Shown piece by piece: positions 1-55,291 of a stretch of DNA of 55,291 bases (within the stretch, counting starts at the first letter, position 1; each line of letters begins with the position of its first letter). Under the pieces are notes generated by a model. The model made no database searches. It saw nothing but the letters and a program-made list of their open reading frames with translations, and was not told the DNA's origin. Origin of the DNA: Bdellovibrionales bacterium (lineage in GTDB: Bacteria > Bdellovibrionota > Bdellovibrionia > Bdellovibrionales > UBA1609); the NCBI GenBank assembly GCA_019695175.1, contig JAIBAM010000015.1:1-55291 (forward strand). Reading direction: 5' to 3'. The translations under genes and the position numbers were made by a program.

Positions 1-64
1 GATTTTGGCCCGCTACTTTATTTTTTCTCATAAGGGAGTTCCTTTGTTATTTAAATGGTTTACT

Positions 65-694
65 TCATATCAAACCATCTTGAAGGACTCCCTTTTTATT
101 TTCTACCATTTTCGGGACACGGCCCCTAAGAGTCTTGATCGGAAGATTTTGATGAACAGTATAAGGGCTTCTTTGTCTATCTTCCCAGCAGTAAGTTTTA
201 ATATTGACATCAACCAAGAAGACTCGATCCTGGTTTTTAGTTCGATTGGGAAGAGCATACGAAAAAGATGCACCAATGCCGAGGTCTTCAGTCAATGCAT
301 CAACATCATCGTGGAAAATCCTGATTGCATTTTCAACATTAACCAATTGCATGCGAGAAGTTTTAAGAAGTTGAGTCAAGCGAACCGACAGAACTCGGCC
401 ATCATCTGCTTTTACAGCATTTTGAGATACAGGAATTCTACCAAGAGTTTTGCTAGAGAGGGCATCAACTACATCAAAATTGATATCATCACCGCAACGA
501 GCCTGAAAATGCGACTGACTGATTATTACATCATGTGCTAATGGAGCATAAGTAATAAAATTTTCCAGGGAAATAGCAGGAGTGGCTGCATTAGGATTTG
601 CCCATTCAGCAGCATCGCCGCAAGCAAAAGAATGAGCAGGGGCTACTAAAAACGACGACACAAAAGCGGTCGCCAAAAGTGTGTTCATCTTCAT
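65..694 (-). CDS. Secreted protein of unknown function
   Basis: The 209-residue product begins with a short Lys-containing n-region and a hydrophobic core ending near Ala-His-Ser-Phe-Ala, a good Sec signal peptide, so the mature protein should be periplasmic or exported. I chose the ATG at 694 (a GGAT sits about 7 bases upstream) over the upstream in-frame ATG at 706, which has no ribosome site. Mature Cys residues (near the new N-terminus, in ARCGDD and in TYCWED) could form disulfides. No catalytic motif is recognised. It is transcribed away from the rest of the window and has its own promoter-like sequence at 772-800. Function unknown. Confidence 0.7.
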   Translation of the reverse strand: MKMNTLLATAFVSSFLVAPAHSFACGDAAEWANPNAATPAISLENFITYAPLAHDVIISQSHFQARCGDDINFDVVDALSSKTLGRIPVSQNAVKADDGRVLSVRLTQLLKTSRMQLVNVENAIRIFHDDVDALTEDLGIGASFSYALPNRTKNQDRVFLVDVNIKTYCWEDRQRSPYTVHQNLPIKTLRGRVPKMVENKKGVLQDGLI

Positions 695-771
695 TTTGAC
701 ATCCAAATAGGGTTTACGGTCGACCTACCTTGATTTCAAAAGCCACAGGCAGACCGAGACTGATTTGGCAT

Positions 772-800
772 TTTATATAGCAATTGACCTGCCATATCAA
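772..800 (-). promoter_or_regulatory. Sigma70-like promoter for the secreted protein at 65-694
   Basis: On the minus strand TTGATA (800-795) and TATAAA (777-772) are separated by exactly 17 bases, close to the sigma70 consensus. Transcription would start near 765 and give a leader of about 70 bases before the ATG at 694. This is a sequence match only. Confidence 0.5.
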
Positions 801-1170
801 TTATTCAATTCGAGCTTTTAAAGTTGCTTACGTCTTGATGATAGTGCCAATAAGGTCGTTTTCTTTGTCAATATGGGCCAGTTTTTGGCACTTTGTAGCT
901 CTTCACCTCGAATTGATCGTAGATAAATCACGATCCAGTGAATTTTACAATTGGGTGGTTCCAACTTTTGAAATCGCTCACTTTAAGTTTTGATGATGGG
1001 GAAAAACTTTTTTAACGGCGTACTAGTGACTCCATCTAAAGTGATGGAGCTTTGGAACTTCCCTTTGAGGGGGTCCCCGTCTTGAGTCCACCTTTGGTGC
1101 GCAACCATTGAATTTGCTTCCAATAAAATCAAACCAACCTAATAATTTAGTTTATAAGGAAAATGAATTC
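801..1170. other. Intergenic region with a 7-bp hairpin, no convincing gene
   Basis: This region separates divergent genes. The only open frame on the plus strand starts at a TTG (784) without a ribosome site and has no recognisable product, so I leave it out. A perfect stem, CTCCATC (1030-1036) with GATGGAG (1043-1049), lies in what would be the leader of the downstream membrane-protein gene. It has no T-run and is not a classical terminator. Confidence 0.4.
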
Positions 1171-4100
1171 ATGAACTTTTTATATTTTATTGGAATTTTG
1201 ATTTTTGGAAAGAAATTACACAGTAATTTGCACCGAAAAATTGAATCTCTCAATGCAGACCTGGCCAAAATGCGAGTTGAATTAAGCTCACTAAAAAATA
1301 ATGAAACCAAATCAGTCACTAACCAGTCAGCGACAATCCAATCTTATCAACCCGCAAACCAATTTATTACTTCAGAAAAAACTGATTTTTCTACTCAGAA
1401 AACTAGCTCTAATAGAGCCTTAACTGAAAACATCTCTATGCCACCGATTCAACAATACAAAGCTCCAATCCGCCATCCCACAACAACTTATCCTAAGCGA
1501 GAATATCGGAAAGAAACACCGAAGAAGAGTTTTAGGGATTCTGAATTCTGGAAAAATCTGGAAGTTCAATTTGCTGGAAATGTAACTGGGATTGTCGGCA
1601 CTCTTGCTGTGGTCCTTGGAGTTATATTTTTAGGGGTGTATGCTGCGATACAGCTCGATCCACTGGGTCGCTTTGGCGTTGTTTGTATGTTTTCTTTGGG
1701 GCTGTACGCGCTTTATTTTTTCTTAAGCAACAAAACTTTTTGGAAAAATATTTCGCTCTGGGTTCGGAGCGCGTCAGGTGTGATTTTTTTAGTGGGCTGT
1801 ATCGGCTCTGTTGGAATTGAATCAATGAAGTGGGTCAACGATCCTTGGATAGGGCTTGCTTTGCTAGTGAGTGGTTTATCAGCAAACTTAGTCCTTGGTT
1901 TTTTAAACGGTGGGCAGATATTTGCTTCGATACACGTTCTATTCAGTCTGCTTGCTCTGAGCTTGGTACCAGTCAACGAAATAACTTTTAGCATAGCTGC
2001 CTTGGTAGCTTTTGTCGGAATTGTTATGTCTTTCAAAGACCGTCAATGGGACAAGCATCTCATTGCAACAACCCTTGAATTTACTGCATTACATTTCTAT
2101 TGGATCTATAGTTTTAAATCAAATAACCAAGAGTTTCCTATTCAGTCCATTCATGCAATTGTACTTTGTTTGATTGTTGGAGCAACGGGATTAATAAGTC
2201 ACTATCGCAAGACATACAGCGGAGCCTCGGGGTTACAACAAATACCGTTTTTTGCTCATGTTATTACATGGGCTACATTAGGTTTAAATTTATATGCACA
2301 TTCAAAGGGTTCGGTATGGAGTACGGTATTTCTAGCCCTTTCCGTTTTTCTTTCATTTGGAATGTCAATTAAAGCAGAGCGAATGTCGATACAATGGTTA
2401 TATATTTGTGATCGTTTAGCGTCTCTGTTGTTGGCTTTATTGACTGTGATTTCATTGAAAAAGTTTGGCTTGTCTGGATACGAGATTTCATCAATTGCAG
2501 CAATTGTTGCGACAATCTTTTTGAGGATTGTAGCTCAAACCTTTGAAAAAACAATTTTTAAAATATCCAATAGTGCATTTTTATTTTCGTACCTCGTTTT
2601 AGCTGGACACACATTTGGATTACTTGGAGAATCTGAACAAGTTGCCACCTCTTCTCTCTTCATGCTTCTTTGTAGTTTTCTGATTTTAGGATTTGTTTTC
2701 CCTTATATCCAGAAAAAAGCCGAGGAAAATAATCAAGGCTTTAACTTTACTTTTAAGCAGCAATCATACCCATCAACATTTGTCGAAATCCCCTTGGCGT
2801 TGCATGGTTTTTTTGCGCTACTTTTAGCAACAAAAATTAAAGATAGCGAATGGATTTTAGTTTTGCCATTAGCGATGACGATTTATAATTTCTTTTTAAG
2901 AGAAAAGTTAAAAGGTCTACTCTTTGATTTTTCGATACTTGTTGGAACGGGTATGACCTTAGCGGTTGCGTTAGCACTTATTCTCGGTGATTCGAACTCC
3001 TTAATTTCGGATACGATTCTAACTGTAGGTATGTTGGTTGTGGGCATCCTGTCTTTTAAACTGAGCTGGTCTGAGCATTTCAAACAAAAAATAACTTGGT
3101 TTGGGGTTAGCATTATTTGGCTGGTTCTAATGGTGGCAAGTTATGTATTTACAAAAAATATATCGCCCGCTTTGACTGGCATTATTTGGCTACTTATTAG
3201 CCTCTGTGCTGGAGAGCTTAAAGATCGAGAGAAATTTTGTTCAAGCAATGGTGCTCACGAAAAATCGGATGTATTCATTGGATTATTTGGAATAGCGAGC
3301 TTATTTGCATTTTTGGCTAGGTTTTTTCTTGTCGATATTTCAAATGAGGTTCTTGCATTCGGAATGATTAGAATTCGGCTTTTTTCTGAGTTTTTAGGTC
3401 TTGGTTCAATATATTATTGGCTGTCAATTTCTAAACCTTCGCGGAGTGTTGTTCTTAAAGAAATTGTCGATTATTTTCTTGAGCTTTTTTTGGTTGTTGC
3501 TACGGCAATTATTTTGTTTGAAGTTGACAGTTACCTGCATCCTATCCTGTGGGCAGTGGGTACATTTGCTTGCTACTTCTTGGGTAAAAAGAATCATCAG
3601 TTTAATCGTTTGCTTTTATACAGCTACCTATTTTATTTTGGCTCGCTTTTTTATGTCGCATTCATTTCCACAACAATTGCGACTCCTTCGGTTTTACTCT
3701 TAGATCAAGCTTGGTTAATGGGTCTTATTTCAGTTTGTATCAACACCGCGTTTATGGTTTTTGCCCACAGAGACCGTGATTCATTTGCCAAATCACAACT
3801 GAACCTACCAAAGACTGTTAAAGGACTATCAGGATTCAAAAGTTTTATCGAGAAGCTCGAAGTTAAGATCCTTCTATATCCATTGTTTACCGCCATCGGA
3901 TTTTTCCTTCTTTGGAGTTTCGATAAGACTGTGCTTTCACTGTTTTGGGTCATTGAGTGCTTTGTATTATTCCTAATCAGCATTCTAATGCGTGAGCCGC
4001 AATTTCGAATTGTTTCAATGGTTGGAATCGGTCTGATCTTTTTGCGTATTGTGTTTTATGATTTAACAGGTCGAGACTTTTTCATTAAAGCAGTCGTTTT

Positions 4101-4179
4101 TATTTCAGTTGGCTTAATTTTAATTGCAATGAACACAATCTATAACAAGTACAAGTATCGGTATGAATCAAAACAATAA
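1171..4179 (+). CDS. DUF2339-like polytopic membrane protein
   Basis: The product is about 1002 residues. A short N-terminal hydrophobic segment is followed by a charged coiled-coil-like stretch (IESLNADLAKMRVELSSLK) and a Gln/Thr/Pro-rich linker to roughly residue 125. After FWKNLEVQFAGN a series of more than 20 hydrophobic segments runs to the C-terminus. The architecture, and the sequence GTLAVVLGVIFLGVYAAIQL then LGRFG at the first membrane segment, match DUF2339 membrane proteins, whose role is unknown. I chose the ATG at 1171 because AAGGA lies 9 bases upstream; the in-frame TTG at 1108 has no ribosome site. The 3' end overlaps the M48 peptidase gene by 17 bases, so the two are probably translated together. 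Confidence 0.75.
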   Translation: MNFLYFIGILIFGKKLHSNLHRKIESLNADLAKMRVELSSLKNNETKSVTNQSATIQSYQPANQFITSEKTDFSTQKTSSNRALTENISMPPIQQYKAPIRHPTTTYPKREYRKETPKKSFRDSEFWKNLEVQFAGNVTGIVGTLAVVLGVIFLGVYAAIQLDPLGRFGVVCMFSLGLYALYFFLSNKTFWKNISLWVRSASGVIFLVGCIGSVGIESMKWVNDPWIGLALLVSGLSANLVLGFLNGGQIFASIHVLFSLLALSLVPVNEITFSIAALVAFVGIVMSFKDRQWDKHLIATTLEFTALHFYWIYSFKSNNQEFPIQSIHAIVLCLIVGATGLISHYRKTYSGASGLQQIPFFAHVITWATLGLNLYAHSKGSVWSTVFLALSVFLSFGMSIKAERMSIQWLYICDRLASLLLALLTVISLKKFGLSGYEISSIAAIVATIFLRIVAQTFEKTIFKISNSAFLFSYLVLAGHTFGLLGESEQVATSSLFMLLCSFLILGFVFPYIQKKAEENNQGFNFTFKQQSYPSTFVEIPLALHGFFALLLATKIKDSEWILVLPLAMTIYNFFLREKLKGLLFDFSILVGTGMTLAVALALILGDSNSLISDTILTVGMLVVGILSFKLSWSEHFKQKITWFGVSIIWLVLMVASYVFTKNISPALTGIIWLLISLCAGELKDREKFCSSNGAHEKSDVFIGLFGIASLFAFLARFFLVDISNEVLAFGMIRIRLFSEFLGLGSIYYWLSISKPSRSVVLKEIVDYFLELFLVVATAIILFEVDSYLHPILWAVGTFACYFLGKKNHQFNRLLLYSYLFYFGSLFYVAFISTTIATPSVLLLDQAWLMGLISVCINTAFMVFAHRDRDSFAKSQLNLPKTVKGLSGFKSFIEKLEVKILLYPLFTAIGFFLLWSFDKTVLSLFWVIECFVLFLISILMREPQFRIVSMVGIGLIFLRIVFYDLTGRDFFIKAVVFISVGLILIAMNTIYNKYKYRYESKQ

Positions 4180-5098
4180 CCGCACAAGAAAATTTTTTAT
4201 TATTCTACTGTTTGGTTTCGCTGGTTTATCTATTGTTGCTGCGTTAACAACGATAGATTTGTCTCAAAACAACGGCGTCACTTTTGCACCACTTTTTCAA
4301 CTCTTAGGTAAAGCTCCTCAGTCGTTGAGCCGTTCGGTTACAAAAATGCTTCCCATAGATAGCGTTGATGAAGGTGAGCTGGGTAAAAACCTAAGATCGT
4401 ACGACTCGTCTTCAAGGGCTTTAAATACCGATGAACAAAAAGCACTGACTTACTTGAATTCGATTATAAAACGTCTGCAAAGATTTAAAACGAAGCCATT
4501 TGATTACGAACTTCGTCTATTAAGTGCCGACATTCCGAATGCAATGGCTCTCCCTGGAGGCGTTATAGTTGTCACTATGGGGTTGTTGAAAGCAGTTAAG
4601 TCTGAGAGCGAGCTAGTGGCGGTCATTGCGCATGAAATGGGTCATGTCGAGTTATCTCACTGTTTTGATTCAGTTAAATACGAAATTTTATCAAAGAAAA
4701 TTACCCATAATAGTTTGGGGGCTATTGCAGACTTTTCCAGGAATCTATTGATCCGTCATACATTTTCAAAAACTCAAGAGGATGAAGCGGATAACTATGG
4801 GTTTCAACTACTAACTAATAGTGAATACGACCCCGCAGCAATGTCAAAAGTCTTCATTAGGTTGAAGGCTTCAAGTCATCAGACTGGCAATTCACCCAAT
4901 CCACTACGAGATTATTTTCTCTCACACCCACCTTTAGATCAGCGAATTGCTAAATTTTCGACTGAGGCTCAGGTATGGTGGAATGGTCGAAGCAATGAAA
5001 AAAGATATATTGGGATAAAGAATCTTGAGGAAAAAACGGATCTTTCAATCAAGGATTTTGGGGAGGGCGAGTGGACATCCACTTACATAGCTCCGTAA
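4163..5098 (+). CDS. M48-family zinc metallopeptidase, membrane-anchored
   Basis: The 311-residue protein has one N-terminal hydrophobic segment (residues about 9-28) with no lipobox, so it is probably anchored with the protease outside the cytoplasmic membrane. The zinc-binding HEMGH is at residues 157-161 and the downstream glutamate region EDEAD at 206-210, as in Ste24/BepA-like M48 peptidases. The LPGGVIVV and LLSADIPNAMA stretches before the HExxH also fit the family. It overlaps the upstream DUF2339-like gene, which may be its partner or substrate. The family is involved in envelope protein quality control; the specific role here is inferred only. Confidence 0.85.
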   Translation: MNQNNNRTRKFFIILLFGFAGLSIVAALTTIDLSQNNGVTFAPLFQLLGKAPQSLSRSVTKMLPIDSVDEGELGKNLRSYDSSSRALNTDEQKALTYLNSIIKRLQRFKTKPFDYELRLLSADIPNAMALPGGVIVVTMGLLKAVKSESELVAVIAHEMGHVELSHCFDSVKYEILSKKITHNSLGAIADFSRNLLIRHTFSKTQEDEADNYGFQLLTNSEYDPAAMSKVFIRLKASSHQTGNSPNPLRDYFLSHPPLDQRIAKFSTEAQVWWNGRSNEKRYIGIKNLEEKTDLSIKDFGEGEWTSTYIAP

Positions 5099-5189
5099 TC
5101 TTACACAGCTCAGTAGTACTGAAGACCTATATCTGTTTTGATGCTTTTTAAAAGTAAAAAGTTTACACCGTCATACTGGTCCAATCAGC

Positions 5190-5398
5190 TGGGATTGGAC
5201 ACCGTTCATGTGGACTCATTTATGCCAAGGTCTTTGGATGCTTGAGAACAACCGACTTTCTTACCTAACTCAACAGCTTTGGACTTAAACTCATTAGAAC
5301 ATTTTCTTTTATTTCTTTGACTTTCTCTTCCTCGATTTACTCCTCATCATAGGGCTAAACCGCTTAAACAAACTGTCCACTAAAACGGGGGCGAGTCA
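5190..5398 (-). mobile_element. Decayed end of an IS3-family insertion sequence
   Basis: Read on the minus strand, the segment starts with TGACTCGCCCCCG (from 5398), a terminal-repeat-like sequence typical of IS3-type ends, followed by GTGGACA and then the 5' part of an OrfA-like reading frame. No matching opposite end and no OrfB remnant were found, so only one end of the element survives. A short hairpin, CCAATC/GATTGG near 5181-5198, lies at the broken end. Confidence 0.6.
5206..5319 (-). pseudogene. IS3-family transposase OrfA fragment (pseudogene)
   Basis: Minus-strand translation gives RKCSNEFKSKAVELGKKVG and then CSQASKDLGINEST before a TGA. This is the helix-turn-helix start of an IS3 OrfA (compare the generic EEFKxEAVxL...AARDLGVSEST pattern). 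The frame has no initiation codon of its own; an upstream ATG-ATG-AGG frame runs into a stop, indicating a frameshift. The stop falls where OrfA would continue with LxxW. It is clearly inactive. Confidence 0.7.
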
Positions 5399-5969
5399 AA
5401 CTCCAGTTGAAAGGTTGGAGGTAATTCCAATCGATGAATTTTAATGGGTGAGGTCTAAAATCCTTTAATACTTAATCCCAACTAACCCCATTCATCCATC
5501 TTGGAAATTTCTTTGCTGGAGTTGTGGTTAATTCCCTGGCCCTGATTTGAGCTATCAAGGTCCTTCTTCTTCCCAAGGATTTAGCCATTTGTCGGTCCTA
5601 CAATCCTTGTTGTATTTTTAATCTCATGTCTTCTATGTTCGCCCACTTTCTTTAAGGTAGGAGGGATTTTTTTCTCATCCCATAATTTTTATCTAATTCG
5701 AGATTTTAGACTAGATTATCCATACATTGGGTTGTGATGTGAAATTTCTTAGATGGGCTTTAATAAAATATTCATTTTTTTGAAAAAAATATCGAGTCCT
5801 TCTCTTTTCTCTTTTCAATTAAATCAAAAAAATTGACTTCATCAGATGTATTCAGTAAGCCCTGACCACTCAAAAATTTTTCATCCAACATTTCCAATCT
5901 TACATTAGGGGCTTATTGTAAGAAATTAATCTGGATAGTTTTTGTGGACAAGGTAAAGGGTGGTTTTTC
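5399..5969. other. Gene-poor AT-rich gap beside the IS remnant
   Basis: No protein gene can be supported here. The most gene-like item is a 38-codon minus-strand frame (5588 to 5472) with AGGA 7 bases before its ATG. It encodes an Arg-rich peptide beginning MAKSLGRRRTLIAQIRAREL, which I do not recognise; it could be a fragment of an older gene. The 3' part is long A/T runs, consistent with the promoter region of the giant gene that follows. Confidence 0.3.
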
Positions 5970-8900
5970 ATGAGACCAAATGATTTTCATTTTGTTTTGA
6001 ATTTTTGCGTTCAGATTTTTAATTTGGCACGCCAAAATATTCGAAGCATAACAATGTATTTATCTGTTTGCTTGTTGTTTTGGTTTTCTCCCTTACTTGT
6101 ATACGCTAATGAACCGCTTATGCTCACACCGGCGCGAGCCAGACAACCGATTTACCTTGCGGATCAAAAAGGACTCTCAATAGTAGATGAAAATGGTAGA
6201 TTTAACTTGGTTTTTCCTGGACAGGTGGGTTGGTTAGATGGCTGGCAGTTATATCCTCTTGATCTTTATGGGACGGATTCAAGTGGAACTTATCCTGCTG
6301 TCGCAGTGATCGATGGAAAAGTTATTGTATTCAATAGAAGATCAACTTTGGATAGTCCGAGTTCTTATATCCGTTTAGAAAATATCGTGGATCCATTACA
6401 ATTGGGTCGAAGTAGAGCTGAAATTGATCCACTATGTGTACTTGATACAAGGTCTTGTAGAAGACGTGTGAGTGTTACTTTTGACACCAAAGATACAGGT
6501 TCTAAACAATTTTTTTTCATCTTTTTTTCCACAGAAACGTTTTTATATTTACCCAATCAGGAAGTAAGGACAGCCCATACGGCTTCTGTCGTTATCACTA
6601 CCAATGCAAAAGGAGAGTTAATTCCAGCTTCGCCAACTGTACTTTTAGATGATAGCTATCATAGTGAACCCGAACTAAGAACAGGATTTGTCCAAACGCC
6701 GAATACTGGCAGTGATCGTACCTGGGACTTTTTATATCTGCCTTCCCCCAGAGGATTACAGCAACGTTTAGCATATCTTGGTTTAGTAGCCCCACAGGGT
6801 CAAGGTGCTACCTCAACAGATGCAACTGAAACGGTACCGGCGGGTCACTTTGAGCTGTTGCGAGAGGTAACACATATCCAACTCATGATGAATACTGCAG
6901 CCCCTTTAGTTGCTACTTCGGGAATTTCACTGAGATTTAATCCTAACAGAAGTGTGTTTGAAGATCCTAGAGGATTTTTTAGGGGACTATTCTCAGAGAG
7001 ATATCCAGCAAATCAAATAGGTAGTATTGACCCTGCGCCTGAAGTATATGGAGTACAAGAATATTCGGGAGTAGATGCCTATAGAGCCATCGAAGGGGTC
7101 ATGAAAGTTGGAACTGGCAGTGGGAATTTCGTACTCCCAGGCTTATTTGCCTTTAGTGACCATGGGTCCGGTAGAAGAAGTTTTGCTATTTATGAATTTA
7201 AACCTCCCACGAATGACCCTGCATTTATAAGGTCAATCCTTGTAGTTTCATCTGCTGGTCATTTATTTTTACATATTCCTGAATCACATACAACCATACC
7301 TCTGAAGTTCAATCTGCCGTTGGACAAGGTGGATCCTGTGGTATCACAACTTCAGTTCGCAACTGTACAAAACCCAGAAGGTCGTCTCGCTGTTGTATTA
7401 AATTATGTGACTGAGAGCGTTCCTGGTAGCAATAGATTTAATTTGAACGTCATTACAGTTCCGTCAGTATCAGTAAATGATACAAAAATTCAAAATACAT
7501 TCTCATTTGAAGTAAGAGGTTTTCTACCAGACTTTTTATCTCGTTTTGTCAGGGGAAATGAGGGTAGAGAATTCCAATTTAGTTTTGGCAATTTGACTGA
7601 GGCAGATGGAAGATTACCTGGTGGTGTGGATTTATTTCGCACTATGTATGCAACTAGTGGGACCGCAGTTCCAGCTTTTGAGAAACGAGAAAAAATTTTA
7701 ACCTTTGTTAATCATAATGAAACAGCAGGCGACTCCTCACTAGAGTTGATAACTGATCCTTCAGCGGGCGCTAATCATTCTCATTCAACCTTGGCTGGAG
7801 GGATTCATCTAGTAACACCTCGTACTCGAGTTCCATTGGCAACGGGGACCCCTGTTCCTTTGCCTCAAAGGCTGGCTACGTCAATAGGTGGTACTTCAAC
7901 CCTGCAGTATACTTCACCATCAACCGGAGAGCAGGTTATTTTTTCATCTAAAGCTTTCTTTTTAGAGGGTCCAAATAAAAGGGATAACACCGTTGTCGTT
8001 TTAACATCTTTAACTGAGGGCTCTACAACAACATATCACCTCGGTAAATGGAGTTTAGATGATTTAGCTGTTGATAGTGTAATGGAAGCCGTGTTTGTGT
8101 ACAAAGTACCTCCAAATGATAATGTGACACCCAGCGCCGATTCTGAAAGAGTGGTTTTATTAGTTTTAAAAACAAAGGATCAATTGTTGGTCTATAAGAT
8201 ATTTTCTGATAGAGGCAGAAGGGAGTTTGATCCTTCCAGAAGAGCTGAACTTTTACCTCCAAAGGCACATTTATATCGAACTGATGTTTCAGGCTTAAAT
8301 GGTAAAAGAATAGTTGATTTTTTAGGGAAAAATCCTGCTACAGGAGATGTATCTCTTTTGGTTCCTAATCTGGTACATAGTGATCAGATAAGAACTGTTC
8401 TTCTTACTGGGATGGGTGAAGGGATACCTTCAAATGCTATAACAACAGGCCCTATAGGTATTGCATTAGAACCCTATGACCCTGCTTTTCAAGTAAGACA
8501 TCCTTGGGGGGTGAGTGTGGGTAAGATTTTAACTCAAATACAACCTTCTTCAAATCCTTTCTTACGTGCATTACTTGCAGATACATCTGATAGAGCGGAA
8601 CGAGTTTTAAATGAAACTGATGGTAACCATTTCCTATTCGTTTCTGTTCCAGGTGATATGAGGGCAGCATTTTTAAATGATATTCTTCGTCGTATCGCAA
8701 TTGATGTCAGTAATTTTAAACCAAATAGCTTAATTTATGTTGTACCTAAGTTACAAAGTCAGGAAGCTTTTTTGTCCGCACTCAGAAGTTTGCCTAGAGA
8801 ACAACATATTACCCTTGTAATAGGAGAAAATTACAAATTTCTAACTGGAAAGATGTTTCAACATGATCCACGGTCCATGAAGACTGATTTGGCTCATCTC

Positions 8901-11417
8901 TTAACTTTTGGTTCGGATTCCGGATCGTCCCCAGCTGTTGCTTCCAAACAACTTTTAGGGCCAGTGGAATTAGTGCATACATTCTTATCAAATGATAGCC
9001 CGAGGAGATCTAGTATAACTGTCGTGGTTGTGGATACTCCAAGCGGTAATGCAGGTGTGGTAGAAGCTCTTGGAAGGGGAAGTAGAAATAATGGGAGTGA
9101 TATCGATTCAATCTATGCTGAACAGATAAGTCCATCAGTTTTTGCAGAGCTTATTCAAAAAACACTTAGAGAATATCTCTTGATAAATTCAAATGTTAAG
9201 TTTGTATCTCCTGATGGAGCAGTAGAAAACATCGATCAAGGTAGATTTAGTTCTAAGTTTTTAACCTATTTGATGGATATCGCAAATCACGTGCTTCATT
9301 TAAATTTAGATGCAGCAAACCCTGATAGTCCCAATTTCAGAAGGGTAGCTAATTATTTAAAAATACTTATGGAACGCTTAGATGCTCTTTCTGAGCAATC
9401 CGAACAAATAATTGATTCAGATTTTTTTCTCACAGTCTTAACTCATGCATTTCCAACTGCGGTTTCGTTAACAGTAAATCAACTTTCCAGTACTCATTTT
9501 TTAACCAGGTTAATGAATTTGACTGAAGGAGGTTCTCCAAATGGTATTAGGAGGTTTCATAACACCCTAGTAGGCCAGGGATTTTTGGGTGGTTACGATC
9601 AAACCGAATTATTAGTACGGCTCTTTTTGGAACCCATGCAAAGTGAGCATAGAACAGACATAGCCCAAACAGGTATAAGGCCGCTCATTTTTTTAGGGCC
9701 ACCAGGCACCGGCAAAACTGTATCAATAGAAGCTTTTCTTAGGGAATTAGGTTTAAATGTAGAATTTGGTCCAGATGAAGCGCGTTATAAAGAAATAGTA
9801 ATGGGTTTAGATGGCGCGAAAACTCTGCCAAAGGGATTCCATGTAGGACCATTGGTACTCAAAATCTGCTTAGCTGAAATAGAAACAAGAAAAGGGGAAA
9901 GAACAAACTTTCCAGAAATAGCTCGTAAGATTATTGAAGCGTGGCACAGAGGGCTCCCTCATGGAGTCGGTGTTATTTTTGTTGACGAAGTCGCCGTAAA
10001 AGTCAAATTCCCTGACTTACTAAGGGTATTATTGGATGATGGACGATATTCCAGAGTGGTAATGATAGGGCTTGGCAATCCTTTGGATGCCGTCGATTCT
10101 AAGAAATCAGCTCAAGCTGCCTTGGAAGAAATCTGGAGGAGAGAATTAGAAGCTGAACTTCCTGCTCTCACCTCTAGAGTGAATAAAAGGGGTAGAGTAG
10201 TTTATTGGCCTACATTTGCACCTACAACATTTCTTACCGAAGCGGCTGCCAGGGCTTATGCGAATCTGATGCACAGGCTATCCGCTGGATCAGGTTTTGT
10301 TTTTATTTCTCCAAGAGTTTTAATTGAGTTGGCTGCGTGGTTAATCAGAATCAATGCAAATGACGGAAGAGTTGTCGTAGGTGGCATTGAGGCTGCTATT
10401 AAAGCTGCAATTATTAGGGGATCAAACCATGGAAAGGGGCCACAATTACTCATGTTGAATCATTTATTAGACAATTCTCCAGTTGATAAATTAGATAGCG
10501 CATTCTTTACAAGAGATATTCCTAGAACACTGTCCAATACTGACTACACTCATTTAAATGGAAAAGAGATCACCGTATTAAGAGAAGTCACTTCTGTTGT
10601 GGTTGAAGCTTTTAGGTCAAAACTGTACATGGCTATTCAAAAAACAGGGTTTCATCAGTGGTACAATACTGCATTAAGTTCAGGACTTTCTCCTACATTG
10701 CAGGCGTTAACCCAACACCTTAATCAATTTCCCATTATTCCCGCGAGTGAGTTAATGCGGATCCCGCAATCAAACCTTTTTGTATCGAATAAAATTGGTC
10801 AAACAACGACTTCGCCGTCTAACGAATCAAGATTTCCACTTGATTCAAGCGAAGTTGAACTTAAAATGAATGAGGCAAAGTTGGCGGCTCTTTCCAATTT
10901 TCGAACAGATATTAAAAGAATACTTGTTGAATACTTTAGTAAAGAAGATGGTGTTTCTATTTTTTCACCCAATACTCTAGAGAGATTGAGCAAAATTCAA
11001 AATCTAGAAAGGTTAGCTGGGGAGATCAATGGGTTAGTATTTAGTTTTTGGAAACATAAAGCTTTTGCGAATGATAATGTCTCCGGTATGGCAGAACTAG
11101 CCCAAATGGCCTTTATTGTATTAGAACAAGAGTTGTTGTTAATCGTTGACTGGATCGGTTTAACTCGTTCACTTTTAAACTATATTGGGAACACTGATCT
11201 AGTTCATGCACCACAAAATGCAGCCGGAATTTTGGATTTATTAGGTTCGCCAACGACACTTCCGGGACGAGGTGCCGGTTTTGAGCAACTCCTGAAACAA
11301 ATAAGTGAACAGGTAGTGAAAACTACTGCTTTTGGTTCAGCTCATTTAGGAGTTCCAAAGCCAATAAATAATGCTGTTTGTCATGATTTGCTAACAGGCG
11401 GAGGCGAGTCCTCCTAA
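5970..11417 (+). CDS. Giant exported or membrane-anchored protein with Clp/HSP100-like AAA+ C-terminus
   Basis: The product is 1815 residues. An N-terminal hydrophobic segment (about residues 29-46, ending LLVYA-NEP) looks like a signal peptide or anchor. About 850 beta-rich residues follow, possibly propeller-like, with no enzyme motif. The C-terminal part resembles HSP100: an LVGQ motif shortly before Walker A (GPPGTGKT, 1243-1250), Walker B with Asp-Glu at 1339-1340 (VIFVDE), an arginine-finger-like TSRVN and a sensor-2-like region. An upstream segment around 880-1010 looks like a first ATPase module whose Walker A has become VSVPGDMR (891-898). Start: AAAGGG lies 9 bases before the ATG at 5970; an alternative ATG at 6054 would leave a signal without positive charge. 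An exported ATPase is odd because the periplasm lacks ATP; a signal anchor with the ATPase inside is an alternative. It ends 4 bases inside the convergent nrdB. Confidence 0.75.
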   Translation: MRPNDFHFVLNFCVQIFNLARQNIRSITMYLSVCLLFWFSPLLVYANEPLMLTPARARQPIYLADQKGLSIVDENGRFNLVFPGQVGWLDGWQLYPLDLYGTDSSGTYPAVAVIDGKVIVFNRRSTLDSPSSYIRLENIVDPLQLGRSRAEIDPLCVLDTRSCRRRVSVTFDTKDTGSKQFFFIFFSTETFLYLPNQEVRTAHTASVVITTNAKGELIPASPTVLLDDSYHSEPELRTGFVQTPNTGSDRTWDFLYLPSPRGLQQRLAYLGLVAPQGQGATSTDATETVPAGHFELLREVTHIQLMMNTAAPLVATSGISLRFNPNRSVFEDPRGFFRGLFSERYPANQIGSIDPAPEVYGVQEYSGVDAYRAIEGVMKVGTGSGNFVLPGLFAFSDHGSGRRSFAIYEFKPPTNDPAFIRSILVVSSAGHLFLHIPESHTTIPLKFNLPLDKVDPVVSQLQFATVQNPEGRLAVVLNYVTESVPGSNRFNLNVITVPSVSVNDTKIQNTFSFEVRGFLPDFLSRFVRGNEGREFQFSFGNLTEADGRLPGGVDLFRTMYATSGTAVPAFEKREKILTFVNHNETAGDSSLELITDPSAGANHSHSTLAGGIHLVTPRTRVPLATGTPVPLPQRLATSIGGTSTLQYTSPSTGEQVIFSSKAFFLEGPNKRDNTVVVLTSLTEGSTTTYHLGKWSLDDLAVDSVMEAVFVYKVPPNDNVTPSADSERVVLLVLKTKDQLLVYKIFSDRGRREFDPSRRAELLPPKAHLYRTDVSGLNGKRIVDFLGKNPATGDVSLLVPNLVHSDQIRTVLLTGMGEGIPSNAITTGPIGIALEPYDPAFQVRHPWGVSVGKILTQIQPSSNPFLRALLADTSDRAERVLNETDGNHFLFVSVPGDMRAAFLNDILRRIAIDVSNFKPNSLIYVVPKLQSQEAFLSALRSLPREQHITLVIGENYKFLTGKMFQHDPRSMKTDLAHLLTFGSDSGSSPAVASKQLLGPVELVHTFLSNDSPRRSSITVVVVDTPSGNAGVVEALGRGSRNNGSDIDSIYAEQISPSVFAELIQKTLREYLLINSNVKFVSPDGAVENIDQGRFSSKFLTYLMDIANHVLHLNLDAANPDSPNFRRVANYLKILMERLDALSEQSEQIIDSDFFLTVLTHAFPTAVSLTVNQLSSTHFLTRLMNLTEGGSPNGIRRFHNTLVGQGFLGGYDQTELLVRLFLEPMQSEHRTDIAQTGIRPLIFLGPPGTGKTVSIEAFLRELGLNVEFGPDEARYKEIVMGLDGAKTLPKGFHVGPLVLKICLAEIETRKGERTNFPEIARKIIEAWHRGLPHGVGVIFVDEVAVKVKFPDLLRVLLDDGRYSRVVMIGLGNPLDAVDSKKSAQAALEEIWRRELEAELPALTSRVNKRGRVVYWPTFAPTTFLTEAAARAYANLMHRLSAGSGFVFISPRVLIELAAWLIRINANDGRVVVGGIEAAIKAAIIRGSNHGKGPQLLMLNHLLDNSPVDKLDSAFFTRDIPRTLSNTDYTHLNGKEITVLREVTSVVVEAFRSKLYMAIQKTGFHQWYNTALSSGLSPTLQALTQHLNQFPIIPASELMRIPQSNLFVSNKIGQTTTSPSNESRFPLDSSEVELKMNEAKLAALSNFRTDIKRILVEYFSKEDGVSIFSPNTLERLSKIQNLERLAGEINGLVFSFWKHKAFANDNVSGMAELAQMAFIVLEQELLLIVDWIGLTRSLLNYIGNTDLVHAPQNAAGILDLLGSPTTLPGRGAGFEQLLKQISEQVVKTTAFGSAHLGVPKPINNAVCHDLLTGGGESS

Positions 11418-12412
11418 AACCGTTCGTCGAAGGTCACATCACCACTAATCCCTATTTGATAGGCTGAAACTCTTCGTTCAAAAAAGTTGGCCAGCTCTTG
11501 AGTGTCTTGTAGTTCCATAAAATCAAAGGGATTCTTCACTCCGAACTCGTGAGGCATATGAAGTCTTTCCAGTCTTCGATCAGTGATATATTCCAAATAG
11601 GTTCGCATATCACGAGCGCTGAGCCCCGCCACTCCATGGTCTAAAATGTCATTGGCAAATGCCATTTCACAGTCGATGGCGTCTTTAAACATAGCGACAA
11701 CCATATCCTTCATACGATCGTCAAAAAGTTCAGGTTGTTCCTGTAAAGCAACTTCGATGACTTTAAAGGCAAAGTCTATATGACAGCTTTCATCGCGGAA
11801 AACCCAATTCGTGCCGGTGGCAAGTCCATTAAGCAAACCTTTGGAACGCAAAAAGTAAACATAAGCAAAAGCAGCAAAAAAGAAAAGTCCTTCAATGGTT
11901 CCAGCAAAACAAATTAAGTTTAGTAAAAATCTTCTTTTTTGCTCCAAGGTGTGGAGTTGATTCAACTGGTCGATGGAATCCATCCATTTAAAGGAAAAGT
12001 TGGCTTTTCTTTGGATTGAGGGAATATTGTGAATAGCAGCGAAGGATTTTTCCCTTTCCTTCAAGTCTGGAATGTATGTATCTAAAAGTGTTAGATAGAA
12101 TTGCACATGAAGGGCCTCTTCGTAAAGTTGTCGGGATAAGTAAAGTCGGGCTTCAGGTGAATTGATATGTTTGTACAAGTTCAAGACTAAATTATTACCC
12201 ACAATGGAATCACCTGTTGCAAAAAAGGCAACGAGGCGATTGATTAAAAATCTTTCGGCCGAAGTCATTTTTTGGTTAAGATCCACGATGTCTGAGTTGA
12301 AATCCACTTCATCCACAGTCCAGGTATTCTTAATAGCGTTTTTATACATTTCGTAAAAAACAGGATACTTCATAGGTCTTAGAGTCAAATTAAATCCTGG
12401 GTCTAGAATCAT
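11414..12412 (-). CDS. nrdB: Class Ia ribonucleoside-diphosphate reductase, beta (radical) subunit
   Basis: The 332-residue subunit carries the diiron centre and tyrosyl radical used by NrdA to reduce ribonucleotides in the cytoplasm. The expected ligands are visible: Asp68, Glu99 and His102 in EEALH, Glu174, and Glu208 and His211 in RDESCH. The radical Tyr is Tyr106, four residues after His102 as in E. coli NrdB, so this is a tyrosine-radical enzyme and not a class Ic variant. It lies 99 bases downstream of nrdA on the same strand, most likely one operon. Its stop codon overlaps that of the convergent giant gene, leaving no room for a terminator. I saw no NrdR box. Confidence 0.95.
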   Translation of the reverse strand: MILDPGFNLTLRPMKYPVFYEMYKNAIKNTWTVDEVDFNSDIVDLNQKMTSAERFLINRLVAFFATGDSIVGNNLVLNLYKHINSPEARLYLSRQLYEEALHVQFYLTLLDTYIPDLKEREKSFAAIHNIPSIQRKANFSFKWMDSIDQLNQLHTLEQKRRFLLNLICFAGTIEGLFFFAAFAYVYFLRSKGLLNGLATGTNWVFRDESCHIDFAFKVIEVALQEQPELFDDRMKDMVVAMFKDAIDCEMAFANDILDHGVAGLSARDMRTYLEYITDRRLERLHMPHEFGVKNPFDFMELQDTQELANFFERRVSAYQIGISGDVTFDERF

Positions 12413-12511
12413 GGGCGGAGGCTCCTTTTTTTTAAAAAGTTGACGGTTTTATTTTGCAGTCTTGAAGATTTAAATACAACACAAAAACCATTTAACTTAA
12501 CTAAACTAAAC

Positions 12512-14977
12512 TTATTGACAAGCGTCACATGTTTCAGGGTTTTCTAGAGAGCAGGCCAAAGCCTCGCTTTCGCTGTAAGTTGTTTTTGGACTTACGGCAA
12601 TCTGCGAGGAGCTATTATGAGCGGTCACCTTGGCAATTTTTGTCGCCGGTCGGGAGCGCAAATAATAGGTGGTTTTTAAACCCTTTTTCCAAGCATACAT
12701 ATACATGCTGGAAAGCTTGCCAATAGTGGGGCTCTCTATAAATAAGTTAAGGCTTTGACTTTGATCAATATAAGCTCCCCGTTCTGCAGCCAGATCGATT
12801 AAACTTTTTTGTGGGATTTCCCAAACTGTACGGAAGATTTTTTTGATCTCCATTGGAATAGCTTCAATATTTTGAATGGAGCCCTCTTGGGTTTTAATCT
12901 GGTTGCGGATATCATCAGTCCATAAATGAAGTTTTTTTAATTCATCGACTAAATATTTATTAATTTGGATGAATTCACCACTGAGAGTTTCCCTTTTAAA
13001 TAGATTAGATATTTGTGGTTCAATGGCTTCATAAGCACCCACAATGGAGGCAATGGTCGCTGTGGGAGCAATAGCAATTATAAGTGAATTTCTTAATCCT
13101 ATTTTTTTAATTTTGCGACGGAGCTTTTCCCATCGTTCCAAATTTTCAGGGACCACTTTCCAATGATCAAACTGGAGTTCCCCTTTGGCCGCACGAGTCT
13201 CTGCAAAATTAGGGTGAGGGCCTTGACGTTCTGCCAGTTGGCAGGAAGTCAGAAGAGCATTGTAGTAGATCTCTTCTTGAATCCGTGTTGATAATTGCAA
13301 GGCTTCTTCTGAGTCGAAAGCAAAACCCAACTTGAAAAACACATCTTGTAAACCCATAACTCCGAGGCCTACAGGTCTCCATTTGGCGTTGGAAGAAGCC
13401 GAAGTTGGAATGGGATAAAAATTAATATCAATCACCCGATCCAAATATTTAACGGCAATTTGTACCGAACGAGAGAGCTTTTCAAAATCAAATTTTCCAT
13501 CGACCACATGATTGCCCAAATTGACCGAGCCTAAGTTGCAAACAGCGGTCTCTTTATCTGAAGTGACCTCTAAAATTTCGGTGCAAAGATTGCTCAAGTG
13601 AATGGTGTTGCCAGGAGTTGCCGTCTGATTACTTTTAAGGTTGCTGGCGTCTTTAAAAGTGATCCATCCATTTCCTGTTTCAGCCAGAGTTTTCATCATG
13701 CGCGCATACAGGTCCCGCGCTTTTATTTGTCGCGAGTAAAGTTTTTTTTCTTCAGCTTCTAGGTAGGCTTGATCAAATTCAGTTCCAAATAATTCTACAA
13801 AATGGGGAACCGTTTTAGGGTCAAAGAGGGACCACATCTCATCGCTTTCCACCCGTTGCATGAAAAGATCTGGGATCCAATTAGCTAAATTAAGATTGTG
13901 GGTTCTTTGGGCTTCATCTCCTGTGTTTTCTCTCAGAGATAAAAACTCTTCTATGTCGGCATGCCAAGTTTCCAAATAAATACAAGCGGCTCCTTTGCGG
14001 CGTCCGCCCTGGTTCACAGCGGCAACAGAGGAATCCAAAGTTTTCAGCCAAGGAATCAATCCATTAGAATATCCGTTGGTTCCTTTGATGAGAGATCCGC
14101 GGCTTCTCACTCGCGAAAAGGAAACTCCAATTCCCCCGGCAAATTTGGAAAGAAGTGCAATGTCGCGATATTTTTCATAAATAGAACTTAAATCGTCTTG
14201 AGGCGAATCCAACAAATAGCATGAAGATAGTTGAGATCTTTCAGTGGCCGCATTGAAAAGGGTAGGGGAGCTCGGCATATAATCTAAAGCAGAAATAAGC
14301 TCATAGAATTCTTTGGCCTCTTGAAAGGTTTTAGTTAAACCACAAGCGACTCTTAAAAAGAAATACTGTGGAGTTTCAATAACCAATCGAGATTGGGGGT
14401 CTTTCAAAAGGTAACGATCATAAATGGTGCGTAAACCAAAATACTCAAAACGTAAGGTGCGAGAAGAATCCACAATAATATTCAAGGCCTCTTTGTGTTC
14501 TTTTACGAATTCAAATTTTTCCTTGGAAATAAGTCCAGCTTTGTAACCACAAACGATGGACTCATAGAAGTTTCTAATATTTTGCACGTGCACTTCTTCA
14601 TCAATGTATCGTGCAAGTAAGCGGGCCGAGAGCTTAGAGTATTGAGGTTCCTCACCGATAAGGAGAGCCGCAGTTTGAATGCACAGTTGATCTAATTCTT
14701 TAGTTGTAGCCCCATCATAAAGTCCGCTGATGACTTTTGTTGCTACACGCATAGGGTCAACTTCATTCAACCCGGTGGAGCAAGCTAAGGCCACATTGAC
14801 AATTTTATTTACATTAACGGGCTCATGGGAACCATCTCTTTTTTTGACACGCATAATTTTCGGCCCATCAGATTCGGAGTCCACAGACTCGGTGGGTGGA
14901 GCTGAAGAGGATATTTTTTTGCCTGGGTTTAATTTATTTTTAATAATTTCTTCTTTTGTTTCCAACTGTAAACTCAT
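12512..14977 (-). CDS. nrdA: Class Ia ribonucleoside-diphosphate reductase, alpha (catalytic) subunit
   Basis: The 821-residue protein has an N-terminal ATP-cone (about residues 38-130, starting MRVKKRDGSHEPV), which senses ATP/dATP, then the 10-stranded barrel. The active-site pattern is intact: a Cys in SSCYLL, the NLCTEI Cys and Glu, and the second redox Cys in AVCNLGSVNL. The C-terminal tail ends with the shuttle pair in ETCDACQ. I moved the start to the ATG at 14977 because GGAGG lies just before it; the longer frame to 15028 lacks a ribosome site. It forms an operon with nrdB and supplies dNTPs for replication. Length is within the family range. Confidence 0.95.
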   Translation of the reverse strand: MSLQLETKEEIIKNKLNPGKKISSSAPPTESVDSESDGPKIMRVKKRDGSHEPVNVNKIVNVALACSTGLNEVDPMRVATKVISGLYDGATTKELDQLCIQTAALLIGEEPQYSKLSARLLARYIDEEVHVQNIRNFYESIVCGYKAGLISKEKFEFVKEHKEALNIIVDSSRTLRFEYFGLRTIYDRYLLKDPQSRLVIETPQYFFLRVACGLTKTFQEAKEFYELISALDYMPSSPTLFNAATERSQLSSCYLLDSPQDDLSSIYEKYRDIALLSKFAGGIGVSFSRVRSRGSLIKGTNGYSNGLIPWLKTLDSSVAAVNQGGRRKGAACIYLETWHADIEEFLSLRENTGDEAQRTHNLNLANWIPDLFMQRVESDEMWSLFDPKTVPHFVELFGTEFDQAYLEAEEKKLYSRQIKARDLYARMMKTLAETGNGWITFKDASNLKSNQTATPGNTIHLSNLCTEILEVTSDKETAVCNLGSVNLGNHVVDGKFDFEKLSRSVQIAVKYLDRVIDINFYPIPTSASSNAKWRPVGLGVMGLQDVFFKLGFAFDSEEALQLSTRIQEEIYYNALLTSCQLAERQGPHPNFAETRAAKGELQFDHWKVVPENLERWEKLRRKIKKIGLRNSLIIAIAPTATIASIVGAYEAIEPQISNLFKRETLSGEFIQINKYLVDELKKLHLWTDDIRNQIKTQEGSIQNIEAIPMEIKKIFRTVWEIPQKSLIDLAAERGAYIDQSQSLNLFIESPTIGKLSSMYMYAWKKGLKTTYYLRSRPATKIAKVTAHNSSSQIAVSPKTTYSESEALACSLENPETCDACQ

Positions 14978-15401
14978 GTTGCCTCCATTGAAAAACTTTG
15001 AGCTTTCAAAACTGTTGACACAATGCAATCACCTTCCCTTGTCGAAGGAGATCTTCGCCAAGAGTCATAATTTTTTTGTGTTTATTGCATTTTTAACCTG
15101 GACTATTTGTTGTTGGCCCGGGGAGCAGTTCTCCTTAACTGCTTGCTTACTAAACTCGACGCTATCGCGCTCTTTTCTTCACCGTCAAGAGACAAGGTCT
15201 TCGCCGCCGTGCGATTATTTTATTATTTTGAGGAATAAAAAAAAATTTGATGATTTCAATGGTTTATTTTTTTCCACGGTGAATCAAAATGGGGATTATT
15301 TAAAAAAATAGTGGAGTTTGCTTGACAGGGGGGTGAACATCAACCCAAACATCAACCCCAAAAAAATAAGAGAACGAGGGTGTAAGATTTGAAAGGATAA
15401 A
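14978..15401. other. Divergent promoter region between nrdA and the alpha/beta hydrolase
   Basis: No gene is supported here; the open frame crossing it on the plus strand is a shadow of nrdA. The minus-strand side would hold the nrdA promoter. The plus-strand side contains TTGACA near 15324-15329 and a short imperfect tandem repeat (ACATCAACCC, twice) before the ribosome site AAAGGA of the hydrolase. A small hairpin, CGAAG/CTTCG, lies near 15043-15058. No recognisable NrdR site was seen. Confidence 0.35.
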
Positions 15402-16157
15402 ATGGAAGAAAATAATTGGTTGTTTCTTCGGGGATTGGGTCGAGAACGAAGACATTGGTTGGATTTTCCCGAAAAGTTTCAAGCAAAGTTTCCCAATGCT
15501 AAAATCGAATTTTTGGATTTTCCAGGGCTGGGGGAGTCCATCCATGAACCCACTTCTTTAGATTTAGATTCCTTCGTATTTAAACTAAGGGACCGTTGTT
15601 CCTTAGTTAGGGAGAAAAAGCCCTTTCATATTTTAGCGTTATCTTTTGGTGGAATGGTGGCAATGCACTGGGCTTCGTTGTACCCTAATGATTTTTTAAA
15701 AATGGTTGTGGTGAATTCCTCTGCGGGGAATTTAAATCCTTGGCATGAAAGAATTCAACCCCGCGCAATTGGTATTATACTAAATTTATTTAATCCTTCC
15801 GAGCCAACAAAAAAAGAAGAAATTCTGATGAACTTATTGACCCGCAAGCCGGAGCAACATCACGCGGCTATTCAACAGTGGAGTTCCATCTCAAAATCTT
15901 GTCCCTTGGATTGGAAAGTTTTGCTGCAGCAGTTGTGGCTTTCAAAAAAATTTGAGATTTCAAATTTGAAAAGTCCCCATATTCAGGTGCTGTTTTTAGC
16001 TGGTCTTGGTGATCAGTTGGTGAATCCGGTATGCACAGAAAATCTTGCCAAGCATTGGGGAGCTGAACCCGTCTATCATCCTTGGGCGGGGCATGAAATT
16101 ACCCTGGATGATCCTGACTGGGTTTTAGATCAAATCAAGAAAATGGCGGGTGACTAG
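15402..16157 (+). CDS. Alpha/beta-hydrolase fold esterase-like protein
   Basis: The 251-residue protein has no signal peptide and is probably cytoplasmic. The nucleophile elbow is LALSFGG with Ser81 (a variant of GxSxG), the acid is likely the Asp in AGLGDQLVNP, and the His is in WAGHEITLDDP, giving a complete catalytic triad in the right order. The oxyanion-type motif RGLGRERRHW is near the N-terminus. The family includes BioH- and MenH-like esterases and thioesterases; the substrate cannot be told. AAAGGA lies 4 bases before the ATG. It is monocistronic as far as can be seen. Confidence 0.8.
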   Translation: MEENNWLFLRGLGRERRHWLDFPEKFQAKFPNAKIEFLDFPGLGESIHEPTSLDLDSFVFKLRDRCSLVREKKPFHILALSFGGMVAMHWASLYPNDFLKMVVVNSSAGNLNPWHERIQPRAIGIILNLFNPSEPTKKEEILMNLLTRKPEQHHAAIQQWSSISKSCPLDWKVLLQQLWLSKKFEISNLKSPHIQVLFLAGLGDQLVNPVCTENLAKHWGAEPVYHPWAGHEITLDDPDWVLDQIKKMAGD

Positions 16158-16560
16158 AAAAAAACAGAAAAAGGGTTAGCAAGAGGCTGCCCTAGAATTT
16201 TGGTTTCATCTCAAAGAAAAAGCTCCAGTTACCTTTTTACAATTTGTCATTAGATTGTTGATCTGAATTCGTGTCCCATTTTCAATGTAGAACAGGAAGC
16301 AGAAGACTTAAAAAAATGAATTATAACGGCGGGTTGAAATATTCCATTGGAGCCTGGACCGAAATAATAAAATATTTTGCGAGTCAAATAAAAATTCTTA
16401 GGATTTGTTCAAAGATGCAGTCTTTTTGAGTAAGCACTTAAAGCTCAAGGCGAGGGGGGGAACTTTGCTGGGAGATGAAGGTCAGTTTCAAGTTGCAGGG
16501 GTGAGTTTTTTACAATTTATTTATGGTCATCGAATTCTAGAGGAGGCTCTTTTACGAAGA
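16158..16560. other. Intergenic region upstream of the first barrel gene
   Basis: The open frame covering the 3' half starts at a TTG (16405) with no ribosome site; the signal peptide of the next protein only begins at 16561, so I regard this as leader sequence. GAGGAGG at about 16539-16545 is a strong Shine-Dalgarno-like sequence but lies 15 bases from the ATG, further than usual. No other feature is supported. Confidence 0.35.
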
Positions 16561-17922
16561 ATGAGTCTTTTCGTTGGGATTCTCATTTTATTTACTCCTT
16601 TTTCTTTTGGAAAAAATCTAACTGAATCGACTTTAGGATTAAATTATTCCCAGTACATTAGAGCCGGTGAACTGTATTATCGGGAGGGTGCCGCCCACTC
16701 CACTCAGTCACTCCAATTGGGGTTGCGCAGTGAGGTCCAGCGTAAATCATTTTTTGGGAGACTTCATTTCCGAGATGATTTTCAGGCTCAAGAAGACTTT
16801 CATTATGTAAAACCTTTTGAGTCTGATGTAGGTTGGCACAAGGGGACCTTAAAAATAAGTGCGGGTCGCACCCTTTTTTCTTGGAGCGAAATGGATGACC
16901 TTTGGCGACTGGGTTTATGGCAGCCCCGATTTATGGACGATAAAATAAATCGAGAGCCCGCAGGTTTAGTCGGATTATTTATTCAAGATCGTTTTCAGAT
17001 ATTTGATGTTGTGCTTATGGTTACTCCTCTTTTTATCCCTGAGATCGGCCCTCATTTTAACGAATCCAATGGGGCTGTTGTTTCTAGAAACCCTTGGTTT
17101 CATGAACCTACAAGTGAAATCAACATGGAAGGTACAATTTATCCTTTAAAATACAATATTCAACAACCCTCAGTAGGGGAACTGATTCAACACGGTTCTA
17201 TCCTTGGAAAAATAAAATGGAATGGCGATGGAAAAACATTTTTTCAGTTGAGTGCTGGGTTGAAGCCCATGAATCAACTTTTTTTAGGTTTACCGATTAA
17301 TAAACAACAAAGAGATTTAAGTTTGGCCCAAAGCTATGTAGAAGCTTTACCTCACACTCGTTTGTTGTACCATCAATTATGGAGTGTGGAAGGTGGATTG
17401 AAATCTCGAGGCCCTTGGACTTTGTGGGGTTCCTTAACGCGGGAAACACCCCTCCGAGATCAAACCCCAGAAGGTTGGATCACACAGGAAACCGGCCCAG
17501 CGTGGGTTGGATCTCTCCACTTAGGCTATCGAGCTGGTGAAGGTTCATTGGCTCCTGAGTTTTTTATAAACTATTTGAAGTTGTCGGGGGGAGATTTGCC
17601 CGATCGAGGTCCTTTTGTAAGTGAGGAATCTTTTTTTGAAAGAAGATATTTATTTCAAGAGGCCCTGCAGTTAGGGTGGAAGGGATTGCTTCCGGGAAAA
17701 TTAAGTTCTTTACGATTTTCTTCATCACTTTTATGGGAGCAGGCTCAGCATGGGGTTTTGTTTCGGAATGAACTGAGTCAAATGGTACAAAAGAAAATTT
17801 ACGTTCAATTGTATGCCGATCTTATAGGGTTGGTTGATAAGTCGGGTTCGGTTACAAATGGTTTTACTTCGCTTTATCGGGCCAACGATCGTGTTGGCAC
17901 TCAGTTGAGTTATTCTTTTTAG
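16561..17922 (+). CDS. Predicted outer-membrane beta-barrel protein (cassette 1)
   Basis: The 453-residue protein has a signal peptide (MSLFVGILILFTPFSFG-KN) and no other hydrophobic helix. It is rich in alternating strands with aromatic residues and ends in SYSF, a typical barrel-assembly signal. It is paralogous to the product of 20486-21889: shared blocks include WRLG-L/I-WQP, the pattern P-x-x-GP-x-F-x-x-x-NG-x-x-VS followed by WF, and KPMNQ-x-x-LG. It is followed 25 bases later by an EF-hand lipoprotein gene, an arrangement repeated in cassette 2. Function unknown; a channel, or an export partner for the lipoprotein, is inference. Confidence 0.75.
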   Translation: MSLFVGILILFTPFSFGKNLTESTLGLNYSQYIRAGELYYREGAAHSTQSLQLGLRSEVQRKSFFGRLHFRDDFQAQEDFHYVKPFESDVGWHKGTLKISAGRTLFSWSEMDDLWRLGLWQPRFMDDKINREPAGLVGLFIQDRFQIFDVVLMVTPLFIPEIGPHFNESNGAVVSRNPWFHEPTSEINMEGTIYPLKYNIQQPSVGELIQHGSILGKIKWNGDGKTFFQLSAGLKPMNQLFLGLPINKQQRDLSLAQSYVEALPHTRLLYHQLWSVEGGLKSRGPWTLWGSLTRETPLRDQTPEGWITQETGPAWVGSLHLGYRAGEGSLAPEFFINYLKLSGGDLPDRGPFVSEESFFERRYLFQEALQLGWKGLLPGKLSSLRFSSSLLWEQAQHGVLFRNELSQMVQKKIYVQLYADLIGLVDKSGSVTNGFTSLYRANDRVGTQLSYSF

Positions 17923-17947
17923 GCGGGTGAGAACAAAGGGGGGGGGA

Positions 17948-20170
17948 ATGGAAAGGATTTTAAGTTTATTATTTGTTTTTATTTTTCTTTTGGGTTGTGT
18001 GGGCGAAAAAGATCCTTACTTCAATCCCCCCGTGATTAGTATTAAAAGTGGAAAGCTGCAATGTCTCTCCAACATAGACCAAACTTTGGAGGATTTTTTT
18101 TCAGGTCAGTTGGCTGATAAAAAAAATGAAGAAAAAATTAACCAACTTTGGAACTGCGTTGACTATGCGATTTCACAATTTATGAGTTTGGTTAATGGGC
18201 AAGGGGGAAAAAATTATTCCCCCCACGAGTTGGCCAGCTTTCTAGATGAACACTTTCTGAATCGCCGGGGGCTTAATAATGAAAATGAATTTTTAGAGGA
18301 GCTCATGGAAGTAAAAAAATTGCTCATAGGTGGTTCCTCGACTTTAATTTCATTTGAAGATCTGCAACTCAGTCTTAAGGTGGTTTTTCCTGAAATCAAA
18401 CGAATTATGTTGATGCTTAATCCTCACATGGAGGTTCTTCATGGCCTTCTGGTGTCAAATAAAACCGCCCTGTCTTTAAACTCTGAAAAGGTTCAAAGGG
18501 CCTTGCAGGGGTTGCAAAAAACCAGTGAACCTTTGGCTCTCTTGTTAGAGAGGACTCAATCAAAATATTCATTTTCACATCTAATCCATTTAGTTAAAGG
18601 GTATGAAAGTTTTGTTAAAAAATCCAATTCGAACTATTCTTTAGCTCAAACTCAATTGACCTTAAATCTCCTAAGTCATGTGAGAGGATTATTTTTGGGT
18701 CCTCCCCTAGATGAGATTGAAGCCAAGGATTGGAACTTCCTATTTTCTAAATTTATAGAAGTGCTCACCTGGAGTGTGCAATTAAGAATGAGTTTTTCCT
18801 CTGAACAGTGGCAGGAAGGGTCTGGTTTAGGGACCTTAAATCAGTTGGTTGGAACGATTTTTCAGACTTTGGAACAAGGGTTGAGGTTGCAGCCAGAACA
18901 AATATTTAGTTACACGGCCATGGAAAAAATTGTTTCCATTTTGGAGCAAATGCATTTGATTCCATTAGGATTGGATGGATCAACTTTAAATGAAGTGATG
19001 ATATTACTAGGAAATCAAACTCTATCCGTTGAAGGATCAAAGGTAGGGTGGGATGAAAAGGATATTTTATTTTTACAAAATGAAGTAAAACGTTGGTTTG
19101 AAATACAAAAATTTAGTAATGAATATTTAAATCCTAAACTCAGTAAAAATATAAAAAGTGACTTGGAGTCGAATCCAATTCATGAAATGAAACAGTTGTT
19201 AGAAGGTTCTCCTTGGCCCTTAAGACTGGATGAACAAGGGCGTTTGGAGTTTAACAACAATATTAAAAACCAACAATACAACCAAAAAAGTTTAACTACT
19301 TTAAATTGGCAAAGAGCTTTGGTGCGGTTGCTTTTGAGACCCTATGGGAATTCAGAGAGTGGAGACGAAGTCACAGGTTTATCTTTAGAACAACTGAATC
19401 GTTTGGCTTCAGACTGGCATAAGCTGGCCGAAAAAATGGGTCTCTTTGATGAGGGAATGTTCGAACAATCTGCTAAAAAAATCCTTATTGAGGCCAATTT
19501 ATTTATGCCTTCTGGACAGGGCGATGGGAAATTGGATTTTATTGAAGCCGTACAGTATTTAGCTACAGTGATTTCAGGAATGAATATGGTACAGACGTAT
19601 TGGCCCTTAATTCAAGGCTCCTGTGCCAATCTTGGTGGGGACACCCATGAAGAGAAGTTCCTATTTTCCTGTGTGAATAAAGAAATATTTTTGAATAAAG
19701 ATAAAATATTGCATTCGATGCCGTTACTTCTCGGATTTACTTTGGAGGATCAGAAGGTCTGGCTCGATTATTTTTCCATGGCAAGATTGACGACGAATCG
19801 AGATGGACTAACGCAACCGGTGAGTCGCGGAGACTTAGTAGAGACAATGGTTCTTTTCCACTATATAGAAAACTTTTATGCCCGTTTTGATGCCAATCAG
19901 GATCAAAAAATAAGTGTGGAGGAAACTCTGATATCCTATCCCGTTTTTAAGGAAAACCTTAACTTGGCTTTAGGTGGTTTTCTGTCGGATACAGATTTGT
20001 TAACTCTTTATACTTACCTTTTTAAGTACGGAAACCTGCCCTTTAATGAGTTTGGCGGTTCGGTTAAGTATTTAAACTGGAAATGGAAAAGAGAGCGAAA
20101 CGAGTGGTTTTACCTAGCAGATAGGTTCAGTGTTATTAAAATTTTGGCTCAACTGAATCAATCGTTGTAA
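17948..20170 (+). CDS. Large lipoprotein with a C-terminal EF-hand loop (cassette 1)
   Basis: The 740-residue protein begins MERILSLLFVFIFLLGC, a lipoprotein signal with Cys17 as the modified residue. The body is mostly predicted helix without enzyme motifs. Near the C-terminus, residues 648-659 (DANQDQKISVEE) form a complete EF-hand loop with Asp1, Asn3, Asp5 and Glu12, so calcium binding is likely. It is paralogous to the 21915-24653 product (shared N-terminal pattern of a short helix, then L-x-x-LM-x-VK and LNP-x-M). The ATG at 17948 follows a run of nine G (17938-17946); an in-frame GTG at 17927 would put that run inside the gene. It follows the barrel gene immediately. Confidence 0.75.
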   Translation: MERILSLLFVFIFLLGCVGEKDPYFNPPVISIKSGKLQCLSNIDQTLEDFFSGQLADKKNEEKINQLWNCVDYAISQFMSLVNGQGGKNYSPHELASFLDEHFLNRRGLNNENEFLEELMEVKKLLIGGSSTLISFEDLQLSLKVVFPEIKRIMLMLNPHMEVLHGLLVSNKTALSLNSEKVQRALQGLQKTSEPLALLLERTQSKYSFSHLIHLVKGYESFVKKSNSNYSLAQTQLTLNLLSHVRGLFLGPPLDEIEAKDWNFLFSKFIEVLTWSVQLRMSFSSEQWQEGSGLGTLNQLVGTIFQTLEQGLRLQPEQIFSYTAMEKIVSILEQMHLIPLGLDGSTLNEVMILLGNQTLSVEGSKVGWDEKDILFLQNEVKRWFEIQKFSNEYLNPKLSKNIKSDLESNPIHEMKQLLEGSPWPLRLDEQGRLEFNNNIKNQQYNQKSLTTLNWQRALVRLLLRPYGNSESGDEVTGLSLEQLNRLASDWHKLAEKMGLFDEGMFEQSAKKILIEANLFMPSGQGDGKLDFIEAVQYLATVISGMNMVQTYWPLIQGSCANLGGDTHEEKFLFSCVNKEIFLNKDKILHSMPLLLGFTLEDQKVWLDYFSMARLTTNRDGLTQPVSRGDLVETMVLFHYIENFYARFDANQDQKISVEETLISYPVFKENLNLALGGFLSDTDLLTLYTYLFKYGNLPFNEFGGSVKYLNWKWKRERNEWFYLADRFSVIKILAQLNQSL

Positions 20171-20485
20171 AATATATCATTAAATAAGTAATTATTATAT
20201 GATTTTTCATTCACAAATTGCACTCTTTTAAGTTCTGTTTTGAATAGTGGATATTTAAAAACAAAAATTATAAAAATTACAATTTAAATGTAATTAATTT
20301 TAAAAATATAGATGCCATTGTGAACGGGGATCTGAACCGTTTACAATCGAGCCACTTCTTTTTTTTACACAATTATGAACACGTATTAGAAGTTAAAAGT
20401 TTCAAGCGCGTCGAACAAAGTTTAAATGTTTGTAAGAGCTTGATTTGTCGCGTTGGCATTTTGAAACCTTTCAATAAGGAATCTT
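20171..20485 (+). promoter_or_regulatory. AT-rich control region of cassette 2 with two inverted repeats
   Basis: This 315-base gap separates the two cassettes and has no gene. It holds a 7-bp inverted repeat, AATTACA (20275-20281) with TGTAATT (20289-20295), and an 11-bp near-perfect stem, ATTGTGAACGG (20317-20327) with CCGTTTACAAT (20337-20347), with one G-T pair. The ribosome site AAGGA (20476-20480) sits 5 bases before the GTG start at 20486. The repeats suggest a binding site or a structured leader; this is inferred from sequence alone. Confidence 0.4.
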
Positions 20486-21889
20486 GTGAAGCGTATTTGT
20501 TTCATTTTAGTTTTACTAATGGGGTCTCGGTTCACTTTTGCCCAATCAGGGTCTCTTTTTGTAAAAAAAACTCTCGAAGTACAGCTGTTGCAAAAACAAT
20601 ATTTAAGTGAAACGCAAAATTCCAATCAAACAAATCAATACACTTCCTTTGCGGGTGGTTTTAGTTTTGAATCTAAAGCTCAAACCCAGTGGCCATTTGG
20701 GGGCCACTTTTTAGGAATGATTTCAGTCGATGGTTCCGAGCAAGCTTACTTGGCAGCACCCGAACTGTATATGGGAGTGAGGTCTCTGGAAGAGCAGGGG
20801 TTGGGAATTATAATCGGTCGAAAAAAGCTCCAATGGAGTCAGTTTAATGAAGACTGGCGTCTTGGAATTTGGCAGCCGCAAATCCGATGGGATTACTTAC
20901 GTCCTGTTGAACAGGGGCTCACAGGATTTTTTGCCTCTGTTCGGGGTCATGACTTTAATATAACTGGATTTATTTCCCCTTTAACTCTACCGGATCAAGG
21001 GCCCAACTTTCACCTTGTTAACGGAGAGTTTGTTTCCAGCAATAGATGGTTTCGGCAACCACAGAGTCGTCATATGGTACTTCAGCAAGATCGACCTGTT
21101 AGTTATGAATTGGTCAATCCTAAGATCTCCGATATTTTATTTAACTCCGGTATGGGACTTAATATTGTACTGGGTCATATGGAGAATGGTTTTTGGCTTA
21201 ATACATCCATGGCAAATAAACCCATGAATCAAATTCATTTAGGTATTGAGGGATATCATTCGGTTTCATCCGATCGATTTATGGAATCGGTTGCAGTCAT
21301 CCACCCTATGGTGGCTCGTCATTCTGTGGTCACGGTTGAGTCTGGATTTAGTTCGGATGATTTTAGGGGATGGATTTCTTACACTGAAGAAAAACCAGAA
21401 AAACCAACTCTTCCGAGCGGATGGAGTCAGTCTGCACTTTCCAATGCAAAGTTTTATGGAGCCTCTGTATCCCACCGCCTTCCTTGGTTGGGGTGGAAAA
21501 ATCAATGGGCAAAATTGGGCTATATGTATTTAAGTGAAAGTAGAGTTTCGATGATTTCATCAGCTTCGTCATCTGGTGGGATCGGGGATGATACGTTTGA
21601 ATCGTCCTTCGATCGATATCCTTATCGCCAAGTGGTTAGTTTAGGGTGGCAAGGCAGTCTTTTGGAACAATTCAGTCAACGCATTAATTTTAAATTAAAC
21701 TATCTTTATTCTATACCGGAACGAGGCTCTTTGTTTTCTGCAGAATTGGAGTACAGTCTGAATAAAAATACCAAATGGAATCTAGGGATGGACATTTTAG
21801 GTGTTGAAACCGATGGTTCACAACGTGGACTGATGGGTCTGTATCAGAATAATGATCGCATCACTGGTGGGCTCAGTTATATTTTTTAA
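20486..21889 (+). CDS. Predicted outer-membrane beta-barrel protein (cassette 2)
   Basis: The 467-residue protein starts at a GTG with AAGGA 5 bases upstream. Its signal peptide (MKRICFILVLLMGSRFTFA-QS) has a clear cleavage site. The rest is strand-rich and ends LSYIF, a typical barrel C-terminus. It is a diverged paralogue of the 16561-17922 product, with the same conserved blocks in the same order. The tandem copies have separate upstream regions, so they may be regulated differently. A lipoprotein gene follows after 25 bases. Function unknown. Confidence 0.75.
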   Translation: MKRICFILVLLMGSRFTFAQSGSLFVKKTLEVQLLQKQYLSETQNSNQTNQYTSFAGGFSFESKAQTQWPFGGHFLGMISVDGSEQAYLAAPELYMGVRSLEEQGLGIIIGRKKLQWSQFNEDWRLGIWQPQIRWDYLRPVEQGLTGFFASVRGHDFNITGFISPLTLPDQGPNFHLVNGEFVSSNRWFRQPQSRHMVLQQDRPVSYELVNPKISDILFNSGMGLNIVLGHMENGFWLNTSMANKPMNQIHLGIEGYHSVSSDRFMESVAVIHPMVARHSVVTVESGFSSDDFRGWISYTEEKPEKPTLPSGWSQSALSNAKFYGASVSHRLPWLGWKNQWAKLGYMYLSESRVSMISSASSSGGIGDDTFESSFDRYPYRQVVSLGWQGSLLEQFSQRINFKLNYLYSIPERGSLFSAELEYSLNKNTKWNLGMDILGVETDGSQRGLMGLYQNNDRITGGLSYIF

Positions 21890-21914
21890 TAAGAAAGGTT
21901 AATTAGTTATTTGC

Positions 21915-24653
21915 ATGAAATGGTTATCTAAAAATTCAGAGTCAAAGCATTTTAAATTTTTGTGTAAGTTCTTAGTTTTTATTTTTTTACCAATCTATTT
22001 TGTCTTTTTTTTGAGCTCCTGTGGATTGAAAGTGGGAGAAAAAGCTCCCCAGGATAAGCCCATTGTCATTGGTGGCTATGCTTGTATGACAAAGGTGGGC
22101 GAAAAAGTGGAGGCCTTTTTAGGTGCGCGTCTCTCGGATGCAGATATTATTCAATTTGTAGAATGTGTACAGGAATCTTTTATTAGCTTTGGTAAGTTTA
22201 CTCGAGGTACTTATCGGGACAGTTTTACTTCAGAAGAAATTCGTACTTTCTTACATCAGTATTTTATTCGGGATCGTGAGATCAGTGATGCCTTTTTAAC
22301 AGATCTAATGGTGGTAAAACAGACCATGGTGGGGGGTCCTGCGGATCGTATCACCCGTTCTGATTTGGCGCGAGCCATTGAAATTTTAGGGTTTTTATCC
22401 CAGCAGTTCGTAAAGCTCAATCCTTACATGAAGGTTTACAATTTCAACTTAAATCTCTCCAACTTGTCTTCAGGTTTTTTTCCTAAGCCGGAGGATGAAA
22501 AACAAAATTTGGATCAGGCCACTCGTACTTTGGAAGAAGTAGGTAAAGCCATTGGTGAAAAATTCATGATGGCAGAACAAAATTATCCTTTGGAAAAAAT
22601 GGAAAGTTTTATTGACGAATTTCGTGAATTTTCTGGATGGAATAAACTTTTTCCAGATGCAAAACCTGCAAAGGTTTGGACAGATTTAATTACGATTTTT
22701 AACACCATTGTTACTGGAAATGAAAAATCTGAAGTAAGACCTCGTGATTGGCCTGTTTTATTAAGACAAATGGCCAAGTGGTATAATTTTAAATTAAAAT
22801 TGAACTACACCCTAAAGCAACCATCTCTGCTTTATGGGGACGGGTTTCAGAACTTAAAAGAGTTATTTGAAAACTTTAAAGAGATTTTGCGGTTTGGAGT
22901 GAATGCCCAATCCCCAAAAATCGTTTCCTTTTCTAAAATTAATCTGCTTATAGAAAGTTTTGAAAGGGCCAACATGTTGTTTACCATTCCCACGTTCAGT
23001 GCCTCTAAATCAAAACAAGGGGTCATTAACCCCCAGCGCATTTCTTCAGCTAGTTTGAAGACCGTCGTGGAAGTGCTTTTGCGTCGGGGATTCAGCCAAG
23101 ATCAAGTGCAAAAAGTGATAGCTAATGCTAGATCCAGTTCGGGTTTGGATGAGTTTTCCATTGTTCAGTTGGAATCTGAAGTGAATTTTTGGTTTGAAAC
23201 TCAAGAATTTATAACTAAAAATTTTAAGGATAATCAAAACTTAGATCAAGTTCTTACGGGTTTGGATCTTATTTTTGAATCTGAGGCAACTGTTGATACA
23301 TCCGTCCCGAATCCCTCGGACATCGTAAAGGATGGTCCTAGCGCTATTTTTTATTTACTTGAAGGACTTCGACCTTTTTTTAAAAAGGATGAAGATCAAA
23401 TTTCTTTATTGAACTCTTCGGATGTTAAGGTGTCTTCCCGGGCTCAGTTCCATAATTTGTCAGTAATGAATGTGATTCGAGGGTTAATTTCCCTGTTGAT
23501 GCGTGGATACAGTAATACTTCTAGTGGGAGAGGGACGTTTGGCCTGGGGAGTTTTCTTTCAAAGGGGGAATTGCGGAATTTTTATAATGAGTTTAGGGAT
23601 GTTGGGATTGAGTTTCAGCTTTTTGATCCTGCAGCTGAAGACACTCCAGAAAGGGTTTTTCGCGACTCAAAGTTATTTACTTACTCAGGGAATGGAAAGT
23701 TTCCCGAATCAAATTTGCTTCCACAATTAGGTGGGAAAATACGACTCTTTCCTGATAAAATGAGTTTTGTGGAAGCCGCTGAAATTGTCACATTTAATTA
23801 TTCGGGGGGAATGTTAGCGCAAAAAATTTATAAAGATTTAATGAATGATAATGGATCTTGTTTGGAAGCAAGTAAATCTTTGCCCCTTCTTGATAAGAAG
23901 GGGTTTGTCACGCAAAGTATTCTTGATATCCCTGGTATTGAAAAAGAATGTTATAAGAATAACTTGTTTAATATATTGATCTCCCATTTGCAAAACCTGC
24001 CTCTGCTTCAGCAGGAGTTTAACAAATTTTCTGATACTCAAAAAAATATGTTAGTAAATACTTTATTGAGCTTGGTTCCTTCTCAGCTTGGAAGAGAGAA
24101 TATTGTGGATTGGAGTCAGATAACCACAACGGCTGTGATCTTACACTATGTGGAGTCGGTTATAACTCGTTATGACTTAAATTCCGATGGTGAGTTGACA
24201 GGTGAAGAGGTTGACAGAGCCTATGAAATATTTGAACCGTTTTTATCTATTTCCTACAACCAACAACCAGGATCACTTTTGCGTAAAGGTTTCGAGTTTT
24301 TTGTTTACTGCGGACGTTTTCCAGATTTACAAAACAGTCCTGACAGGTCATACATTAATTGGGGTGAGACTCTCGTTAGATTTTCGCATTTTTATCTAGC
24401 CACCCCTAAAATAAAAATAGATAGACTTGGTTTGCTTAGTTTATTTGCACGGTTAATGTCGAGAAGTGATGTTACAAAAGCTCCACAGGAAATATCTAAA
24501 GAATCTTCGGACGCAGATCGGAGTCAATTTTGTGGTGAACAAGGAAAAAAAATAGATAAAACGCATTCTGAAGCAATCCCAATAAATGGGGGTTCACCTG
24601 GAGCAGAGGCCAGACCCCAACTTGACGAATTGATGTTGCCTTGGGGGCCCTAG
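21915..24653 (+). CDS. Large lipoprotein with a C-terminal EF-hand loop (cassette 2)
   Basis: The 912-residue protein has a Lys-rich n-region, a long hydrophobic segment and the lipobox LSSC with Cys36. It is paralogous to the cassette 1 lipoprotein but about 170 residues longer, partly through a C-terminal tail after the EF-hand. Residues 754-765 (DLNSDGELTGEE) are a canonical EF-hand loop including the central Gly. No enzyme motif is seen. The ribosome site is weak; the ATG at 21915 is chosen because it gives the full signal. A perfect 9-bp hairpin (CCCCTTCTT/AAGAAGGGG, 23883-23903) lies inside the gene. It probably works with the barrel protein encoded just upstream. Confidence 0.75.
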   Translation: MKWLSKNSESKHFKFLCKFLVFIFLPIYFVFFLSSCGLKVGEKAPQDKPIVIGGYACMTKVGEKVEAFLGARLSDADIIQFVECVQESFISFGKFTRGTYRDSFTSEEIRTFLHQYFIRDREISDAFLTDLMVVKQTMVGGPADRITRSDLARAIEILGFLSQQFVKLNPYMKVYNFNLNLSNLSSGFFPKPEDEKQNLDQATRTLEEVGKAIGEKFMMAEQNYPLEKMESFIDEFREFSGWNKLFPDAKPAKVWTDLITIFNTIVTGNEKSEVRPRDWPVLLRQMAKWYNFKLKLNYTLKQPSLLYGDGFQNLKELFENFKEILRFGVNAQSPKIVSFSKINLLIESFERANMLFTIPTFSASKSKQGVINPQRISSASLKTVVEVLLRRGFSQDQVQKVIANARSSSGLDEFSIVQLESEVNFWFETQEFITKNFKDNQNLDQVLTGLDLIFESEATVDTSVPNPSDIVKDGPSAIFYLLEGLRPFFKKDEDQISLLNSSDVKVSSRAQFHNLSVMNVIRGLISLLMRGYSNTSSGRGTFGLGSFLSKGELRNFYNEFRDVGIEFQLFDPAAEDTPERVFRDSKLFTYSGNGKFPESNLLPQLGGKIRLFPDKMSFVEAAEIVTFNYSGGMLAQKIYKDLMNDNGSCLEASKSLPLLDKKGFVTQSILDIPGIEKECYKNNLFNILISHLQNLPLLQQEFNKFSDTQKNMLVNTLLSLVPSQLGRENIVDWSQITTTAVILHYVESVITRYDLNSDGELTGEEVDRAYEIFEPFLSISYNQQPGSLLRKGFEFFVYCGRFPDLQNSPDRSYINWGETLVRFSHFYLATPKIKIDRLGLLSLFARLMSRSDVTKAPQEISKESSDADRSQFCGEQGKKIDKTHSEAIPINGGSPGAEARPQLDELMLPWGP

Positions 24654-24745
24654 GTTTGATGGCTTCGTCATTTATTCCTTGAAACTTCAGCGTTTAGCTG
24701 GAACACTTTTCTAAGGCTGGTTTCAAAATCAGGTGAAAGTCGTGT

Positions 24746-25597
24746 ATGAATGAAGCTTTTTTCCAGAGTACTTTAAAAGTAATTTTATCTCCCTTGTTGT
24801 TGAGTGCCAGTATTTTTTTGGTCGCTCAAGTTATGCCTAACAGATTTAAACATTTTTTATTTTCTTTTGGGGCTGTCTTAGGGTTTTTACTCACTTTTTT
24901 ACAAGTTGTGGGAAAGCCTAAATGGCCCTTTGTTGGAAATGTTCAGTCCTTAGTGGTGAGTTCGTTTTTTGTGGTTTTATTAGGAATGAGTGGTTCGTTA
25001 AATGCTAATTCCCAAGGAAGTTGGCTTAAACGTTATTTAATTGTTGTGTTATTGGCTTTCATAACTTTGAGGACGTTTGTAACCTCACTGTGGAGTATGA
25101 ATCAATCCTTACAAATTATAAGTTTAGTTGGATTGGGGGCCATGTTTACCTGGGCCGCTTTAGAAAAGGCCCAGCTGAGGACCTCTACCAGACTTATGGT
25201 AATGACGTTGGTCTCAATTGCTGTGGCTGTAAATATGATATTTGAAGGCAGTCTGGGGTTAGCGCAATTGACCTTAGCGGTTGCTGGGATGCTCGCACTT
25301 GCCATGGTGATTTCAGCAGTGCCCCTTTTTAAGGGTGGAGTTCATTTAGATGGATTTTTTATTTTGATTTTACTTACGTTGTGGTGTGGGCATTATTTTT
25401 ATGTAAACAAAAGTCTTGCTATAACTTGGGTTTGGATCTTTGCGCCTATTTTTATTCTGGTTTTACAAGCACTTTTTTCCATCAATTTCTATTCACTCAT
25501 CACAGAGATCGTTTTCTTTACTTTATTTTCTATTGCGCCTGTGTCTTGGGGGCTATGGCAAGCTTATGAAAGGTACAAGATGGCTGCTTCCAAATGA
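24746..25597 (+). CDS. Polytopic inner-membrane protein of unknown function
   Basis: The 283-residue product is almost entirely hydrophobic, with about nine predicted membrane segments, few charged residues and no recognisable transport or enzyme signature. It follows the duplicated barrel/lipoprotein cassettes after 92 bases on the same strand and could belong to the same transcript. I do not recognise the family. Confidence 0.6.
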   Translation: MNEAFFQSTLKVILSPLLLSASIFLVAQVMPNRFKHFLFSFGAVLGFLLTFLQVVGKPKWPFVGNVQSLVVSSFFVVLLGMSGSLNANSQGSWLKRYLIVVLLAFITLRTFVTSLWSMNQSLQIISLVGLGAMFTWAALEKAQLRTSTRLMVMTLVSIAVAVNMIFEGSLGLAQLTLAVAGMLALAMVISAVPLFKGGVHLDGFFILILLTLWCGHYFYVNKSLAITWVWIFAPIFILVLQALFSINFYSLITEIVFFTLFSIAPVSWGLWQAYERYKMAASK

Positions 25598-25782
25598 AAA
25601 TAGTTTCTAAAGATTGATGGTAGCATGTGTCTGGGATTGGGGACCGATCCCGACCCACCTTACCCCAATACCAATTAAGTCTGACAAAGACCAAAAAGGT
25701 CGGCTCGAAACAATGATATTCAACAGGCAGCAGATGCTGCGTAGATTACCTCTAGCAGCCGTGGTTTTGGATTTAGTTTTTT

Positions 25783-25814
25783 CCTCTCATAAAACCGTAT
25801 AGTTTCATGAGAGG
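25783..25814. repeat. Interrupted inverted repeat between convergent genes
   Basis: CCTCTCAT (25783-25790) pairs with ATGAGAGG (25807-25814), and the inner AAAC/GTTT adds four more pairs around a 6-base loop. It lies between the convergent membrane-protein and acyl-CoA dehydrogenase genes, where a terminator is expected, but neither strand has a T-run after the stem. The rest of the 280-base gap holds no supported gene. Confidence 0.5.
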
Positions 25815-25877
25815 AATGTCGCCATAGAATTTAAGGGACAGGAAGGTCAAGAGGGTTTTAGCCTTCCCAATCAGAAC

Positions 25878-27047
25878 TTAAGCTAACTCTAATTTAGCTA
25901 TGGTTTGTAACTGCATATTGCTGGTTCCTTCATAAATTTGACCAATTTTGGCGTCTCTAAAGAATTTCTCCACAGGGTACTCTTTGGTAAATCCGTTTCC
26001 TCCAAAAAGGTCCACAGCCTGGGAACATATTTTTTCGGCATTTCGCGAGGCCACCAGCTTGGCAATGGCGGCTTCTTGCACGAAGGGTCTGCCACAGTCT
26101 TTAAGGCGGGCTGCATTGTAAACTAAGAGTCGAGTTTGTTCTAAGAGACAACGCATTTCAGCCAATTGGAACTGCACGCTTTGGAACTGAGCGATGTTTT
26201 TACCAAATTGCTCTCGGACTTTAATGTATGTCAATGTGGCTTCATAGGCTCCCTGGGAAATTCCCAGCATTTGAGCTCCGATACCTATTCTCCCCTCATT
26301 GAGGGTCTCGATGGCAATTTTATAACCTTTACCAATTTCTCCAATGACATTAGCGAGTGGAATTTCACAGTTTTCAAATATAAGTTCGCAAGTGCTGCTG
26401 GCTCGAATTCCTAATTTATCTTCTTTTTTGCCAATTTTAAAACCCGGGGTTCCTTTCTCTACAACAAAACAAGTAATCCCCTTGTATCCTAAAGAGAGAT
26501 CCACATTGGCAAACACTAAAAATATGTCGGCTTCATTTGCATTAGTGATCCAAAGTTTGTGCCCATTGAGTACAAAATGGTCCTTTACTTTTTCGGCTCG
26601 TAATTTCAAAGCAAAAGCATCAGATCCACTTCCGGACTCACTCAAGGCATAGGCACCAATTTTCTCTTGGGATAAAAGAGGTAAATATTTTTTATTTTGT
26701 TCATTGTTGGCCCAACGTAAGAAAGCATTGGTGACCAAAGTGTTTTGCACATCTACCATAACGCTGACCGATCCATCAACTCGCCCCAGCTCTTCAACAG
26801 CAAGACAGGCCATAGTGAAACTTCCGCCGGTTCCACCAAAACTTTCTGGGGTTTCAATTCCCATTAAACCCATGGAAAAAAGCTTGGCAATGAGTTCCTT
26901 ATCCATGGCAGCTTTCTCATCCATAGAGGCTACCAGAGGTTGGACTTCACCCTCTGCAAATTCACGGACAGCCCTTCGGAAGGCCTCTTCGTCTTCGCTG
27001 AATTGAGTGATGGCAAATCTTTGGTTGTCGGTCGATGGGTTTTTCAT
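25878..27047 (-). CDS. Acyl-CoA dehydrogenase, short/branched-chain type
   Basis: The 389-residue flavoprotein oxidises acyl-CoA to the 2-enoyl-CoA in the cytoplasm, passing electrons to electron-transfer flavoprotein. It is full length: SESGSGSDAFALKLRA and the LWITNA stretch bind FAD, and the catalytic base is Glu373 in IYEGTSNMQ. The VQNTLV and ASSTCEL blocks resemble mammalian short/branched-chain dehydrogenase (ACADSB), which acts on 2-methylbutyryl-CoA in isoleucine breakdown. AAGGAGG precedes the ATG. The divergent neighbour is a B12-binding mutase subunit, consistent with propionyl-CoA from branched-chain amino acids. Substrate is inferred from similarity by eye. Confidence 0.9.
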   Translation of the reverse strand: MKNPSTDNQRFAITQFSEDEEAFRRAVREFAEGEVQPLVASMDEKAAMDKELIAKLFSMGLMGIETPESFGGTGGSFTMACLAVEELGRVDGSVSVMVDVQNTLVTNAFLRWANNEQNKKYLPLLSQEKIGAYALSESGSGSDAFALKLRAEKVKDHFVLNGHKLWITNANEADIFLVFANVDLSLGYKGITCFVVEKGTPGFKIGKKEDKLGIRASSTCELIFENCEIPLANVIGEIGKGYKIAIETLNEGRIGIGAQMLGISQGAYEATLTYIKVREQFGKNIAQFQSVQFQLAEMRCLLEQTRLLVYNAARLKDCGRPFVQEAAIAKLVASRNAEKICSQAVDLFGGNGFTKEYPVEKFFRDAKIGQIYEGTSNMQLQTIAKLELA

Positions 27048-27307
27048 GGGGGCCTCCTTATTTTCGAAAAGAGCTTATTAGTTAATCAAAAAACGACACT
27101 ACATTCGAGATCAAAGTAAAAGCAAATCAAGACGAAACCATTTTTTAAAATAAGAGTCACTATAAGTTTCTTATCTTGAGTCAAGGAATCGGTTTTTTTG
27201 AGGCTAAGGAATGGGTTCATTAGCATCCGAATAAAGTACGGCTTCCAAATTTTGCCCCGGATTATTTTTTGATGGACGAGATCTCCAATCTTCGCTAGAT
27301 TTTCGCG

Positions 27308-27712
27308 ATGCGAACAACTCCCGTTAGAATCTTAATTGCAAAGCCTGGTTTGGATGGTCATGACCGAGGAGCCAAAATTGTGGCCCGGGGTTTACGTGAT
27401 GCGGGTTTCGAAATCATTTATACAGGCTTACATCAAACGCCAGAAATGGTGGTTTTAGCTGCTTTGCAAGAGGATGTAGATGTGGTGGGTTTAAGTATTC
27501 TTTCTGGGGCTCACATACCCCTGGTTTGTGCCGTCCAACAGCTTATGAAAGAAAAAGACATGGCTCAACCTATTTTTGTAGGGGGTATTATTCCAGAAGA
27601 GGATGCGAAGTTATTGTACAAGTCGGGTGTACAGGCCGTTTTTGGACCAGGAACTTCTTTGCCCGAAATTATAAACAAAATAAACATGCTCGTGCAGAAA
27701 AACTCAATATGA
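27308..27712 (+). CDS. Free-standing cobalamin-binding subunit of methylmalonyl-CoA mutase type
   Basis: The 134-residue protein is a complete B12-binding domain. DGHDRG at residues 16-21 gives the lower-ligand His18 (DxHxxG), and SILSGAH and VGGIIP follow in the usual order. It lacks the substrate-binding barrel, so it must pair with a separately encoded large subunit, which is not in this window. The likely reaction is methylmalonyl-CoA/succinyl-CoA rearrangement or a related acyl-CoA mutase. No ribosome site is visible before the ATG. It overlaps the next gene by ATGA. It diverges from the acyl-CoA dehydrogenase gene; the 260 bases between hold both promoters, but I could not assign them. 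Confidence 0.85.
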   Translation: MRTTPVRILIAKPGLDGHDRGAKIVARGLRDAGFEIIYTGLHQTPEMVVLAALQEDVDVVGLSILSGAHIPLVCAVQQLMKEKDMAQPIFVGGIIPEEDAKLLYKSGVQAVFGPGTSLPEIINKINMLVQKNSI

Positions 27713-28458
27713 GTATGAGTGCATTTCTTTCTGTTTTTGCAAGACTGAGTCTTCTGGGATTGTTTTTGTTTAGTCTTAGTTCTAGCGGGGACCAAAAAAT
27801 CCAGGCTGTGGATGAGACTAGTTATCTTTTATTAATAGAATCTACTTTAAATGAAATCGCTCCATTATTGCGTCAAGGTGAGGTTGCAAAGGAGTCAGAA
27901 AAAGCTCAGGAAAGTTTGGAGCAGTCTTTTTCCATGGGAATCGACCCCTTAAGTGGCTCTAATATATTTGAAACTTTGATTGAACAGGTGAAATTACTCT
28001 TGAGGAACGAAAATATTAATAGTCTTTCCCAGTCGCGTTTGGTCCAAAGCGAGAATTTAAAAAAAAGAATCATTGAAGTCACAAGATTCATACTTGAAAA
28101 CCAAAGTGAATGTGAAAGATTGACCCATGAAATGGAAAAATGGAGTCTCAAAATGCCTGTAGAAGCGATAAAAGAGGGTGGAATATCGAGATTTGAATTG
28201 GGTACTCCCTCACGCTTTATATTGACATTGGAAGAGAGTATAAAATCATGCTCCGATAAGAATGATAAGGCAAGAAGACAACGAGATTATAAAGGACGTG
28301 GGCGATCTGAGACCGGTACTATCGATTGTGACGGGGTCGTCCTAAGCTTATTCAAGTTAAGGCATAAGGTTCTTGTCGACTTGAAAGAGGAAGCAGATCG
28401 TAAAGCTTGTATTAAAGATTACAACCAATTTAAGTTGAAATTTGATTTAATGGATTGA
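27709..28458 (+). CDS. Secreted helical protein of unknown function
   Basis: The start ATG overlaps the stop of the mutase subunit (ATGA), so it is translationally coupled. The 249-residue product has a signal peptide-like N-terminus (hydrophobic residues about 6-26, ending SSSGDQ). The rest is charged, probably helical or coiled coil. A C-terminal Arg/Lys-rich stretch (KARRQRDYKGRGRS) is followed by TIDCDGV. No known domain is recognised. A functional link to the mutase subunit is not obvious. Confidence 0.65.
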   Translation: MSMSAFLSVFARLSLLGLFLFSLSSSGDQKIQAVDETSYLLLIESTLNEIAPLLRQGEVAKESEKAQESLEQSFSMGIDPLSGSNIFETLIEQVKLLLRNENINSLSQSRLVQSENLKKRIIEVTRFILENQSECERLTHEMEKWSLKMPVEAIKEGGISRFELGTPSRFILTLEESIKSCSDKNDKARRQRDYKGRGRSETGTIDCDGVVLSLFKLRHKVLVDLKEEADRKACIKDYNQFKLKFDLMD

Positions 28459-28526
28459 TTTTTTTCTCCTTAATCCAATAATTATTAGCCTATATTTGTT
28501 TATATACAGTAAATTCGAACTGAATC

Positions 28527-29957
28527 TCATTCCCTTTTGCTTCTTAATTTTTCTAAAATTCCTTTATCCTCAAGTAAATCATAAGTTTTTGGACTTACAT
28601 AAACTCTGGGGATGAAGTTTCGGTACTGACTTAAAATGGGCATGAGCGAGTTGGAAACCTCCACTAATAGCTTGAGCTCTTGGTGGCGGGTTAAAACTTT
28701 GACTGAGTCTCTGACGTGGAGAGCTTTACCTACTTTGGTGTCTTTCCTAAGGGAGGCAAAATTCTTTGTAAACATAACATCTTTAGTCGGAATATCAAAA
28801 ATAATCCAGGCCTCAGGGTCCAACTCTTTCAACTCTTGAGTGAGCCACTCCACTGTAATAGTGGCTTTTTCGACCAGCTCTTTTCTATGGTCTTCGCTGT
28901 GAACTAAAGTGGGCTTTAACGGAGCTATTTTAATTTGAGCGGGAGGGATGCGACGAGCGAGCATAACACATAGTTCATGAATCATTGGATGTTTGATTCT
29001 TCCCGCTAAATATTCGTGGAGTTTGGCCATAAAATAGGAGTCATTAAAGGTAAAGTATTCATTTGGGTTTTGGCTCACGTTGTCCATAAGATGTTCAAAG
29101 GAGTAGGCCATGCCATTTTCTAAAAAGTATTCACAAATTTTGGCGGCAAGCAGATCGAATTTGTACCCTGTGCCGTCGTTAATAATTTGTGAATACCAAA
29201 AATAGCGACTGATTAAAAAAGCGTCGGCTAAGTTCATTCCATCTTCATGAATACATAAAACCTCATGTCCTCCATCTTCAGTCGTTGTCAGGTTACGCAT
29301 TAGCATATCCAAATCATAGACCCCAAGTTTGATACCAGTATGATGGGCATCGCGAATTAAATAATCCATGCGATCTGCGTCCACATCTGAATGCATAAGC
29401 TGATTGGCCAGTAAGCTTTTTGATTTTCCAGCAACAATTTTACTCAGTTCTAAAGGATCAATTCCCTCTTCTTCTAGAATTTGGGTAATGCCACCAGGAA
29501 AGCGGGTACTTAGAATAAGATGAGAGCCCAACGTTTCATGGTTGGCATTGTACTTGGTAGGGCGACCGTGGGATTTTTGTCGTCGCCAGTGATTTATGTA
29601 AGCAAGTTCTATGGAATGGGAGAATGGAAATGTGCCTAAATCATGTAGCATGGCTGCCAGTCGCATGAGACGATGAAAAGTAGTTTTATCGTCTCTGCTA
29701 TTGGGGTCGAAGAGATGGTTTTCGGGAACTGCTTTATGAATTCCCTTTAAGATTCGATCCATAACATGGAGTACACCAACGGCATGGGCATGCCGAGTGT
29801 GTGTGGCTCCAGGGAAAATATAAAAACTAAAACCCAGTTGTCGAATCCAGCGTAATCTCTGAAAGTAAAGCGTTTCTAGAATTCGAGTTTCCACCCGATT
29901 TAATGGGATGTGTCCGTGAATATTATCAAAAATAACTTTTTTAAATTCTTTAGCCAC
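28527..29957 (-). CDS. HD-superfamily phosphohydrolase (dGTPase-like)
   Basis: The 476-residue cytoplasmic protein has the HD metal site of the dGTPase/SAMHD1-like family: TRHAHAVG with His56, LHDLGTFPFSH with His105-Asp106, and a later Asp in HSDVDADRMDYL. It should hydrolyse a nucleotide phosphate, possibly a dNTP. The start is a GTG at 29957 without a clear Shine-Dalgarno sequence. A perfect 16-bp palindrome lies immediately upstream and would overlap the ribosome site. It converges on the secreted protein at 27709-28458. Confidence 0.8.
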   Translation of the reverse strand: MAKEFKKVIFDNIHGHIPLNRVETRILETLYFQRLRWIRQLGFSFYIFPGATHTRHAHAVGVLHVMDRILKGIHKAVPENHLFDPNSRDDKTTFHRLMRLAAMLHDLGTFPFSHSIELAYINHWRRQKSHGRPTKYNANHETLGSHLILSTRFPGGITQILEEEGIDPLELSKIVAGKSKSLLANQLMHSDVDADRMDYLIRDAHHTGIKLGVYDLDMLMRNLTTTEDGGHEVLCIHEDGMNLADAFLISRYFWYSQIINDGTGYKFDLLAAKICEYFLENGMAYSFEHLMDNVSQNPNEYFTFNDSYFMAKLHEYLAGRIKHPMIHELCVMLARRIPPAQIKIAPLKPTLVHSEDHRKELVEKATITVEWLTQELKELDPEAWIIFDIPTKDVMFTKNFASLRKDTKVGKALHVRDSVKVLTRHQELKLLVEVSNSLMPILSQYRNFIPRVYVSPKTYDLLEDKGILEKLRSKRE

Positions 29958-29960
29958 ATC

Positions 29961-29976
29961 TTATTGTATACAATAA
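29961..29976 (-). promoter_or_regulatory. Perfect palindrome, candidate operator of the HD gene
   Basis: TTATTGTATACAATAA is a perfect 16-bp palindrome ending 3 bases from the GTG start of the HD phosphohydrolase. Its core TTGTATACAA resembles operators of the GntR family. Binding here would block translation initiation or transcription of the HD gene and could also affect the divergent M50 gene. No regulator is encoded nearby. Confidence 0.45.
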
Positions 29977-30144
29977 ATTCACTGGGAGTCTTTAAGAGCC
30001 TTTTAAGAAATTATGCGTCAATATAGTTCGTTGGATTTTGGTCCATACAAGTTGTTATTTTGCAGTCGGAAGCAGCTTTTGTATATTGAATTAAAGTGAT
30101 AGCCTGCAGTTGAATTAAAACTATTCCATAGTTAAAGGATGTTT

Positions 30145-30795
30145 ATGGCAGAAACAGCGAGTCGGGTTTTGATGTACTTTGTTCCTTTTTTGTTTGCGCT
30201 ATGTTTTCATGAATACGCCCATGGGTGGGTGGCTCGCCTAAAAGGCGACCGAACAGCAGAACTTATGGGACGTTTGACTTTAAATCCCATGGCCCATTTA
30301 GATCCCATAGGAACAGTTCTACTTCCCATACTGGCCTTGGTTTTTAAATTTCCTTTTTTTGGTTGGGCTCGACCTGTTCCTATTAATGAAAGGAATCTTA
30401 AAAATCCTCGGAAAGATATGTTCTGGATTGCTCTTGCAGGGCCTCTTTCTAATATTTTTTTAGCGATCCTAGCAACTTTTGCATTAGTTCTTTTACATCG
30501 ATTCCAACAAATAGGTGGTCTTTTATCAGGTGCAAAGGATTTATTGCAGGTTTTTTTGATTATTAATTTGTTTTTGGCAGTGTTTAATTTGATTCCCCTT
30601 CACCCTTTGGATGGGGGAAAGGTCTTAGCAAGGTTTTTACCAGAACATTTAAATCGAACTTTAGAAGCCAGTCAGTCCACAACTTCAATAATATTGATTT
30701 TATTGATGGCGAGTGGTGCGTTTAGTTATCTGGCTGTTCCTGTTTATATGACCGCAGAATTTTTGTTGCATCTGGCAAGTTCGGTTGCAGGATAA
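30145..30795 (+). CDS. Site-2 protease-like M50 membrane metallopeptidase
   Basis: The 216-residue integral membrane protein has the zinc motif HEYAH (22-26) in the first membrane segment and the third ligand in NLIPLHPLDGG (Asp156), with about five membrane segments. It is the short, PDZ-less M50 type. Family members cleave substrates inside the membrane; no partner is visible. AAAGGA ends 5 bases before the ATG at 30145, so I prefer it over the ATG at 30139. scpA follows after 74 bases in the same direction. Confidence 0.85.
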   Translation: MAETASRVLMYFVPFLFALCFHEYAHGWVARLKGDRTAELMGRLTLNPMAHLDPIGTVLLPILALVFKFPFFGWARPVPINERNLKNPRKDMFWIALAGPLSNIFLAILATFALVLLHRFQQIGGLLSGAKDLLQVFLIINLFLAVFNLIPLHPLDGGKVLARFLPEHLNRTLEASQSTTSIILILLMASGAFSYLAVPVYMTAEFLLHLASSVAG

Positions 30796-30869
30796 AAATT
30801 TTACTAATATCAACTAATATCAGTTGAAAAATTAAAAACCTCTTGATTCAATTAACGCCAGTGGGTGCC

Positions 30870-31859
30870 ATGAATTTACAAGTACATTTGGAAAAATTTG
30901 AAGGTCCTTTGGGGCTCTTGCTCCATCTTATTCGTAGTCAGGAGATGAATATTTTTGATATCGATATCTCCAGGATAACTCAACAATATTTGGATTATAT
31001 TAAAGCAATGAAGAATCTGAATTTGGAGTTGGCGGGGGATTTTGTCGCTATGGCGGCAACACTGTTACAAATTAAAAGTCGAATGTTATTGCCTCAACAC
31101 GAGGGAGATTCTGATGAAGTTGTGACGGAAGATCCCCGTAGAGAACTCGTACAAAAATTATTGGAATATCAAAAGTTTCAAGACGCTGCTAAATACTTAG
31201 GGGAAAGAAAATGGATGGGACGAGATGTTTGGGCGCGAGGGGAAAGATTTGATTGGCAGGCACTAAGCCAAGAAGCTTTAGTGGTGGATGACAATCCACT
31301 TTTTTCACTAATTACAGCCTATCGGATGGTGATTCGTTCGATGAAGTCCGGTGTCCATCGAGTCGTTGAGGCTCTTGAGTCCATTGCCTCAAGGATTGAA
31401 TCCATAAAAGAAAAGTTTGTTGTGGGTCAACAGCTGCAATTTCAAGAATTACTTTCGGCACAGGGAGCGCAAAGAACCAATCAAACTTTGATTACATTTT
31501 TAAGTCTTTTAGAATTGGCAAAAATGGGTTTTATTTATCTGTTTCAGACGGAAAACTTTGAAGAAATTCGTATCGAGACCCGAAAGCCCATTGACCGCAA
31601 TGTGGTCGCTAGTCATGTGGAGGATTATGCAAGTAAAGTGGACAACAGTTCCCCAGAGGTTGTGTCCACATTAAGCGTCGAAGTCAGTAGGGATCAGATT
31701 CCATTGGATTTTAATAGTAAAACTATACAAACCGAAGAGTTAGTGGGAGCAGAGATGGCGACTGATGCCGAGATTGAAGCCGAAGAGAAACGACTTTTTG
31801 AACAAGAAAACGGCATGGAATCAACGAGTGAACAAGTGATTCAGGAACCCAGCTTATGA
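30870..31859 (+). CDS. scpA: Segregation and condensation protein A
   Basis: The 329-residue kleisin subunit of the SMC-ScpAB complex has the N-terminal SMC-binding start VHLEKFEGPLGLLLHLI, the pattern F-DI-x-I-S-x-I-TQQYLDYI, and the ETRKPI block at the winged-helix end, followed by an acidic low-complexity tail of about 85 residues. The complex compacts and segregates the chromosome. I chose the ATG at 30870 (GTGGGTG just upstream); in-frame GTG 30861 or TTG 30843 starts are possible. It overlaps scpB by ATGA. Confidence 0.92.
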   Translation: MNLQVHLEKFEGPLGLLLHLIRSQEMNIFDIDISRITQQYLDYIKAMKNLNLELAGDFVAMAATLLQIKSRMLLPQHEGDSDEVVTEDPRRELVQKLLEYQKFQDAAKYLGERKWMGRDVWARGERFDWQALSQEALVVDDNPLFSLITAYRMVIRSMKSGVHRVVEALESIASRIESIKEKFVVGQQLQFQELLSAQGAQRTNQTLITFLSLLELAKMGFIYLFQTENFEEIRIETRKPIDRNVVASHVEDYASKVDNSSPEVVSTLSVEVSRDQIPLDFNSKTIQTEELVGAEMATDAEIEAEEKRLFEQENGMESTSEQVIQEPSL

Positions 31860-32944
31860 AGATAAAAAACGATTCAACCGACCCAAGTACAAATGAATCG
31901 ATGGAAGAAGTTAATAAATTGGCGGATCAAGCTGCAAAAGCTTTAGCTTCCTGGGGTGAATTGGAACATTTTGAATTCATTGAGACCGAAGGAGATACTT
32001 TCCAACCTTCCCTTGAGGAAGGGGAGAATCAACCCGTGATTCAGACTGAAGGCACGGAGTTAGATGAGTATGATGTGGTTTCAATCGAAGAGATGGAAAC
32101 CTTATCAGAAGAAAAAATAGTTTCTATTCTGGAGAGTCTGTTGTTCGCCACGGATCGTCCCCAATCATTAACTGTATTAAAAGGTGCATTTAAGAATACA
32201 CAAGTAAGTACAGAGGATATTCGTCGGGGGTTGGATCAATTACAAATTGAGTATGGCAACAATCAACGAGGGGTTTATTTAGCAGAGGTGGCCGGAGGCT
32301 ATCAATTGCGCACCAAACCCGATAATGGCGATTATTTACGTCGAATGGCAAAAATAAAGACGTTTCGAGTTTCAGGACCTGCCTTGGAGACACTCTCCAT
32401 TATTGCTTATAAGCAACCTATGACAAAGGCTCAAGTGGATGAAATTCGAGGTGTGGAGTCGGGTCACTTATTGCGGGCATTGATGGAAAAGGGGTTGGTT
32501 CATTTTGCTGGTAAGAGTGAGTTACCAGGGAAGCCCATGTTGTATGGAACCACGCGTAGGTTTTTAGAAACATTTGGTTTGAGAAATTTGCAGGAGCTCC
32601 CCTCGCTTTTTGAAATTGATCAGCTGATACCTGAGGGTATTGGGCAAGAACAAGAAAAAGTAACTTTGGGTGACCTTACAGGAGACCTTTCCCAGGAAAC
32701 GAGTCGTTCCTATTCAGAGGGTGAAGAAGAGTTGCTTAAAATTTCCAGTGACTTGGAAAAAGTTTCAACCACCACGGATTTTTTCGAGCAAGAAAAGCTT
32801 CGCCAAAAAGCTCAAAGGGAGGCTGATCGAGCTCAGGAGATAAGAGAGCGATTGGTCATAGAGGGCACCGTGAGTGAGTCAGATAAAAAGTGGCTGGATC
32901 GTTATGAAAGTCAAACATTAGGCGAGTTGAGCGCTGCAAAATAA
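31856..32944 (+). CDS. scpB: Segregation and condensation protein B
   Basis: The 362-residue protein contains the ScpB core at about residues 80-250: EKIVSILESLLFATDRP, VAGGYQLRTK, SIIAYKQPMTKAQVDEIRGV and YGTTRRFLETFGL. It has an unusually long acidic N-terminal extension and a charged coiled C-terminal tail beyond the usual length of about 200 residues. It starts inside the scpA stop codon (ATGA), so the two are coupled. It dimerises on ScpA in the SMC complex. Confidence 0.93.
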   Translation: MKIKNDSTDPSTNESMEEVNKLADQAAKALASWGELEHFEFIETEGDTFQPSLEEGENQPVIQTEGTELDEYDVVSIEEMETLSEEKIVSILESLLFATDRPQSLTVLKGAFKNTQVSTEDIRRGLDQLQIEYGNNQRGVYLAEVAGGYQLRTKPDNGDYLRRMAKIKTFRVSGPALETLSIIAYKQPMTKAQVDEIRGVESGHLLRALMEKGLVHFAGKSELPGKPMLYGTTRRFLETFGLRNLQELPSLFEIDQLIPEGIGQEQEKVTLGDLTGDLSQETSRSYSEGEEELLKISSDLEKVSTTTDFFEQEKLRQKAQREADRAQEIRERLVIEGTVSESDKKWLDRYESQTLGELSAAK

Positions 32945-32992
32945 ATTTGCAAAGTTTGCATTTAAGAAGAAAAAGCCTCAGAGTTTCTATCT

Positions 32993-33874
32993 ATGAATTT
33001 TTTTTGGTGGGGGCTTCTAATTGTCCCCAAAAATATTTTAAGTCGAATTTTCGGTTATTTCTCTGAAAAGAGATGGCCGGACCCATGGAACCAATGGATT
33101 CTAAATTGGTTTATCAAAAAATATCGTTTGAATATGCATGAAGCTGAAGGGCCTGTTGAATCCTATGTAACACTACAAAAATTGTTTACTAGAAAGCTCA
33201 AGTCGAACCTAAGGCCATTGGCAAAATCTCCACTGGTCCATCCTTGTGATGGTGAACTGACCATTGTGGGAAAGATCGATTCCGGAAGTTTAATTCAGGC
33301 TAAAGGTTTAAAATATTCTGTAGCTGAATTAGTGCAAGATTCCGAATTAGCTAAAAGATTAGAAGGCGGGGGATATGCCACATATTATTTGTGCCCTACA
33401 GATTATCACCGTGTTCACAGTCCCTGCAATGGATTCGTTTCCAAACTATTCTACCAGCCTGGGGCTCTGTGGCCAGTCAATCATTGGAGTGTGAGAAATG
33501 TGTCGAATCTTTTCTCAAAAAATGAGCGACTGATTTTTCAATATCGTATTTATCAGGAAGGACAGGCTGGAATTCCTTCTCAACCAAGTATTGAGAACCA
33601 AGAAAATGCCTTTGCTCATGTCGTCGTTGTTATGGTTGGGGCAACGAATGTGGGAAAAATGGGGACTCCCTTAGCTGAAAAGTTGTTCACTAATTCGTGG
33701 TGTGGTGGTCAACCCAGAGAGATAAATTTCAGCCCAAACAATTTCGTTTCTGTGGGACAAGAAATTGGAATTTTTAATTTGGGAAGCACGGTCATTTTAC
33801 TTTGGGATAAAAACCTCAACGGGAAGACCCTCTCCCCTCAGTCCGTGCAAATGGGGGGGGCTTTAATTATATAA
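32993..33874 (+). CDS. psd: Phosphatidylserine decarboxylase proenzyme
   Basis: The 293-residue membrane-associated enzyme makes phosphatidylethanolamine from phosphatidylserine. All three triad positions are visible: Asp in HPCDGEL, His in DYHRVHSPCNG, and the self-cleavage motif LGST at 263-266, whose Ser becomes the pyruvoyl group. The small alpha chain would be about 29 residues. The N-terminus has a hydrophobic segment. It lies 48 bases after scpB, possibly co-transcribed. Confidence 0.95.
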   Translation: MNFFWWGLLIVPKNILSRIFGYFSEKRWPDPWNQWILNWFIKKYRLNMHEAEGPVESYVTLQKLFTRKLKSNLRPLAKSPLVHPCDGELTIVGKIDSGSLIQAKGLKYSVAELVQDSELAKRLEGGGYATYYLCPTDYHRVHSPCNGFVSKLFYQPGALWPVNHWSVRNVSNLFSKNERLIFQYRIYQEGQAGIPSQPSIENQENAFAHVVVVMVGATNVGKMGTPLAEKLFTNSWCGGQPREINFSPNNFVSVGQEIGIFNLGSTVILLWDKNLNGKTLSPQSVQMGGALII

Positions 33875-33966
33875 ACTTTAGTTAATTCAATAAATTTTCG
33901 TTCGAGAAATCGAAAGAAGGCAAACTATGACTCTTAATGGCTTATTTGCTTACAGAAGCAGAAGTT

Positions 33967-34203
33967 TCAAGCATCACCGTCGTTGCCGATGGCTTCCACT
34001 GGGCAGCCCTCCATAGCTTCAATGCAAGCGTCCTCCTCAATTTTATTTTGTGGTTGTTTATTCACAAAGGCATGCCCATCGTCTTCATGCATGGAGAAAT
34101 GATTGGGGGCTGCCAGGATACAGGCGTCACAGGCAATGCACTCCCGGTCGACGAAAAACTTTCCTGGACTATTTTCAGGATACTTTTTGGCTTTGTCAGC
34201 CAT
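33967..34203 (-). CDS. Monocluster [4Fe-4S] ferredoxin
   Basis: The 78-residue cytoplasmic electron carrier has Cys22, Cys25 and Cys28 in CIACDAC followed by ILAAP, and the last ligand Cys67 in EGCPVEAI. This matches the Bacillus-type single-cluster ferredoxins, in which the position before the first Pro is Ala and not Cys. A fifth Cys (Cys60) is not a standard ligand. The ATG at 34203 is preceded by AAGGTGA; a GTG at 34212 is unlikely. It converges on psd. Confidence 0.9.
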   Translation of the reverse strand: MADKAKKYPENSPGKFFVDRECIACDACILAAPNHFSMHEDDGHAFVNKQPQNKIEEDACIEAMEGCPVEAIGNDGDA

Positions 34204-34381
34204 GCAAATCACCTTTTGCCCTCTATGCTATACTACATTATTGGATTAGCCCTCTATATCAGCCCTATAAACGAGCGTTAAAAATCTTGTATTCATTTTA
34301 ACTTTAAATGAGTAAATAATAACAAATTTTTATACTTGAGAATTGAAATGATGAACAGGGAAAACTTATAAGAAGTGTTGC

Positions 34382-34465
34382 TCGTGTTTCCAAAACACGA
34401 CTATCATCCTGAAACTGTTATAAATGAGAGCTCAATGGCGTAAGAATAGGTTCTTAATGAACCTA
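34382..34465 (+). promoter_or_regulatory. Two perfect hairpins in the prfC leader
   Basis: TCGTGTTT (34382-34389) pairs with AAACACGA (34393-34400) over a 3-base loop, and TAGGTTC (34447-34453) pairs with GAACCTA (34459-34465) over a 5-base loop. Neither has a T-run, so they are not simple terminators. They lie in the 337-base gap before prfC and could be leader structures or part of a small RNA. No gene is seen in the rest of the gap. Confidence 0.4.
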
Positions 34466-34540
34466 CTTTGGTGTTGTTTTTGATATTGAAACTTAAAATG
34501 AGAAAGAATTTTAATTCAAAAAGAGGCGCAAGTTTATTTT

Positions 34541-36142
34541 ATGAATGAAACAGGTGGACCGTTGTCCTTTACCCAAGAAGTAGCCAGACGAAGAACCTTT
34601 GCCATTATCTCCCACCCCGATGCAGGTAAGACCACAATTACAGAGCAGATTCTCTGGCATGGAGGAGTGATTCGCGAAGCCGGGCAAGTTAAAGGTAAAG
34701 CAGGTGCTAAGAAGGCAGTGAGTGATTGGATGACTTTGGAGCAACAAAGAGGGGTTTCTATTACTTCCAGTGTGTTGCAGTTTGATTATAAAGGTTTACG
34801 GGTCAATTTGTTGGACACTCCTGGGCACAAGGACTTTGGTGAGGACACCTACCGCACTCTCATCGCTGCAGACAGTGCTGCGATGTTAGTGGATGCAGCA
34901 AAAGGTGTGGAGGCTCAAACAAGAAAGCTTTATGAGGTCTGTAGGCTTCGTAAAATTCCTATTTTTACTTTTGCCAATAAAATGGATCGGGAGGGTAGGG
35001 AGCCTTTGGCACTTATTGATGATGTGGAAAGTACTTTGGGGATAAAATGTTACCCAGTAACTTGGCCTTTGGGTATGGGAGATCGTTTTTGTGGTCTCTA
35101 TCATCGTTTGAGCCATGAAGTTTATTTATATAAGAAGGGGGAAGAAGAACCTCAGGTGCATAAAGTTTCTTCATGGAAGGATGCAAAAATCATAGATTGG
35201 GTGGGTCCACAGATTTATCAAACATTTTGTGATGAAATGGAGCTTCTTCAGGGGATTATTGGCGATTTCAATGTGTCCGATTTTATGGCAGGTGAAGTGA
35301 GTCCTATGACCTTTGGTTCGGCCAAACACAATTGGGGAGTGGATTTATTTCTGAATTTATTTGCGGATTATTCACCTGCGCCTTCCCATAGGAAATCAAA
35401 TCTAGGTGAAATTTCACCCTTTGATCCTGCAATGACAGGTTTTGTTTTTAAAATTCAGGCCAATATGGATCGTCGACACCGGGACCGCGTGGCTTTTTTA
35501 AGGCTTTGTTCGGGAAAATTTGAGCGAGGAATGAAAGTTTATCATGTCAGATTGGAACGTGAATTGCGACTGGCTTACGCCAACCAGTTTATGGCACAGG
35601 AAAGAGAAACTGTTAATCAAGCTTTTGCGGGTGATATCGTCGGAATAACAGATACAGGGAATTTTCAAATCGGTGACAGTGTGAGTTTGGGTCAAAAAAT
35701 CATATTTGATCCCATTCCTCGATTTTCTCCAGAATTATTTGGCCGACTTTCTATTAAAGATCCATTAAAAAGAAAACAATTGCAAAAAGGGTTACAGCAG
35801 TTGGCTGAAGAGGGGACAGTGCAGCTTTTATATGAACCTCATTTGGGAAAACAAGATCCCATCGTAGGTGCGGTTGGTGAACTGCAATTTGAGGTCTTAT
35901 TGTTTCGTCTCAATGATGAGTACAATCTTGATGTGAAATTGGAAAAGTTACCCTTTACCGTGGCACGATGGCCTGTGGATTCAGAGAGTCACAAATCCTA
36001 CCAAAATCCTATTAAAGGGGGGGGTAAAGTCGTGGTAGATGCAGAGGATCGACAGGTTGTTTTAGTGGAACGGGAGTGGGATCTTAATTGGCTCAAAAAG
36101 GAAAACCCTGGGGTAGAATTTTTGTTTTCTGCTGCAAGGTAG
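34541..36142 (+). CDS. prfC: Peptide chain release factor 3 (GTPase)
   Basis: The 533-residue cytoplasmic GTPase recycles RF1/RF2 from the ribosome after peptide release. The P-loop is SHPDAGKT (24-31), with DTPGHKDFGED and FANKMDR as switch II and NKxD motifs. The RF3-specific TLEQQRGVSITSSVLQF is present, and the C-terminal domain contains GAVGELQFEVLLFRLNDEY. Full length for the family. The ribosome site (AGAGGCG) is somewhat distant from the ATG. The stop lies in an 8-base tandem duplication (GCAAGGTA repeated). Confidence 0.95.
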   Translation: MNETGGPLSFTQEVARRRTFAIISHPDAGKTTITEQILWHGGVIREAGQVKGKAGAKKAVSDWMTLEQQRGVSITSSVLQFDYKGLRVNLLDTPGHKDFGEDTYRTLIAADSAAMLVDAAKGVEAQTRKLYEVCRLRKIPIFTFANKMDREGREPLALIDDVESTLGIKCYPVTWPLGMGDRFCGLYHRLSHEVYLYKKGEEEPQVHKVSSWKDAKIIDWVGPQIYQTFCDEMELLQGIIGDFNVSDFMAGEVSPMTFGSAKHNWGVDLFLNLFADYSPAPSHRKSNLGEISPFDPAMTGFVFKIQANMDRRHRDRVAFLRLCSGKFERGMKVYHVRLERELRLAYANQFMAQERETVNQAFAGDIVGITDTGNFQIGDSVSLGQKIIFDPIPRFSPELFGRLSIKDPLKRKQLQKGLQQLAEEGTVQLLYEPHLGKQDPIVGAVGELQFEVLLFRLNDEYNLDVKLEKLPFTVARWPVDSESHKSYQNPIKGGGKVVVDAEDRQVVLVEREWDLNWLKKENPGVEFLFSAAR

Positions 36143-36177
36143 CAAGGTAGGAACCTGCGTAGGGAAGGAGAGTGTGA

Positions 36178-36804
36178 TTGGAAAGTGAAAAGGGTTCAGT
36201 TTTAATTATTGGCATTGCCGGAGGGAGTGGCTCTGGAAAAACTACCTTTGCACGAATGATTCAGGCCAACTTATCTGATCAGTTCTGTGGTTGGTTGGCT
36301 CAGGATCGGTACTATCGCGAGCACACACCTGAGCAAAGGGGGAAAATAAATTATGATCATCCTGAGGCCATCGAATTCGAACTGCTTGCTACCCATCTAC
36401 AATCTTTAAAGAAAGGGGAGAATATTTTAGCGCCCCAGTATGACTTTTCAAGTCACTCAAGAACAACGACTCCGGTGGAGTTTCAAGTACGACCCATTGT
36501 TATTGTGGATGGAATTCTTTTATTGACCCAAGAAAAAATAAGACGTCATCTTAACTTTAGTTTTTTTATTGATACCCATGAAGACATTCGCTTTCAGCGA
36601 CGTCTTTACCGTGATGTGCGTGAACGAGGACGAAGTACGGACGGAGTTAGGAAGCAATTTTATTCCCAAGTCAAGCCCATGCATGATCAATTTGTTGAAC
36701 CATCGCGAAATTTTGCAAGTCGAGTCATTTCTGGGGAAAGAAGTTTTGGCCCAGTCATTGAAGAAATAGTTTTTGGCTTGCGTAGACAATGGGGAAACCG
36801 TTAG
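36178..36804 (+). CDS. udk: Uridine/cytidine kinase
   Basis: The 208-residue kinase phosphorylates uridine or cytidine in pyrimidine salvage. The P-loop GGSGSGKT is at 15-22. QDRYYREHTPEQRGKINYDH and the later Arg-rich RRLYRDVRERGRS block (lid) match Udk. The start is TTG, supported by GGAAGGAG 7 bases upstream. It lies 35 bases after prfC and is probably co-transcribed with it and with the lipoprotein gene that follows. Confidence 0.93.
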   Translation: MESEKGSVLIIGIAGGSGSGKTTFARMIQANLSDQFCGWLAQDRYYREHTPEQRGKINYDHPEAIEFELLATHLQSLKKGENILAPQYDFSSHSRTTTPVEFQVRPIVIVDGILLLTQEKIRRHLNFSFFIDTHEDIRFQRRLYRDVRERGRSTDGVRKQFYSQVKPMHDQFVEPSRNFASRVISGERSFGPVIEEIVFGLRRQWGNR

Positions 36805-36864
36805 CATTCCTACATGGTCGTTAAGAACTTCTTTTGTACGTTTCAACTTAGTAGGCGGTGGTGT

Positions 36865-38049
36865 GTGGCTAAAAATTTATTTGCTTTATTTATTGGGGTG
36901 GCACTGTTTCTAGGATGTAAAAGCAATCTGATCAAGAGTGATAAAAACAAAGAGGATGCTGACGCAAAAAGTTGGGCCGGTGAAATGCAAGGGATGGCTA
37001 AAGAAGTCCATGAACTCATCCCTTATATCTACAGTCGTCAGGCCTTTAATGATCCTAAGAATTTTAATAAAATCAGCCATGGTTTGAAAAAACTTTCTTC
37101 ACAAGTTCATCAAATTAGTCCTGAGATGGGGAAGACTTTCTTTGGTGAAGATCCTTTGGTTTCCTATAGTTTGATTAACTTGCAGAGCGATTTGACTCGA
37201 GCCGCAGAGTCTTTTCAGATGGGACAGGTTGAATATGCTCGAGGTGTTGCGTTGGCGGCTACGAACCATTGCTTTCGTTGCCACTCCTTGACTAAAGTAG
37301 GGGCTCAGGCTCAATGGGATGTGAATAAGATGACATCAGTGAATATGCGACCCATGGAGAAAGCAGATCTCATCGTGGCCTCAAGACATTATGAACAGGC
37401 AATTCAGTTTTTAGAGGGCCTTATGATGGATAAAGAGTATATGCAAAACTTCCCCTTCGAATATGAAACAGGTTTGCGCAAGTACCTTACCCTAATGATT
37501 CGAGTGGAAAAAAATCCCAATCGTGCTGCAACCCAAATAAAACGAGTCCTCGGGTTTAAAGAACTACCCTATTCAGTCATGGAAAAGGCAAAGGTTTGGC
37601 AAAGCTCTTTGCTGGAATGGAAAAATAGCTTGGGCAAAAAAAATAAAAAAAGTTTAGTTGACCAGGCCAAACGCAGAATAGCTCGGGGTATGGAGTTGCA
37701 GCAATTCGCCAAAGATCATGTGGGGGATATTGAGTTTTTAAGAGCGACGGAATTGGTTCACGAGTTCCTTCGTCAGGAAAAAAATCCAGAAAAAAATAGT
37801 TTAGTGATCGCAGAAGCCTATTTTTTATTGGGACAAGCTTACGAGGTTTTAGATGACTTGGGAGATTGGAATTTGCATGAGGCTTACTTTGAATCCTGTA
37901 TTAAAAATGCACCCCGCACGGTTCTGGCTCAGAAATGTTATGGACGGTTGGAGTCTTCAGTTTACCTCGGGTTTTCTGGAAGTTCCGGAGTTCATATCCC
38001 TGCCAACGAAAAAGAAAGACTTAAAAAATATAAAGAAATGACCATGTAA
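36865..38049 (+). CDS. Lipoprotein with one c-type haem motif and helical C-terminus
   Basis: From the GTG at 36865 (AGGCGGTG just upstream) the protein has 394 residues and begins MAKNLFALFIGVALFLGC with lipobox Cys18. A helical N-terminal region leads to a single CFRCH haem-attachment motif at 136-140, the arrangement of a four-helix cytochrome c'-like domain. The remaining 250 residues look like helical TPR-type repeats. An ATG at 36814 is possible but would add an unlikely n-region. It follows udk by 60 bases. The role is probably envelope electron transfer or ligand binding. Confidence 0.7.
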   Translation: MAKNLFALFIGVALFLGCKSNLIKSDKNKEDADAKSWAGEMQGMAKEVHELIPYIYSRQAFNDPKNFNKISHGLKKLSSQVHQISPEMGKTFFGEDPLVSYSLINLQSDLTRAAESFQMGQVEYARGVALAATNHCFRCHSLTKVGAQAQWDVNKMTSVNMRPMEKADLIVASRHYEQAIQFLEGLMMDKEYMQNFPFEYETGLRKYLTLMIRVEKNPNRAATQIKRVLGFKELPYSVMEKAKVWQSSLLEWKNSLGKKNKKSLVDQAKRRIARGMELQQFAKDHVGDIEFLRATELVHEFLRQEKNPEKNSLVIAEAYFLLGQAYEVLDDLGDWNLHEAYFESCIKNAPRTVLAQKCYGRLESSVYLGFSGSSGVHIPANEKERLKKYKEMTM

Positions 38050-38126
38050 AACTACATGACAAAAGAAAATTTCAAGTTAGAATTTGGAAATAGGATTTAT
38101 AAAATAAACTAATTCAATTAATGAAA

Positions 38127-38147
38127 CGTTGAAAATGGTTTTCAACG
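38127..38147 (+). repeat. Perfect 9-bp hairpin in a leader
   Basis: CGTTGAAAA (38127-38135) pairs with TTTTCAACG (38139-38147) over TGG, directly before the ribosome site of the small Pro-rich protein. No T-run follows, so it may stabilise the mRNA. Confidence 0.5.
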
Positions 38148-38170
38148 AAACATATCCTTAAGGAGGATTT

Positions 38171-38413
38171 ATGAAATTAGGAAATTTGCTAGTTGCTTCG
38201 TTGTTAGTGCTTGGTGTGAGTGCATGGGCTGAAGAAGGCGGAATGCCTGCGGATCAAGGCGGAATGCCTCCAGCTCAACAAGCTGAGCCAACTCCACCTG
38301 CTGAAATGGGAGCTAAACCCAAAGAAGAAAAAAAGGTGCCTATTAAAAGAAAAAATAAACACAATAAGGGTGTTCATGGTGATCATAAAGCTAAAGCACC
38401 AGCTCACGAGTAA
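38171..38413 (+). CDS. Small secreted Pro-rich protein
   Basis: The 80-residue protein has a clear signal peptide (MKLGNLLVASLLVLGVSAWA-EE), then a repetitive Gly/Met/Pro/Gln section (GGMPADQ, GGMPPAQ) and a Lys/His-rich C-terminus (KRKNKHNKGVHGDHK). TAAGGAGG lies 4 bases before the ATG, a strong ribosome site, and a strong terminator follows, suggesting a highly expressed single-gene unit. The His-rich tail could bind metal. Family unknown. Confidence 0.7.
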   Translation: MKLGNLLVASLLVLGVSAWAEEGGMPADQGGMPPAQQAEPTPPAEMGAKPKEEKKVPIKRKNKHNKGVHGDHKAKAPAHE

Positions 38414-38420
38414 GGACTTC

Positions 38421-38460
38421 AGCAAAGGCCAAGGTATAAATTCTTGGCCTTTGCTCTTTT
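38421..38460 (+). terminator. Strong intrinsic terminator
   Basis: AGCAAAGGCCAAG (38421-38433) pairs perfectly with CTTGGCCTTTGCT (38443-38455) over a 9-base loop, and CTTTT follows. The T-run ends at the base before the ATG of the next gene. Confidence 0.85.
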
Positions 38461-38928
38461 ATGCTGAAGTACAAGCAATTAGTAGGCTGGTGTGAATGGG
38501 TGGAACTTCCTGAGTTTGGGGTCACACTTAAAGCCAAACTGGATACTGGGGCCAGGACATCAGCTCTTCATGCTGAAGATATTACTATTTTACGCCATCG
38601 AAAAACAGGTCTTCGTTCGGTTCGTTTCTCTTTTTCCCCTCAAAAAAATAAACGTACATTAATTGTTGCCAAAGCTCCGCTTCTTGGCTTTAGGAAAGTG
38701 AAAAGTTCCGTTGGACAGACGACGATCCGACCGGTTATTTCTACCACTCTTCGTTTGGGATTTAGTGAACTGTCCATAGAAGTAACTTTGGTAAATCGTG
38801 ACATTATGGGTTTTAGAATGCTACTGGGACGGACCGCTTTACAAAAAGAGATTGTGATCGACCCCTCAAGAAAGTATTTATTAAGTAAGGCGCGAGGAAT
38901 ACGAAGCTCAAAAAAAAATAAATGTTAA
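38461..38928 (+). CDS. rimB: RimB-like retropepsin-type protease (ATP-dependent zinc protease family)
   Basis: The 155-residue protein carries the aspartyl-protease-like DTGARTSAL at residues 28-36 after the family-typical N-terminus VGWCEWVELPEFG, and a C-terminal LLGRTAL block. In other bacteria this family is encoded beside rimK and acts with it in glutamate-tail modification; rimK is the next gene here, 39 bases downstream. No ribosome site precedes the ATG, which abuts the terminator of the gene before, so translation may be leaderless or depend on readthrough. Confidence 0.75.
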   Translation: MLKYKQLVGWCEWVELPEFGVTLKAKLDTGARTSALHAEDITILRHRKTGLRSVRFSFSPQKNKRTLIVAKAPLLGFRKVKSSVGQTTIRPVISTTLRLGFSELSIEVTLVNRDIMGFRMLLGRTALQKEIVIDPSRKYLLSKARGIRSSKKNKC

Positions 38929-38967
38929 TCTGTTTAATTAAATAAAATCTATGGAATTAATAATAAT

Positions 38968-39873
38968 ATGAAGATATGTATACTCTCGCGCAATCCACAA
39001 CTCTACTCCACTCGAAGGTTAGTTGAAGCTGCTGAAAAGAACGGACACCATGTGATGGTGGTGGACCCTTTACTTTGCTATATGAATATTACTTCCCATA
39101 GACCTTCGGTTTTTTATCGGCAAAATGTTTTGGAAGACATTGATGCGGTTATTCCAAGAATAGGGGCCTCAGTCACTTTTTACGCAACGGCAGTTTTACG
39201 TCAGTTTGAAATGATGAATGTTTATTGTTTAAATGAATCCGTGGCTATTTCCAGGTCGAGAGACAAATTACGAGCAATGCAATTGTTATCTCGAAAAGGC
39301 ATTGGAATGCCTATTACCGCATTTGCTCATTCCACTAAGATGAAACAAGAAATTATTCGTATTGTGGGGGGAGCGCCTCTTGTTATTAAGTTGGTGGAGG
39401 GAACTCAAGGTAAAGGGGTTATCCTGGCAGGGACAGACAGTGCGGCCGAAAGTTTAATTGAAGCTTTCCGTAATTTAGATGCTTATTTTTTGGTACAAGA
39501 ATTTATTTCTGAAGCAGATGGTGCTGATATACGTTGTTTAGTTGTGGGAAATAAAATTGTGGCTTCCATGCTTCGTAAGGCTAAAAATGGAGAGTTTCGT
39601 GCGAACCTCCATTTAGGTGGATCTGCCCATGAGGTCAAACTGAGCCCAGAAGAAAGAAAGGCGGCTGTTCGCGCTGCTAAAATAATGGGTTTAAATGTTG
39701 CCGGTGTGGATTTGCTAAGAAGCAATCACGGACCTTTGATTTTAGAAGTGAATTCATCTCCAGGACTCGAAGGTATTGAAAGAGCTTCGGGTTTAGATGT
39801 GGCAGGGACCATCATCGATTATATTGAAAAAAATGCTCGCCCAGGTGTCAATCGAACTAAAGGTAAGGGATAA
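38968..39873 (+). CDS. rimK: RimK-type alpha-L-glutamate ligase
   Basis: The 301-residue ATP-grasp enzyme matches RimK, which adds glutamates to the C-terminus of ribosomal protein S6 and can make poly-glutamate. Visible blocks are [18 protein letters not shown], the ATP-binding [35 protein letters not shown] and the metal-binding [12 protein letters not shown]. Full length. It follows the rimB-like gene. The stop codon lies within a 15-bp tandem duplication (AAAGGTAAGGGA at 39859 and 39874). Confidence 0.93.
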
Positions 39874-39895
39874 AAAGGTAAGGGACAAAAAACAA

Positions 39896-40891
39896 ATGTT
39901 AGATATTGATATTCTTGATGAAAGTGAATGGTTAAATCGTCTGAAAAAAAATCGTCAGACTGCAAGTTTAACAACAAAAAATATTTACTATGCAATGTAC
40001 TCTTCGTGGTGGAATGGGGTTGTACTGAATCCTTCTTTAATGTTAGTGCCGGTGGATGAACATATGGTCCATCGTGGGGATGGAGTCTTTGAAACAGTAC
40101 GGGTTTCCCAAGGTGCGATTTTTGATTTGGATGGTCATTTAAACCGGTTGAAACTTTCTGCAGAAAGCATTCAGCTTGCTTTGCCAAAAGAGCTGCATGA
40201 AATAAAGAAAATTTGTTTAGAAACGGTAAAGGCCACCCAACTGCAAGAGGTGACTCTAAGGATTTATGTGGGGAGGGGGCCTGGAAGCTTTACCCCCAAT
40301 CCGTATGAGTCGGTGGGTTCCCAACTTTATGTGATCGTTACTGAGTTTAAACCTCTGCCTGAATCGGCATACCTTCAGGGGGTGAGCGCTATGGTAAGTC
40401 AAGTGCCACAGAAGTCACCTTTTTACGCTCAGATTAAAAGTTGTAATTATCTTCCTAATGTGTTGATGAAAAAAGAAGCGATCGATCATCAAGTGGATTT
40501 CAGTTTGGGATGTGACTCTGAAGGAAGAATTTTGGAAGGATCTACTGAAAACTTACTTATACTCAGCCAAGATAATCAATTTTGCATTCCAAATTTGAGT
40601 CGAATATTAAAAGGAACCACGCTTGAGGTTTTAAGAATAAGCATGGAGAGAAATCCTTCTGCAGAAATGCCAGGAAGTATCTATGAAAAAGATTTTTTTA
40701 TCCATGACCTTTTAAAAGCCAAAGAGGTTTATATGGTGGGGACGACACTTGAGGCTTTACCGGTGATTAAAATTGATGGGAAATTAATTGGAAAGGGTCG
40801 ACCGGGTCCCTTTGCAAAGGACTTACGATCCAGAATTCAGTGGGCCGTAAACAGCAAAGACTCACCCCATCGGACCGAGGTGTATTCTTAG
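39896..40891 (+). CDS. Class IV PLP-dependent aminotransferase
   Basis: The 331-residue protein has the fold-type IV signature: the PLP lysine is Lys181 in AQIKSCNYLPNVLMKKEA, the GxVFET-like DGVFETVRVSQG near the N-terminus, and EGSTENLL before the C-terminal domain. The family includes branched-chain aminotransferases, D-alanine aminotransferase and 4-amino-4-deoxychorismate lyase; I cannot choose among them. The ATG at 39896 has AAGGGA 10 bases upstream. It follows rimK by 22 bases. Confidence 0.85.
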   Translation: MLDIDILDESEWLNRLKKNRQTASLTTKNIYYAMYSSWWNGVVLNPSLMLVPVDEHMVHRGDGVFETVRVSQGAIFDLDGHLNRLKLSAESIQLALPKELHEIKKICLETVKATQLQEVTLRIYVGRGPGSFTPNPYESVGSQLYVIVTEFKPLPESAYLQGVSAMVSQVPQKSPFYAQIKSCNYLPNVLMKKEAIDHQVDFSLGCDSEGRILEGSTENLLILSQDNQFCIPNLSRILKGTTLEVLRISMERNPSAEMPGSIYEKDFFIHDLLKAKEVYMVGTTLEALPVIKIDGKLIGKGRPGPFAKDLRSRIQWAVNSKDSPHRTEVYS

Positions 40892-40952
40892 GGTCAGTTT
40901 CGCGTAGACTTTTAAAAAAGGCTGTGTTTTGTCAGTGGTCGCATCTATAATA

Positions 40953-40986
40953 TAAATTGAATTTAGGATGTAAATTGAATTTAGGA
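40953..40986 (+). repeat. Tandem 16-bp repeat carrying the sodC ribosome site
   Basis: TAAATTGAATTTAGGA occurs at 40953-40968 and again at 40971-40986. The second copy supplies the AGGAGG ribosome site of the superoxide dismutase gene; the first ends in AGGATG. Confidence 0.7.
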
Positions 40987-40995
40987 GGTTTCGAC

Positions 40996-41556
40996 ATGAA
41001 GAGAATTCATTTTTTTACCGGGCTTTCGGGTTTGTGTCTTTGGACAATTGCTCTGGGATGTACCCAAAAAAAAATCCATTCTGAATTGGAGTTAGAAAAA
41101 CCTCCCCAAAAAGTAATCACTGCAGCGGTTGCTGAAATTCACAGTGTGAATCAAGGTAAACTCAATGGAAAAGCTCATTTTACCCGAGTCGGTTCTGATG
41201 CTGTGGAAGTGATTGTCGAAGTCACCGGTTTGGTACCTCCTGGAAAACATGGCATCCATGTTCATCAGGTGGGTGACTGTGGTGGTGTGGGTGCAAGTAA
41301 GGCGGGAGGTCACTTTGATCTACATCAATCCTCGCATGGGGATCCTTCAGCCGAGCCGCATCATTCAGGGGACTTGGGTAATATCCAAGCTAACAAAAAG
41401 GGAAAGGGTTTTGCCAAGCTTATGTTGAAGGGCATAGAGTTGGACAAGTTATTGGATAAATCCCTTGTTATTCATGGGAAAGAAGATGATTTAAAAACGC
41501 AACCGTCAGGTAATTCTGGAGATCGAATTGGTTGTGGCATTATTAAAGCTGAGTGA
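40996..41556 (+). CDS. sodC: Lipoprotein Cu/Zn superoxide dismutase
   Basis: The 186-residue protein has a lipoprotein signal with lipobox ALGC (Cys22), so it is anchored in the envelope, where it removes superoxide. The metal ligands are present: GIHVHQVGDC (copper His, disulfide Cys), HFDLHQSSH and PHHSGDLGNI (zinc site), and SLVIHGKEDD. The partner Cys is in DRIGCGII. AGGAGG lies 7 bases before the ATG at 40996; the longer frame from 40957 has no support. Such enzymes can protect against external oxidative stress. Confidence 0.92.
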   Translation: MKRIHFFTGLSGLCLWTIALGCTQKKIHSELELEKPPQKVITAAVAEIHSVNQGKLNGKAHFTRVGSDAVEVIVEVTGLVPPGKHGIHVHQVGDCGGVGASKAGGHFDLHQSSHGDPSAEPHHSGDLGNIQANKKGKGFAKLMLKGIELDKLLDKSLVIHGKEDDLKTQPSGNSGDRIGCGIIKAE

Positions 41557-41663
41557 TTTCTAATTTTTAGCAGTAATAAAAATCAAAATAGTTGCGTTGG
41601 GCTTTGTTTTAGGTTCAATATATACAATCCATTTTTATCGTAAAATCGAGGAGAGGAGATACA

Positions 41664-41891
41664 ATGAAATTAAAAACAACTATAGTTATGGGTCTTATGT
41701 TATCTTTTGGGTTGTTGTCCGGATGTTCTAAATGCAGTGAACAACCAACAACAGAAGCACCACCTGCAGAGGTCACTCAACCAGCACCTGAGGCCGCTCA
41801 AGCTCCTGCAGCAGCAGCACCTGATGCAGGTCAAATGCCAGCAGAACCATCAGCACCCGCAGAGCCACCACCTGAAGGCGGCGGTGATTGA
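41664..41891 (+). CDS. Small Pro/Ala-rich lipoprotein
   Basis: The 75-residue protein has a lipoprotein signal (lipobox LLSGC, Cys21), then SKCSEQ and a Pro/Ala/Glu-rich, probably unstructured tail ending in Gly-Gly-Gly-Asp. GAGGAGAGGAG precedes the ATG. A terminator follows. Low-complexity composition and GQMPAE resemble the small secreted protein at 38171-38413, though the two are not clearly homologous. Likely an abundant envelope or spacer protein. Confidence 0.7.
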   Translation: MKLKTTIVMGLMLSFGLLSGCSKCSEQPTTEAPPAEVTQPAPEAAQAPAAAAPDAGQMPAEPSAPAEPPPEGGGD

Positions 41892-41947
41892 TCTAAAAAC
41901 TTTTATCATTTAGCTAAATGGTAATTTTTTTTAATTTATGCTTTAAC

Positions 41948-41969
41948 GCCCCATTCGATGGGGCTTTTT
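41948..41969 (+). terminator. Intrinsic terminator
   Basis: GCCCCAT (41948-41954) pairs with ATGGGGC (41958-41964) over TCG and is followed by five T. It ends the small lipoprotein gene. Confidence 0.85.
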
Positions 41970-41975
41970 CTTTGC

Positions 41976-42027
41976 GACTCTTATGTCAGTAAGAGTCAGT
42001 CGGAGCTGTAGCTGCTTGCTACAGCTC
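41976..42027 (+). repeat. Two further perfect hairpins after the terminator
   Basis: GACTCTTA (41976-41983) pairs with TAAGAGTC (41990-41997), and GAGCTGTAGC (42003-42012) pairs with GCTACAGCTC (42018-42027). Neither has a clean T-run. They lie in the leader of the NamZ-like gene, 50 bases before its start. Confidence 0.6.
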
Positions 42028-42076
42028 TTCATTTACAAGAACTTTGGATGAGTTTTGCAACAAAGAGGGTGGATGT

Positions 42077-43285
42077 ATGATCCAATTGGGAATCGATCGA
42101 CTTCTTTCTGAACAATCATTGCAAAGCAAGCTTAAAAATAAACGGGTTGCTTTCTTAGGTCACCCGGCTTCAGTGACAAGTAGCCTTTCGTCGTCTTTTG
42201 ATGAGCTTTGTTCACTTAAAACAATAAATATTGTTTGTGCTTTTGGTCCTCAACATGGGATGAGAGGGGAAAAGCAGGATAATATGATTGAAAGTGATGA
42301 CTATATTGATCCGCAACAAAAAATTCCTATTTTTAGTTTGTACGGTCAAGTTCGTCGACTCACTCCCTCTATGTGGGATCAGTTTGATGTGTTGCTTGTG
42401 GATCTTCAAGATGTGGGTTGTAGGATTTATACTTTCCTTACAACTTTATTTTACATTTTAGAAGATAGTTGTAGATATCCCAATAAATCCCTATGGGTTT
42501 TGGATCGACCCAACCCTGCGGGTAGACCAGTGGAAGGGCAAAAATTAAATATGGATTATGCCAGTTTCGTTGGCGCAGCCCCACTTCCTATGCGTCATGG
42601 TTTTACTTTAGGTGAAGCCGCAAGTTGGTATTGCAGCTTTCGGAAAATCAATATTGATTTACAAATTGTATCCATGAAGAATTATGATCCTGAGCAAAAA
42701 CCTGATTTTGGTTGGCCCCAGCAGCAATTATGTTGGGTAAATCCTTCGCCCAATATGCCGCGATTGACTACCGCAAGACAATACGCAGGTACGGTTTTGT
42801 TGGAGGGAACCACTCTTTCAGAGGGGCGGGGGACTACCCGACCTTTGGAAAATTTTGGAGCTCCTGGTTTGGATAGTTGGAAAATTTTAGCTGAAATGGA
42901 AAAGTTTGCTCCCCAATGGCTTAAAGGTTGTCGGTTGAGGCCGTCGTATTTTGAGCCCACATTTCATAAATACAAAGGTGAAATGGTTTCAGCCATTCAG
43001 ATTCACGTGGATGATGGGGTTTATGATCCAGAACAATTTAAACCCCTCAGATTGATTTGCTCCTACTTAAAATCTGTAAACAAAATTTATCCAGATAGAA
43101 CACTTTGGCTAAAACCACCTTATGAGTATGAAAAAGTTCTAATGCCCATTGATATTCTGACTGGGGATAAAAGAGTGAGAGAATGGGTCGAAGACAAATC
43201 TGCCACAACTCAAGATTTAGAGTCTATTTTTTCTGCCGATGAGAACGTTTGGAAAGAAGAAAGTAAATTTTACTTCTTGTATTAA
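42077..43285 (+). CDS. DUF1343 / NamZ-like exo-beta-N-acetylmuramidase
   Basis: The 402-residue protein matches DUF1343: GIDRLLSE, FGPQHGMRGE, DLQDVGCRIYTFL, DRPNPAGR, the pattern MRHGFTLGEAA and WVNPSPNMP, and GTTLSEGRGTTRPLENFGAPG. B. subtilis NamZ of this family releases N-acetylmuramic acid from peptidoglycan ends. I see no signal peptide, so this copy may act in the cytoplasm on imported muropeptides. The ATG at 42077 has GAGGGTGG just upstream. Confidence 0.88.
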   Translation: MIQLGIDRLLSEQSLQSKLKNKRVAFLGHPASVTSSLSSSFDELCSLKTINIVCAFGPQHGMRGEKQDNMIESDDYIDPQQKIPIFSLYGQVRRLTPSMWDQFDVLLVDLQDVGCRIYTFLTTLFYILEDSCRYPNKSLWVLDRPNPAGRPVEGQKLNMDYASFVGAAPLPMRHGFTLGEAASWYCSFRKINIDLQIVSMKNYDPEQKPDFGWPQQQLCWVNPSPNMPRLTTARQYAGTVLLEGTTLSEGRGTTRPLENFGAPGLDSWKILAEMEKFAPQWLKGCRLRPSYFEPTFHKYKGEMVSAIQIHVDDGVYDPEQFKPLRLICSYLKSVNKIYPDRTLWLKPPYEYEKVLMPIDILTGDKRVREWVEDKSATTQDLESIFSADENVWKEESKFYFLY

Positions 43286-43321
43286 GTACTAAAAAAAATC
43301 TTTTAGTAGGAGGGGCTTCGT

Positions 43322-43501
43322 TTGAAACTGTTTGGAAATTTACAGGTTGCAGTATTAAACGAAGTGTTTCTGAGAAGCTCTCTAAAGTGGACCCCACTGC
43401 TAGACAATGGGGTCTACCCTATGAAGTGCTCAGTGCCTTATCTGATAACTGCACTTAATGAAGAAGTTGTGAGCCAAGTAGGTCACAAAATAAGTAGCTA
43501 A
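43322..43501 (+). CDS. Possible small protein, 59 residues, unknown
   Basis: A TTG-started frame with AGGAGGGG about 8 bases upstream encodes 59 residues starting MKLFGNLQVAVLNEVFLRSS. It is preceded by a perfect hairpin, TACTAAAA (43287-43294) with TTTTAGTA (43301-43308), directly after the NamZ-like gene's stop. The composition is protein-like but I recognise no family; it may be a remnant. The strong ribosome site is the main support. Confidence 0.35.
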   Translation: MKLFGNLQVAVLNEVFLRSSLKWTPLLDNGVYPMKCSVPYLITALNEEVVSQVGHKISS

Positions 43502-43581
43502 ACTCTAGCTAAGTAGAGAGGAGTTTGAAATCGTGCGATTAGGTTTTGCTATTACGAGTCAGATTATATAATCTAATCCAG

Positions 43582-44628
43582 ATGAACCTCTTCTTTCGAA
43601 TTTTTTTCATGTTATCTCTTATTATTGTGTTGTTACTGGCTTGGTTTGGTTTTGGACGTTATGAAATGCGATTTATAACTCAATTCCAGAATCCGCCCAC
43701 GATTAAAATTTTGACCGATCATCCTGAGGTTTGGTACCGATTGTTAACGAGAAATCCTGTAATTCAGGACTTTAGTTTGGAAATTGAGAGTCTACCGCGG
43801 TCGGAATGGATACAAAATAAAAATGAATTATCCTGTAGTTTTGTATCATTGAAGTCCTACTTTATCAGTGATTTGGTTGATAATGGGTGGTTGAGTCCCT
43901 GGCCTGAAAATGACCAAATCTGGTGGGATCGACTGTGGCCTGATTTTAAAGGGATACAAAGCGATCCCAATGATAAATATTTTCTGCCACTGTTATGGTC
44001 AGTGACCCAGTGGCAAGGGAATGAATTATTTCGAAAAAATGAAACCTACCAGTTATTAACTTCAGTGGATGAGGCTTTGTTGTTGGCCTATGACTTAGGG
44101 TTGCCAAACACAATTGAGTCCAATACGGAAAGTGAGGATGAACCTGAATCGGACTTTCTTGTTGGACAAATTTGGAGAACTCTTCAGCCTTTGGTTCATT
44201 TAAATTCTCCAGGTATGAGCGAAAAGGATAAAAGTGAGGATGAAAACAAAGATAAATCGACTCAGTTAACCCAAAACTTCGTTACAAGTTATATTGAGGA
44301 GTCCAAACCGAATTTAGGAGAAGAAGCTGAGTCTTTTAAAAATCAGTTGGGACTTTGGTTTTTGGGATTGGGAGTTTGTCCTCAGCACAAAATGACGGAC
44401 TTAGATCGTAAATTTTTAAATTGGATTTTTCGCCCTGAAATACAACTCAATCTTGTTACTGTAGCTCAGATGGCCTCCACAGCCACAGTGTCAGAACATC
44501 TTCATATAAATAACGAGTGGAAAGCTTCCTCACTCCGTACGTTTCCTCTGACTCGATTAAAACAGCGACAACTTCCTTGGTCTCAGGCCAGTTTGTGGCC
44601 ACAAGTTGTGAATGTAAAATCTAATTAG
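43582..44628 (+). CDS. Membrane-anchored solute-binding-protein-like protein
   Basis: From the ATG at 43582 the protein has 348 residues, with one N-terminal membrane anchor (LFFRIFFMLSLIIVLLLAWF) and no lipobox. The body resembles polyamine/iron-type periplasmic binding proteins in pattern (a CSFVSLKSYFISDLVDNGWL block, then YFLPLLWSVTQW), but is diverged and contains an acidic insertion (SESEDEPESD-like and KSEDENKDK). An in-frame TTG at 43546 is possible. No transporter genes are adjacent, so it may have another role. The 285 bases after it hold only AT-rich repeats (TATAACTATA-like). Confidence 0.5.
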   Translation: MNLFFRIFFMLSLIIVLLLAWFGFGRYEMRFITQFQNPPTIKILTDHPEVWYRLLTRNPVIQDFSLEIESLPRSEWIQNKNELSCSFVSLKSYFISDLVDNGWLSPWPENDQIWWDRLWPDFKGIQSDPNDKYFLPLLWSVTQWQGNELFRKNETYQLLTSVDEALLLAYDLGLPNTIESNTESEDEPESDFLVGQIWRTLQPLVHLNSPGMSEKDKSEDENKDKSTQLTQNFVTSYIEESKPNLGEEAESFKNQLGLWFLGLGVCPQHKMTDLDRKFLNWIFRPEIQLNLVTVAQMASTATVSEHLHINNEWKASSLRTFPLTRLKQRQLPWSQASLWPQVVNVKSN

Positions 44629-44913
44629 CCATAGTGCTGACTCCTGCAAGTTAGAATTCTGATTTTGTTTTCAAAATATATAACTATAAAACTATAAAAA
44701 TATATAACTATATAATTGTGGCTTTATTTTGTTTCAGGTTGAGATTTATGCAAACAAAAAAAATTGTCTTATTAGAACTCAATCAAATTGAAGCGTAGTC
44801 TTTAGTACAGAGTTTGTTCAATGTATAAGACTTAATCAAATCCTATCCTTCTTGATCAGTTAATTAGTTTTTAGACGGCCCTCTCTTTGCTTTCTACGTA
44901 GGCTGGGGGTGTC

Positions 44914-46611
44914 ATGAAACTTCGTATCAGTTCGAAACAATCCAAAACTTCTTTTTACCTGATAAGATTGGTTGCAATAATAACTCTTATATTTATGCTC
45001 AGTACGCAGTTTCAAAACTGTGCTCCGGTTGGAAATAGTGGAGTCTCTAAAACACAAAGTCTTTCAGGTATAAATAGTTGTAATTTACCTCCGACTTTAA
45101 GTAAGGGTCCTCAGGATTTAATGGTTTCTTCAGGATTGGGTACAAATGCTGGGACTGTTATCCCACCAAATATTATTTTTAGTCTCAGTTTAGGTTATTC
45201 CACCCAAGGGGTTAGTTTTAATTGCAAAGCTAGTGGTGTTGAAAGATTCAATGTTTCTTGTGATCAAAATAATAATGATAAGAATAGTAATAAAGTCACT
45301 TTAAGACTGGAAAATGAATGCATGTCAGGTCAAGCTAATGTGACGTTGGCGGCCACAGATAATCTCTGTCTTACAAAATCAAATGAACTTTCTTTTAAAG
45401 TTAATTTAAATAATTCATGTCCCACACAAATCAAAACAAACAATCCAGATCCTGAGCTTAATGATCAGTTCGGGGGTAAAGTGTCCATGTCCGGTAATTA
45501 CGCTGTGGTTATGGCTTCCAGTGACAATGAAAAAACATCCAATGCAGGTGCGGCCTACGTTTATTTTTATAATGGAACCACTTGGATTTTTAAACAAAAA
45601 TTAATGCCAACTGAATTGACATCACAATCTGAACTTTATTCAGCCGCAATTTCTGGCAATACCATACTTTTAGGGGCTCCCTTCCAGGGGGATCATGGTT
45701 ATGTTTATGTGTATAGGTTTAATGGAACTCAATGGATCAAAACTCAAACCTTAGAAGCCAGTGTTAAAAACTCCACTTATGATCAAGATCTTTTTGGATA
45801 TGACCTCTCTGTCGATGGAAATTTAATTGCTGTTGGAGCTCCGGGTAGCAATCGCGGGGACTATTCAAAATCAGTGGAGTCTGGAGCTGTTTTTTTATTT
45901 CAAGATAATGGAACAACCATCAGTGAAATAGCACAACTTAAATCCTCTAATGGTGTAGCTCATGATTATTTTGGAGCTACTGTTGCGGTATCAGGAATTC
46001 GTGTGGCAGTGGGAGCCCCTTCGAGTAGTACTTCAGATAAGACTATATTTACTGGTAAAGCTTATTTATTTACAAAAAATAACAATATGTGGAATGAAAG
46101 TATCTTAAACCCTGGAAGTGATTTGACCCCAGGGGCTCAATTTGGATCTGCGGTGGACGTGGATGATTCTAGAGTGGTTGTTGGAGCTAAAACTGGGTTA
46201 AAGACTGGAGGAAAAGAGAAGTCTGGTGTTGCCTTTGTGTTTAAACTCACAAACGGTGTTTATAATTTGGAATCCAAACTGACTCCAATTGATGGTGCTG
46301 ATGGTAATTTGTTTGGTGCATCTGTAGCGTTGTATGGAGAAATGATTTTGGTGGGGGCTCCAATGTATTCAATGGATAAAACACAATTCTCTGGAGCTGT
46401 TTATCAATATGCTCTGACTTCCAACCAATGGGTTCATAAATTCAAATTAGTTCCAAGAATGAATGATCGTGGCACGGAGGATCGATTTGGTGAGAGTGTA
46501 GGTACAAATGGAAACTGGATGATTAGTGGGTCTCGTTTAGATGATGAGGCCGGATCTGATGGAGTTATTTATTTAAATTCAGGTTCAATATTTTTTATTA
46601 AGTTACCTTAA
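44914..46611 (+). CDS. Surface lipoprotein with FG-GAP repeats
   Basis: The 565-residue protein has a signal segment ending STQFQNC (Cys36), an atypical lipobox with Asn before the Cys. After a Cys-rich first domain it has a series of FG-GAP repeats, recurring as D-x-FG followed by the pattern VS-x-x-G-x-x-x-V-x-GAP and A-Y-V-Y/F, about seven in all. Such repeats form integrin-like propellers for ligand or calcium binding. GGGGGTG lies 3 bases before the ATG. It is the first gene of a six-gene co-directional envelope cluster. Confidence 0.8.
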   Translation: MKLRISSKQSKTSFYLIRLVAIITLIFMLSTQFQNCAPVGNSGVSKTQSLSGINSCNLPPTLSKGPQDLMVSSGLGTNAGTVIPPNIIFSLSLGYSTQGVSFNCKASGVERFNVSCDQNNNDKNSNKVTLRLENECMSGQANVTLAATDNLCLTKSNELSFKVNLNNSCPTQIKTNNPDPELNDQFGGKVSMSGNYAVVMASSDNEKTSNAGAAYVYFYNGTTWIFKQKLMPTELTSQSELYSAAISGNTILLGAPFQGDHGYVYVYRFNGTQWIKTQTLEASVKNSTYDQDLFGYDLSVDGNLIAVGAPGSNRGDYSKSVESGAVFLFQDNGTTISEIAQLKSSNGVAHDYFGATVAVSGIRVAVGAPSSSTSDKTIFTGKAYLFTKNNNMWNESILNPGSDLTPGAQFGSAVDVDDSRVVVGAKTGLKTGGKEKSGVAFVFKLTNGVYNLESKLTPIDGADGNLFGASVALYGEMILVGAPMYSMDKTQFSGAVYQYALTSNQWVHKFKLVPRMNDRGTEDRFGESVGTNGNWMISGSRLDDEAGSDGVIYLNSGSIFFIKLP

Positions 46612-46625
46612 ACAAAGGTGAGGTT

Positions 46626-48854
46626 ATGTCTAAATTATTCTATATAAGAAACAAGCACAAAGACTTGATCTCTCATCTTTTAAATCTGAAGTTTTTGACT
46701 GTGCTTTCGACGATTTCTTTATTTGGTTATTCTGTTTATGCAATAGATATTGATGGAAAAGGGGCTCTACCAGGGGTGCAGGCTTTGTATTCTTTCAAAG
46801 ACTATCAATCACCTAGCAGTTCCTATACAAACAATTTTGTTCCTGACCTCTCAGGATCCTCAGTTCCATTGAACTTAGAAGTGGATAATCCAAGTCACTT
46901 TATCTTGTCTACCGATGAAAATGGGAAAGTGGGACTCACATTTAAAAGCGTTTCTGTGCTTCGTTCCAAACTGGCTGCAACAAGAATTGTTCAAAGCTGT
47001 AGTGCAAGTAATGAGATCACCATTGAAGCTTGGATTCGCAATCTTTCCGAAGAGCCTGTAGGTAGGCAACAACCGGTGCGCATCGTGGCTCTGGGAAAAA
47101 AGAATTTGGTCTCTAACAAGCCTGTGAGTCATACCGACTTGATTTATATAGGGCAGAAATATGATGGACTTGGATTGTACTCTGGAGCTTTAAATTTATC
47201 TTCCATGATCAATTTTAATTCCTTAGGATCACCCGGTACTCTTTTGTTTGGAAGTAAGATGCCAGCACAAAGAGTGGTCTACACCAAAGATAAAAGTGGA
47301 GTCTCTCGGTTTTGGCTAAGTAACTCCTCTAATACATTGATCTTGCAACAAGAGACCATCAATAGTTCGAGTTTGAGTATTTGGAACTCAGATCCAGATA
47401 AAGATAAATATTATTTGTCTATAGGAAACGAACCCTTCTACTCGGAGTTTCCAGAGTACGATGCTGGACCAGTTCCTGGAAAAGAATGGAAGTCTTGGTT
47501 GGGAACAATCTATTCTCTGGCAATATATTGCCAAGCATTGACCCGAAAAGATTTATTGGGGGATTTGGATCCTGGTTCTACTTTGCTTGCAACTTATCCT
47601 GTAAATCTCAATGCACCCATCACCCCAGAACTTGAAAGAGCTCAAACAATTTTTAAACGAATAACAGGCATAAAGACACCTATTGATAATCCTATTCTTC
47701 AAAAAATGGCAGACAAAATAAAAGAAGAAAAGGCTGATGAAGCGGCTTTGCTCGCTACCGACGATAGTAGTTTTTACAACATTACAGTGCGAGATATGGC
47801 GGCCAGGATGTCCACTCGAGATGAAACTACAAATACTCCTTTAAATGATTTAGTGGCGACCATCATAGGTGTAGCTCGTGATGATCTTCCTGCGACAGAT
47901 TTGTTGACAGGAAATTATTCTTATCGTGGAGATCCAAAACTGACCGCCGTTCCCAATGATGAAATTAAAGATTTCCTTTTATCAAATAATCACTATCAAT
48001 ATTTGGAACAAGGTCGTTATGATCTAAAAAAGGTTTTGATGAAGGTGGTGGGTCAAAAACTTTACAATGGTTCAACTGGATCTGTGGTGCCCAACCCGGA
48101 TACAGCAGGAGTGATCACTAGTCGTGCTTTTATGGCGGCTCATGCGGTTGCAGGAACCAATCGACGATTGGTTGAATATACTTTTAGGGAATTTCTTTGT
48201 ATTCCCATCAATCAATGGGCCGACACTTCTGGTACGGATACCTTTGTGGGAAGAGATGTGGATCGCGCACCTGGGGGTATTCATGAGAAGTATAAAACCA
48301 CTTGTCGATCGTGCCATTCTGTTATGGATAGTTTTCGCGGGGCCTTTGCTAAAGTAGACTTTTCAGCCAATTATGTTAAAAATGCTGATGTTTTATATGG
48401 TTTAAGTTCTGCCAATGAAAATGACAATACTTCCCCACTTATTTTATTTCAAAACCCAATAGGAATTGCGGGAAAAATGAACCGCAACAACACAACATTT
48501 CCAGAGGGCAATGCTGTGGAAAGTACAGCTTGGGTTAATAATGCCAATCAAGGATTAAATGCTTCTTATTTTGGATGGCCCGAGCTTTCTAAAAATCAAT
48601 CCACTCACCAAGGTTATGGTATCAATAGTTTCGCCACTTTGGTTTCGCAAAGTAAAGCATTTCCACGCTGTATGGCAATTCGGGCATTTCGTTCGGTTTG
48701 CAAAAGAGATCCTGGATCTCTTAAAGATGAAAAAGAATCACAAAGCGAAAAAGATTTTATCAGTGATATTGCCGCTGGTTTTTCTAGCACTGGTTATAAA
48801 TTAAAATATTTGTTTTCTAAGGTGGCTGCATCAGAGAAATGTTTAGGTAAATAA
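46626..48854 (+). CDS. Exported LamG-like protein with DUF1588-like CxxCH domain
   Basis: The 742-residue protein has an N-terminal signal segment (LTVLSTISLFGYSVYA-ID). Residues about 45-310 look like a LamG/concanavalin-type beta-sandwich (EAWIRNL, SIGNEPFYSEF, WLGTIYSLAIYCQALT). The C-terminal half resembles the DUF1592/DUF1588 modules: a helical region, then NRRLVEYTFREFLCI and the haem-type CRSCH (560-564) followed by SVMDSFRGAFAKVDF. The ribosome site AGGTGAGG precedes the ATG. It probably works with the Tat-exported DUF1501-like product encoded downstream. Confidence 0.75.
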   Translation: MSKLFYIRNKHKDLISHLLNLKFLTVLSTISLFGYSVYAIDIDGKGALPGVQALYSFKDYQSPSSSYTNNFVPDLSGSSVPLNLEVDNPSHFILSTDENGKVGLTFKSVSVLRSKLAATRIVQSCSASNEITIEAWIRNLSEEPVGRQQPVRIVALGKKNLVSNKPVSHTDLIYIGQKYDGLGLYSGALNLSSMINFNSLGSPGTLLFGSKMPAQRVVYTKDKSGVSRFWLSNSSNTLILQQETINSSSLSIWNSDPDKDKYYLSIGNEPFYSEFPEYDAGPVPGKEWKSWLGTIYSLAIYCQALTRKDLLGDLDPGSTLLATYPVNLNAPITPELERAQTIFKRITGIKTPIDNPILQKMADKIKEEKADEAALLATDDSSFYNITVRDMAARMSTRDETTNTPLNDLVATIIGVARDDLPATDLLTGNYSYRGDPKLTAVPNDEIKDFLLSNNHYQYLEQGRYDLKKVLMKVVGQKLYNGSTGSVVPNPDTAGVITSRAFMAAHAVAGTNRRLVEYTFREFLCIPINQWADTSGTDTFVGRDVDRAPGGIHEKYKTTCRSCHSVMDSFRGAFAKVDFSANYVKNADVLYGLSSANENDNTSPLILFQNPIGIAGKMNRNNTTFPEGNAVESTAWVNNANQGLNASYFGWPELSKNQSTHQGYGINSFATLVSQSKAFPRCMAIRAFRSVCKRDPGSLKDEKESQSEKDFISDIAAGFSSTGYKLKYLFSKVAASEKCLGK

Positions 48855-48891
48855 ATTATGATTTTTTTTAAAATTTTCTATGGGGGAATTT

Positions 48892-49575
48892 ATGACAAAA
48901 ATTTGGCATCAAAAAAAGATTAAATTATTGAGTGTGGGGAGTTCCCTTTTGCTGGTGGTGATTTTTCTAGGTCATGGTTGCAGCCAAATGGCTTCTAATT
49001 TAAGTAGTGTAAATTCCTCTTCTGAAGTGATGATCGGAACATCAGGGGGAACAACTGGTAGCAGTATTGATATTTTTCCAAACGCTTCGACAGTTTCTTT
49101 GATTTACAATAAACAATTGGTTGATAATTTAGTTTCTTGTACAGGGTTAGGTTTGGCGTCCACACAAACATTGGCGGAGTGGTCTAAAAGACAAAGTAGT
49201 TTTTCAGAATATGGTTATGCAACAGACGTGACCGCACCTATGTTGATGGCCATAGCCGCCGTTTCTGGTGAAATTTGTAATGATTTGGTCAGTACTGAAA
49301 GTGTTCTTCCTCAAGAAAAACGAAGAATTTTTAATGCCATTAACTTTAGTTCTGGAAGTGCAACTTGGGTATCGCAAAATGTAGCCGAAACAGTTCGTCG
49401 AATCACTCGATCTTGTTGGGCAAGAAATGAGACCTCGGAAGAGTTGGGAATTATTCAGGAAGAAGTTGCAACTGGATTGTCGGGCGTGAGCAGTAGTGAT
49501 CTTCAGCAAACAAAAAATATTGCATTAATGGTTTGCACTGGAATTTTATCCAGTTTATCTGGGATTACATTTTAA
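48892..49575 (+). CDS. Lipoprotein of unknown function in the CxxCH cluster
   Basis: The 227-residue protein has a Lys-rich n-region, a hydrophobic core and the lipobox LGHGC (Cys30). The mature part is Ser-rich, then mostly helical, with Cys residues in VSCTGLG, GEICND and RSCWAR. No domain recognised. GGGGG lies 5 bases before the ATG at 48892, preferred to the ATG at 48880. It sits between the CxxCH protein and the Tat protein and is likely translated from the same mRNA. Confidence 0.65.
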   Translation: MTKIWHQKKIKLLSVGSSLLLVVIFLGHGCSQMASNLSSVNSSSEVMIGTSGGTTGSSIDIFPNASTVSLIYNKQLVDNLVSCTGLGLASTQTLAEWSKRQSSFSEYGYATDVTAPMLMAIAAVSGEICNDLVSTESVLPQEKRRIFNAINFSSGSATWVSQNVAETVRRITRSCWARNETSEELGIIQEEVATGLSGVSSSDLQQTKNIALMVCTGILSSLSGITF

Positions 49576-49602
49576 ATTGACTTATTTTGATTAGGGGGAA
49601 TT

Positions 49603-51078
49603 ATGAAAAAAAAGAATAAACAAGAATTAGAGAACCTAAAGGATAATGAAAAAAAATCAGAAATGGAATTTATTTCCCCTCGAATCAAGTATCCTCATGG
49701 CGTTCCCAGGACGCGAAGAGAATTGTTAAAGGCAGGGCTTATCCAGTTTTCTGCAGCCATCACTTTACCTTCGATTTATCAATTGCTTATGAAATCTGAA
49801 GAAGCTCATGGACTTGATCTGGTATGTGGTGGACAACAGAATGTGAGCTCCATGGCTGTTTTTGTACAACTAAGTTTGGCAGGCGGAGCTGCTATGGGAT
49901 CAAATTTTGTCCCTCATGATGCTGGCGGGCAGTTACTTCCAAGTTACAATGTGTTAGGTTTGGGGGCGAGTGGTAATTTAAACATTACTCGGGAGTTTGC
50001 AAACAAAGCCCCTTTTGCAGGAAATAACGTCAGTGGAATGATTAATGGTATTCGTACAGGGGCTAAACCAGCAACATTGCAAAATGCTGTTTTTGCCGGA
50101 ATTCCAGTTCGTTCTCAAGATGACTCCACAATGAATAAATTTGATATAACTGGAGCGGTGGATCGTGCGGGTCTTAAAGGAATATCTTTACCTAGCTTGG
50201 GAACGGTCAATTCACCCACTGGGGGGCGGCATCAACCAGCCTACATTCAGCCGCCTGCACCTTTAATTGTTTCTAGCTACACCGATTTGGCGAATGCGAT
50301 TAATGTAGCAGGAAGCTTAGCCACATTGAATAGTAAACAAAAAGTCGGTTTATTTAGAATGGTAAATCGCTTAACTGTTGCTCAAGAGAGAACTTTGGCC
50401 TCCATGAGTGGTGGTTCACAGGTAGCTGCGCTTACGGCTTGTGCTTCATTAACGAATCAAACTTTGGTGTCCACTGGAACTACAGGGACAAGCCCGTTAG
50501 AAAACCCCGCGCTTGCAACCGTTTGGAATATTAATAACAATTCTGATCCGGGTTCACAAAACTTTGTATTTGCTGCCATGATGTACAACGCGCTTAAAGG
50601 AAACGCGGGAAGTGTAAACTTAACGATGGGGGGCTATGATTATCACGGGAATGCACGGACCAATACCAACGCTTCTGATACTGCAGCAGGGTTGGCGATC
50701 GGTAGAATTCTAGAGTCAGCGGCAGTGATGGGTAAAAAAGTATTTTTATGTGTCACTTCAGATGGGGGAGTAGGGTCAACTTTGTCTGATTCATCTGCAG
50801 TGAATTTTTCCTCAGATCGAGGTTCGGGTGGTGTCGCCTATATGATTGCTTATAATCCGACCAAGCCGCCATCAGCAAGTGGTTTTCAAGTGGGCCAGAT
50901 GACTCCGGGTCAGGCTGCTGATGATAAATTTATAACAGGAGATTCACCTGAACTGGCAGCCGCAGCTATGTTGGCTAACTATATGTCTTTCAATGGTAAA
51001 TTAGGATTGTTTGAAAATATAGTTTCTCGCGTGTTTACTCCAGAGCAACTCAATCAAGTGGTAAAAATTGCAGAATAA
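49603..51078 (+). CDS. Tat-exported DUF1501-like protein
   Basis: The 491-residue protein has a long charged n-region and then PRTRRELLKAG (Arg38-Arg39), a twin-arginine motif, followed by a hydrophobic segment, so it is exported folded. The C-terminal half has GGYDYHGNARTNTN then an alternation like the DUF1501 (sulfatase-like) core (the GxDTHG pattern). A Cys-rich site is present near the mature N-terminus (LVCGGQQ). GGGGG lies 4 bases before the ATG. In many bacteria DUF1501 genes are adjacent to DUF1592/DUF1588 or DUF1800 genes, as with the CxxCH genes here. Activity unknown. Confidence 0.75.
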   Translation: MKKKNKQELENLKDNEKKSEMEFISPRIKYPHGVPRTRRELLKAGLIQFSAAITLPSIYQLLMKSEEAHGLDLVCGGQQNVSSMAVFVQLSLAGGAAMGSNFVPHDAGGQLLPSYNVLGLGASGNLNITREFANKAPFAGNNVSGMINGIRTGAKPATLQNAVFAGIPVRSQDDSTMNKFDITGAVDRAGLKGISLPSLGTVNSPTGGRHQPAYIQPPAPLIVSSYTDLANAINVAGSLATLNSKQKVGLFRMVNRLTVAQERTLASMSGGSQVAALTACASLTNQTLVSTGTTGTSPLENPALATVWNINNNSDPGSQNFVFAAMMYNALKGNAGSVNLTMGGYDYHGNARTNTNASDTAAGLAIGRILESAAVMGKKVFLCVTSDGGVGSTLSDSSAVNFSSDRGSGGVAYMIAYNPTKPPSASGFQVGQMTPGQAADDKFITGDSPELAAAAMLANYMSFNGKLGLFENIVSRVFTPEQLNQVVKIAE

Positions 51079-51098
51079 TAGGTGGAGAGGGTTCATAT

Positions 51099-51129
51099 TA
51101 AAATTAAAAGAATTTTTCTTTTAATTTTA
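51099..51129 (+). repeat. Perfect 14-bp AT-rich inverted repeat inside the cluster
   Basis: TAAAATTAAAAGAA (51099-51112) pairs perfectly with TTCTTTTAATTTTA (51116-51129) over TTT. It separates the Tat protein gene from the next lipoprotein gene and could act as a processing site, an mRNA stabiliser or a weak terminator. Confidence 0.6.
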
Positions 51130-51148
51130 TAAAAAGGGGAGTGTGGTA

Positions 51149-52822
51149 ATGAGATGGTACGTTTTACCGTTAATTCTGTTTGGCGGAATGATTGCGGGAA
51201 TTTTTTTTAATAACTGTTCTTCACAGCATTCAGAGTTACTAAGTCAGAGTGCCGTTTCTGAGGAATCATCTTTAGTTCCTTGCTCTTACAAAGATGAAAT
51301 GGATCTCTTTTCTCAGACCTATCATAAATTCACCACTTCTAAATGTGCAGGTTGCCATGTGGAAGGCGGCGTTGGAAAAGGGGCTTTCGCTTCATCCGGC
51401 CTTATGGTGGCCTACAACTCGTTTGTTTTTGTTGGTTACGAAAAGCTTTCAGGATATGCGATCGACTCCAGCCATAATCCTCCTTATACCGGAATCGACA
51501 ATATTGAAAAAATTAATTTATTAAGGAAACAATGGGTTCAAGGGTTAGAAAATATTTCTCTTTGTGAGGGAGGTTATTCTACCAATCCAACAACAATTAA
51601 TGAGTCTGATCGATTAGAACTCAAATCAAAACCTATGTATCCATTAAAGGCATTAAAGGAAGGGGAAGTTAAAACATTTAGCTGGTCTTTGTCGCATTTG
51701 GAATCCGACTTGATTCAAAAAGACAATACAATTGCTCTTCCACAGCTGGGTGATGCCAAGTTCATGGTGGATATTAAAAGAACTAAATTTGGCGGCAAAT
51801 CTTATTACGTATTTTACAAGCCTCGTCTGGTTACAGATACTGTTGATATTTATATAAAAAGTATCTTAATCAAGCTGAATGGAAGATTGATTTCTCTTCA
51901 AACCACCTTCAAATATATTGATGCTTTTGTTCGTAAGCAAACGACCTCTCCAGTTGTTCTGGCACCGGGGGCCATGATTGCCGATGAAGTGATTATCGAT
52001 ACGGATTTAGTTTCAATATCGATAGGAACTTTAGAAGAAGCTTTAAATCTTCCGCCTCCTGAACCACCTTCACTGGTGCGTTTTAGTAAGTCAGATATTC
52101 AGATTAAAGAGACTATTGTAGCTTCTAGTGATAATTCTTCAAATCAAAATTTATTGGCCGTGGAATTACAGCTTTCCCCTGCACGTTCGGCTGATTATGT
52201 GACGGCGACAGTAGCCATTGAAAATACGAATGATGTAAATGCAGCATTAAATCGTAGGAGCATGAAGATTGTTGTAAACAATAAAATTGTAGAGGTAGAT
52301 CGATGGGATTGGGATTATCAAGTGGATACTTTGGCTGTTGTTTTCGCTCCAGGAGAAACAAAAAAGAATTTAATTTTCAAAATAAGCAATGATCAAAGAA
52401 TTGAACCTAGGGAAACCATTAATTTAAAAATCACTTCTGTGACCAACGCCGTGATAAATCAAACTGACAATAGTGATAAAGCGGTTATTACTATCATTGA
52501 CGATGATGCCCCCAATGTCGAGGGAGTCCCCACATTTTCTTCATTGATGCAGCCTGGAGGAGTGCTTTTTGAAAATTGTTTTAAATGTCATAACTCGGTA
52601 GATAACCGTGGGGGTTATAACTTGAGTGATTATGATTTGATGATAGCAAATAAAGTTTTAATTCCTTCAGATGTTACTAGTAAAATGTTTGTGAGAATGA
52701 ATGCAGAAATTTCTGGGTTAAGATCTATGCCATTACTGGATAACGGTACGGGCAGTTTGTTAGAGCCAACCTTAAGAAAAAAGGTAGAGGTTTGGATTAA
52801 AGGGGGAGCTAGAAATGACTAA
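51149..52822 (+). CDS. Lipoprotein with two CxxCH motifs and a Calx-beta domain
   Basis: The 557-residue protein starts at the ATG 51149 (GGGGAG 7 bases upstream) and has lipobox FFNNC (Cys23). Two haem-attachment motifs, CAGCH (66-70) and CFKCH (477-481), flank a beta-rich middle. Residues about 310-440 with VTATVAIENTN and ITIIDDDAPN look like a Calx-beta calcium-binding domain. Both haem regions resemble planctomycete-type cytochrome c domains (the second is followed by GGYNLSDYD). It overlaps the next gene by 8 bases. Confidence 0.78.
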   Translation: MRWYVLPLILFGGMIAGIFFNNCSSQHSELLSQSAVSEESSLVPCSYKDEMDLFSQTYHKFTTSKCAGCHVEGGVGKGAFASSGLMVAYNSFVFVGYEKLSGYAIDSSHNPPYTGIDNIEKINLLRKQWVQGLENISLCEGGYSTNPTTINESDRLELKSKPMYPLKALKEGEVKTFSWSLSHLESDLIQKDNTIALPQLGDAKFMVDIKRTKFGGKSYYVFYKPRLVTDTVDIYIKSILIKLNGRLISLQTTFKYIDAFVRKQTTSPVVLAPGAMIADEVIIDTDLVSISIGTLEEALNLPPPEPPSLVRFSKSDIQIKETIVASSDNSSNQNLLAVELQLSPARSADYVTATVAIENTNDVNAALNRRSMKIVVNNKIVEVDRWDWDYQVDTLAVVFAPGETKKNLIFKISNDQRIEPRETINLKITSVTNAVINQTDNSDKAVITIIDDDAPNVEGVPTFSSLMQPGGVLFENCFKCHNSVDNRGGYNLSDYDLMIANKVLIPSDVTSKMFVRMNAEISGLRSMPLLDNGTGSLLEPTLRKKVEVWIKGGARND

Positions 52823-53204
52823 ACTTAAAATCATCTTTTTATTATTTGGTATTTTATTTCTAGTTGTAGGGTTTCAAAATTGTGGTAGTGAACATCAACT
52901 TGGGAATAATAGTACATCTAATAATTCGTTGAGTTCTATCCAGTTTCAGAACCTTCAGAATAAAGCATTGGAAATATTATCAAATCGATGTGCCAAATGT
53001 CATGGTGGAGGCATTGGTTCCAACACACCCAACATAATGGATTTGAACGAATTAAAAACCACGAAATTTATTGTTCCAGGACATCCTGAAAGCTCCCCTA
53101 TATACTTGGCTATCATTGATGGTCTTATGCCTCAGGACTTTAAGATGATAGATAATGCCCCTGCAGAAGTTGTTATTTTAAGAGAATGGATTCATGAAAT
53201 GTGA
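52815..53204 (+). CDS. Small monohaem cytochrome c-like lipoprotein
   Basis: The 129-residue lipoprotein has lipobox GFQNC (Cys23) and one haem motif CAKCH (59-63), then GHPESSPIYLAIIDGLMP, where a Met could serve as axial ligand, typical of PSCyt-type domains. It is the last gene of the cluster and overlaps the one before by 8 bases. Likely an envelope electron carrier for the cluster. Confidence 0.78.
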   Translation: MTKLKIIFLLFGILFLVVGFQNCGSEHQLGNNSTSNNSLSSIQFQNLQNKALEILSNRCAKCHGGGIGSNTPNIMDLNELKTTKFIVPGHPESSPIYLAIIDGLMPQDFKMIDNAPAEVVILREWIHEM

Positions 53205-53256
53205 TTCAATTCTTATGAGCATTCATACAATATAATATTTATTTAAATTATATCAT

Positions 53257-54834
53257 TCATCTCATTATGTGGAGATGGTAAAATTTGTTTGAAATAGGCA
53301 TTCCAATTCCGACGGAAATATTTATGACAGAATTCCAGTTGAGCTTATTTAGTTCAACTATAATTTTTATATATTTATTTTCGCACATACCATCGATTTC
53401 TTCAGAAGTATCACCAGGATCTATATCGTATTTAAAACAATCTCTATCGGTAAGATTTAAGTTAATATTAGATTTGATCTTATTTTTCTCTTCTCGAATG
53501 CTATTTTCTGAATAAACCATCGCACCAATATCCAGTACCATGGTACTGGATATTGGGATTGGCAGAGCGATAACAATAAGAGCTAAACTAAAATAAAAAG
53601 GCATTATTCCTTGATTATGTAATAAGATTTCACGAGTTCTGGTTTCCGCGATTTGGCAAAACTGTGGTTGATCATGAAGGTATTTTTCCACGTAAAATGA
53701 ATACTCTAAAATATCAGTAATTTCTTCAAATGGCGCTCCTTTGGCTGAAAGTGAGTTGAAAATAATACTTTTCTTATTTTCTAATTTTGAGACAAGTTGA
53801 GAATTGTCTGATAAAGCCTGGTTAAGGGCTTGAATGAGTTCGGAAATATCGGGTTCTGATTTGGTTAGATATATTAAAGGTCTAAATTTGCTGTAGAATT
53901 GCCAGGTCCTTACTGTATGACCCTCTTTAAATTTAGAAAACTCACGATGCAAGAACCGGTTCCAATCGGTATCTGTAATACCCAAGAGTGCTTCAATTTT
54001 TTTTTCAAATTTTTCAATCGAGGTGTTTTTTTTGAAAAGTTGAAGGGTATTATTATAAGAATTGAGCTTCTCTTGAATTTGTGGATCACTACTTAAATTT
54101 CTATCTTTTCTAAGATTTTTGATTTTTTTTTCTAAAAAAAGAATATATTTATCTACCACACCTCCTGTTTTAACGTTCAAGAATTTAAGGCCTCCTGTAA
54201 TTTGTTTTTTTCCATCCCAGAACTCCTCAAGATTATTTTTAAACTTTATTGTTTCTTCATAGGATAAAGGGTCATATAGAATTTTTGATTGAAAATAACT
54301 CGGAGATAGTAATGGTCCCATTGTAGGATTGTATTTCCAGAACCCCGATCTTGAGTTTGGTGAATATTGAGTTATAGCTAGGCTGACCCGAAATTTTAAT
54401 AAAATATCTGGTAGTTGAGTAAAAATTTTTGAGTAGTAATCATTTCTACATTTTTTCTCTTCCAAACAATTTTTGAATTTATCTCTAACCATTTTTATTG
54501 AGTCAGAATCTCTAAAGTCTCTAAAGAAAGATTGGTTTTTTAGTAAATCAATCATATTTTTGAGAATAGTTTGTCCCTTTTTAAGGTCACTTAGAATTAA
54601 CTCGACGACACCTAGACCTAATTTTTTTATTTCAGTATGATAAAAGTTTCGATTTATCCGGGCTGGGTTGACTTCATCTGGTGTAAATTGGTCCGATTGT
54701 TTTTGATCCAAATTTTCTGAGGATATGATTTTGTTTTTACAACTAAAAAAATGTGTCGACAAATCCTCCAGCGGTTTAGCTGTATACCCTAAAGAGCAGG
54801 ACGCTTTGGACCATAAGCCCAAAATCAAAAGCAA
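53257..54834 (-). CDS. Secreted or membrane-anchored protein of unknown function
   Basis: The 525-residue frame starts at a TTG (54834). A hydrophobic N-terminus (LLILGLWSKASCSLGYT) suggests a signal, and a membrane segment (MPFYFSLALIVIALPIPI) lies at about residues 415-435. The middle is charged and helical, with several Cys residues (FKNCLEEKKC). No family recognised. The 5' end is doubtful: an ATG at 54866 is out of frame by one base, and adding one T to the run of seven (54843-54849) would join it to this frame as a better signal peptide. Its 3' end converges on the cytochrome cluster. Confidence 0.6.
   Translation of the reverse strand: MLLILGLWSKASCSLGYTAKPLEDLSTHFFSCKNKIISSENLDQKQSDQFTPDEVNPARINRNFYHTEIKKLGLGVVELILSDLKKGQTILKNMIDLLKNQSFFRDFRDSDSIKMVRDKFKNCLEEKKCRNDYYSKIFTQLPDILLKFRVSLAITQYSPNSRSGFWKYNPTMGPLLSPSYFQSKILYDPLSYEETIKFKNNLEEFWDGKKQITGGLKFLNVKTGGVVDKYILFLEKKIKNLRKDRNLSSDPQIQEKLNSYNNTLQLFKKNTSIEKFEKKIEALLGITDTDWNRFLHREFSKFKEGHTVRTWQFYSKFRPLIYLTKSEPDISELIQALNQALSDNSQLVSKLENKKSIIFNSLSAKGAPFEEITDILEYSFYVEKYLHDQPQFCQIAETRTREILLHNQGIMPFYFSLALIVIALPIPISSTMVLDIGAMVYSENSIREEKNKIKSNINLNLTDRDCFKYDIDPGDTSEEIDGMCENKYIKIIVELNKLNWNSVINISVGIGMPISNKFYHLHIMR
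53525..53556. repeat. Perfect 32-bp palindrome inside a coding region
   Basis: CCAATATCCAGTACCA (53525-53540) is followed directly by its exact reverse complement (53541-53556), with no spacer. It encodes part of PIPISSTMVLDIG on the minus strand. Confidence 0.9.
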
Positions 54835-54960
54835 AGGGTTAGAAAAAAACCAATTATTGAATTCATATTTTTGATAGACTGCAATATCTATGCGATTCGC
54901 GGGGGCCTCTGCAAGGTCCCTAAGAATTATATAAAATTGATGTAAAAATTGGGGCAGCGT

Positions 54961-55291
54961 TTAGAAGGAAGATAGTGGTCCCGTAAAATGCTATTTTGGC
55001 TAACAGGTGATTATTTTTTGGTCACCCGTCATTTTAGTTAAAATGTGTCATCTTTAATAAAATACACAAAAGGCGTCCTTTTTTAGAGTCAAGGTCCTTA
55101 ATGGAGTCTGAGATATTTCAAAATGTTGTGGATGAGAGATCATGAAACAGCAGTCTCGTACATAGGGAACTTTCTATAAATAGCCGGTCAGATGTGGATA
55201 ATTGGTCTAGGGTATAAATAAATCTTTGGGTTCAAGGGCAAAACTTGGTTTGATTTTATTGCAACATAAACACCAACTAAGGATGGCAACA
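54961..55291. other. Terminal AT-rich region; possible start of a gene at the edge
   Basis: No complete gene is supported. A hairpin, GGTGA/TCACC, lies near 55006-55029. A TATAAA sequence near 55213 could be a promoter -10. At the very end CTAAGGATGGCAACA may contain the first codons of a rightward gene from 55283, but only three codons are visible. Confidence 0.25.

Follow-up and report, generated by a model that had tools for sequence, protein, structure and literature searches.

The window analysed here is a stretch of 55,291 nucleotides from a Bdellovibrionales bacterium (contig JAIBAM010000015.1 of assembly GCA_019695175.1). Positions 16561-24653 of its forward strand are occupied by two tandem cassettes with the gene order barrel 1, lipoprotein 1, barrel 2, lipoprotein 2. 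In both cassettes, the barrel gene is separated from the lipoprotein gene by 25 bases. Both barrels possess a signal peptide and have phenylalanine as the last residue. The following features were recognized:

16561..17922, + strand: barrel 1, predicted outer-membrane beta-barrel, 453 aa, with a signal peptide and C-terminal SYSF
16864..16974, + strand: conserved segment GR...WS..D..W.LGLWQP...GLVG of barrel 1, proposed constriction loop (segment from conservation; loop role putative)
17948..20170, + strand: lipoprotein 1, predicted all-helical EF-hand-like array, 740 aa (model and sequence)
17996..17998, + strand: Cys17, the lipobox cysteine of lipoprotein 1 (invariant among the aligned sequences)
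19511..19546, + strand: degenerate second EF loop SGQGDGKLDFIE, lipoprotein 1 residues 522-533 (in-phase alignment with the canonical loop)
19889..19924, + strand: canonical EF loop DANQDQKISVEE, lipoprotein 1 residues 648-659 (loop pattern and profile)
20486..21889, + strand: barrel 2, predicted outer-membrane beta-barrel, 467 aa, with a GTG start and C-terminal SYIF (model)
20816..20926, + strand: conserved segment G111-G147 (GRKKLQWSQFNEDWRLGIWQP...GLTG) of barrel 2, proposed constriction loop (segment from conservation; loop role putative)
21915..24653, + strand: lipoprotein 2, 912 aa, paralogous to lipoprotein 1, with a polar C-terminal tail (sequence)
22020..22022, + strand: lipobox cysteine Cys36 of lipoprotein 2 (sequence)
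24174..24209, + strand: canonical EF loop DLNSDGELTGEE of lipoprotein 2 (loop pattern)
24746..25597, + strand: polytopic membrane protein of 283 aa, excluded from the unit (no relative in 35 further genomes of the order)

An earlier sequence-only reading had described the two tandem cassettes with lipoproteins of 740 and 912 residues, and the coordinates as well as both 25-base gaps were verified. Its claim that both members are paralogous between the cassettes was borne out by BLASTP: the two barrels share 29% identity (E 1e-35) and the two lipoproteins 21% (E 4e-37). Profile search of the source genome, a 2.6 Mb draft, revealed exactly two copies of each family. The polytopic protein noted 3' of the cassettes on the same strand is indeed present, but it was rejected as a third partner because a search of 35 further genomes of the order yielded no relative. 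Scans of the locus for promoters and terminators gave no excess over shuffled sequences.

Distribution, arrangement and co-evolution of the two families

Both families were surveyed in 293 Bdellovibrionota genomes using 37-sequence profiles, which detected the barrel in 243 genomes and the lipoprotein in 240. Both families occurred in 240 genomes, the barrel alone in 3, the lipoprotein alone in none, and neither family in 50, so that presence was concordant in 290 of the 293; these are counts of related genomes and not of independent events. An earlier two-sequence profile applied to 59 relatives had identified the barrel in 47 and the lipoprotein in 44. Independent occurrence in most genomes, which was to speak against the pair, is thus not the pattern found. 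The matches in two of the barrel-only genomes (G216 and G227) are fragments with E-values of 6e-4 and 2e-4, respectively, while a refined model revealed an adjoining lipoprotein in the third (G229). The genomes with neither family sit inside pair-carrying families (genera g26 and g40, and several of f12); apparently, the two genes were therefore lost jointly several times. Two cassettes are kept even in genomes of only 1.2-1.3 Mb (G017 and G030).

Genome contigs were searched with a closer alignment, whose patterns reach close relatives only; Bdellovibrionota records and one MAG titled 'bacterium' were retrieved. Viral contigs and plasmids contained no detectable relative. In the main text of the Bdellovibrio screen and proteome papers searched, neither family is mentioned. 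With this pair, a so far undescribed and widely retained envelope system of two genes is added to a phylum known for bacterial predation, in which many genes from predation screens have no known function.

The barrel and lipoprotein genes were adjacent in most of the loci examined, and this adjacency, like the fixed overlapping arrangement described below, is retained throughout the phylum. Among 108 linked pairs, 102 showed the order barrel-then-lipoprotein, four were divergent, and two had the reversed order; pairing therefore outlives changes in orientation. Apparent orphans were mostly located at contig ends or hidden under antisense frames. Real exceptions are family f10, with barrel and lipoproteins at separate, unlinked loci, and genomes G013 and G283, each with a single extra lipoprotein. 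The neighbours of the cassettes vary between clades and include genes for ribonucleotide reductase, FabMG, Kdo transferase, ChaN, and hydrolases, all of which were rejected as partners because of this variation. Genes for transport or polysaccharide synthesis were not consistently linked to the cassettes, and no synthase was present among the identified neighbours.

Of 94 co-directional pairs, 88 share one phase of the lipoprotein frame with respect to the barrel. In 82 of these 94, the barrel gene contains an ATG in the lipoprotein frame at a distance of exactly 11 bases from its 3' end, usually within the codons for Tyr-Val-Phe-stop. The preceding barrel codons contain a Shine-Dalgarno-like sequence in 74 of the 82 overlap cases versus a background of 15%. 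A recognisable lipobox allowed 56 cases to be judged, and in 39 of them no start other than this ATG would accommodate a signal peptide. The tetranucleotide TATG is common by chance in barrels ending with Tyr-Val-Phe, but the opening of the partner frame at this place is not a chance event. Most relatives show a striking gene design, in which the end of the barrel gene, at the outer-membrane targeting signal, also supplies the partner with its ribosome site and its start codon. This 11-base overlap is absent from the window cassettes, where the two genes are 25 bases apart.

Tree distances of barrels and lipoproteins were correlated with r 0.82 (101 pairs). Since this value is inflated by related genomes, lipoproteins were swapped between cassettes within genomes at 16 tandem loci. 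The observed r at these loci was 0.83, while the highest value in 1000 random swaps was 0.75. Cassette mates co-evolve beyond species history. In tandem comparisons, positional orthology was 100% for barrels versus 68% for lipoproteins and, accordingly, the history of the lipoproteins is noisier. The proposal that barrel and lipoprotein work together is well supported by their co-occurrence, adjacency, conserved gene overlap, and the co-evolution of cassette mates. Given co-inheritance, pairing, overlap, and co-evolution, the two proteins very likely form a cognate complex.

Sequence families and predicted folds

Pfam and NCBIfam searches with the single window sequences yielded no match except two insignificant EF-hand matches and one noise match. 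No barrel family was matched in the Pfam scan of 37 barrel relatives up to E 0.1. Searches of the PDB with the single window sequences retrieved nothing useful, and the barrel profile matched zero chains of the PDB sequence set. Matches to RecX and threonine synthase from single-sequence searches were dismissed as noise.

The AlphaFold model of barrel 2 has a mean pLDDT of 89.5 and a pTM of 0.86. Upon structural re-alignment (VIA), the best solved structures were OprD/Occ channels, chitoporins, and AlgE, with Z of about 21 over 300-340 residues and 8-13% identity; the OprD/Occ channels superimpose at 3.4-4.3 A over about 300 residues, with about 10% identity. AlgE was the top Foldseek match (E 2.4e-10, TM about 0.5), and OmpM and OmpC-MlaA were also among the fold matches. 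At 8-13% identity, the likeness of the model to known channels shows a predicted fold and not a function. At least 21 strand segments were assigned in the model. The best-matching barrel folds have 18 strands. The best-conserved stretch of the barrel, G111-G147 (consensus GRK...WS..D..W.LGLWQP....D.L.P..QGLTG.F), connects two strands. Loop 3 of porins offers a parallel, which makes this stretch a probable part of the pore lining.

The EF-hand label given to the lipoprotein holds at the level of the family. The single-sequence match was weak (Pfam E 0.1), but EF-hand_6 was matched by 8 of 37 family members, and the lipoprotein profile matches solved EF-hand proteins over residues 637-687 with E of about 1e-3. 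The 12-residue calcium-loop pattern (ligands at positions 1, 3, 5, 9, and 12) was found 99 times in 114 lipoproteins, whereas shuffled sequences gave an expectation of 6.6. In 84 of the 114 proteins, a canonical loop occupies the same position of the alignment; the loops at residues 648-659 of lipoprotein 1 and at 24174..24209 in lipoprotein 2 are both located there. Loop 522-533 aligns in phase with loop 648-659 in a profile comparison (probability 56). The same method revealed an internal repeat, residues 75-150 against 190-275 (probability 95). Cysteines 39, 70, 559, and 575 are nearly invariant in the alignment and would suit disulfides outside the cytoplasm. Neither TPR/Sel1 domains nor a peptidoglycan-binding domain were detected in Pfam scans of the lipoprotein family (37 members for TPR/Sel1).

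The AlphaFold model of lipoprotein 1 (pLDDT 86.6, pTM 0.82) is all-helical and displays about a dozen short strand-then-helix places, as in EF-hand loops. Foldseek's own ranking contained generic helical repeats without significance. Upon structural re-alignment (VIA), the list was dominated by EF-hand proteins with a moderate best Z of 8.6, a value that helical proteins can reach through common arrangement alone. Since this Z agrees with independent sequence evidence, the EF-hand fold is convincing for the C-terminal half. Calmodulin, CDPK, the penta-EF calpains, and ALG-2 share with the lipoprotein the helix-loop-helix units and the canonical calcium loop. In contrast to these proteins, the cassette lipoprotein is a long lipid-anchored array of the bacterial envelope, in which most units lack calcium ligands. 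It represents a predicted lipid-anchored use of an EF-hand array in bacteria.

A candidate outer-membrane conduit and its alternatives

We regard it as reasonably probable that each cassette encodes a two-protein outer-membrane conduit with a docked helical lipoprotein, similar to AlgE-AlgK without being a member of that family. The barrel would serve as a substrate-specific, OprD/AlgE-like conduit, and its conserved tryptophan-rich segment probably folds into the lumen as a selectivity loop. The lipoprotein would be lipid-anchored in the outer membrane and dock with its helical EF-hand-like array on the cognate barrel, most likely from the periplasmic side, where it could pass on, accept, or gate the substrate. 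A single calcium site, or in some cases two, may rigidify the array or make docking calcium-dependent; the putative role of calcium may be structural only. In most relatives, the overlapping genes are probably translationally coupled, which would result in matched protein amounts. The pair appears to have been duplicated as a unit before the genera of the order diverged, and the resulting two machines probably handle different substrates.

The alginate export proteins AlgE and AlgK of Pseudomonas, a barrel and an all-helical repeat outer-membrane lipoprotein, are thought to act as one complex (PMC9734138). In architecture, this system is the best analogue of the cassette pair, which is not a member of it: the barrels are of similar size and fold, and the partner is a helical-repeat lipoprotein of the outer membrane. 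However, AlgK is composed of TPR repeats, whereas the Bdellovibrionota lipoprotein consists of EF-hand-like units. The cassettes also lack adjoining genes for alginate synthesis, acetylation, or epimerase, and their barrels fall outside the alginate-export sequence family (37 barrels, Pfam, E 0.1).

The OprD/Occ channels share the predicted barrel fold (Z about 21), but the Pfam scan of the cassette barrels was negative for the OprD family. Occ channels are not known to require a lipoprotein partner. PopA, which is the major protein of the Bdellovibrio outer membrane, is likewise a barrel of predatory Bdellovibrionota. It resembles porins, forms pentamers, and traps lipids (PMC12228718). The profile of the cassette barrels matched no chain of the PDB sequence set.

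The pairing of a large lipoprotein with a cognate barrel, the duplicated pairs with probably different substrates, and the conservation across predatory lineages would also be consistent with a surface capture pair. Here, the lipoprotein would be displayed outside, capture a ligand, for example a prey-derived one, and deliver it to the barrel, as SusD does to SusC and TbpB to TbpA. SusC-SusD and TbpA-TbpB are pairs of a barrel and a lipoprotein, often duplicated pairwise, and in this pairing they resemble the cassettes. The cassette barrels, however, comprise only about 450-470 aa, and are modelled as a barrel only; a Pfam scan revealed neither a plug nor a TonB-dependent receptor domain in any of 37 barrels, which argues against energised import of the SusC kind. 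The EF-hand-like fold of the lipoprotein differs from those of SusD and TbpB, and we know of no EF-hand array in a ligand-capture role of this kind. We consider surface capture unlikely.

Slightly less probable again is an envelope scaffold, with the barrel acting mainly as an anchor and the lipoprotein as an assembly or tethering factor, either for barrel insertion or between the outer membrane and peptidoglycan or lipid-transport parts. That genomes of 1.2-1.3 Mb retain the cassettes points to a core function in the envelope, scaffolding is common among helical-repeat lipoproteins, and the fold matches of the barrel include OmpM and OmpC-MlaA. The highest conservation of the barrel, however, lies in G111-G147, as expected of a pore loop and not of an anchor, and the scan for a peptidoglycan-binding domain was negative.

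We consider doubtful, and a little more so, a stronger version of the conduit reading, namely a calcium-gated conduit characteristic of the phylum, in which the EF-hand array would open and close the barrel and two specificities would serve exchange with prey or host cells. Finally, the cassettes of the window's family are located near the ribonucleotide reductase and FabMG genes, but the reading that the genes are non-interacting neighbours, kept together by chance or by a linked essential region, is very improbable and largely refuted by co-occurrence, given the joint losses, the zero lipoprotein-only genomes, the persistence of pairs in differing neighbourhoods and orientations, the gene overlap, and the cassette-specific co-evolution.

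Linkage and length variation of the barrel and lipoprotein genes

Within f10, one family among the relatives from other Bdellovibrionota genomes, the barrel is encoded at one locus and its lipoproteins at others (loci L106, L107, L108, L112-L114, L117-L119, L121, and L124). The barrel-lipoprotein partnership therefore seems to outlast the loss of linkage in this family. The two lipoproteins of Bdellovibrio-type genomes differ in length, with one reaching about 1020 aa and its paralogue 760-800 aa (loci L111, L116, L123, L171, L174, and L180). Profile matches of the longer protein are interrupted in its first part.

Genes in the vicinity of the cassettes

Another conserved gene pair was revealed close to the barrel-lipoprotein cassettes of many relatives. 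It consists of two overlapping genes, which encode a secreted protein (about 400 aa) and a lipoprotein (about 1000-1400 aa). Examples are as follows:

L115:15593-20000, second pair
L122:15432-20000, second pair
L072, L077, L085, and L096, further second pairs

A Pfam scan of members of this pair gave no match for either the secreted protein or the lipoprotein. The pair may represent another system composed of an outer-membrane protein and a lipoprotein.

Also, a gene for a ChaN-like haem-binding protein (PF04187) adjoins or is close to a barrel or a lipoprotein gene in two families of the order Bdellovibrionales (L107, L111, L113, L116, L117, and L123).

Other genes in the window

24746-25597, polytopic membrane protein of 283 aa
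about 5970-11415, + strand, open reading frame of 1815 aa

No relative of the polytopic membrane protein was identified in 35 genomes of the order, including a same-genus draft. The 1815-aa open reading frame is located upstream of ribonucleotide reductase genes.
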